IMG/VR virus record: IMGVR_UViG_3300025112_000108
Location: 1-30,829 of that record
Length of the DNA: 30,829 nt
Strand: one strand, 5' to 3'
Source of the DNA: a virus
Shown here: positions 1-30,829 of the stretch, one piece after another
Layout: every line of letters starts with the position of its first letter
How positions within the stretch are numbered: position 1 is the stretch's first letter
The notes under the pieces: generated by a model
Told to the model about the DNA's origin: nothing
What the model saw: the letters and a program-made list of their open reading frames with translations, nothing else
Databases searched by the model: none
Program-made: the position numbers and the translations under genes

Positions 1-21
1 ACTCAATAAATAAGGAGGTAG

Positions 22-1257
22 TTAATAGTCGGGTTGGTTGGCAGCTAAACCCCACTTGTTATCAGGCAGCTTGACTATTTTACCCTTGTTCTTCAGTCTC
101 ATAGCTGCTACCCGGATACCACCTTCTGCAACTTCCAGCTTGACAGCTATCTCTTTATTGTCCATGGGCTTGTCTCTTAATACCTCAAGTATTTTAGATT
201 GTGTATTTATCTTATCCAAGAAGTCATTGTAGGTTACTGCCTCAGGGTCGACTCGTACAAAGTTATCACTAAACTTAAACCTGAATCCCATGGGATTATG
301 AATCTTCGATAGATTACAGTATCTGTGGAACATAGCGATATTAGCCTCATCACCCCCGACATCATCTGCCTTGCACAATTCAAAGATTGAACGAGCATAG
401 TAAGTGAAGTAAACTGACCCATAGATACTCTTTTGCTTACTCTTGGTGTCCTTGGACGTCTGGGCCACTATCAGGCTAGTCACGTTCAACTTGTCGAGTG
501 CATTAAAGAATCGAGTCGCGTTCTCTGTGTCTTTAGAGAGATCGCCACCGGCAGCACGTCCAAGTGAGTCGATGATGACTACCTCAGCTCCCAGTTCCTT
601 GATATACTTCTGTATCTGTTCAATGTCATCGGCAAGTGGCCTCGAACAATGCCTGTGATACAGTTTCATTCCACCTAACCCCTGCCCTTCAACAAGTTTC
701 TTTAGATTCCACTGAGCTATTGGTCCGGGAAGTTCCCAATCGAGTATGACTGTCTTTGTACTCTTATCAGGCACAACAAATCCAAATGGATTATCTAGCC
801 ATGGTAATGTTAAACAAACATAAAATACCAGTGACATATAAGACTTGGTGACTCCCTTCTCTCCAAAGATAATAGTCGGCAGACCTTCAAATAAGATAGG
901 CTCAAGCAGGTATCTAGGTGGCTTAATGTCATCACTGGTGTCCAGTTCGAGTACCGGTTCACCTGCGGCCGCTAACTCTTGAACATTCAAACTTAGTTCA
1001 TCAACGATGGTTAGCCACTTGTCTTTCCAGTCAGGATACTTCTCTGACAGGGAATTGACTAGCATCTTGCGCGATCTGTCAGCACTGAAGTTAAATGTAA
1101 AACTAGGTTCCTCTTGTTGATTCTTGCCCAGTAACAACTTAATCACACCTGTAAGTCTTCCATCAGTATGTGATCTAACTCCACTCACCTTGATAATGAG
1201 ATTCTCGTCCGGCCAAGTGAAAGTATATCCTGTTAGAGAGTGTTCTACATCTGGCAT
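22..1257 (-). CDS. RepA/DnaB-like P-loop ATPase with C-terminal winged helix
   Basis: Probable replication ATPase of the RecA-fold AAA_25/RepA type, 411 aa. A Walker A loop is visible at residues 131-139 (FGEKGVTKS) and a Walker B strand at 226-231 (VVIIDS, Asp230). A strand ending in VAQTSKD follows, as in RepA-like helicases. Residues about 355-405 read as a winged helix-turn-helix, so the protein may bind an origin as well as hydrolyse ATP. The N-terminal 110 residues are not recognised. Its ATG overlaps the methylase stop as TAATG, so the two are probably translationally coupled. It is the last gene of the leftward operon seen here. Fold assignment is fairly sure; the role as helicase or helicase loader is inferred. 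Confidence 0.8.
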   Translation of the reverse strand: MPDVEHSLTGYTFTWPDENLIIKVSGVRSHTDGRLTGVIKLLLGKNQQEEPSFTFNFSADRSRKMLVNSLSEKYPDWKDKWLTIVDELSLNVQELAAAGEPVLELDTSDDIKPPRYLLEPILFEGLPTIIFGEKGVTKSYMSLVFYVCLTLPWLDNPFGFVVPDKSTKTVILDWELPGPIAQWNLKKLVEGQGLGGMKLYHRHCSRPLADDIEQIQKYIKELGAEVVIIDSLGRAAGGDLSKDTENATRFFNALDKLNVTSLIVAQTSKDTKSKQKSIYGSVYFTYYARSIFELCKADDVGGDEANIAMFHRYCNLSKIHNPMGFRFKFSDNFVRVDPEAVTYNDFLDKINTQSKILEVLRDKPMDNKEIAVKLEVAEGGIRVAAMRLKNKGKIVKLPDNKWGLAANQPDY

Positions 1258-2333
1258 TATATTTCCTTTATGAGTTGTTCACCTATTGCGGTTATAACAT
1301 CAGTAGTGACAGCATTTCCCAAGCACTTGTATCTCTGTGTGTCACTCATTTTTTCTGCATAAAAATCCTCTGTTAATCCATATTCTGTCCAACCATCAGG
1401 AAATCCCTGTAATCTTTCACATTCTGTAGGAGTCAAGCGCCTGATTGAGTTTTCTGCAAAGATATTAACTTTGTTTTCAGTTCTTCCGGCAGGTATTGCT
1501 GCCATCACTTCACTGGTATCATAGACTCTATCCTGTTGACTCTTGTAGCCTTTGCCACTCACATCAAATTGGGTTCGCTTAATGAAAGCTCCTCCTCGTT
1601 GTTGTCCGTATGCTGTGTGTAAAGTAGGGGCGCAAATGTTTCCGTCTCTATCAGATGTTTGACTTGCTTCTCCGACAGGAAATACTTTGGGTCTACTGAG
1701 TCCTCTAAGATGTCCGATAATGAACACCCTTTCCCTGTTTTGAGGGATGTCGAAATCCTTGCTGTTAAGCACTTGCCATTGACAGTCATACCCCAACTCA
1801 TCCAGTGATTGAATAATGGTTTGAAAGGTCTTACCTTCATCATGGGAGAGGAGTCCTTTAACATTCTCAAGCCAAAGATAAGGAGCTCTTTTAACCCTTG
1901 CGATTCGGCATATCTCAAAGAAGAGAGTGCCTCTAGTGTCTTCAAATCCTCTTCGCTTTCCAGCAATAGAGAAACTTTGGCAAGGAAATCCCGCACAGAT
2001 GAGATCGTGTTCTGGTATGGCATCAACGTCAACTGATCTGATGTCTCCTTCGTAGATTTCTCCGTAGTGCTTTCTGTAGATTTGACTGGCATACTTGTCC
2101 CACTCGTTTGACCAGACACAAGTAAACTGTCTTTCGTTGAATTCTCTGTCAGTGTATTTGCTAAATTGTCCTCTCTGATCTCGATTTGTTTTAGATTGAA
2201 TGGATTGTAATCCTTGCCCTTCTGCATATTCTTCCTCCGTATCATCTTTGCTTCGGAAGTTCTTCTGAATACTAGTGGCTTCCAGTCCATATCTGAATCC
2301 TCCTATGCCGGCAAAGAGTTCTATAAATCGCAT
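1257..2333 (-). CDS. dcm: DNA cytosine-5 methyltransferase
   Basis: C5-cytosine methylase, 358 aa, with the family motifs in order. The SAM loop FAGIGGFRYGLE is at residues 7-18, the catalytic PCQ at 117-119 (Cys118), ENV at 156-158, QNRERVF at 198-204, and the C-terminal RRLTPTECERLQGFP near 300-315. About 45 charged residues (20-70) are inserted between motif I and motif II; similar insertions occur in phage methylases. The gene overlaps its upstream neighbour as TAATG. No cognate restriction nuclease is visible, so it probably modifies phage DNA against host restriction. Target specificity cannot be read. The +1 frame inside the gene is also open for 243 codons (see findings). Confidence 0.95.
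   Translation of the reverse strand: MRFIELFAGIGGFRYGLEATSIQKNFRSKDDTEEEYAEGQGLQSIQSKTNRDQRGQFSKYTDREFNERQFTCVWSNEWDKYASQIYRKHYGEIYEGDIRSVDVDAIPEHDLICAGFPCQSFSIAGKRRGFEDTRGTLFFEICRIARVKRAPYLWLENVKGLLSHDEGKTFQTIIQSLDELGYDCQWQVLNSKDFDIPQNRERVFIIGHLRGLSRPKVFPVGEASQTSDRDGNICAPTLHTAYGQQRGGAFIKRTQFDVSGKGYKSQQDRVYDTSEVMAAIPAGRTENKVNIFAENSIRRLTPTECERLQGFPDGWTEYGLTEDFYAEKMSDTQRYKCLGNAVTTDVITAIGEQLIKEI
1559..2290 (-). CDS. Long alternate-frame ORF inside the methylase gene (overprinted gene candidate)
   Basis: A 243-codon frame lies entirely inside the cytosine methylase gene, on the same strand but shifted. It contains the stretch CSLSDILEDSVDPKYFLSEK, which resembles phage proteins of uncertain status that occur with cytosine methylases. 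The match is from memory and could reflect the same frame effect in homologues: CSLSDIL is what VFIIGHL becomes one base over. No strong ribosome site was seen at its ATG. It may be a true overprinted gene or a by-product of methylase codons. Confidence 0.25.
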   Translation of the reverse strand: MDWKPLVFRRTSEAKMIRRKNMQKGKDYNPFNLKQIEIREDNLANTLTENSTKDSLLVSGQTSGTSMPVKSTESTTEKSTKETSDQLTLMPYQNTISSVRDFLAKVSLLLESEEDLKTLEALSSLRYAESQGLKELLIFGLRMLKDSSPMMKVRPFKPLFNHWMSWGMTVNGKCLTARISTSLKTGKGCSLSDILEDSVDPKYFLSEKQVKHLIETETFAPLLYTQHTDNNEEELSLSEPNLM

Positions 2334-2611
2334 TACTTAATCCCTGAGTAACTGATAGCTTTAGTTTTAGTCACTGGACTACTTGCTTTTACTTGTGGGT
2401 CAAGATAGTCTACCCGTCTCTTTAAGTCCATTAGTATTTGAAACTCTTTGGCTCCCATGTTTGATGTCCTATGTATTACTTCTCTGGGTTTTTCTTCCGG
2501 GTTTTCCTCAGCTTCTATCATGGCTACTTGGTCCATGTCATACCGTATGCCCTGCTTAATCATGTGAGCTGTATGTAGTGGGTCCCGACTTCTCCAGTTA
2601 AGTTGATTCAC
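2333..2611 (-). CDS. Hypothetical protein, 92 aa
   Basis: Not recognised. The 92-residue product is charged and has no membrane segment or cysteine pair. It has an acidic patch near residues 33-43 and a predicted helical stretch around 53-72. The ATG lies inside the 3' end of the preceding gene (4-base ATGA overlap), and its own stop overlaps the methylase start as TAATG. Its position between the HTH gene and the methylase suggests an early accessory role, which is inference only. Confidence 0.6.
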   Translation of the reverse strand: MNQLNWRSRDPLHTAHMIKQGIRYDMDQVAMIEAEENPEEKPREVIHRTSNMGAKEFQILMDLKRRVDYLDPQVKASSPVTKTKAISYSGIK

Positions 2612-2823
2612 TTGGACTCCTCTTCAGGAATAAAGACTAGATAACCCTTCTTCTCTTTAGAATAGAATACTGTCTCTACTTTACTTGTATCCATTCTCAA
2701 CCCCTCAAGCATAGCATCTGCACCAGCTTCAAAGTTTACTCTGGGACTCATTGGTGCAGTAACTTCTTTGCGTTTCTGTTGCCATTGGCGATAGTATTCT
2801 ACCCAGTCTGGAGGTCTATACAT
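2608..2823 (-). CDS. Hypothetical protein, 71 aa
   Basis: Not recognised. The frame is open from 2859, but the start is placed at 2823. There the ATG overlaps the stop of the HTH gene (TAATG) and follows AAGGAG at good spacing; the longer version would overlap the HTH gene by 37 bases. The product begins MYRPPDWVEYYRQWQQKR, is rich in aromatic and charged residues at the N-terminus, and ends in an acidic tail. No domain is evident. Confidence 0.65.
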   Translation of the reverse strand: MYRPPDWVEYYRQWQQKRKEVTAPMSPRVNFEAGADAMLEGLRMDTSKVETVFYSKEKKGYLVFIPEEESK

Positions 2824-2984
2824 TATTTCTCCTTCTTTGAGTTGTTCAGGATACGCCAAACTCTTGACTCATGTATGCCAAAGACTTTACTAATCTCTTT
2901 GAGTGATAAGTCAGGGTTAGCCTCTCGATATTCTTTGATGAGCCTGTTTCTTTCGAGCTTGCGGAGTGAATCGTACTTAGCCAT
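2823..2984 (-). CDS. Small helix-turn-helix DNA-binding protein, 53 aa
   Basis: Found by translating the gap. The 53-residue basic protein carries a clear helix-turn-helix of the Trp-repressor/homeodomain-like sort: LSLKEISKVFGI, a turn, then HESRVWRIL at residues about 27-47. It is the first gene of the leftward operon and sits directly at a near-consensus promoter, so it is a good candidate regulator of the divergent region at 3.0 kb. There is no Shine-Dalgarno sequence, and the predicted transcription start falls on the A of its ATG, so the mRNA is probably leaderless. Autoregulation is inferred. Confidence 0.75.
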   Translation of the reverse strand: MAKYDSLRKLERNRLIKEYREANPDLSLKEISKVFGIHESRVWRILNNSKKEK

Positions 2985-2990
2985 AGCATA

Positions 2991-3019
2991 AATATACACT
3001 ACAGCAAGAACCTTGTCAA
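2991..3019 (-). promoter_or_regulatory. Leftward sigma-70 promoter
   Basis: On the minus strand, TTGACA (3019-3014) is followed by a 17-base spacer and TATATT (2996-2991). Six bases separate the -10 box from the HTH gene ATG at 2984, so transcription should begin on or next to the start codon. It drives the HTH, hypothetical, methylase and ATPase operon. Confidence 0.8.
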
Positions 3020-3064
3020 GTTAGTCAGCAAAAATAATTGAAAATATTTTTATTAGGCACAAAA

Positions 3065-3076
3065 TAAATCGATTTA
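3065..3076. promoter_or_regulatory. 12-bp perfect palindrome, operator candidate
   Basis: TAAATCGATTTA is a perfect palindrome lying 4 bases upstream of the rightward -35 box, in the gap between the two divergent promoters. Its position suits an operator for the adjacent HTH protein. Binding is inferred. Confidence 0.45.
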
Positions 3077-3080
3077 GGGG

Positions 3081-3109
3081 TTGACAAGATATAATTACTA
3101 TGATAGTAT
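3081..3109 (+). promoter_or_regulatory. Rightward sigma-70 promoter
   Basis: TTGACA (3081-3086), a 17-base spacer and TAGTAT (3104-3109) precede the 50-aa gene, whose ATG at 3138 has AAAGGAGG ahead of it. This is the only promoter seen for the four plus-strand genes. Confidence 0.8.
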
Positions 3110-3137
3110 AGGGTAAATAAAGATAAAAGGAGGTAGC

Positions 3138-3290
3138 ATGAACACAGAAATCAAGGTGATCTACACATGTCAGAACCTAGATTGTGCCAAGCCCTTTGAC
3201 GCATATCAAGGTAGTAAACAAAGGTACTGCACTGAATGTCTCATGGGTCGGATGCGCCACAAGGGTAAGTTCAAGATCAGGAAGGTATAA
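3138..3290 (+). CDS. Small zinc-ribbon protein, 50 aa
   Basis: First gene of the rightward set. The 50-residue basic product has four cysteines arranged as CX4C (11 and 16) and CX2C (about 35 and 38), followed by a strongly basic tail (GRMRHKGKFKIRK). This fits a zinc ribbon that could bind nucleic acid. The ATG has a strong AAAGGAGG site, and the stop overlaps the next start as TAATG. It has no recognised family. Confidence 0.7.
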   Translation: MNTEIKVIYTCQNLDCAKPFDAYQGSKQRYCTECLMGRMRHKGKFKIRKV

Positions 3291-3490
3291 TGTTCTTTGT
3301 AATCAGAACTAAGAAACGCCTGTCCCGAGAGAAAGAGCTAGACAAGTCAATAGGCAAAAGCGCAGGTGTAATTGAGGGTTTCAAGCTGTATGAGTCTTAT
3401 TACTCCCATGGGCCAAAGATCAGGCCATACATCTTAAGAGAGATGGACAACATCATCAGAGAAAAAGGAGAGAGTGTTCAATGGAAATGA
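3290..3490 (+). CDS. Hypothetical protein, 66 aa
   Basis: Not recognised. A basic 66-residue protein with no cysteines and no membrane segment; helix is likely in the first half. The start overlaps the stop of the zinc-ribbon gene as TAATG, and GAAGG lies just upstream. It belongs to the short plus-strand operon. Confidence 0.6.
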   Translation: MFFVIRTKKRLSREKELDKSIGKSAGVIEGFKLYESYYSHGPKIRPYILREMDNIIREKGESVQWK

Positions 3491-3621
3491 GTAAAACAGG
3501 CAAGGAATGTGCTGAGAGAATGGCAGAGACAAGTAAGCGAATGAAAGCTAGACTACAGGGTAAGTCATTCATTGAAATGTTTAAGAATATGTATCCAGAT
3601 TTATTTAAGGAGGTAAAATGA
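3481..3621 (+). CDS. Hypothetical protein, 46 aa
   Basis: Found by translating the gap. A small, basic, methionine-rich and probably helical protein. It starts at ATG 3481, or at 3487, which gives a tighter 4-base ATGA overlap with the previous stop. Its end overlaps the next ATG and carries that gene's AAGGAGG site. Function unknown; the coupling of starts and stops on both sides supports translation. Confidence 0.5.
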   Translation: MEMSKTGKECAERMAETSKRMKARLQGKSFIEMFKNMYPDLFKEVK

Positions 3622-3800
3622 TGATAGATCAATTCGAGTATCTACTTACTGACGGTGGCATAGACATCTATGGTTATGGTTGTCTGAGGGTAGGAATTGA
3701 CCATAAGACCGGCAAACAAGTGATGGGTTATATAGTAAATACAAGTCACAGTCCTGAACCAAGCTGGCATCACCGAAAAAACGTCTTAGGCACAAAATAG
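3618..3800 (+). CDS. Hypothetical protein, 60 aa
   Basis: Last gene of the rightward operon. The 60-residue product is not recognised; it appears mostly beta, with glycine and tyrosine residues in the first third. A strong TTAAGGAGG site precedes ATGATG. A terminator follows about 60 bases after the stop. Confidence 0.65.
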   Translation: MMIDQFEYLLTDGGIDIYGYGCLRVGIDHKTGKQVMGYIVNTSHSPEPSWHHRKNVLGTK

Positions 3801-3855
3801 GCCTCACCAGATCAACGAGAAGGCCACTGAAAGGATTGGGGTAGTACGATTCTAC

Positions 3856-4059
3856 CTAGGGGGATAGGCTTAAAGACTTATCCCTCTTTCTTATATAATA
3901 ATCAGACCGGGTTGTACTCTTTGCTTCCTCAGGAGTCGGTTGCCTTGGAGGGTTTGCTGGGTCATGGCCACAATTTATGCACTTCTCTAAATACTCATCC
4001 GTGCGAAAGTCAAAGTCTATAAATAAACTACCTCTACTACACTTAGGGCATTTATTCAT
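3856..4059 (-). CDS. Zinc-ribbon protein, 67 aa
   Basis: A two-knuckle zinc ribbon: CPKC at residues 4-7 and CINC at 32-35, about 24 residues apart, followed by a proline-rich linker and a basic, serine-rich tail. It is the last gene of the operon that begins at 9.4 kb. GGAGGTATAAG precedes the ATG. The stop is TAG, and the rightward terminator lies within its 3' end on the other strand. It may bind nucleic acid or be a small structural domain. Confidence 0.65.
   Translation of the reverse strand: MNKCPKCSRGSLFIDFDFRTDEYLEKCINCGHDPANPPRQPTPEEAKSTTRSDYYIRKRDKSLSLSP
3859..3895 (+). terminator. Rho-independent terminator of the rightward operon
   Basis: A stem of about 10 bp (3859-3868 with 3877-3886, two G-T pairs, perfect GGGATA/TATCCC core) has an 8-base loop and is followed by TTTCTTAT on the plus strand. 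It lies antisense to the last codons of the convergent zinc-ribbon gene, so each operon transcribes into the end of the other. Confidence 0.65.
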
Positions 4060-4060
4060 C

Positions 4061-4294
4061 TTATACCTCCAGTTGTCTCAATCCTTCTAATAGATAACCA
4101 GTAAGGTCTACTATCTTATCATGTGATAATTCCCTGAGATAACATTCTAGTATCTCATGTATTACAACCCCTCTCTGTGAGTTAAGAGGTAAATCTTTCT
4201 GTACCTTTATGTCAACATACATGTAGGAGTAACCACCACTATCAGAGCAAACCAAGGGCTCCCACTCATCTGTCTTGTTAATAACAATATTCAT
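4061..4294 (-). CDS. Hypothetical protein with HExxx-E motif, 77 aa
   Basis: Not assigned to a family with certainty. The 77-residue product contains VVIHEILECYLREL around residues 43-56. This resembles the helix of small phage proteins related to zinc peptidases, but the second histidine of HExxH is absent, so enzymatic activity is not claimed. Its start overlaps the stop of the Dam-type methylase as ATGA. Confidence 0.6.
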   Translation of the reverse strand: MNIVINKTDEWEPLVCSDSGGYSYMYVDIKVQKDLPLNSQRGVVIHEILECYLRELSHDKIVDLTGYLLEGLRQLEV

Positions 4295-4698
4295 ATCTGC
4301 CTCACATTATTGTTTGGGTTAAATATAACAATGGCACTAGGGAAAGGTGCTGAGTTCTTGTTGTCTCCAAACTTCAAACGACCCCTCAGAAATCTAATTT
4401 GATTTGACTTCATTACATATTCGTGCCACCATTTTGTATCAGTTCTTGATGGGATTAGACAAACAACTACCTTTCCTAACAAACTCTCATTGTAATCCTT
4501 CTCTAGCCATTTAGTTATCTCCCTACCATACGGAGGGTTACAATAAGTTACAGTTCCCCAACCTCTGTCCAATCCACCAACTCCACCAATAGGACAGGGG
4601 TCATCATTAAAGTGAAACTCCTTATCTAACTCATCGTACAACTCTTTAGGTGTAGACCAATGCTGAGATGCTGATGAGAATAAACCTCTATTTATCAT
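4291..4698 (-). CDS. dam: Phage DNA N6-adenine methyltransferase (Dam, PF05869 type)
   Basis: Short adenine methylase of the phage Dam family, 135 aa. The N-terminal HWSTPKELYDEL and DPCPI match the usual opening of the family. The catalytic NPPYG is at residues 54-58, followed by ITKWLEK and the VVCLIPSRTDTKWWHEYV region. The length is on the short side for the family but the core is complete. With the cytosine methylase it gives the phage two kinds of DNA modification. The target site is probably GATC-like by family, but this is not shown here. Confidence 0.9.
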   Translation of the reverse strand: MINRGLFSSASQHWSTPKELYDELDKEFHFNDDPCPIGGVGGLDRGWGTVTYCNPPYGREITKWLEKDYNESLLGKVVVCLIPSRTDTKWWHEYVMKSNQIRFLRGRLKFGDNKNSAPFPSAIVIFNPNNNVRQI

Positions 4699-4704
4699 CT
4701 CAAA

Positions 4705-4935
4705 CTACACCCTTTTTTGTATCAGGAGTATTCCCCAAGCTATGATAGCTGTTACTTCAGCTGCAAAGGACAACCATAAACCTAGAGTAGCAAAACTCAC
4801 TCCTACCATAATGAGTAAACATATAGTTATAACACAGCTCATGCGGGCTGGTTTAGCTTTACCCTTTATACTAGGTATGAGAGCAAAGGCAAACCCAAAG
4901 CAACCTATCATTATCACTACATCCTGCCAAATCAT
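4705..4935 (-). CDS. Small integral membrane protein, 76 aa
   Basis: Three hydrophobic segments can be seen at about residues 4-20, 34-50 and 54-71, separated by short basic or polar turns. No family is recognised. GGTGGAG precedes the ATG. It lies between the metallophosphoesterase and the Dam-type methylase, away from the lysis genes, so it is not called a holin. Confidence 0.6.
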   Translation of the reverse strand: MIWQDVVIMIGCFGFAFALIPSIKGKAKPARMSCVITICLLIMVGVSFATLGLWLSFAAEVTAIIAWGILLIQKRV

Positions 4936-4944
4936 ATCTCCACC

Positions 4945-5799
4945 TTATATCTTCAAGTAGTAAGGCTCAAGTTCAACAATCTTTTTGTTCCTAACTTTCA
5001 GGATAAGAAAGCCCAGTTCTACCGGGTCGTACTCAGCTATCTCAGCATACCCGGACATGTTCTCACCATAGAGTCTCAGGAAGGAACCGGCATTACCATA
5101 CCATCTCGCGTCCGGGTGAATGTAGTCACCTGTCTGGGAGCCGCTTGTATATTGCTGAGTGATATGCTTACCGTTATCAGTCAAGTACAACTCTTGTTTA
5201 GGTTTGGTAACTATCAACTGGTGAGTATGATGTTTAATCATAACAGCACAGTCACCAAACTTATCCTTTAGGTGTCGCTTTAATATTAGTTGCTTGTTGG
5301 TTTGTCTACGGAGAGGGTCATCGGCAGTAGAAGTGATTGACTTTCGGCCATGAGTATCTGACATCTTATACATCAAGTTTCCTTTAGAGTCATTCACAGT
5401 TAACTTGGCTGTAACGGTCCCCCATATAGTCCCTAGGTCCTCAGCTAGAGAAGCTGTTAGATTGCCATATTTTGCTAAAGCTCTCTCATGGTTGCCGGTT
5501 AAAAGATACAATAACATATCCTTAATAGGTTCTCTCTTCTTTAGAGCAAACTTCATTTGTTCCAGTGGTAGAGGTTCATCTCTTTTCTCCGGGTCAAATC
5601 TCCTATCGTCAATCATTATAGCTTCGATTGCGTCACCACCATCAGCACCATAGTTATTTGAGCAACCGTCATACTTAGATTGCATCAGGTCTACTAACAC
5701 CTTAAATCCCTTTTGAGAACTCAGAACTGACCCATCATGGACATCTCCAAACAAGAATATATTATGGTTATTCGGTAGTTCCTTAGTAATCAGTTTCAT
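4945..5799 (-). CDS. Calcineurin-like metallophosphoesterase
   Basis: A 284-aa metallophosphoesterase. Metal-ligand motifs are in order: GDVHDG at 18-23 (Asp19, His21), GGDAIEA at 54-60 (Asp56), GNHE at 102-105, and a later HHTHQL that would supply the C-terminal histidines. Enzymes of this fold include phage and SbcD-like nucleases, nucleotide phosphatases and kinase/phosphatase modules, and the substrate cannot be chosen from sequence. Its place among DNA and nucleotide enzymes favours a nucleic acid or nucleotide substrate. The start has AAAGGAGG, and the ATG overlaps the previous stop as ATGA. Confidence 0.85.
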   Translation of the reverse strand: MKLITKELPNNHNIFLFGDVHDGSVLSSQKGFKVLVDLMQSKYDGCSNNYGADGGDAIEAIMIDDRRFDPEKRDEPLPLEQMKFALKKREPIKDMLLYLLTGNHERALAKYGNLTASLAEDLGTIWGTVTAKLTVNDSKGNLMYKMSDTHGRKSITSTADDPLRRQTNKQLILKRHLKDKFGDCAVMIKHHTHQLIVTKPKQELYLTDNGKHITQQYTSGSQTGDYIHPDARWYGNAGSFLRLYGENMSGYAEIAEYDPVELGFLILKVRNKKIVELEPYYLKI

Positions 5800-6056
5800 A
5801 AATACCTCCTTTCCCTTTTAGGAATCTCTTGGCCTAATTTCATAGTACAGTTCATACAATATTCAAACTCCTCTTCTATTAGTGGTATAGAACATCTAAC
5901 ACATCTATTCTCTTGTCTATACTGCTCCCTCTTATTCTTGAGATAGTTAGGATTCCGTCTACGAAACTCTTGGGCTCTTGCGCGTTCCTTTTCCGGGTGA
6001 TTATCATAATACCTTCTTTGACTGGCTAGTTTGTCTTTGTAGTTTTTATAAGGCAA
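5796..6056 (-). CDS. Zinc-finger protein, 86 aa
   Basis: A very basic protein, rich in Arg, Lys, Tyr and Asn in its first 50 residues, with CVRC and CMNC pairs about 17 residues apart near the C-terminus. This pattern resembles DNA-binding segments attached to HNH nucleases, but no HNH core is present. The start is TTG at 6056, with AAAGGTGAAG just upstream inside the end of the previous gene. It is probably a DNA- or RNA-binding accessory protein. Confidence 0.6.
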   Translation of the reverse strand: MPYKNYKDKLASQRRYYDNHPEKERARAQEFRRRNPNYLKNKREQYRQENRCVRCSIPLIEEEFEYCMNCTMKLGQEIPKRERRYL

Positions 6057-6393
6057 TCTTCACCTTTGGGACTTCATTGATATTGTAGTAGATAAGTAAC
6101 TCCAGATGTGAGGCAAGATCAACTTCACTGTCAGCACCCAGACTATATCCCGGTAGTCTGAATAGCGCCTCGCAATGAGGCACCCATGCTAAACACAGAG
6201 TAAGCCACTCGTCCTCATCTAGTGTCTCGAACCAGCCTTTGTGTATGTAATGATAGAGAACCGGGACAAAAGGTGTGTGACCTAGCTTGATTAAACTTCT
6301 TGCACAGACTATGGCCTGCATGACATTGTACTCACATTCTTCAAGTGAGTTACCTTGCCGTCTGCCATAAGGTCCTGCTATGTATATTCTCAT
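6046..6393 (-). CDS. DUF4406 nucleoside deoxyribosyltransferase-like protein
   Basis: A 115-aa protein of the Rossmann-like nucleoside 2-deoxyribosyltransferase superfamily. It opens MRIYIAGPYG, has GHTPFVPVLYHY near residue 38, and ends its core with ALFRLPGYSLGADSEVDLA, the DUF4406 signature that carries the acidic catalytic position. Members cleave or exchange the glycosidic bond of nucleosides or nucleotides. With the adjacent MazG-like enzyme it probably adjusts the nucleotide pool or removes unwanted nucleotides. The exact substrate is unknown. Confidence 0.85.
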   Translation of the reverse strand: MRIYIAGPYGRRQGNSLEECEYNVMQAIVCARSLIKLGHTPFVPVLYHYIHKGWFETLDEDEWLTLCLAWVPHCEALFRLPGYSLGADSEVDLASHLELLIYYNINEVPKVKIAL

Positions 6394-6660
6394 CTACACC
6401 ACCTTACTCAAATACATCTCAGCTATCTTCAAAGACAGTGCTGCTACTTGAACAGCCTCTTTAACAACATCATCAGCCTTGCCATCCCGGTACTGGTGTT
6501 CTGAAATAGCTTCAGCAAGTTCCCCAAGTTCTTCTGTAGTAAACATCAGCCATTCAGACGGTGTGCGATCTTGAACTCCCCATAGTTCAATTTGTCTATC
6601 ATTTTCAGACATAAGCAATCTGAACAATTCAGCTAATTCTCTAAAGCACTCGTCTTTCAT
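6394..6660 (-). CDS. MazG-like nucleotide pyrophosphohydrolase
   Basis: An 88-aa all-alpha NTP pyrophosphatase-like protein. EELGELAEAI at residues 43-52 supplies the first metal-binding helix. The second motif is KEAVQVAAL (67-75), where the usual ExxD reads ExxQ, as in some phage members. The family hydrolyses (d)NTPs to NMPs. The stop directly abuts the next ATG, and its start overlaps the upstream nuclease gene. Activity with the altered acidic residue is plausible but unproven. Confidence 0.75.
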   Translation of the reverse strand: MKDECFRELAELFRLLMSENDRQIELWGVQDRTPSEWLMFTTEELGELAEAISEHQYRDGKADDVVKEAVQVAALSLKIAEMYLSKVV

Positions 6661-6959
6661 TTCAGCAACTCCTTGACTAACTCCATAGCCTGATCGAGTG
6701 ACCTAATAACGTGGTACGGTATTCCATCAGCATCACAATGAGCTTTGAATACTTCCTGATGTGCAGACAAAGTTCCTTTAGGTCGTTTGAACTCTAGGTA
6801 ATGGACCACACCTTTAATATGTGCTACCCGGTCAGGGATACCTTTGTGTGCTCCTAGCCCCTGAACAAGAGGATAGTTAAAGATGCTATATACTGCCAGT
6901 AGTTCCTTGACATCACTCTTTAACTGTGTCTCAGGTGTAGTCACTGTTTGTATCTCCAC
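6657..6959 (-). CDS. VRR-NUC domain nuclease
   Basis: A 100-aa PD-(D/E)XK nuclease of the VRR-NUC family, a class often annotated as Holliday-junction resolvase-like. The core reads GIPDRVAHIKG at 40-50 (Asp43) and HYLEFKRPKGTLSAHQ at 53-68, with catalytic Glu56 and Lys58. It makes up nearly the whole protein, as in stand-alone phage versions. Its place next to recombination genes suggests branched-DNA or end processing during replication or packaging. Confidence 0.85.
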   Translation of the reverse strand: MEIQTVTTPETQLKSDVKELLAVYSIFNYPLVQGLGAHKGIPDRVAHIKGVVHYLEFKRPKGTLSAHQEVFKAHCDADGIPYHVIRSLDQAMELVKELLK

Positions 6960-7027
6960 TTAACAGCAATGACTATAGCTATTCCCATAAGGATAGCCAA
7001 TCCAAACCACAACCAAAACTCATCCAT
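6941..7027 (-). CDS. Single-pass membrane peptide, 28 aa
   Basis: Found by translating the gap. The 28-residue peptide is one hydrophobic helix (FWLWFGLAILMGIAIVIAV) with an acidic N-terminus and a basic KWRYKQ end. Its ATG overlaps the previous stop (TGATG), and its 3' end overlaps the VRR-NUC gene by 19 bases. Codon-exact coupling supports translation. Function unknown. Confidence 0.5.
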   Translation of the reverse strand: MDEFWLWFGLAILMGIAIVIAVKWRYKQ

Positions 7028-7155
7028 CACTTCTTCTCCTGCTTCCACTTGAGATAAAGCTCAACACTAGACCGGTGTGGTGAGGAAAAAGGCCACTGAG
7101 ACTTCCACCACTTGACATATCTATTCCATTCTTTATCAGGTATAGGAGTTTTCAT
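7027..7155 (-). CDS. Hypothetical micro-protein, 42 aa, tryptophan-rich
   Basis: Found by translating the gap. A basic 42-residue peptide with five tryptophans, including KWWKSQW. It is not hydrophobic enough to be a membrane segment. Its ATG directly follows the stop of the upstream micro-gene, and its TGA overlaps the next ATG. No family is recognised. Confidence 0.5.
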   Translation of the reverse strand: MKTPIPDKEWNRYVKWWKSQWPFSSPHRSSVELYLKWKQEKK

Positions 7156-7248
7156 TTAGTCTCCAAAGGCAAGTATAGTAGCAAAAAACCCTACTTCTAC
7201 AAGCGTGACAAATATTACAATAACAGCTAGAAAACAGAAGTCTCTCAT
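7156..7248 (-). CDS. Single-pass membrane peptide, 30 aa
   Basis: Found by translating the gap. The first residues MRDF are followed by an unbroken hydrophobic stretch of about 23 residues and a short GD end. The ATG overlaps the upstream stop as ATGA, and the stop directly abuts the next ATG. Function unknown. Confidence 0.5.
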   Translation of the reverse strand: MRDFCFLAVIVIFVTLVEVGFFATILAFGD

Positions 7249-8210
7249 AGCATCCCTAGTCGTTCCTGTATCTCTGCAACAAACTTCTTAGCACCATCAG
7301 CATCTAACTGTGACACCATATCTTCAAACTTCTCAGTTGTAGGAATATGAAACTTGGTGTGCAGATAAGAGATTAACGTGGTCTCTCCCCACTTCAACTT
7401 CTGACACGACTCTCTCACCCAGTCCATGTCAATCTCAGGCTTCTTGCCCTTTCCCTCATCTTTAGCTTTAACAGTGCTAGAAACAGGTTCTACGACCTCT
7501 GAGACAGGTTCTTGTACTGGTTCTGGTTCTACTTCAGGTGTAAGGGTCACTCCATCTGCTAGTTGAGCTTCCTGTATAGCAGACCCTCCATCCTCTGATT
7601 GAGATTCCTCATTACACCACGCATCAGTACCCTCTATCTTATGAGCAAAGCCTTTCATTCTACCTTTCATAAAATAGTTGGTCTGATGTTCTTCACACCA
7701 ATGCTCATCCTTATTTGGAGTATCTGCCTGCGTGGTAGCACCCATTTCCTCTGCCGGGGTAGGTTGGTAGCCACCCAGAATAGCAACATAAGAGTAGTTC
7801 ATTCGGTATGCTTTACTGGTAGCAAAGGTCTGGGCAGCACTCATACTTGCCTTGTGTTTAGCATCCCCTTCTTTACCCTTACAAGCGTTCTCAGTAAAGA
7901 AACAGGGCATCGTGGCACCACCAACTGATACTCCGTTCTTAATTAACTGGACCGTGGCCTCATATCCTACTACCTCACCTTCTCTCTCTATAGGGATAAC
8001 CTCTTGTGTCTCGGCATGAACATTATTGAAAGCACCAATAGTTTCCCATGCTTCTACCTGAAGATATTTCTTCCCACTGATTGTCTGATAACACTTAGTC
8101 TGCTCAACAATGTTCATTAGTAACTTGGCCTGTGTCGTAGCATTGTCTACTACCTCAACTGGACTCATTGGCATTGCTTCCCCTACTGTTAACCTTTTCT
8201 CTGTTGTCAT
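7245..8210 (-). CDS. Putative ssDNA-annealing or recombination protein, 321 aa
   Basis: The N-terminal half contains GKKYLQVEAWETIGAF (about 46-61), a YEATVQL strand, and SMSAAQTFATSKAYRMNYS around 121-139, then PTPAEEM. I know this pattern from a conserved phage and prophage family resembling ERF/Rad52-type annealing proteins, but the assignment is from memory. The middle has CEEHQTNYF and an acidic, proline/valine-rich linker. The C-terminus (260-321) is a helical domain. The gene is coupled to the 143-aa gene upstream, as usual for this pair. The role in recombination is inferred from pattern and neighbours. Confidence 0.6.
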   Translation of the reverse strand: MTTEKRLTVGEAMPMSPVEVVDNATTQAKLLMNIVEQTKCYQTISGKKYLQVEAWETIGAFNNVHAETQEVIPIEREGEVVGYEATVQLIKNGVSVGGATMPCFFTENACKGKEGDAKHKASMSAAQTFATSKAYRMNYSYVAILGGYQPTPAEEMGATTQADTPNKDEHWCEEHQTNYFMKGRMKGFAHKIEGTDAWCNEESQSEDGGSAIQEAQLADGVTLTPEVEPEPVQEPVSEVVEPVSSTVKAKDEGKGKKPEIDMDWVRESCQKLKWGETTLISYLHTKFHIPTTEKFEDMVSQLDADGAKKFVAEIQERLGML

Positions 8211-8638
8211 TGTAATACCTCCTCTAAATTTTGTGCTATTGTAGCTTCTACCGGGTGAGTGATGGTAACAAATGGAAGTGGAGACGCCTTGACTATCTTC
8301 TCAAAGGCTTTCTTGTCAAGGGATAATGCCATAGTATGTTCGATTGCCCAGTGAAGGGCCTCTGGTTGTTCATAATCTAGCTTGGTAACTTCTCTGATAC
8401 CTACACCCGGTACTGGGGCTTTGTTACCTGTCTCCTCATAGGCTTTAATTGTGAGTTGTCGTAGCTCATCCTCTTCTATGTCTACTGTATAAGTGGATTG
8501 TTTCACTTTCTCAAGAAACCCTGCATTTTCCTTCTCCCACCTAGTCACAGCCTCAGCCTTGGACTCTTTCAATATCTGTGCATATTGCCTAGCATTAGCC
8601 ACTACCTTGACTTGTGCTTCTAGTTCTTTAATGTCCAA
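8207..8638 (-). CDS. Conserved phage protein paired with the recombination gene, 143 aa
   Basis: The start is placed at TTG 8638, because ATAAGGAGGTATAGG lies immediately upstream at ideal spacing. An ATG at 8680 would overlap the previous gene by 28 bases. The N-terminal half is a coiled-coil-like helix; the C-terminal half carries REVTKLDYEQPEALHWAIEH and PFVTI, familiar from a small phage family found beside ERF-like genes. It may support the neighbouring protein. No catalytic motif is seen. Confidence 0.65.
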   Translation of the reverse strand: MDIKELEAQVKVVANARQYAQILKESKAEAVTRWEKENAGFLEKVKQSTYTVDIEEDELRQLTIKAYEETGNKAPVPGVGIREVTKLDYEQPEALHWAIEHTMALSLDKKAFEKIVKASPLPFVTITHPVEATIAQNLEEVLQ

Positions 8639-8652
8639 CCTATACCTCCTTA

Positions 8653-8898
8653 TTATAAATCTAAATCTGGGTTTCTCCATTTTTTAGAATACGATGGGGG
8701 GATAACTCTAAATCCATCTTCTAGTGCAGACCATATTTGAGAAAAGGCTTTCATTGTACCTACTATTATTTCTCCAATCTTATGGTTTCTCACGTAAAAG
8801 GCCACAGTCCAACTATCCTCACCACGGTATGCTTTCACTGAACCTTGCCCATAAAACCGTAAGTCTACCCCTTTGAGTTCACCTATTTTAACATTCAT
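8653..8898 (-). CDS. Hypothetical protein, 81 aa
   Basis: Not recognised. The product looks like a small beta-rich domain (VKIGELKGVDLRFYGQGS, then WTVAFYVRNHKIGEIIVG) with one helix and a basic, aromatic tail. The ATG overlaps its neighbour's end region (TAATAATG) and the gene lies 14 bases before the TTG start of the next gene. Function unknown. Confidence 0.6.
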   Translation of the reverse strand: MNVKIGELKGVDLRFYGQGSVKAYRGEDSWTVAFYVRNHKIGEIIVGTMKAFSQIWSALEDGFRVIPPSYSKKWRNPDLDL

Positions 8899-8900
8899 TA

Positions 8901-9074
8901 TTACTTCCCTGCCTTCTTCCTTAATCTATCTAGTTGTCGGAGTGCTAATCGGGAAGGCTTGTTCGAATTAGCTTCCCATCTTCTAATAGTCATCGTTGAG
9001 ACACCAAGCTCTCCAGCTAGTTGCTCTTGTGACATCTTGAGCTGCTTCCTGAGTTTCTGAATATCGTTGATCAT
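8901..9074 (-). CDS. XRE-family (Cro/CI-like) DNA-binding protein, 57 aa
   Basis: Found by translating the gap. A complete Cro/CI-type helix-turn-helix: IQKLRKQLKMSQEQLAGELG, then VSTMTIRRWEANSNKPSRLALRQL, ending in a basic tail. It is nearly the minimal XRE domain with no dimerisation or sensor domain. As the second gene after the promoter at 9.4 kb, it could repress or time that operon. An operator is not identified. Confidence 0.85.
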   Translation of the reverse strand: MINDIQKLRKQLKMSQEQLAGELGVSTMTIRRWEANSNKPSRLALRQLDRLRKKAGK

Positions 9075-9090
9075 AACTCTATATCACCCT

Positions 9091-9384
9091 CTATTTCATT
9101 CCCTCGGAAAAGACCTTGTAAAAAAACTTATGCAGGCTAATATTTAGACGTATATGACGTAATGCCTTATTCTCAACTTGCCGTACACGCTCACCTGTAA
9201 CCTGAAAAACTTCACCTGTTTCTTGTAATGTGTGTGACTTATCCTCATCTTTTAATCCGAACCTTAATTTGATTACTCCCTGTTCTCGCGGTGTAAGCCC
9301 ATCAAGCCAACTCTGGGTGATGTGTTCAATAACTTCTTGCCCAAAGACAGCAGCCATCAATTTAAGACAACCCAACCTCTCCAT
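9091..9384 (-). CDS. Stand-alone sigma-70 region 4 protein
   Basis: A 97-aa protein made almost wholly of a housekeeping-type sigma region 4. LTPREQGVIKLRFGL (30-44), then HTLQETGEVFQVTGERVRQVENKALRHIR (about 51-79) follow the RpoD pattern closely. There is no region 2, so it could not melt promoters alone. It could act as a -35 binding adapter, compete with host sigma, or be a phage transcription regulator. It is the first gene after an extended -10 promoter, with AGGGGG before its ATG, which places it at the head of the early operon. Confidence 0.85.
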   Translation of the reverse strand: MERLGCLKLMAAVFGQEVIEHITQSWLDGLTPREQGVIKLRFGLKDEDKSHTLQETGEVFQVTGERVRQVENKALRHIRLNISLHKFFYKVFSEGMK

Positions 9385-9413
9385 GTTATCCCCCTATTAT
9401 TCATTTCACTCTC

Positions 9414-9442
9414 AATATAGCACACTTGTTATCACTTGTCAA
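9414..9442 (-). promoter_or_regulatory. Extended -10 sigma-70 promoter of the 9.4-3.9 kb operon
   Basis: TTGACA (9442-9437), a 17-base spacer, and TATATT (9419-9414) preceded by TGC, giving a TGn extended -10. The predicted start is about 20 bases before the sigma-4 gene. The boxes are the same as those at 2991-3019. Confidence 0.85.
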
Positions 9443-9473
9443 TACCCTATTTACACACGAAATGAAAATAGTT

Positions 9474-9508
9474 GAAAAATAAATAAAAAGAAAGGGGAGA
9501 TTATCCCC
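9474..9508 (-). terminator. Strong terminator of the late operon
   Basis: On the minus strand the perfect stem GGGGA/TCCCC (9494-9498 with 9504-9508, 5-base loop) is followed by a long T-rich run (TTTCTTTTTATTTATTTTT). It separates the lysis/structural operon from the promoter at 9442. A second hairpin, CCGGGTGAACCCGG (9521-9534), lies just upstream of it. Confidence 0.8.
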
Positions 9509-9638
9509 TCATTGAACAGTCCGGGTGAACCCGGTCAAGTCTGATATGATGGCCTATCTTTACTTGCATATAGACGTACTTATGACCTACTCTAATCGGC
9601 TTAAAGCAGACAGGGCAAACTAGACTACATTGAGCAAT
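9501..9638 (-). CDS. Possible zinc-binding micro-protein with ATT start, 45 aa
   Basis: The gap between the XhlA-like gene and the terminator is open in one frame for 45 codons and encodes CSLVCPVCFKPIRVG, then a histidine-rich part and HPDC, a credible treble-clef or zinc-ribbon layout. No ATG, GTG or TTG precedes it after the last in-frame stop; the only initiator-like codon is ATT at 9638. It could be a real gene with a rare start, or the remains of one. The stop lies inside the terminator stem. Confidence 0.35.
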   Translation of the reverse strand: MAQCSLVCPVCFKPIRVGHKYVYMQVKIGHHIRLDRVHPDCSMRG

Positions 9639-9646
9639 CCGTACTT

Positions 9647-9913
9647 TTAGACACCATTACTAAATGCTCTCCATATAGCTACTATAATTGCTACTGTACC
9701 TGTTATAATTCCAGCGATTGACTTCTTTGAAGGCTTGTTTCTTTCCTTCTGTAAAACCTCAACAGTAAGCAATCGTTTGGAATGATCTTCTAAGTGACCG
9801 TTAAGTTTATCAAGATGTTCTTCTATCTTATCGTGAACCTTAACTAATGACTGCTGTCTCTCATCAATTCGAGGAATCAACATTAAGAGTTCATCACGTT
9901 CTGAGGCTTTCAT
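9647..9913 (-). CDS. xhlA: XhlA-like membrane-anchored lysis protein
   Basis: An 88-aa protein with a heptad-rich coiled-coil region (about 12-60), a basic KKS linker and one C-terminal membrane helix (SIAGIITGTVAIIVAIW, about 65-81). This is the arrangement of XhlA/hemolysin-like phage proteins that sit beside holins. Its start overlaps the holin stop as ATGA. It probably takes part in host lysis. The symbol is by likeness only. Confidence 0.65.
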   Translation of the reverse strand: MKASERDELLMLIPRIDERQQSLVKVHDKIEEHLDKLNGHLEDHSKRLLTVEVLQKERNKPSKKSIAGIITGTVAIIVAIWRAFSNGV

Positions 9914-10092
9914 TTCTCTATACCCTGCTTCGTTATCGCCCGGAGTATCATGTTAATCACAGCAAGGATAGTTCCTTCAGCGGCTATAACTTCCTTGGCT
10001 ATTGATTCTGACCACAATAGTTGAACTAATATACCGGCTAGTGCTATTACATTAATCCACAATGTCTTAGATCGATACCATTTCTTATTCAT
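9910..10092 (-). CDS. Holin
   Basis: A 60-aa membrane protein: a basic N-terminus, WYRSKTLWINVIALAGILVQLLW as the first membrane helix, then a second amphipathic-hydrophobic stretch AEGTILAVINMILRAITK. The SKTxWxNxIA opening is common in small phage holins. AGGAGGG precedes the ATG. It is coupled to the XhlA-like gene and follows the candidate hydrolase, forming a lysis cassette. Confidence 0.7.
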   Translation of the reverse strand: MNKKWYRSKTLWINVIALAGILVQLLWSESIAKEVIAAEGTILAVINMILRAITKQGIEK

Positions 10093-10100
10093 AAACCCTC

Positions 10101-10556
10101 CTACAGTACCACAAACCTCATTTTACTACCCTGCCATTCCTCAAGTTCTTCCTGAACTTTATCAGACTGTGGCTCAATAAACCACACTTTCATATCTACG
10201 TCAACAAATAAGTTGAGTGCATGTTTGTCTGTCCAGACTATACCAAAAGCTAAATGAGACCACCCTTTAACACTGAACTGACCCATCAAACGATAGGAGA
10301 AGTCATCACAATCCAGTTCATCGGTTACATAGGTCATCTTGTTTGTTCGATCAGTCGCTAGAAACTCAACTATATCTTTGCGAGAGCATAAGAGATAGTA
10401 CATATCAGACAGGTAAATCTCACCTTCAGGGAACTTATCTTTGAGAATGTTCTTGAGATTTCTCATACTTATTACTGCTATGCTAGTAGGCTGAGCTATC
10501 TTTCTCTCAGCTCTAGCCTTAAAGATTTTTAAGATTAGTGCTAATATCTTTTCCAC
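10101..10556 (-). CDS. Putative Cys-His hydrolase of the lysis cassette, 151 aa
   Basis: No named family is certain. The order of residues suggests a papain/transglutaminase-like fold: CDDF at 83-86, HALN at 112-115 and EPQ at 128-130, i.e. a possible Cys83-His112 pair with a following polar residue. The first 18 residues are a hydrophobic/basic helix (MEKILALILKIFKARAE). The start is GTG with GAGG upstream. It lies immediately before the holin and no conventional lysozyme, amidase or NlpC gene was seen, so it is a candidate endolysin; it could instead be a virion protein. Confidence 0.5.
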   Translation of the reverse strand: MEKILALILKIFKARAERKIAQPTSIAVISMRNLKNILKDKFPEGEIYLSDMYYLLCSRKDIVEFLATDRTNKMTYVTDELDCDDFSYRLMGQFSVKGWSHLAFGIVWTDKHALNLFVDVDMKVWFIEPQSDKVQEELEEWQGSKMRFVVL

Positions 10557-10568
10557 TTATCTCATCCT

Positions 10569-10961
10569 CTAAATAAAGTCTGGTGTATGTTCCCTGTATT
10601 GTAATGCTTCCCGGATATAAAAGATAGGATTACGAGTAATATCCTCTTCCTGAATCCAGATCACCCTAGTCCCGGTTGATTCAATCGCTATTCTCTGGGC
10701 CTTATCAGATGCTATCCTGCCGGCAGAACTATAATGCCAGTATATCCCTTGTATGCCGATCACTAAGTTTAAGTTCGGGATAATGAAATCAACTATCGCA
10801 CCACCTAAGACAGTTCGGCCACCCATCAGTTGACTCTGAAAGGTAAAGTCTACTCTCAGACTTGTTAGTGCCTGAAAAGCGTACCACTCCGGCTCAGAAC
10901 CTATCCAATCAGGACCCGGAGGAGAGAAAGGATTATTACGTCTCTGTATTTGAGTAACCAT
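10569..10961 (-). CDS. Vsr/DUF559-like PD-(D/E)XK fold protein with altered active site
   Basis: A 130-aa protein with the DUF559/Vsr-like pattern: GGAIVDFIIP (53-62, Asp58), LVIGIQGIYWHY (66-77), then D-x3-R and GTRVIWIQEEDI (97-108). In active members the second strand reads IEvDG; here the glutamate position is Gly69 and the aspartate position is Gln71, so cleavage activity is doubtful. Its start overlaps the tail gene stop as TAATGG. Placement among tail and lysis genes suggests a structural or DNA-contact role. Confidence 0.65.
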   Translation of the reverse strand: MVTQIQRRNNPFSPPGPDWIGSEPEWYAFQALTSLRVDFTFQSQLMGGRTVLGGAIVDFIIPNLNLVIGIQGIYWHYSSAGRIASDKAQRIAIESTGTRVIWIQEEDITRNPIFYIREALQYREHTPDFI

Positions 10962-13675
10962 TACGGCTCCACTAGGCTTAGATTATATTTACCCTCATGG
11001 TTTTCCCCGGTCTGGGTAATACCATTAAAGGGATGAACGAATACATAATGAGTTTCAGAGCCATCAGTCTCTCCCCTGAAAGTAAACTCCAGTAAGGTAG
11101 TTGACTCAGCAGCTACTTTCAAAGCAGCCCATATCTCTTGAGGAGTTAGATCATCAAAACTCTCCATACAGTCAATAGTCATATTCCAGTTCCACAGTCT
11201 CTTTGTTATCTTTAGATACTCCAGAACCACAGCTGTTATTTTTGGAGAGTTGGTAGTTGTACCGCCACGGGCTAGGTCAAACCTGAACTGAAGGTCTTGA
11301 AAAGCTACCCCTACTTCATTAGTACCAAAGGTAAAAGTAGTCTTCCCATTTGAGGTTATTGTTCCCAGAGTGGTCCAGCCTGTATCACGATCTGTTTCGT
11401 CATGGTCTATTCTGTACCTAGCAATTACAGACTCATTGGCAGACATTCCTTTGCAGAACAAGTGTACTCTCTTGGCTGTCTTGCTCTCGACAGCGGTTCC
11501 AGCATCAAACCATGGCGTCATGTGGATACCATCAGTGCCGTAAGTGAATGTACCCGGTAGCTTATGAGGATTCCTAATACCACGATACAAGTCTATCTTG
11601 TATATCTTGGAGTCATGGCCGAAATACAATGCGTATGCGCTGGAAGAGGAACTAACTATGGCTGACTTCATTGAGCCATTGTAGGTTTGTCCTTCAATCT
11701 GATCTAAGTTAACAGTGAAAGCACCTTTATCAACAACCATTTTCAGCCCTACTGACACAATAGCCGTATCACTGGAAGCAGCCGCCAGTGTTAATACTAC
11801 CTTAGTCCAAGTATCAGCTGACACAGCAGGTATATCAATAGCCTCAAGAGGAGAAGCACATTGAGCAGTATTGTCAAGTAAGAGTTGAAGGTCTCCTGAG
11901 TCTAAAGCTACGGTAGATTTTATCCTTAATGAAACAGAATTATGATCTGATAAATCTATGGCGCTCATAGCTTCAGTGGCCAGTATATCACCAGCTCCAG
12001 CCCCGGTAGCTACTACTAACTTACACGACCCTGAGCCCACTTGGAAGTCATCAGTATCAAGAGTAGCAGTTACATCACCGTCTACAAGCTCATTCCAAGC
12101 GTCCTCGCAATCTTCTATTAAGGTAGTGGGAGGCGCCCACACATGTTCCCATCCCACATCATCATAAGCAAAGATACCTGATTTGCTGTTACCAGAAGTA
12201 GCCGAAGCATCAACAAGTGCATACAGGTAGTTTTCGCCGTTAACCAGTTCTACTATCTCACCATTGTATTCTTCAGGGATACCATCCTCTTTGCTTAGTC
12301 CTGCCTGTACTATACTAGCACTAGCGCCAACAACATATTTCCTTATATCAAGTCCAGATGAGATATAAATAGCATCCCACCATGAGGTAGCCCCTTCACC
12401 ACCATTAGGATGATCGGGCAAGACAACAGCCGTATCAGTCCAGATGTCATTAGCTTGGTCCCATGCCTTCAGTACAGATGTGGTAGCAGCATAAATAATA
12501 TCATTGCCATCAGCATCTCGACCAATAAAAAGAGTCTTAACATCACCTGACTTTATGTTAGTTATTCCACCTTTAGCCGTCCAAGTAGGAGAGGCTGCAT
12601 TGGGAGTAGTCGCACTCCACCAGTTACCATCAGTATCCAACTTAAATAACTTGGAATCCCATTCAATACCGAGATTAGCAGCACTGACATCAGTATCAGT
12701 AATAGCCTCAGAGGTATTCATGTACTGGTAATTATCAGAATCCCCCAGATAGATGTAAAGCATATCATTAGGCCCGGCTATTAAAGCTGTAATAGCACTG
12801 GCAAACTGACTGACATAATCAAGCCCATCTCTGCTACTATTGAGTTTAAGCAGGTACATTCCCATAGCCATATAAAGCTCACCATTAAAGTTTGTCTTGA
12901 GCATCCCGGATGTGTTTGTTGAGAATGTTGCAGTATCATAGTAGCCTATCTCTGGACCGTTTCGCTGAGTTACCTCTGCACTGAACCTCACTTTATCAGC
13001 TCCGGCATCAATAGTTCTTGTGACTGTTAGTGTTTCCCATCCACCACCACCAGTGTGATAAGCACCATCAGTTGTTCCAACTCCGTCACTAATTGATAAT
13101 CTAGCAGAATTAGCTTCATCGATCTTACATTTCATAGTGATAGTAACAGATGAGCCCCTAAGTGAGTTATTCCAATTATTAGCATCTTGGTAAATACTGG
13201 TAGTTCCAGCCGGGTCTCCTGTGCCTGCCGTTAGTTTGGCAGAATATGTCCCACTATCAACTTCAACTGATTCCCTATCAACAGAGCCATCTCCCGACAA
13301 ACTTTCAGTCCAAAAAGTTAGGTCTGTTGTTGTAGTCCATATCTCCATACCAGCATCATTAAAAGTAGGTATAGCAGAATAGGCTATTTCTGTAGCCAGT
13401 CTGGGTAGAGGTAAGTTCCTTCGATAACCTAGAGGTAGCTCAGAGAACCAAGCCCTATCAGCATGAACAGACTCGTCCATCTCCTCAATGCCAATACCGC
13501 CACGCTGGTCATTGATAATCCAAGCAGACATTAGCTGCTGATTGGCATAATCATAGTCACCTGTGATTAGTTTGGAAGGGAACGCAGAAATTAAATTTTG
13601 CCTTATGGGACCATCAATCCTAAAACGGGTACCGTTAAGGGAAATCTGATGTTTCTCGATTATTGCGTTTGCCAT
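10961..13675 (-). CDS. Large virion/tail protein with jelly-roll modules, 904 aa
   Basis: Probable tail-region or receptor-contact protein. Residues 1-100 are an unknown N-terminal domain. Residues about 111-255 look like a CBM4/9-type jelly roll (SGTYSAKLTAG, then GGGWETLTVTRTI). Residues about 260-515 contain short repeated beta blades (LYISS, IYIYLGDSD, IYAATTS) consistent with a propeller. Residues about 518-662 carry the module shared with the next gene upstream. The C-terminal 200 residues are a beta-rich domain (FQDLQFRFDLARGG). The module makes sugar binding likely. A tail spike would usually be trimeric, which cannot be judged here. Confidence 0.65.
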   Translation of the reverse strand: MANAIIEKHQISLNGTRFRIDGPIRQNLISAFPSKLITGDYDYANQQLMSAWIINDQRGGIGIEEMDESVHADRAWFSELPLGYRRNLPLPRLATEIAYSAIPTFNDAGMEIWTTTTDLTFWTESLSGDGSVDRESVEVDSGTYSAKLTAGTGDPAGTTSIYQDANNWNNSLRGSSVTITMKCKIDEANSARLSISDGVGTTDGAYHTGGGGWETLTVTRTIDAGADKVRFSAEVTQRNGPEIGYYDTATFSTNTSGMLKTNFNGELYMAMGMYLLKLNSSRDGLDYVSQFASAITALIAGPNDMLYIYLGDSDNYQYMNTSEAITDTDVSAANLGIEWDSKLFKLDTDGNWWSATTPNAASPTWTAKGGITNIKSGDVKTLFIGRDADGNDIIYAATTSVLKAWDQANDIWTDTAVVLPDHPNGGEGATSWWDAIYISSGLDIRKYVVGASASIVQAGLSKEDGIPEEYNGEIVELVNGENYLYALVDASATSGNSKSGIFAYDDVGWEHVWAPPTTLIEDCEDAWNELVDGDVTATLDTDDFQVGSGSCKLVVATGAGAGDILATEAMSAIDLSDHNSVSLRIKSTVALDSGDLQLLLDNTAQCASPLEAIDIPAVSADTWTKVVLTLAAASSDTAIVSVGLKMVVDKGAFTVNLDQIEGQTYNGSMKSAIVSSSSSAYALYFGHDSKIYKIDLYRGIRNPHKLPGTFTYGTDGIHMTPWFDAGTAVESKTAKRVHLFCKGMSANESVIARYRIDHDETDRDTGWTTLGTITSNGKTTFTFGTNEVGVAFQDLQFRFDLARGGTTTNSPKITAVVLEYLKITKRLWNWNMTIDCMESFDDLTPQEIWAALKVAAESTTLLEFTFRGETDGSETHYVFVHPFNGITQTGENHEGKYNLSLVEP
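11688..12121 (-). repeat. Shared jelly-roll-like module, copy in the 904-aa protein
   Basis: About 144 codons from LIEDCEDAW to LDQIEGQ. Well over half of the residues equal those of the copy at 14060-14488, with blocks such as GAGAGDILATE and LLDNTAQCASPLE unchanged. The DNA has diverged clearly more than the protein. Confidence 0.85.
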
Positions 13676-13702
13676 TGATTTTTACCTTAATAATGGTTCT
13701 CC

Positions 13703-14986
13703 TTAAATCCATTTTGTGTCCATCTTGAGTAGAGTACGGATGGAGGTCATCTTGCTCTCTGCTATCTCTGACCACTCCTTAGCCCGAGTTGCTCTGTCAT
13801 TGATGTCAAGCCTTGAACTCTTGGCATGTCCCATCATAAGACGCGCAACAGTAAAAGCTATAATCCAAGACGGGTCTATCTCTGACGTCCCTGTATCAGC
13901 AGTTAACAAAGCCGGTAACTGGTATCCTGTGAGTCGTAACTGCTTAGGTGTGCCAACAACACTCAGTCCGTTTAATGATAGTTTAAGATAGTTAGTGGTA
14001 TCTCTGACAATACTCCAATAATCCGGGTTAAGTGTTTTGTAAATCCTGCTACCAGATGCGACAGTCTTAATATCATCGACATAAAGAGTGAAGGCTCCCT
14101 TATCTGTTACCATCTTTATCCCCACACTGATGATAGCTGAGTCACTTGACGGATTAGCCAATGAAATAATGTGCCTTGTCCAAGTATTAGCTGTCGTGGC
14201 CGGTATGTCTAACTCCTCTAATGGAGAAGCACACTGGGCCGTGTTATCAAGGAGAACTTGTAAATCACCGGCATCAAGGGCTACTGAAGAATATATCCAG
14301 ACTTCTAGCTGGTCGTCTTGCGTAAGGTCTGCTGAGGAGATGTCTTCTGTTGCTAGTATATCCCCTGCACCTGCTCCGGCTGCAACCACTAGCTTTAGAG
14401 AAGCATTGCCCTCTTTGACTAACGTAGTGTCTCTGGTAGCGGTTACATCTCCATCTACCAACTCATCCCAGACAGTATCACAGTCATGTATCTTGTTAAA
14501 CTGCTTGGTCTCAAACACCCACTCGACCTTATGAAGTCCTACAAAGCTGCTTAAAGCATCATACTCATAGGTTTGGCTGTCCGTGAAGGTAGTAGTAGTC
14601 TGCTTAATCTGAAGGCAATCATTGGTAACTTCCATGATAGCCTGATTGATAGCTTTGTTAATCTCCTCATAGAGAAAGACCTTCCACATCTCATATATGT
14701 CGCCATCTGTTATAGCAGCGGTGAAAACGGGTGCAACGGTAGCATCGGTTGTAACGGATGAGGCCACAAAACTCTTTTCCCCGGCAACAATACTACCAGT
14801 AGGAGTTATGATTATTACCTGTCTCCCCCGGTATTCGTTGTCACCACCACGAACTAGGCCATAAGTGTCCTGAAGGCTACTGGTATCAACTGTAGCGGTA
14901 GCTGTGCCTACAATAACATCACCAAGAATGGCTCCAATGTCCTGTCTTATCTGTGTCCGGGTCCTAGACTGTATTGGTGTTGGCAT
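13703..14986 (-). CDS. Head-tail or virion protein with inserted jelly-roll module, 427 aa
   Basis: Residues 1-165 begin MPTPIQSRTRTQIRQDIG and contain IYEMWKVFLYEEINKAINQAI, typical of connector or neck proteins of short-tailed phages. The module shared with the 904-aa protein is inserted at about 167-309. The original fold seems to resume after it with YKTLNPDYWSIV and a helical tail carrying conserved-looking MMGHAKSSR. GGAAGGAAG precedes the ATG. The order, after the capsid genes and before the large tail protein, fits a connector or tail protein. Confidence 0.6.
   Translation of the reverse strand: MPTPIQSRTRTQIRQDIGAILGDVIVGTATATVDTSSLQDTYGLVRGGDNEYRGRQVIIITPTGSIVAGEKSFVASSVTTDATVAPVFTAAITDGDIYEMWKVFLYEEINKAINQAIMEVTNDCLQIKQTTTTFTDSQTYEYDALSSFVGLHKVEWVFETKQFNKIHDCDTVWDELVDGDVTATRDTTLVKEGNASLKLVVAAGAGAGDILATEDISSADLTQDDQLEVWIYSSVALDAGDLQVLLDNTAQCASPLEELDIPATTANTWTRHIISLANPSSDSAIISVGIKMVTDKGAFTLYVDDIKTVASGSRIYKTLNPDYWSIVRDTTNYLKLSLNGLSVVGTPKQLRLTGYQLPALLTADTGTSEIDPSWIIAFTVARLMMGHAKSSRLDINDRATRAKEWSEIAESKMTSIRTLLKMDTKWI
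14060..14488 (-). repeat. Shared jelly-roll-like module, copy in the 427-aa protein
   Basis: About 143 codons from HDCDTVWDEL to DDIKTV, paired with 11688-12121. It looks inserted into the host protein, because the flanking sequence reads as one domain without it. Confidence 0.85.
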
Positions 14987-14987
14987 T

Positions 14988-15134
14988 TTACTTCCTTCCT
15001 TCAGTATGCGCGTTTCTTATTCTAGCACTTGCATCAGCATCCTTTTTAGTATCTGAGTGGCCCTTAACCTTTCCAGTAGATACTTCTACTATATTCCAGC
15101 CACCTTTAGGGTCTCTCTTGACAACTACTGGCAT
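14988..15134 (-). CDS. DUF2188-like small protein, 48 aa
   Basis: Found by translating the gap. The product (MPVVVKRDPKGGWNIVEVST, then a helix with DTKKDADASARIRN) has the strand-strand-strand-helix outline of DUF2188-type proteins, which are short and basic. Its ATG overlaps the upstream stop as TAATG. Function unknown. Confidence 0.6.
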   Translation of the reverse strand: MPVVVKRDPKGGWNIVEVSTGKVKGHSDTKKDADASARIRNAHTEGRK

Positions 15135-15508
15135 TATGCAACCTTATAAGTTTCAGTTACAGTACATGATTGTTTTGTCCTATGTCCACATCTTTCAATA
15201 GAGACAGAGCCAGTATCTATGTCATCATCAGGGTTAGGTAATAGTCTCGCATGGTTCCTCGCAGTATTCTTACTATGGTTAAATAGCCCCTCTGCTTCAC
15301 TCTGCTTATCTGGAGGAAAACATAGATCGCAAAAAACTGTCCAGCTATTATTTAGTTCTAACTGCTTCATCTCAGCATTTGGCTCACCGGCATTGATGTC
15401 CACAGCCTCTCCCATAACACCCTGAATATGGTTAAAAAGACCCCTAGCCACACCTTCCTTCTTAATGTAGAGAAAGGCTCTCACTCTGAAATCACGATTG
15501 TCAGGCAT
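15134..15508 (-). CDS. Hypothetical virion-region protein, 124 aa
   Basis: Not recognised. The start is set at ATG 15508 because GGAGGTATGTATA precedes it and it overlaps the LamG gene stop as TAATG; a start 15 bases earlier has no ribosome site. The product is polar with several cysteines (FCDLC, ERCGHRTKQSC) that might bind zinc. It lies inside the structural operon. Confidence 0.6.
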   Translation of the reverse strand: MPDNRDFRVRAFLYIKKEGVARGLFNHIQGVMGEAVDINAGEPNAEMKQLELNNSWTVFCDLCFPPDKQSEAEGLFNHSKNTARNHARLLPNPDDDIDTGSVSIERCGHRTKQSCTVTETYKVA

Positions 15509-16233
15509 TATACATACCTCCACTTTGTCATCCTATAAATACGTGCTCCCTCTGCTACGCTTAAACCCCTGTTATACACCCATCCCTCTCCCTGAAAACC
15601 CGTGAAATCAGCACCGTAAGAAGAACTAGCACTACTCCAAGTAGCCCCAAACACGGTCTTTTTAGAGACATCAGTGGTATAATCCATCGTAGCTGTAGAA
15701 AGCACTGTATTTTTTAATGATGCTCCTCCGTTACGATATACATCTAAGGCGGTTCCTACTTTTGTTGCCATTACAAAATACCAAGTGTCCTGAGAGAAAG
15801 TTACCACGGAGGCAGCTGACTTGCCAGAGTTTGTTCCCACGTACACCAATGCTTGGAGAGTGTTAGTGTTGGAAAACCTTAAATTGGTGCCACACTCTCC
15901 ATGTGCCCCAGCACTTTGATGCTGTAAACTAAAGATAGTTTGCCATGCTCCAACAGCCGACATCTGAACCCATAAAGCTATTGTCCAATCCTCAAGTTCT
16001 AATGCTGCCACGTCCCCAAGGTCAATATAATCATCAGTGCCATCAAATATTCTATGAGTCGGAGGAGTATGAGTGGCTCCTGTAACAGTGCAAGAGATAG
16101 CATTAAGGTCTTTAGATGTAATAGTACTTCCTGATAATTCTGGATACCCCAAGGGAAGATACAACTCAAGCCCATTGAGAGGAAAGTTCATCCTCTTAAT
16201 AATTGCCCGGTTTCCCGGTCCATGCTTAATCAT
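15508..16233 (-). CDS. LamG/concanavalin-like lectin virion protein
   Basis: A 241-aa protein whose residues about 20-235 form a LamG-like jelly roll (Laminin_G_3 type). LELYLPLG opens the fold; FDGTDDYIDLGD, WTIALWVQMSA, WYFVMATKVGTALDVYRNG and the closing GWVYNRGLSVAEGARIYRM are the standard strands. Such domains in phage virions bind carbohydrate and are often displayed on the capsid or tail. The ATG overlaps the 26-aa gene stop, with GAGGAG upstream. Confidence 0.85.
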   Translation of the reverse strand: MIKHGPGNRAIIKRMNFPLNGLELYLPLGYPELSGSTITSKDLNAISCTVTGATHTPPTHRIFDGTDDYIDLGDVAALELEDWTIALWVQMSAVGAWQTIFSLQHQSAGAHGECGTNLRFSNTNTLQALVYVGTNSGKSAASVVTFSQDTWYFVMATKVGTALDVYRNGGASLKNTVLSTATMDYTTDVSKKTVFGATWSSASSSYGADFTGFQGEGWVYNRGLSVAEGARIYRMTKWRYV

Positions 16234-16310
16234 TTTAGTACACTCCTCTTAGGGGCCAGTAAGCCACTCTGCGTAGTCGCCCACAGATTACGTTTAACTC
16301 CAGCTTCCAT
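16230..16310 (-). CDS. Micro-protein, 26 aa
   Basis: Found by translating the gap. A basic 26-residue peptide (MEAGVKRNLWATTQSGLLAP and KRSVLK). Its ATG overlaps the stop of the 100-aa gene (TAATG), and its TGA overlaps the ATG of the LamG gene (ATGA). The exact fit suggests either a translated gene or a coupling device between two virion genes. Confidence 0.45.
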   Translation of the reverse strand: MEAGVKRNLWATTQSGLLAPKRSVLK

Positions 16311-16612
16311 TATTCACCTTCAGTTATATAGATATACCTGACACCTTCACCAGAAACAGTAGAATCAATATAAACATCGGCAAGATTAGCAACGGGTAAG
16401 GTTATAGAATCTCCTGAATACAGGATAATACCATTTCCTGTAGCTATGGTGGCGTCTACTTCATCAGCCCCAACAGCAATAGCCCCGGTGTTATCTGTCT
16501 GTGCTTGGATGATTACTACTTGGCAGGCTGTGTCATCGGCTAAGACTAAGTGAGTCCCGGCAGTTGCAACAACCTTCACGCCATGTTTTATGTACTTACT
16601 ATAGTTTGCCAT
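16310..16612 (-). CDS. Capsid-decoration-like virion protein, 100 aa
   Basis: A beta-rich 100-aa protein. Strands such as KVVATAGTHLVLADD, CQVVIIQAQTDNTGAIAVG, SGDSITLPVANLADVYID and YIYITEG resemble small phage structural proteins with receptor-like beta folds located near capsid and tail genes. GGGAGG precedes the ATG. It is likely a decoration, fibre-base or tail accessory protein. Confidence 0.65.
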   Translation of the reverse strand: MANYSKYIKHGVKVVATAGTHLVLADDTACQVVIIQAQTDNTGAIAVGADEVDATIATGNGIILYSGDSITLPVANLADVYIDSTVSGEGVRYIYITEGE

Positions 16613-16624
16613 TTTGAACCTCCC

Positions 16625-16759
16625 TTATAGTAGTGGTGTAGTGTCTAATGTTTTTTCTACAATCACTTCTTTTTGCTTCCTTATTTTTGCTTTCTTTATT
16701 ATACCACTAATACCTTTTAATTTCTCTAGTAGATACCTCAGCATCCTCTGTCTTGTCAT
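16625..16759 (-). CDS. Basic micro-protein, 44 aa
   Basis: Found by translating the gap. A highly basic and hydrophobic 44-residue peptide (MTRQRMLRYLLEKLKGISG, IIKKAKIRKQKEVIVEK). An amphipathic helix is likely. No good ribosome site was seen before the ATG, so confidence is limited. It fills what would otherwise be a 160-base gap in a very compact operon. Confidence 0.4.
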   Translation of the reverse strand: MTRQRMLRYLLEKLKGISGIIKKAKIRKQKEVIVEKTLDTTPLL

Positions 16760-16773
16760 TGTAGGGCGTCAAT

Positions 16774-17007
16774 CTACTCTCCCACTAAGACTCCTTCCTG
16801 TATATCCTGAAGTGTCTCACCACCTACACTATTACTCACTTCACCCATAGCCTCAGCCTGAGACTTGATGTATCCAGTGCTCGGGTTAATAAAAGTGAAA
16901 AGATACTCTCCATCAGCCATTATCTCACAGGACTGTAACCGTTTCATGTTCGCTATACTAAGTCTCCTGAACTCCGTGATTGACATTTCTGGAATTAAAC
17001 CACTCAT
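16774..17007 (-). CDS. Small structural-operon protein, 77 aa
   Basis: The start is set at ATG 17007, which has AACGGAGGTATT before it; an earlier start at 17034 lacks such a site. The product contains SITEFRRLSIANMKRLQSC and ADGEYLFTFI, a pattern I associate with small hypothetical proteins between capsid and tail genes. Function unknown. Confidence 0.6.
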   Translation of the reverse strand: MSGLIPEMSITEFRRLSIANMKRLQSCEIMADGEYLFTFINPSTGYIKSQAEAMGEVSNSVGGETLQDIQEGVLVGE

Positions 17008-17034
17008 AATACCTCCGTTATTTAACCTTTCCAC

Positions 17035-17322
17035 CTAACATCTTGATCTCCATCGATGGCTGTACCAAGTGTGGAACTCTTCAAATATCTCTAGCAATAC
17101 ATGCGACATGACACTACTGGTATTTTCTTTGGTTGGTTTGGGCCACTTTAAGGATAACACTGTAATAACTTTTTGCAGAGGAGATTTAACTTTGTCAATG
17201 AAGTATTGTCTAAAAGGAAAAGCCAATATCACATTCGATACTGGTCTGTATCCAGTCTCTAGTTTGGTGCTACCTTCCTTAAATGCTTCTAGGGTTTTAT
17301 CCCTTAACATGTTATGTTCCAA
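17035..17322 (-). CDS. Hypothetical protein, about 95 aa
   Basis: Not recognised. The frame is open to 17367, but that part lies in the hairpin at 17337-17367. TTG 17322, six bases after AAGGTG, is the best start; ATG 17313 is an alternative. The product is mixed alpha-beta with a basic, aromatic C-terminus (WYSHRWRSRC). The opposite strand is open over the same stretch but lacks a ribosome site and operon context. Confidence 0.5.
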   Translation of the reverse strand: MEHNMLRDKTLEAFKEGSTKLETGYRPVSNVILAFPFRQYFIDKVKSPLQKVITVLSLKWPKPTKENTSSVMSHVLLEIFEEFHTWYSHRWRSRC

Positions 17323-17336
17323 ACTATTCACCTTAA

Positions 17337-17367
17337 TTGAGAGGGAGACTTTTAATCCCCCTCTCAA
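17337..17367 (-). other. RNA hairpin after the decoration gene
   Basis: TTGAGAGGG pairs perfectly with CCCTCTCAA (17337-17345 and 17359-17367), extendable inward to about 12 pairs. It starts about 20 bases after the 273-aa gene stop. No T-run follows on either strand, so it looks like an mRNA-stabilising or processing hairpin rather than a terminator. Confidence 0.6.
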
Positions 17368-17388
17368 AGTTTCTCAAGGCTAGGTAAC

Positions 17389-18210
17389 TTACCTGTCTCC
17401 AATCAGGAAGACGGCAAATGCTTCGGTGTCTGCTGTGGCAAGACTCATAGCCCAACCAACAACGGTTTCTGTGGTGAAAGCGTTAGCCACATCAAACTTA
17501 GCCGCTGTAGTACCAACCACAACCGGGTCTCCAACCGGGATAGCTACCTTTGGTATACCCACGGCAGGTCCACCTGTTTGAATCCATGAGTAGTAGAGTG
17601 TCGTGGTATCTATCAGTGATGTTCCGATAAACACACCTGTTATAACTGCTGTAGTAGCAATCACATTGGAGTATGGATTCTCAAGCAAACCGCATTGAGT
17701 AGTAGCATCAATCGCTACAACCAACCCGTCATAGAGGAATACAGTGGCATCATCTGTAGTAGAAAAGGCATCATGTCCCTTAATCTTATACATCTGGCTT
17801 TCACCAGTAAGGTCTTGGAACACAATGTATCCCTCAGCTCCACCATCTTTAGTACTCCATGGAGCAACATCGATATTGGCAGTTGATGTTACCTCTACTG
17901 AAGTAGCACCAATGGCTGCTACGGCGCCTATTGCTAGGTCAGGGAAGATGTCAGCATGAACGGGAGCAGCTGCTTGAATTGCCGATCCTCTGTTCAGGCC
18001 GGTTCCGCCAGTCTTACAGTATCGCCACACTCTTTCACCTTGAATCAACTTGGTTCCTAGTGGGAAAAGAGGGGAAGCTGATTCTGCATAGGGGTTAATC
18101 GGGTTATTGACTTGCCTTAGATCGGCTGCTTCACCTACGTTGGGAAGCATAATTATATAACCATTTTGGTTTAGGACATTGGAATTGTATGTTTTTCCAT
18201 TGTAAGTCAT
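17389..18210 (-). CDS. Capsid-associated virion protein, 273 aa
   Basis: Located directly after the major capsid protein. FPLGTKLIQGERVWRYCKTGGT, then a serine/valine-rich IGATSVEVTSTANIDVAPW and repeated VVIPVG-like strands, resemble head proteins found next to capsids in short-tailed phages. It is predicted to be all beta with no enzyme motif. GAGGAAAG precedes the ATG. A role as decoration, cement or head-fibre protein is inferred from position and composition. Confidence 0.65.
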   Translation of the reverse strand: MTYNGKTYNSNVLNQNGYIIMLPNVGEAADLRQVNNPINPYAESASPLFPLGTKLIQGERVWRYCKTGGTGLNRGSAIQAAAPVHADIFPDLAIGAVAAIGATSVEVTSTANIDVAPWSTKDGGAEGYIVFQDLTGESQMYKIKGHDAFSTTDDATVFLYDGLVVAIDATTQCGLLENPYSNVIATTAVITGVFIGTSLIDTTTLYYSWIQTGGPAVGIPKVAIPVGDPVVVGTTAAKFDVANAFTTETVVGWAMSLATADTEAFAVFLIGDR

Positions 18211-18257
18211 AATTCTTTCCTCGCTTTTAGTATATATTCCCTGCTTCCACTGTAGGA

Positions 18258-19256
18258 TTAACTATCAGGGTTGACGTTGATTAAACAGGCCAAGCTAAAT
18301 TTGCTGGCACACATTAGGCCATTGTACCAAACAAACCTGTTCCGTATGGCATTGTAGTCTTCGGTGAATGTTGCGCGCTCATGGGTCATCTTTCCGGCAT
18401 GTAGTCCCTGAACATCCCTCTCACCCAACTTCATTGCATAGATAATGGTATTGTCCAGTGTGGATGCTCTGGTTGTCGATTTGTTGTAGGTAGATGTGGT
18501 GAGCACGGAGGATGAAGCATCAGGTACGTTGTCCAACTGCCAGTCAGACACAACTATGGGGATATTGTCGTAGGACTCCATGAACTTACCAAACAGTGCA
18601 GATTCAGTCATTACCAGACCTGCGCCTGAACCACCACCACTAGCCCTCTGAAGAGCATTGAGTTTACGTCTTGCTCTCCGTGACATCAGTAGAAGGTCAG
18701 GTTTACCGGGTTTAACTTGGTCAATTAGTTCGTCCATGTATACCATTGTAAGAGCGCCGGATGTGGCGTTGACAGCAATTACCTGAGAGTTATTAAGAGC
18801 ATCAAGATCAGTTGTTGAAGAGCTCTCGAACTCAGCAAGGATTCTCATTAGTCCCTTGAATTGCTTGGTAGTTGAAGAGGTAGTTGTCTGCCCATGAATT
18901 AGAGTATCCTCAAACTCATGTGCCATAGCTTGAGCTGCTAACTCGGTATCAATGGCTTCTGGATTCTGAGTAGCATTGAGAGCTATTGCTGATTTATCCG
19001 TAAGGGCATCCTGAATCAGCGTATAGATGTCGGTGCTTCTCTGCTCATAGGTGCCGGTGTTAGATACGATTGGGTCGCCAACCGTAGTCCATGTAGCATT
19101 AGGTAGTGTTAAAGAGACATTATACTTATATGAGTTACCTTGAATAGATTTCTGAGGCAAAGCACCCGTCAAGGGGCTTTCCTTTACTATCCAGTTGGCG
19201 ACTCCTTTCAGTATGCCGTCTACATCTAGATATTCGTACTGTGTTAATGTCTGCAT
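18258..19256 (-). CDS. Major capsid protein (HK97 fold)
   Basis: A 332-aa protein with the hallmarks of an HK97-type capsid subunit. There is an extended N-terminal arm (residues 1-70), a helix-rich region with QNPEAIDTELAAQAMAHEFEDTL-like spine (about 97-120), PDLLLMSRRARRKLNALQRA at about 185-204, and NIPIVVSDW at about 232-240, which is a common P-loop/A-domain strand. It is preceded by a scaffold gene and followed by decoration-like proteins. GCGAGGGAAA lies before the ATG. No protease was seen, so maturation may be protease-free. Confidence 0.85.
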   Translation of the reverse strand: MQTLTQYEYLDVDGILKGVANWIVKESPLTGALPQKSIQGNSYKYNVSLTLPNATWTTVGDPIVSNTGTYEQRSTDIYTLIQDALTDKSAIALNATQNPEAIDTELAAQAMAHEFEDTLIHGQTTTSSTTKQFKGLMRILAEFESSSTTDLDALNNSQVIAVNATSGALTMVYMDELIDQVKPGKPDLLLMSRRARRKLNALQRASGGGSGAGLVMTESALFGKFMESYDNIPIVVSDWQLDNVPDASSSVLTTSTYNKSTTRASTLDNTIIYAMKLGERDVQGLHAGKMTHERATFTEDYNAIRNRFVWYNGLMCASKFSLACLINVNPDS

Positions 19257-19268
19257 ATTTTCCCTCGC

Positions 19269-20039
19269 TTATTTCGTTTTATTGAGTTGCTTGAATCCTT
19301 CCACAAGCTGCTCACTAGGGCTCAACTTATTAAAGTCAATACCGCCGGGAGCACTCTTTCGGCTAGTATCTATTGTAGTAGTTTTGGTCTTACCTTCATT
19401 TTTTGCCGGCCTCATTGATATTTTAAGAGCTTTGAGTTCCATGTCTGCAACCGTCTTACTGTCTTCGGTTATCTCTTTAATGAACTCTTCGAGACCTTTT
19501 ACAATCTCATCTCCCTTATCAATCTTATACTTGATGGCCAACATGAGCGCGTTATTCCTTATAGTGGCCTCTGCTACATCAGTCTCCCTATCTTTTACTT
19601 CCTGATAGGCTGTGCGGGCATCTCCCATCCACTTAGTAAAATCACGCCTCGTTTTCTGAAATTCCCTTACTTCAGTTGTATCTCCCCACTCTGTAAGTTC
19701 TTTGCCTTCCTGCTGGGCCAAGTCTCTAATTGCTTTGTCAGTTTCAGCCTCTTTCTTCATTTCTTTGATTTCGGCTGTTGCTTCCTGAAGAGCTTTCTGC
19801 ATGGTCTTGGTGCTCTTAGCAGCTATTGAATTGGCCAAACTCTCAGCTTTCTCTCCCAGAATAGTTTGATGCTCTTTCTCTGAGTAAGTCTTCTCGTCCC
19901 CACCCTTATCATCTTCTCCGTCTTTGAGAACCTGCTCCGAATCATCTTTGGAACCTGTTGCCTCTTCCTCCACTTCCCCTTTTACCTCTGCAACCTGCTC
20001 CTCCTTGTTCGTATCCTGCTCTTTAGTTTCGGTAGTCAT
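19269..20039 (-). CDS. Capsid scaffolding protein
   Basis: The start is set at ATG 20039, preceded by AAGGAGTGATT. The 256-aa product is extremely rich in Glu, Lys, Asp and Gln. Its N-terminal 70 residues are acidic and disordered, the middle is a long coiled coil (about 75-215), and the C-terminus is basic with PSEQLVEGFKQLN. This composition and position just before the capsid gene are typical of scaffolds that bind capsid subunits through a basic end. Confidence 0.85.
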   Translation of the reverse strand: MTTETKEQDTNKEEQVAEVKGEVEEEATGSKDDSEQVLKDGEDDKGGDEKTYSEKEHQTILGEKAESLANSIAAKSTKTMQKALQEATAEIKEMKKEAETDKAIRDLAQQEGKELTEWGDTTEVREFQKTRRDFTKWMGDARTAYQEVKDRETDVAEATIRNNALMLAIKYKIDKGDEIVKGLEEFIKEITEDSKTVADMELKALKISMRPAKNEGKTKTTTIDTSRKSAPGGIDFNKLSPSEQLVEGFKQLNKTK

Positions 20040-20050
20040 AATCACTCCTT

Positions 20051-20095
20051 AAAATAAAATTGCCCCATTGGTGCTCTAGGCACTTTCAATGAGGC
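20051..20095 (-). terminator. Terminator-like hairpin in the capsid-operon leader
   Basis: Reading the minus strand, GCCTCATTG pairs with CAATGGGGC (one G-T), enclosing a second stem GTGC/GCAC with a 5-base loop. AATTTTATTTT follows. It lies between the promoter at 20143-20171 and the scaffold start, so it could stop upstream transcription, attenuate the operon, or stabilise the 5' end. Confidence 0.65.
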
Positions 20096-20139
20096 TATCT
20101 GGTAGCTCTGTCTATTTAGTTGTTAACGTACTAGCTTTT

Positions 20140-20319
20140 CTAGTAATAACACACTATCTGTTTGTTGTCAACTTTTTGACTCTTTAATGATGCTGTCTGA
20201 AAATGTGTAAACTCCCCACACTTACAAAGAACAGAGATGCGTCCTTCAAAGTCCCCACCATGCCTCTTGTTGCATTTAGGACATCTAGGGCTACCGTCTA
20301 CAGGTACTACCACTATCAT
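20140..20319 (-). CDS. Com-like zinc-ribbon RNA-binding protein candidate, 59 aa
   Basis: Found by translating the gap. Residues 12-36 read RCPKCNK, GRISVLCKCGEF, i.e. CX2C (13, 16) and CXC (32, 34), much like Mu Com, the small zinc protein that opens a hairpin on the mom mRNA to allow translation. The ATG overlaps the giant protein's TGA. It sits directly before a promoter and leader hairpin of the capsid operon. Similarity to Com is from motif spacing; RNA binding is inferred. Confidence 0.65.
   Translation of the reverse strand: MIVVVPVDGSPRCPKCNKRHGGDFEGRISVLCKCGEFTHFQTASLKSQKVDNKQIVCYY
20143..20171 (-). promoter_or_regulatory. Putative promoter of the scaffold-capsid operon
   Basis: TTGACA (20171-20166), a 17-base spacer and TATTAC (20148-20143) preceded by TGT, a TGn extended -10 that offsets the poor -10. 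It lies within the last codons of the Com-like gene and would give a leader of about 95 bases containing the hairpin. Confidence 0.55.
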
Positions 20320-23300
20320 TGCAAGCCCATCTCTGATAGTCTCTTCTTCAGTCTCTCACTAAATGATAATGTCTCACCAGCAGATTCATTAGATTCCATA
20401 ATATCAGCCAGAGCAGGGATGGATTCCCGTGGTCTCCCAATGTCATCTGCTTTTTCGGCAAGCAGATTAGCCGCTGCCTGTGTTTTAACGGTACTCACAT
20501 GGTCGAACCAAAAAGCTAGGTTAGCATCAAGTTGAGGATATGCTACCCGTAGCGCTCCTCTCATATCAATAGCTTTCTTCCCTTGGTCTCTCTGTTCTTG
20601 CATGGTAGGAACATCCCAGTAGCTAGAGAACACTAAATCGTTTACCTGTATCCTGAAGTTCGATATAAAGTCATAGTCTTCAAGTCTCATTGTCTCCACA
20701 GCTTTAGCAGAAGGGGGCAAATCTTTAATCCAGTTGTCTTTGTTTTCGAGTATGTATTCCTTATGTGACGGGGGTATAGCTCCAAGAAAGGCAGCTAGTT
20801 GACTGTTTATAAACCCCCAATCTATAGGTAAATCCGCTTTATCAAGCAAATCTGCCTGTAACTCTAAGTAAGAATCTAGCAATCTGTCTTCTGGAGCTTG
20901 ATTCTCGTTCATCCATCTCTCTATCCTCTCAGAGGATTTGGGGTCAAGGTATGTTCTTGCAGACCAGAGGACAGCCTTCCCGCCTGAATAGAATGGTCTG
21001 ATGTACTTTCTCTGTCCGTTGTATTCAGTGTTTCCTATCTTACCATCAAGGAAGGATTGCGCTGCAAAGTCAAGGTTGTCATCCCTCTCTTTGGTCACTC
21101 TTTCGTTCTCATCGAAATACCATCTTTCAAAGTCAGTACCTTTCTGCGCCCATTCTTCCTTAGCATCCCTCTCTATATCAGCAAGGTCAGGATGGTTTCT
21201 CCGTAGCTCTTGTATTTCAGCACTATTTAAGCTGGCATAATCACTACCATAATCTTCCTTAGCATATTTCTCTCTCAATGGTTTAACCTTATCCCAAGTA
21301 GTCTCAGGATAGGCTCGACCACCCAGAAACTCTGCTAGACCCCTGAGAGCTCTCTCTTTAACGGAGCCACCTTCCATTGCCACGTTCTCTACCCATATCG
21401 GAGTCAGGTTACTTAACAGTATCTCTTTCGAGAAAGATAGCACTCCATCCCTTGTCGGGTCTCCAATAAAGTTTTGACCTGTAAGCAAATCTACAGAAGC
21501 CCCAGCCACAGGAGATAAGTTACCTCTCAGGAATCGCATATTAGGATTGTCCATTGAAAGCTCTATTAAGGTATCCGCATTGCCTTCTTGGATAGCCTTT
21601 GTCCATTGCCCTGCCAGCCTAATCAGACTGCGAACCTTCGAGCCCGGACCTATCTGTTGCCCCTCAATATTCCATGTTAAAAAGTCTGTCTCTGTAGGGT
21701 CTAAGTGGTCTAGCGGGTCTTCCCTTCGAGCCAAGCTCACAGCAACCGTTACCATAACTATTGCGAATATACCTCTAGCCAAAGCATTTCTAACCAGTTT
21801 CCCTCTGAGATTACCTCTTAGTGTATCGAAAAGCAGAGATGCTATCGCTCTATTGTACTGAGAGGCTAGAACTGCTAATGTTTCACCAGCTCTCCAGTTA
21901 GGAGAGACACCTATCCTATCTGAAGACGCAAGCCCTCTGATTTCATTACAGAACATATCGACTTCTTCCATTGCTTTAGGGCTTACCCCCATGTGCATAA
22001 GCGATTTCTTCAGTTCAATGCCAGCTACGTCAAGAGCTGATTCAAACCCTCTCATAAAAGGCTCAAGAACTGTGGCGCCAGTTTTGCCTAATGCACGCGG
22101 TCCTATCAAACCCAGATTCTTCAGGAATGACTCCTCTTTGCGTGTAAGTTTTATCGCTGAAGATACCAAACCGCCCTTGGCTCCAGCTTCGGTAAATTCT
22201 GTTGAACCACCGCTGGACAGTATCAAATCAGGACTGGCATTGATTACCTCTCTATTGTTGTTATAGTAGTTAGAGAGGAAGCGCGGGTCAAAGATACCTC
22301 TTAACATACCAAGCGCGGCGTTCCCGTATACCTTGGGATTAGCTCCAGCCAAAAATATCAACTGAATAGCTACTGGGCTTAAATCTCCAGCAAGCATAAA
22401 GTAACGCGAAATAGCGTTTACCTTATTAAGACCTCTGACTATTTCAAGTACAGTAGATTGCAACTCCTTATTGATTGCACTTGTCAGTTCTCTTGCCTCT
22501 GGTCCTTTGAATATCTTACCAGCAAAAGCAGGCGCGGCTATCATTCCCTCATCAGCTCCAACCTTCATAGCTATTTCTCTAGCCCTAGCCCTTGCATTAA
22601 CAGCTTGCAGTTGTTCTTTCCGAGCTATGCCAATCAATTCATTAGCTCTTGCAGTAAGTGATTGAACCTCTTTGCTTGTAGGTTTACCTGCTTGGAGCTT
22701 CGGAATCAAGTTCTTTAGCCTCTGTGCTTCTTCAGGATACACACTGGCAATAGCATTGATTGTCGCAGGTGGAACTCTCTCCCCCCGTACAGCTCTATTT
22801 ATACCAGCTAACAGACGTTGGCTTTGCTGTGTTTTTAGCTTAGCGGACTCGGCGGCTAAGACTAAATCATCGGGAGCGCTGGTTGTTCTCCAATCCACCT
22901 GAGTTAACAGCCAGTCGGCAGCCTGCTTATCGGCAACACGATTATAAGCACCCTGAACATTGAGAGCTAATGCTTGGTCATCATTCATAGGAAAGTAACC
23001 CGCGTCAATACCCTCTTTCTGGGACTTGAATGTTCTCTGCTTCTCGAACCCCATCCTCTTCCCCGGTTTTCCCGGTCCTGCCCCGACAGTCCCAGCTTCA
23101 ACTAATGTCCCATCTGATGTTACCTTGAATAGCCATCTCCTGCCAGCATACTCACCGCCCTCATCAAAAAGCAGTTCGTTAATCTTTATATCATTCCGCT
23201 TTAGGAAATCGAGTTTTGCATGCTCTATTTCATTCGCGGATGTAATCCACTCTTTCTGTGCTTGGGTTAATTTATCTCTGTACTTATTAGGATTAGCCCT

Positions 23301-25904
23301 AATGTCATTGACTCCCAAACCTTTCAGCGGACCTGAAGCAATTAGTCCTCTATCATCCAGCTTGCCAAAAAGTCTCTGTTGCCCGCCTAGTCTATTCAGA
23401 TGAGACATAACGGCTTTGCCTCTCTGTGCTGATTCAAACCTCAAGACACTTCTGACAATCTTGTACTTCAGGTGAGGAGAATCGGCTACTGCTGAAGGGT
23501 TAAAATGTGACATAATCTGTTTCACAATCGGTAAGTTAGCAAACACCTTCCAGTCATCCTGTTTTGTCATTAAATCATGGACAACTTGAGCAGAACGTAG
23601 ATTAGGCATTAACCCTTCCCACTCAGTCGGGACTCCCTCTAACATAGACTCTTCGATAGGGTTAGAAGGCGGTTGTTTATCTGGGGGGTTCGGTTCTGGT
23701 TGCGTTATTCTTCCTTCAGCTGGAGCTATAGCACCTTGCTTATGGACAGCTTCAACCTCTGCCGTAGCTGCTTTAGGAACTGTTTTGACTTCAGGTGTTA
23801 CAGGCTGGGTGGGTTGGGGTTGCCCTACGATGAGTTCGTGGTAATTCCCTCTTAAACCAACATTGACAGCAATAACATTATCTATAGGGATTTCTCTGGA
23901 TATTACATCCTCTCCAAATTGTTTAGCAAAAGCCTCTGTGGTAGCCCAATTCGTAGTAGGCTTTTCTATCTGTTTCCCTGTAGCACGAAATAGCTTTATC
24001 GTATCTCCGTGTTGTTGCCTCAAGACATCTCTAGTAGATTGGAATGCATTATATAGTTGTCTTGGTGATATATCAGGATTTTGTCTAGCTAATATTCTAT
24101 CTGCTGGTGTAAAAGCATCAAACGCAACCCCCTCTGAGCCTTCAACTAAAACCTCAAAGATTGCCTTATCTTTAATCAATTCACTATGGGCAACTCCTAT
24201 AACTTCAGGAGTTAAAGTGCTTTTCCTATCTACAGCCGATTTTATCTTTGTCACATCCAGTGGCTTTACTAATGAGAATTGTATATCTCTTATCTCTTTG
24301 CTTAAAGCCTTAAATTCCGCAGCTTCACTTGGGGTCAACCCCTCTTTCTCTACAAAAGGTTTTGCCTGCTCAATGAGTTCTTTTATCCTAGCCCTTCGCA
24401 CCTTCTCACTTACTTCAGGTGTTACAGCTCCCCTAGCTTGGTCTAGTTTAAGTTGGTCATCTAGTGAAGCCTGAGTAGTCACGCCTTTGCCAGCTGGTCT
24501 AACTACCTTATCTTCACCAAACATACCCTTCTGTAAACCAGCTTCAGGCTGTCCGACCTCAGTGACAGGTGTAGTAGTCTCTGGTTGTGCTCTTAAACTA
24601 GCAAGTTGATTCTCAATAGCATCAGCATTATTAACTCTAAATTCTTCCTCTGTCGTATTGAGTTTTAGACCTTGAGAAATCTTAATAGCAATATTATTAG
24701 CTGCTGTAGATGGGACAGGAGCTATATTAGATAATGCTTGCTTCTCTTCAGATGTAAGAGCTTCCCAAGGTTTATTAGCTACTGATGGAGCTAATCCAGC
24801 TACATTAACATTAGCTACCTTCTGTGCTATTGGAGCGTTATCCCACAATACATTAGTTAATTCTGTGGGGAGTGTGCCTTGAGCCATGGCTCCAGTCTGG
24901 GTAGCTCTGGGAACAAAAGGCTCTCCCGCTGTAGGAGCTGGTCTAGTACCCGTAGGAGCTGTTCTCCCCGCGGGTGTACCTCTTTGATAAGCAGAACGGA
25001 ATTGTCTCATAAGAGCATCTGCTGCTTTTGTCTGTCCACTCTTATGTAAATCAAAAGCCCATTTCAAAGCAGTCTCCGCGTCTTTGAATACTGGACTATT
25101 ACGAGATATACCCAGTTCTTGAGCGCGACTAACCAATGCTTGCCGTTCTGGTAGTCTATTGAAAGATACGTTAGCCCTGAGAGGAGCTGAACCTACCCAT
25201 AAACCCGTTAACAATGAGCCTACTAATACTAAATCGGTAGCCGAAACAGGGAAATCACCAACTTTGAAGAGAGGAGCTGTAACTGCTTGAACTATGGGAC
25301 CACCAGCCTTTATCATCTCTGACTGCCTGATACCAAGGACCCTTCTTTCTTCAGTGGCTCTCGCTTCTCTGGCCGCCTTTTTGAACTCAGGAGTATTCCT
25401 GATACGAGCCATTTCAAGGTTCCACTGATCGACAGTTAGGGTTTCTCCTCTATCAATAGAACCAGTGGGAGCCATGTGTTCTGAAATATCCCTAGCTTCA
25501 GTTGTTCCGGGGAATGGACCAGTTACAGCATCAGTTGCACCAAAGAAGTCTTCGGCTCCCCTGAATGGTTCTGGTTCCAACGGAGTTATATCTTCAGGTA
25601 AAGTAAACTGAGGCGTAACTCTGTCTGAGAATCCAGTATCACGCGGAATAAAGTCGTTATCTCGGAAACGGAATATCTCATCGGCAGGGCTATCAACAGT
25701 TTGGGCGGTTTCACCATGCAAACGACTAAACAACCTGTCTGTTAGACTTGGAGTATCAGCTTGTTCTACTTCTTCCTGTCCACCCTGTAGACGCCTTTCA
25801 AGTCTCTCGGTGAAAGACAAAGGTTTAGGCTCTTGCGGCATTATCTCCTGCAAGACCTTTTTATCTTCTCTTAACCTTTTTAACAGCTCATCTATAGTTG
25901 CCAT
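20316..25904 (-). CDS. Giant polyvalent-type internal virion protein with ART-like segment, 1862 aa
   Basis: A multidomain protein between portal and scaffold genes, where short-tailed phages keep internal or ejected proteins. Visible parts: repeated LSFTERLERRL-type motifs at 29-39 and 53-62; a hydrophobic segment near 213-235; Pro/Thr-rich linkers (about 330-470); an ADP-ribosyltransferase-like segment at about 625-695 (Arg640 in LFRA, TNWATT at 651-656, HELIVG with Glu690); long helical parts at about 750-1200; a membrane-like segment near 1365-1390; and a C-terminal region to 1862 ending in LSFSERLKKRL. The layout fits phage polyvalent proteins injected with DNA. No muramidase or peptidase motif was found. 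Confidence 0.7.
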   Translation of the reverse strand: MATIDELLKRLREDKKVLQEIMPQEPKPLSFTERLERRLQGGQEEVEQADTPSLTDRLFSRLHGETAQTVDSPADEIFRFRDNDFIPRDTGFSDRVTPQFTLPEDITPLEPEPFRGAEDFFGATDAVTGPFPGTTEARDISEHMAPTGSIDRGETLTVDQWNLEMARIRNTPEFKKAAREARATEERRVLGIRQSEMIKAGGPIVQAVTAPLFKVGDFPVSATDLVLVGSLLTGLWVGSAPLRANVSFNRLPERQALVSRAQELGISRNSPVFKDAETALKWAFDLHKSGQTKAADALMRQFRSAYQRGTPAGRTAPTGTRPAPTAGEPFVPRATQTGAMAQGTLPTELTNVLWDNAPIAQKVANVNVAGLAPSVANKPWEALTSEEKQALSNIAPVPSTAANNIAIKISQGLKLNTTEEEFRVNNADAIENQLASLRAQPETTTPVTEVGQPEAGLQKGMFGEDKVVRPAGKGVTTQASLDDQLKLDQARGAVTPEVSEKVRRARIKELIEQAKPFVEKEGLTPSEAAEFKALSKEIRDIQFSLVKPLDVTKIKSAVDRKSTLTPEVIGVAHSELIKDKAIFEVLVEGSEGVAFDAFTPADRILARQNPDISPRQLYNAFQSTRDVLRQQHGDTIKLFRATGKQIEKPTTNWATTEAFAKQFGEDVISREIPIDNVIAVNVGLRGNYHELIVGQPQPTQPVTPEVKTVPKAATAEVEAVHKQGAIAPAEGRITQPEPNPPDKQPPSNPIEESMLEGVPTEWEGLMPNLRSAQVVHDLMTKQDDWKVFANLPIVKQIMSHFNPSAVADSPHLKYKIVRSVLRFESAQRGKAVMSHLNRLGGQQRLFGKLDDRGLIASGPLKGLGVNDIRANPNKYRDKLTQAQKEWITSANEIEHAKLDFLKRNDIKINELLFDEGGEYAGRRWLFKVTSDGTLVEAGTVGAGPGKPGKRMGFEKQRTFKSQKEGIDAGYFPMNDDQALALNVQGAYNRVADKQAADWLLTQVDWRTTSAPDDLVLAAESAKLKTQQSQRLLAGINRAVRGERVPPATINAIASVYPEEAQRLKNLIPKLQAGKPTSKEVQSLTARANELIGIARKEQLQAVNARARAREIAMKVGADEGMIAAPAFAGKIFKGPEARELTSAINKELQSTVLEIVRGLNKVNAISRYFMLAGDLSPVAIQLIFLAGANPKVYGNAALGMLRGIFDPRFLSNYYNNNREVINASPDLILSSGGSTEFTEAGAKGGLVSSAIKLTRKEESFLKNLGLIGPRALGKTGATVLEPFMRGFESALDVAGIELKKSLMHMGVSPKAMEEVDMFCNEIRGLASSDRIGVSPNWRAGETLAVLASQYNRAIASLLFDTLRGNLRGKLVRNALARGIFAIVMVTVAVSLARREDPLDHLDPTETDFLTWNIEGQQIGPGSKVRSLIRLAGQWTKAIQEGNADTLIELSMDNPNMRFLRGNLSPVAGASVDLLTGQNFIGDPTRDGVLSFSKEILLSNLTPIWVENVAMEGGSVKERALRGLAEFLGGRAYPETTWDKVKPLREKYAKEDYGSDYASLNSAEIQELRRNHPDLADIERDAKEEWAQKGTDFERWYFDENERVTKERDDNLDFAAQSFLDGKIGNTEYNGQRKYIRPFYSGGKAVLWSARTYLDPKSSERIERWMNENQAPEDRLLDSYLELQADLLDKADLPIDWGFINSQLAAFLGAIPPSHKEYILENKDNWIKDLPPSAKAVETMRLEDYDFISNFRIQVNDLVFSSYWDVPTMQEQRDQGKKAIDMRGALRVAYPQLDANLAFWFDHVSTVKTQAAANLLAEKADDIGRPRESIPALADIMESNESAGETLSFSERLKKRLSEMGLQ

Positions 25905-25906
25905 AC

Positions 25907-26683
25907 TTAGAATCTGAAGAACCTAGTACGCGGTTTGAATCTCTGCTCTCTTACTCCTCTTTGTTCAGGAGCTAAGTTCTGGAACTGCTCCCTGAATTGT
26001 CCCTGTTTCAGGAATGACAAGAACGGGTCCTCAGCTGGTGTCTGTCTGCCTCTTTCCTGTAATTGCCTGAGTTCTGCACCTGCTTTGGTTCTCCCTGCAA
26101 AAGAAGGAGATGATAGTTGCTGTAGTTGGAGTTTAGCGACCTCAGCATCAAAGTCCTTAGTAAACAAATCTCTTGCTTCTTGACCGCGGGCTCCAAACCT
26201 GTTGACGGTAGCAGGAAATTGTCTGTCTAGGAAACTGCGGAAGTTAGCATTACCGCCAGCTACCTCATCAGCAAATGTCTTGAATACACTACTTAGACTT
26301 TCTGCTGGTGGTTTATCGGTTACAGTACGGCTGGTCAAATCTGTTACCACGTCTTCCATAAACTGCCGTTCATCTATTATCCTTTGCTCTCTATCGGTGA
26401 ACCTGCCTGTGGCACTAGGGCGCGCGAAAGCATCCTGAGCTTTTGGTGCTATCGAACCAGTCACTCCCTGCTGCCTCTCCCTGAGCAAAGCTACACGCGA
26501 AGACTGTTCTCCAGTAATAATGCCTTTTGCCACAAGAGAAACAAGAACATCCTCTGCAAACTCATCATCGGGATGTTTAACCAGCACATTAAGCCGATTC
26601 AAAGGCAACCCAGTTAGCTCTTGCCAACTACGCCTCTCGATCGGGTCATACTCTAAAAATCTAAGGTCTCGTTCTGTTACCAT
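25907..26683 (-). CDS. Hypothetical virion-operon protein, 258 aa
   Basis: Not recognised. A highly charged, Gln/Arg/Phe-rich, mainly helical protein with probable disordered parts (TGSIAPKAQDAFARPSATG, then a glutamine-rich coiled region and a basic FKPRTRFFRF end). AGGAGGGCGTAAG, which includes the portal stop, precedes the ATG, and two bases separate its stop from the giant gene's ATG. It may be an internal head protein or a partner of the 1862-aa protein. Confidence 0.6.
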   Translation of the reverse strand: MVTERDLRFLEYDPIERRSWQELTGLPLNRLNVLVKHPDDEFAEDVLVSLVAKGIITGEQSSRVALLRERQQGVTGSIAPKAQDAFARPSATGRFTDREQRIIDERQFMEDVVTDLTSRTVTDKPPAESLSSVFKTFADEVAGGNANFRSFLDRQFPATVNRFGARGQEARDLFTKDFDAEVAKLQLQQLSSPSFAGRTKAGAELRQLQERGRQTPAEDPFLSFLKQGQFREQFQNLAPEQRGVREQRFKPRTRFFRF

Positions 26684-26684
26684 C

Positions 26685-28394
26685 TTACGCCCTCCTGCTA
26701 CTCAAGTTTTGTGCTTGTTCTGCTAGGTTCCCTTTAGTGGTTGACTGACGTGCTGCTATTTCAGCTTCAGCAGTTGAGGCTGGTCCACCAGTCGGCCCAC
26801 TGGGAGATATACCCGCCCCAGCCATAATAGTGTTAATGATAATCTGTGCTCCAGTTTTATCACCATCTTCAAATAATGCTCTTGCCATATCCCATGCTTT
26901 CTTCTGAGTTATTAGTTCAGCATCTTCTCTGTCAATGATTCCCTGCTCTAAGTTAGTATCATCAACGTCAGCATACTTCTCTCTAGCTGTCTGCTTCGAG
27001 AGTATACCTGCCTTGGTTGACTGTACAGCCAAGCCCATCTTACCAACCTCATCTCTCAAGAGGTTAAGTTTCAGTTCACATTGAAAGTGCCAGTTATCCT
27101 CAATGTCTTTTGGTTCTATCTCAGCATGGAATCTCTTGCCACTCTTATCATCACCCTCAAACACATTAGCTTTATAATCACCGTTCTTATACTGCCTGAC
27201 TATCTCCTCAGCCAGCCAAGCAAAGCACATCTCGATATTCTTTTTGTAAGGTTTGAGTGTTTGTCTAGCTGAGTCGGTTAGCATATCAATACCGGCTGCA
27301 GGGATAGCCTGATTATTCTGACCAAAGGCTATAGGAGCCATACCACCCATGCTTACCTGATTAGCGGTAAAAGCCTGCATCTGTAAAATATCCTGATTAG
27401 AAGGTTGTTCAAGGAACTTCTTTAATGTTTGCCCTTTAGCTGCATCAAGAAGTATAGTCCTACCCTTTACGTATGGGTCTTTCTCTATCTCCGGGGGAAG
27501 AGGAGCCTTACTACTATCATACTCGACAACAGTTGGCATCTTAGCTGATTGCCCTGCCCGTGTTAACTCATAAGAATGTAATCGGCTCTCAATAGGATAG
27601 ATATGTCTATTCTTGGCATAAATACTCTCTCCCAAGTCTTTGATTGTATTGGTCCGTCTTTGACTTTGAATAAAAGGAATAGAACCTACAGGGAGTATCA
27701 ATACAGGTACATGATCTTGTCCGTGTTCTTTAGGGCCATCTACCCATTTATCACCAACCCAAGTACCCGTCTCCGTCTCATCAAAAGCATTGTTAACCAG
27801 TATGCGTCCCTGTGAATCTTCAGACGCGGTTATCTTATCATTGCCATATTCGTCTTTCAGTTGAGCTAGTGTGGCAAATCGCTGGTAGTTTACCCATGAG
27901 GCACCATTTTTACCTGCAATCCACTGGGTATTAAGAGGGTCCCAAGCTGCAATATGCACTTTCAGCTTACCACCATCTTCTTCTAGGTAACATCTCAGGA
28001 TACACCAACCTCTAATAGGAGAGTAAAAAGATAACTCAGACTGAATATCTATTGCTTCGGGTATCTGGATGATTTCCCAATCGGCCATCTGGATAGCACC
28101 GATAGCCAGTTGTTCAGTTTTGGATAGGGCGTCACGTTCCTTGCTCTTTTCGTCTGACTGAGGAATCCACAACTTACGTCTAGCTTCTCCTAAAGCACCC
28201 ATAATAGAATAACCCAGTGTAGCCGGGCTATTAGTTGTGTAGTTTTCCCACTCACCTTCTTCTGCTGGAATCTGATACTTCTCTAATGTAAGTAGGTCGT
28301 AATCATCTTCCCATCTTGTGAGTAAATCAGTAGTGTGCTTCTCATGACTAAGTATCTTAGCTCTCTGTACTGCTATTTCTTTATCTAATCCCAT
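26685..28394 (-). CDS. Portal protein
   Basis: A 569-aa portal of the short-tailed phage kind. The N-terminal wing contains ILSHEKHTTDLLTRWEDDYDLL. The middle carries WDPLNTQWIAGKNG, MPTVVEYDSS and GRTILLDAAKGQTLKKFL. Next comes the stem/crown helix region with FTANQVSMGGMAPIAFGQ, IDMLTDSARQTLKPYKKNIEMCFAWLAEEI, then LSKQTAREKY and DREDAELITQKK. The order portal, 258-aa protein, giant protein, scaffold, capsid is as expected. GAGGAGGGC lies before the ATG. No terminase is adjacent, which is unusual; it may lie beyond the right edge. Confidence 0.85.
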   Translation of the reverse strand: MGLDKEIAVQRAKILSHEKHTTDLLTRWEDDYDLLTLEKYQIPAEEGEWENYTTNSPATLGYSIMGALGEARRKLWIPQSDEKSKERDALSKTEQLAIGAIQMADWEIIQIPEAIDIQSELSFYSPIRGWCILRCYLEEDGGKLKVHIAAWDPLNTQWIAGKNGASWVNYQRFATLAQLKDEYGNDKITASEDSQGRILVNNAFDETETGTWVGDKWVDGPKEHGQDHVPVLILPVGSIPFIQSQRRTNTIKDLGESIYAKNRHIYPIESRLHSYELTRAGQSAKMPTVVEYDSSKAPLPPEIEKDPYVKGRTILLDAAKGQTLKKFLEQPSNQDILQMQAFTANQVSMGGMAPIAFGQNNQAIPAAGIDMLTDSARQTLKPYKKNIEMCFAWLAEEIVRQYKNGDYKANVFEGDDKSGKRFHAEIEPKDIEDNWHFQCELKLNLLRDEVGKMGLAVQSTKAGILSKQTAREKYADVDDTNLEQGIIDREDAELITQKKAWDMARALFEDGDKTGAQIIINTIMAGAGISPSGPTGGPASTAEAEIAARQSTTKGNLAEQAQNLSSRRA

Positions 28395-28408
28395 GCGCTC
28401 GGCCCTCC

Positions 28409-28621
28409 TCAGACATCTCGTTCATACTCATCGGTAGCAAACCTATTATGACTGTTATCAGTAAGTCTCCAGCCAAAATAGCTATTGACTATTGATATTA
28501 TTCTACCACATATAGTACCACACTTAGCACACATAGCTATATGTGGTGTTTTATGAGCAAAACTGACTATATTCTCAAAGATGCCGTGATCGGGACACTC
28601 ATACTCGTATTGAGGGCTCAT
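28409..28621 (-). CDS. FmdB-like zinc-ribbon protein, 70 aa
   Basis: YEYECPDHGIFE near the N-terminus and CAKCGTICGRII further on match the opening of FmdB-type regulatory zinc ribbons (CPxH then CxxC). The start is at ATG 28621, overlapping the upstream stop (TAATG). A GTG at 28633 is an alternative. These small proteins often occur just before portal genes. Function unknown. Confidence 0.65.
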   Translation of the reverse strand: MSPQYEYECPDHGIFENIVSFAHKTPHIAMCAKCGTICGRIISIVNSYFGWRLTDNSHNRFATDEYERDV

Positions 28622-28791
28622 TACTTCACCCACTCGAATTTATGTTTTCTCAGTAAATCCCAACAGAAATGCAGCCGGTTCCAGAATTTTAACTTGCACA
28701 TCTCGTTAAAGTAGTTCCCCCAGCCATCTCTAAGTGTTTTCTGTATCATCTTGGTCTGCTTTCTCTTAAACTTTATGTCTTTCTTATTCAT
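28621..28791 (-). CDS. Basic hypothetical protein, 56 aa
   Basis: The start is at ATG 28791, after GGAG six bases upstream and overlapping the previous stop as ATGA. The product is lysine-rich at its N-terminus (MNKKDIKFKRKQTKMIQK) and rich in tryptophan and phenylalanine after that. It may contact membrane or nucleic acid. No family is seen. Confidence 0.5.
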   Translation of the reverse strand: MNKKDIKFKRKQTKMIQKTLRDGWGNYFNEMCKLKFWNRLHFCWDLLRKHKFEWVK

Positions 28792-28892
28792 CCCCTGCTC
28801 CAATTTTGTTTCGGGTTTATCCCTCCTAGTAAACGACCCGCAACAGAAGACAACATAGCTACTGTGGCCGCTATAATAAGAATCCTTTTCAT
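28788..28892 (-). CDS. Small membrane or secreted peptide, 34 aa
   Basis: Found by translating the gap. MKRILIIAATVAMLSSVAG looks like a signal peptide or a short membrane helix, followed by a polar tail (KQNWSRG). GGAGGTATT directly before the ATG is a strong ribosome site. The stop overlaps the next ATG. Function unknown. Confidence 0.55.
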   Translation of the reverse strand: MKRILIIAATVAMLSSVAGRLLGGINPKQNWSRG

Positions 28893-28942
28893 AATACCTC
28901 CATTTATTTTATATTCGACTCATTTTGATACAATTAAGTTAT

Positions 28943-28996
28943 TAGCTCTGGAATCCCGCCCCTTTCCCTGTTTGGCCATATCAGCCGATTGAGCTA
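28943..28996 (-). repeat. Bulged inverted repeat, possible structured RNA
   Basis: TAGCTC pairs with GAGCTA at the ends, then AATC pairs with GATT after a three-base bulge, enclosing a smaller GGC/GCC hairpin. The stretch from 28893 to 29023 has no convincing gene. A 29-codon frame with a GTG start crosses it but has no ribosome site. Confidence 0.35.
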
Positions 28997-29023
28997 TTGT
29001 TTTGCCCACAATGCCATATTCAA

Positions 29024-29224
29024 TTATATATTATATTCGTTATCCAATTTAATATTCAATTCGTTATCCAGTAGTTCTTCTAATACGTCAATATGAAGAG
29101 GAAAGCCACACATCGGGCAATCTGCCGTGATGTTAGCAGGTATATCCTCAACCCCGATAAAAATACCACAGATAGCAATAAGACAATTCGGGCAAGTGGT
29201 ATGTTCGAGAACTGCTCTATTCAT
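29024..29224 (-). CDS. Zinc-ribbon protein, 66 aa
   Basis: CPNC (11-14) and CPMC (36-39) with a Gly-Phe following form a rubredoxin-like zinc ribbon. The C-terminal 20 residues are acidic and Asn/Leu-rich. No recognised family. It lies between small membrane genes in the right-hand accessory block. Confidence 0.6.
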   Translation of the reverse strand: MNRAVLEHTTCPNCLIAICGIFIGVEDIPANITADCPMCGFPLHIDVLEELLDNELNIKLDNEYNI

Positions 29225-29282
29225 CTAGTCTTTCCTGTGCCTCAATTTATTAGCTGATATTGTTCTGATGAACTTCAAAGCC

Positions 29283-29663
29283 TTAATCTTTTTCGACCAA
29301 CTCTTGCCCTTCCTCTGATTCTTGCTCATGCCGTCTCATTCTTTTCCTTAATAATACCACATCTGTCAAAACAACTGTAGCGATTGAAGCCAAACAGATA
29401 CCACCAAAGATAAGAACTGTTAATCCGGGCTCAATATTTCCCCACATACCACTTCTCCAAGTAAAACGATAGGCCTCAAGTAGCCCAAACATGGTAGCTA
29501 TGCCCAATCCAACTGCTATGATACTGATAAAGACTAGAAAAGTCACCAGACCGGGCATCATTTTACGATATTTTTCCTGATCTTCAGGACTTAACTGGTT
29601 AAACTCTTTCATTATCATCTCTTGATTATCCGGGTTTTCAGAAAGTTCAAAAAAGTCATTCAT
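29283..29663 (-). CDS. Two-helix membrane protein, 126 aa
   Basis: The start is at ATG 29663, just inside the end of the upstream gene. A helical N-terminus of about 37 residues (NPDNQEMIMKEFNQLSPEDQ) precedes two membrane helices, at about 42-62 and 83-104, then a basic RKRMRRH stretch and a Glu-rich tail. Both ends are probably cytoplasmic. Function unknown; it could be an exclusion or lysis-timing protein, which is only a guess. Confidence 0.6.
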   Translation of the reverse strand: MNDFFELSENPDNQEMIMKEFNQLSPEDQEKYRKMMPGLVTFLVFISIIAVGLGIATMFGLLEAYRFTWRSGMWGNIEPGLTVLIFGGICLASIATVVLTDVVLLRKRMRRHEQESEEGQELVEKD

Positions 29664-29970
29664 TATTTGCACCTACACCAGAAGAACCTACTATATAAGG
29701 TTTGCCATCTGGTCCTTTACTATCAGGTTCTAGTATTAGCGGCTCAACCACGACTCTTTTTAAGTTATTATGTAAAGCATAGAGTACACCTTGATCTTCT
29801 GACTGGATTACTACGCCCAGTTCTGTAAGACGTTTCATCAAGCACTTGTAAGCACTATCCGTATCTAGACAGTAGTTACTCTTAAAGGAAACACAGGTCT
29901 TTTTGGGATACAAACACACATCCTCTATGAGGTCATCAATAACTCCCCTTATTTCTTCTTGTTTAACCAT
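29656..29970 (-). CDS. Hypothetical protein, 104 aa
   Basis: Not recognised. A two-part protein: a helical N-terminal half with CLYPKKTCVSF and CLDTDSAYKCLMKRLTELG, resembling a small winged-helix outline, then a beta strand pair and a Gly/Pro-rich tail. GGGAGGTATA precedes the ATG, which overlaps the DUF2061 gene end. Confidence 0.55.
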   Translation of the reverse strand: MVKQEEIRGVIDDLIEDVCLYPKKTCVSFKSNYCLDTDSAYKCLMKRLTELGVVIQSEDQGVLYALHNNLKRVVVEPLILEPDSKGPDGKPYIVGSSGVGANNE

Positions 29971-30178
29971 TATACCTCCCGTACTGAATCCTGTTCCATA
30001 TCCTTTCGTTTACATAATGAAAAGCCCAACATATTCCCTCTGCCATAACGGTTACACCAAGGGCTCTTTCAATCTCTATCCCGGCTACCAGCCAAACTAA
30101 AGGAGTAGCTATACCTATCTCCAGTACCCTTTGAGTAAACCCTTTAAGAAACGACCTCTTTCGAGTTTCGTTAATCAT
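29963..30178 (-). CDS. DUF2061-like membrane protein, 71 aa
   Basis: A 71-aa membrane protein with the DUF2061 outline: RKRSFLKGFTQRVLEIGI, a membrane helix VWLVAGIEIERALGVTV, then EGICWAFHYVNERIWNRIQYGR, matching the family's ExxxxxxYYxHERxWxxIxxGR ending. It occurs in bacteria and phages, with no defined function. Its ATG overlaps an upstream TGA (ATGA). Confidence 0.75.
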   Translation of the reverse strand: MINETRKRSFLKGFTQRVLEIGIATPLVWLVAGIEIERALGVTVMAEGICWAFHYVNERIWNRIQYGRYNG

Positions 30179-30279
30179 CTAAACTTCGTGCCGGCTCGGT
30201 TAGTCTCACTCCCTGTTATATCTAGATTCTATGGGCCAAACCCTACAACCGATATATGCCCGGCGCGCCTAGGAGACAC
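30175..30279 (-). pseudogene. Short ORF interrupted by an amber codon
   Basis: GTG at 30279, preceded by AAAGGAG at normal spacing, opens MSPRRAGHISVVGFGP, then TAG at 30231-30229, then NLDITGSETNRAGTKFR to a TGA at 30177-30175 that overlaps the next gene's ATG (ATGA). The good ribosome site and the exact overlap suggest one 35-codon gene broken by a nonsense change, or an amber read through. A separate 18-codon ORF (30269-30325) overlaps its start. Confidence 0.35.
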
Positions 30280-30321
30280 CAGCACTACTCCTTTCAATAA
30301 TACCTATAACTTTATTTTCAC

Positions 30322-30829
30322 TCATTTTGTTTCCATCAACGTCTTTTCTACATCGTCAATCGTAGCACCAAGAGCAGCATCATAAGCAGTTAAAATCGCA
30401 TACATTTTACCGTTTTGCGATGTGTGAACTACCGATTGGACATTATCCTCAATCGCCCTTACCAGAATATCTACTACCCGCTTATGCCACTTATTGAAGT
30501 TGTCAATGAACGTGCTTGATATCCCCTCTCGTCTTGCATCTGCAATATAGTCTGTAACCGTTTCATTTAGGTTGTGAGATAATAAGGCGTGCATTTCAGA
30601 GTCCGACAATTCATTAAAGTCTGTGGCCTTAACCAGTTCTTCCAGACTATCTTGGAAAGCAGCGAACTTAATCGTTAGGAATTTCTTAGTCGTTACTGAT
30701 ACATCCAGTTGTGGAATAACGAGTTGCAGCCAAGTATCTGCATGAGTAAAAAGCGAATGATTTAATAGTACAGTTTGGTTGATTTCGCCTGATGCTAATT
30801 CTTGTCGTTCAAGATGATTTTGTACCAGC
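30322..30829 (-). CDS. Hypothetical protein, 5' end beyond the window (at least 168 aa)
   Basis: The frame is open without a stop from 30828 to the TGA at 30322, so the gene enters from outside the right edge. An internal TTG at 30609 is not a likely start because coding continues upstream (FLTIKFAAFQDSLEELVKAT and more). The visible part is helical and charged, with IDNFNKWHKRVVDILVRAIEDN. It is not a terminase, portal or integrase by motif. Family unknown. Confidence 0.7.
   Translation of the reverse strand, partial: LVQNHLERQELASGEINQTVLLNHSLFTHADTWLQLVIPQLDVSVTTKKFLTIKFAAFQDSLEELVKATDFNELSDSEMHALLSHNLNETVTDYIADARREGISSTFIDNFNKWHKRVVDILVRAIEDNVQSVVHTSQNGKMYAILTAYDAALGATIDDVEKTLMETK

Follow-up and report, generated by a model that had tools for sequence, protein, structure and literature searches.

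What does a Com-like zinc protein do when its gene stands in front of the capsid genes of a phage? To our knowledge, nearly all work on Com concerns its role in activating the DNA-modification gene of Mu. In the stretch of DNA analysed here (hereafter the window), a virus record of 30,829 bases, a gene of this kind is followed on the minus strand by a promoter-like site, a terminator-like hairpin, a scaffold-like gene and the major capsid gene (Table 1). An initial annotation, made from the sequence alone, had suggested that the zinc protein, or the hairpin by itself, controls capsid expression by attenuation. We conclude that the phage probably uses the Com-like protein together with the leader to switch on its shell-protein genes. 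As to the mechanism, we favour with moderate confidence antitermination, in which the protein, acting on a target element of its own, governs read-through into the scaffold-capsid operon.

Table 1. Features of the com-like gene, the leader and the scaffold-capsid operon, in the order of transcription.
Feature	Position	Strand	Basis or remark
Com-like zinc protein gene	20140..20319	(-)	59-aa ORF, CX2C ... CXC
Putative sigma-70 extended -10 promoter, TTGACA-17-TGT-TATTAC	20143..20171	(-)	Consensus only; expected start near 20136
Conserved leader box, GTTAACAACTAAATA / YTTAACAAYTRAATA	20113..20127	(-)	Just upstream of hairpin 1; similar in L176, L185 and L195, partly in L200
Com-type hairpin 1, GCUA-CCAGA-UAGC, GCUACCAGAUAGC	20094..20106	(-)	Loop C-N2-3-GA in all 8 leaders
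Intrinsic terminator (predicted), 9-bp stem tipped by hairpin 2, U-rich tail	20051..20095	(-)	Fold and covariation
Com-type hairpin 2, GUGC-CUAGA-GCAC	20071..20083	(-)	SELEX motif of Com; covarying stem and kept loop in 8 leaders
Scaffold-like gene, 258-aa ORF	19269..20039	(-)	Precedes capsid gene; acidic, coiled-coil-like composition
Major capsid protein gene, epsilon15 gp7 type	18258..19256	(-)	PHROG 212, E 4e-37; NF045672, E 6e-31, above cut-off; PF20911, above gathering score

The ATG of the com-like gene overlaps the TGA stop codon of an upstream 1862-aa gene and, as the initial annotation had stated, its 59-aa product (20319-20140) carries one CX2C pair (C13 and C16; CPKC) and one CXC pair (C32 and C34; CKC). 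The relationship to Com that was read from this layout could not be established with the window protein alone. Direct profile search gave no PF10122 match up to E 10, the classical com protein profile failed to recognise the protein, and Pfam, NCBIfam and PHROG profiles gave nothing firm (PHROG 6417, ‘translational regulator’, was a weak match with E 0.09). Likewise, searched by itself, the protein yielded only chance matches among phage records and no relatives among viral contigs. An alignment of 15 Com members proved too divergent for use in scanning, and the AlphaFold structure model was of low confidence (pLDDT 60) and too weak for a fold search. When the capsid gene was used as the query, we found 10 relatives, including L005, whose 54-aa protein in the same position matches PF10122 above the gathering score (E 4e-5) and the window protein by BLASTP (37% over 41 aa, E 2e-8). 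Scans with the L005 and window proteins, and then with a wider set, retrieved Com-like proteins from unrelated phages. PF10122 matches 11 of the 19 com-capsid proteins. A profile built from the 18 counterparts other than the window finds the window protein with E 4.7e-8 (best of 4999 shuffles, 0.014). All four cysteines align, but the second pair reads CXC in the window protein and CX4C in that of L194; a CXC pair in place of the CX2C of Com could change zinc binding. The proposed relationship thus stands through the L005 counterpart and the 18-member profile and fails as a match of the window protein itself to PF10122, which is why we name the protein Com-like. Judged by sequence comparison, it is a divergent branch of the Com relatives.

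Downstream, the features described in the initial annotation were found in place. The last two Tyr codons of the com-like gene form the -10 hexamer of the putative promoter, so that the gene does end inside an extended -10, as far as promoter consensus goes. This hexamer (TATTAC) is without the final T of the consensus, and the site is among the four best-scoring sigma-70-like sites of the window when both strands are scanned. In L176, L195 and L196, too, a TG-extended promoter-like site stands before this leader, with a weaker one in L200. The two-part hairpin (20095-20062, minus strand; whole sequence GCCUCAUUGAAAGUGCCUAGAGCACCAAUGGGGC) is composed of GCCUCAUUG-AAA-GUGC-CUAGA-GCAC-CAAUGGGGC and is directly followed by the U-rich tail AAUUUUAUUUU (20061-20051) and by the Shine-Dalgarno sequence AAGGAG (20050-20045) of the scaffold gene. 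This gene, with its ATG at 20039, is the first one past the leader and the next one after the com-like gene, at least 95 nt downstream; profile searches gave no family match for its product. The hairpin folds with -16.3 kcal/mol (z -3.4 against dinucleotide shuffles), and a stable G-C-based stem with a U-rich tract meets the criterion for an intrinsic terminator, termination itself being predicted. A simple terminator scan of the window did not report it, owing to a bulge and to the AA that precedes the U run, and Rfam gave no match at the leader.

Hairpin 1, which the initial annotation does not mention, lies 23 nt upstream of hairpin 2. In the eight conserved leaders described below, that of the window included, its UAGC 3′ arm supplies the basal A/G/C of the 5′ arm of the terminator. 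Since this arm is common to both structures, hairpin 1 and the terminator cannot both form fully, and loss of the shared arm costs the terminator about 6-7 kcal/mol. We regard hairpin 1 as an antiterminator candidate. On its own, it is weak in the window (-1.2 kcal/mol, against -16.5 kcal/mol for the terminator) and displaces only two terminator positions, so that much rests on protein binding. The tandem of both hairpins is the sole such pair on either strand of the 30.8-kb window, and no tandem was present in 4112 background windows.

The initial annotation had invoked Com's action on an mRNA hairpin, an argument strengthened by the published target motif. Nowacka et al. used SELEX and SHAPE to define what Com recognises: a hairpin loop containing CC(N)2-3GAG, together with a bipartite motif, GAG(N)2CC; the target in Mu is the 19-mer GAAUGCCUGCGAGCAUCCC (PMC6483171). 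Our motif scan finds the same hairpin in Mu. In the window, the inner hairpin GUG-CCUAGAG-CAC-C contains both CC(UA)GAG and GAG(CA)CC, and a target hairpin with a C-G closing pair is found beside the gene (GTGC-CTAGA-GCAC, 20083-20071). The complete bipartite motif has one mismatch, in its left half, in the window and is exact in L005 (GAGAACCUAGAGUUCC) and L195 (GAGAACCUUGAGUUCC), with the form GAGAACC-UA/UU-GAGUUCC. In the 2.87 Mb of strand sequence analysed there are 41 exact copies, 33 of them in the interval from -120 to +600 around a com stop codon. Generality was evaluated in the Com loci of named phages and in 80 com loci from bacterial genomes. Of the 80 genome loci, 50 had the strict hairpin at the 3′ end of com, often twice in tandem, compared with 2.1% of background windows. 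A first motif, with a mandatory C-G closing pair, missed hairpin 1 and several relatives; after inspection it was widened once, to any Watson-Crick closing pair with a C-N2-3-GA loop, and the background rates were recomputed. Among 83 distinct classical com loci, 57 have a C-N2-3-GA hairpin where com ends; terminator-like matches in classical com loci fall mostly within coding sequence.

A reverse test was carried out with a DNA pattern that comprised the hairpin tip, the loop and the U tract only and that retrieved 22 viral contigs. The 4-bp tip stem was paired in three of them, and in all three the site had a com-like gene before it and a scaffold gene after it, an arrangement found in none of the 19 unpaired matches (Fisher p 6e-4). 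A second pattern, based on the upstream box, regained those three and added L194/L197, L195, L196 and L200. L198 and L199 were discarded as leader relatives, being GC-rich chance matches. The com gene was seen directly in L195, L196 and L200, and further upstream in L194. Altogether, the window and seven further phages provide eight distinct leaders, each preceded by a com-like gene and followed by a scaffold gene (8/8), and these stand before capsid proteins of at least four families (the capsid gene of L176, L194 and L195 was assigned from position). Among the annotated phage records that were searched, no cultured phage with such an arrangement turned up.

Comparison of the eight leaders revealed that hairpin 1 is GCUA-(C-N2-3-GA)-UAGC in every one, while hairpin 2 keeps the loop in NNNN-(C-N2-3-GA)-NNNN with compensatory changes in the stem (GUGC/GCAC, GAAC/GUUC, GACU/AGUC, GAAU/AUUC and GGCU/AGCC). 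In the terminator stem, 95% of the pairs are kept and six pairs have changed on both sides, in 16 such cells. None of 500 shuffles reached its paired percentage or its covariation score, and pairing fell to 52-54% when the partner was shifted by one column. A covariance model of the eight leaders (R1) scores them at 62-81 bits (window site, 61.8 bits), the best other match in 533 kb being one of 28 bits at another com locus (L079). High scores are to be expected for the leaders that built the model, and it is the gap to the rest that is informative. By sequence comparison, the coupling of com gene and leader is well supported. An HNH-like ORF is found between com and the leader in L176 (10789-11157) and in L194, in which com and its target thus remain linked despite the insertion. 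In L194 and L196, the leader contains one more conserved stem, CTAGGG-TG(..)CAAAT-CCCTAG, which precedes hairpin 1 by about 30-55 nt; a tRNA-like element was ruled out there by a negative ARAGORN result.

We also examined 16 com-capsid loci picked by com protein similarity alone, which are metagenomic and partly related, and whose downstream genes encode prohead proteases and capsid proteins. A Watson-Crick Com-type hairpin occurs within 150 nt before the capsid module in 11 of the 16 (background, 1.9%) and two in tandem in five (background, 0/4112). Applying one strict rule, a hairpin in conflict with the terminator or nested in it was found in 10 of the 16 loci versus 5 of 452 other terminators (p 1.8e-13); without the window and with near relatives collapsed, the count was 6/12 (p 3e-8). 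In L065, L074, L083 and L067, GCGU-CUUGA-ACGC has its 3′ arm in common with a terminator of -23 to -28 kcal/mol, and in L063, L072, L076 and L086 hairpin and terminator exclude each other in a related manner, with G-U pairs in the hairpin or a loop spacer of 4 nt. The 3′ arm of the Com hairpin, or its whole site, lies in the 5′ arm of a terminator in independent phages (L063, L065/L074/L083, L072, L076 and L086). L075 is instructive: its two hairpins precede the protease gene by 39 and 72 nt but follow com at a distance of more than 440 nt.

A mechanism can be proposed from this arrangement. Transcripts initiated at the promoter that overlaps the com stop codon, or further upstream, would reach the terminator before the scaffold ribosome site; both use of this promoter and termination in vivo are inferred. 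In the absence of Com, the full 9-bp stem would form and most transcripts would stop. The Com-like protein made from the preceding gene would bind both of the tandem hairpins, whose C-N2-3-GA loops overlie the terminator, RNA binding by the 59-aa protein being again an inference. With hairpin 1 held closed, the basal G-C pairs would be lost to the terminator and RNA polymerase would then continue into the scaffold and capsid genes. Attenuation with a Com-stabilised antiterminator is, in our inference, the simplest reading, and the attenuation idea of the initial annotation gains support from the overlap between hairpin and terminator.

That binding relieves termination rather than strengthening it is likewise inferred, and the opposite effect has to be considered. 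The Com-like protein could act as a repressor, stabilising the terminator by binding to hairpin 2 and setting the scaffold-capsid level by negative feedback. This role is not excluded, because hairpin 2 belongs to the terminator in all but one of the eight leaders and its binding is there compatible with the stop structure. We nevertheless consider repression unlikely, for the same reasons from which the direction of activation was inferred: hairpin 1, kept in 8/8 leaders, competes with the terminator base and excludes it; Com hairpin and terminator are mutually exclusive in unrelated phages as well; and Com is an activator wherever it has been studied (PMC6483171).

Alternatively, Com might control translation of the scaffold gene as it does that of mom in Mu, the U-tract hairpin being incidental. 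Classical Com hairpins are located 15-44 nt ahead of the next start codon, and hairpin 2 of the window, which ends 31 nt before the ATG, falls within this spacing. However, the Shine-Dalgarno sequence and the start codon of the scaffold gene sit 3′ of the terminator stem and the U run, outside the stem and unlike in the inhibition stem of Mu, which makes Mu-like control less likely. In addition, a U-tract terminator overlapped by a Com hairpin recurs across the com-capsid loci, and in L005 and the L065-type loci a distance of 60-100 nt or more separates the element from the start codon. We judge translational control to be improbable.

Slightly less credible still is that the hairpin is an ordinary terminator, or a stabiliser of the mRNA 5′ end, before an abundantly expressed gene, with the zinc protein as unrelated cargo. 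A terminator-like structure before the scaffold gene is indeed kept in at least 6 of 13 close window relatives without a com-like gene, in which unrelated small genes, some of them with zinc motifs, take the place of com. Yet none of these 13 has a Com-type hairpin before the scaffold gene, hairpin and com were together in every leader found, including those retrieved by the DNA pattern only, and the loop agrees with an independent SELEX motif. Loss of the hairpin beside this gene in relatives had been named beforehand as a result that would refute the proposal; the hairpin is instead kept beside com in seven further phages and absent from the 13 com-less relatives. That the real target is a DNA-modification gene elsewhere is very improbable: most known com genes sit before such a gene and the window encodes a C-5 cytosine methylase (1257-2333, minus strand; PF00145, E 6e-86) about 18 kb from com, but no tandem Com-type site is near this gene, only a weak G-U-rich hairpin (2440-2455).

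Small zinc proteins recur near head genes. In the window, a Zn_ribbon_8-like gene, below the Pfam cut-off, is found at 28409-28633 (minus strand), and the place of com in com-less relatives is occupied by an Ada-type zinc protein or a zinc-ribbon-like ORF (L018:5239-5391; L030:5996-6196).

Several com loci outside this set deserve mention. In L116, a contig from a Syntrophomonas genome, a com-like gene is accompanied by three exact bipartite Com motifs, one upstream and two downstream (3420-3460, 3694-3770 and 3809-3860), each of which enters the 5′ arm of a terminator-like hairpin; they precede thiolase and 3-hydroxyacyl-CoA dehydrogenase genes, a possible non-phage use of Com antitermination. 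In L077 (3902-3955), a com-like gene and an exact bipartite motif that enters a strong terminator are followed by a P22-like portal gene (PF16510), so that targets are not capsid genes alone. In the Bacillus phages Slash and Stills (L015:3060-3180 and L050:1560-1690), a very strong terminator stands directly after com, and its 5′ arm GAGCACC could alternatively pair with an upstream GTGCC. A common gene of roughly 370 aa, outside the mom and methylase clusters, is located 80-160 nt downstream of com in L042, L113, L118, L130, L131 and L152; it may be a modification gene, as yet uncharacterised, that Com controls. Finally, in L093 and L104, from WOR-1 bacteria, the com-like gene and the beginning of a class II (D/K/N) tRNA synthetase gene overlap, and no Com hairpin was found at either.

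On the whole, we offer only tentatively, and with less confidence than antitermination in the window, the wider hypothesis that the Com family consists of widespread RNA-binding antiterminators that act through tandem C-N2-3-GA hairpins placed over terminators, in capsid or portal operons of unrelated phages as well as in the Syntrophomonas thiolase/3-hydroxyacyl-CoA dehydrogenase operon, control of mom and methylase genes being one branch. An incomplete search of open-access papers revealed no precedent for Com in antitermination or capsid control (subscription journals were not covered). Within that literature, acting on a terminator and a capsid operon would be a job not known for the Com family, and nothing found there contradicts the statement of the initial annotation that such a use is, to its knowledge, undescribed. 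If the proposal is true, one of the smallest antiterminators known, with about 50 residues, would have evolved apart from ANTAR and BglG towards the same two-hairpin logic. It would account for the timing of capsid synthesis in many uncultured phages, provide an annotation rule (a com-like gene accompanied by C-N2-3-GA hairpins that overlie a terminator) and offer a compact part for the construction of RNA switches.

Other phages and bacteria override terminators by different means. Lambda N and Q and the HK022 put RNA allow terminators to be overridden for late and structural phage genes by modifying RNA polymerase for many downstream terminators; unlike them, the switch of the window appears to be local to one terminator. 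Proteins of the BglG/SacY/LicT type stabilise an RAT hairpin that overlaps the terminator 5′ arm; they are controlled by phosphorylation and use a single, larger RAT hairpin. The arrangement proposed for the window is similar, a protein-stabilised hairpin over the 5′ arm of a terminator, although the proteins of this antiterminator family (PMC9981650) are unrelated to ours. In anatomy, there is a likeness to the targets of the ANTAR proteins EutV, NasR and AmiR, two tandem hexaloop hairpins of which one excludes the terminator (PMC3369931, PMC8934654): in both cases small tandem hairpins have conserved loop bases, one of them excludes an intrinsic terminator, and one protein recognises the two, binding being inferred in the window. 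In contrast to ANTAR, the window protein is of the zinc ribbon type and has no ANTAR domain, its loops are CCAGA and CUAGA, of the C-N2-3-GA type, instead of hexaloops with A1 and G4, and the genes are those of a phage capsid and not catabolic operons, with no known signal input. With the com-mom system of Mu (PF10122; PMC6483171), the window shares a small zinc protein with four Cys whose gene closely precedes the target gene, a target hairpin with a C-N2-3-GA loop and a spacing of tandem sites similar to that of many Com loci. The protein differs from Com in its CXC pair and in the lack of a direct PF10122 match, and its target is a scaffold-capsid operon and not a DNA modification gene, the next gene being neither mom nor a methylase that overlaps com. 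Moreover, the hairpins lie over a U-tract terminator, whereas the target of Com in Mu is the start region of mom, where translation is inhibited by a structure of a kind that does not enclose the start codon or ribosome site in the window. Com is known as a translational activator, and the model that we propose for its relative in the window is a transcriptional one.
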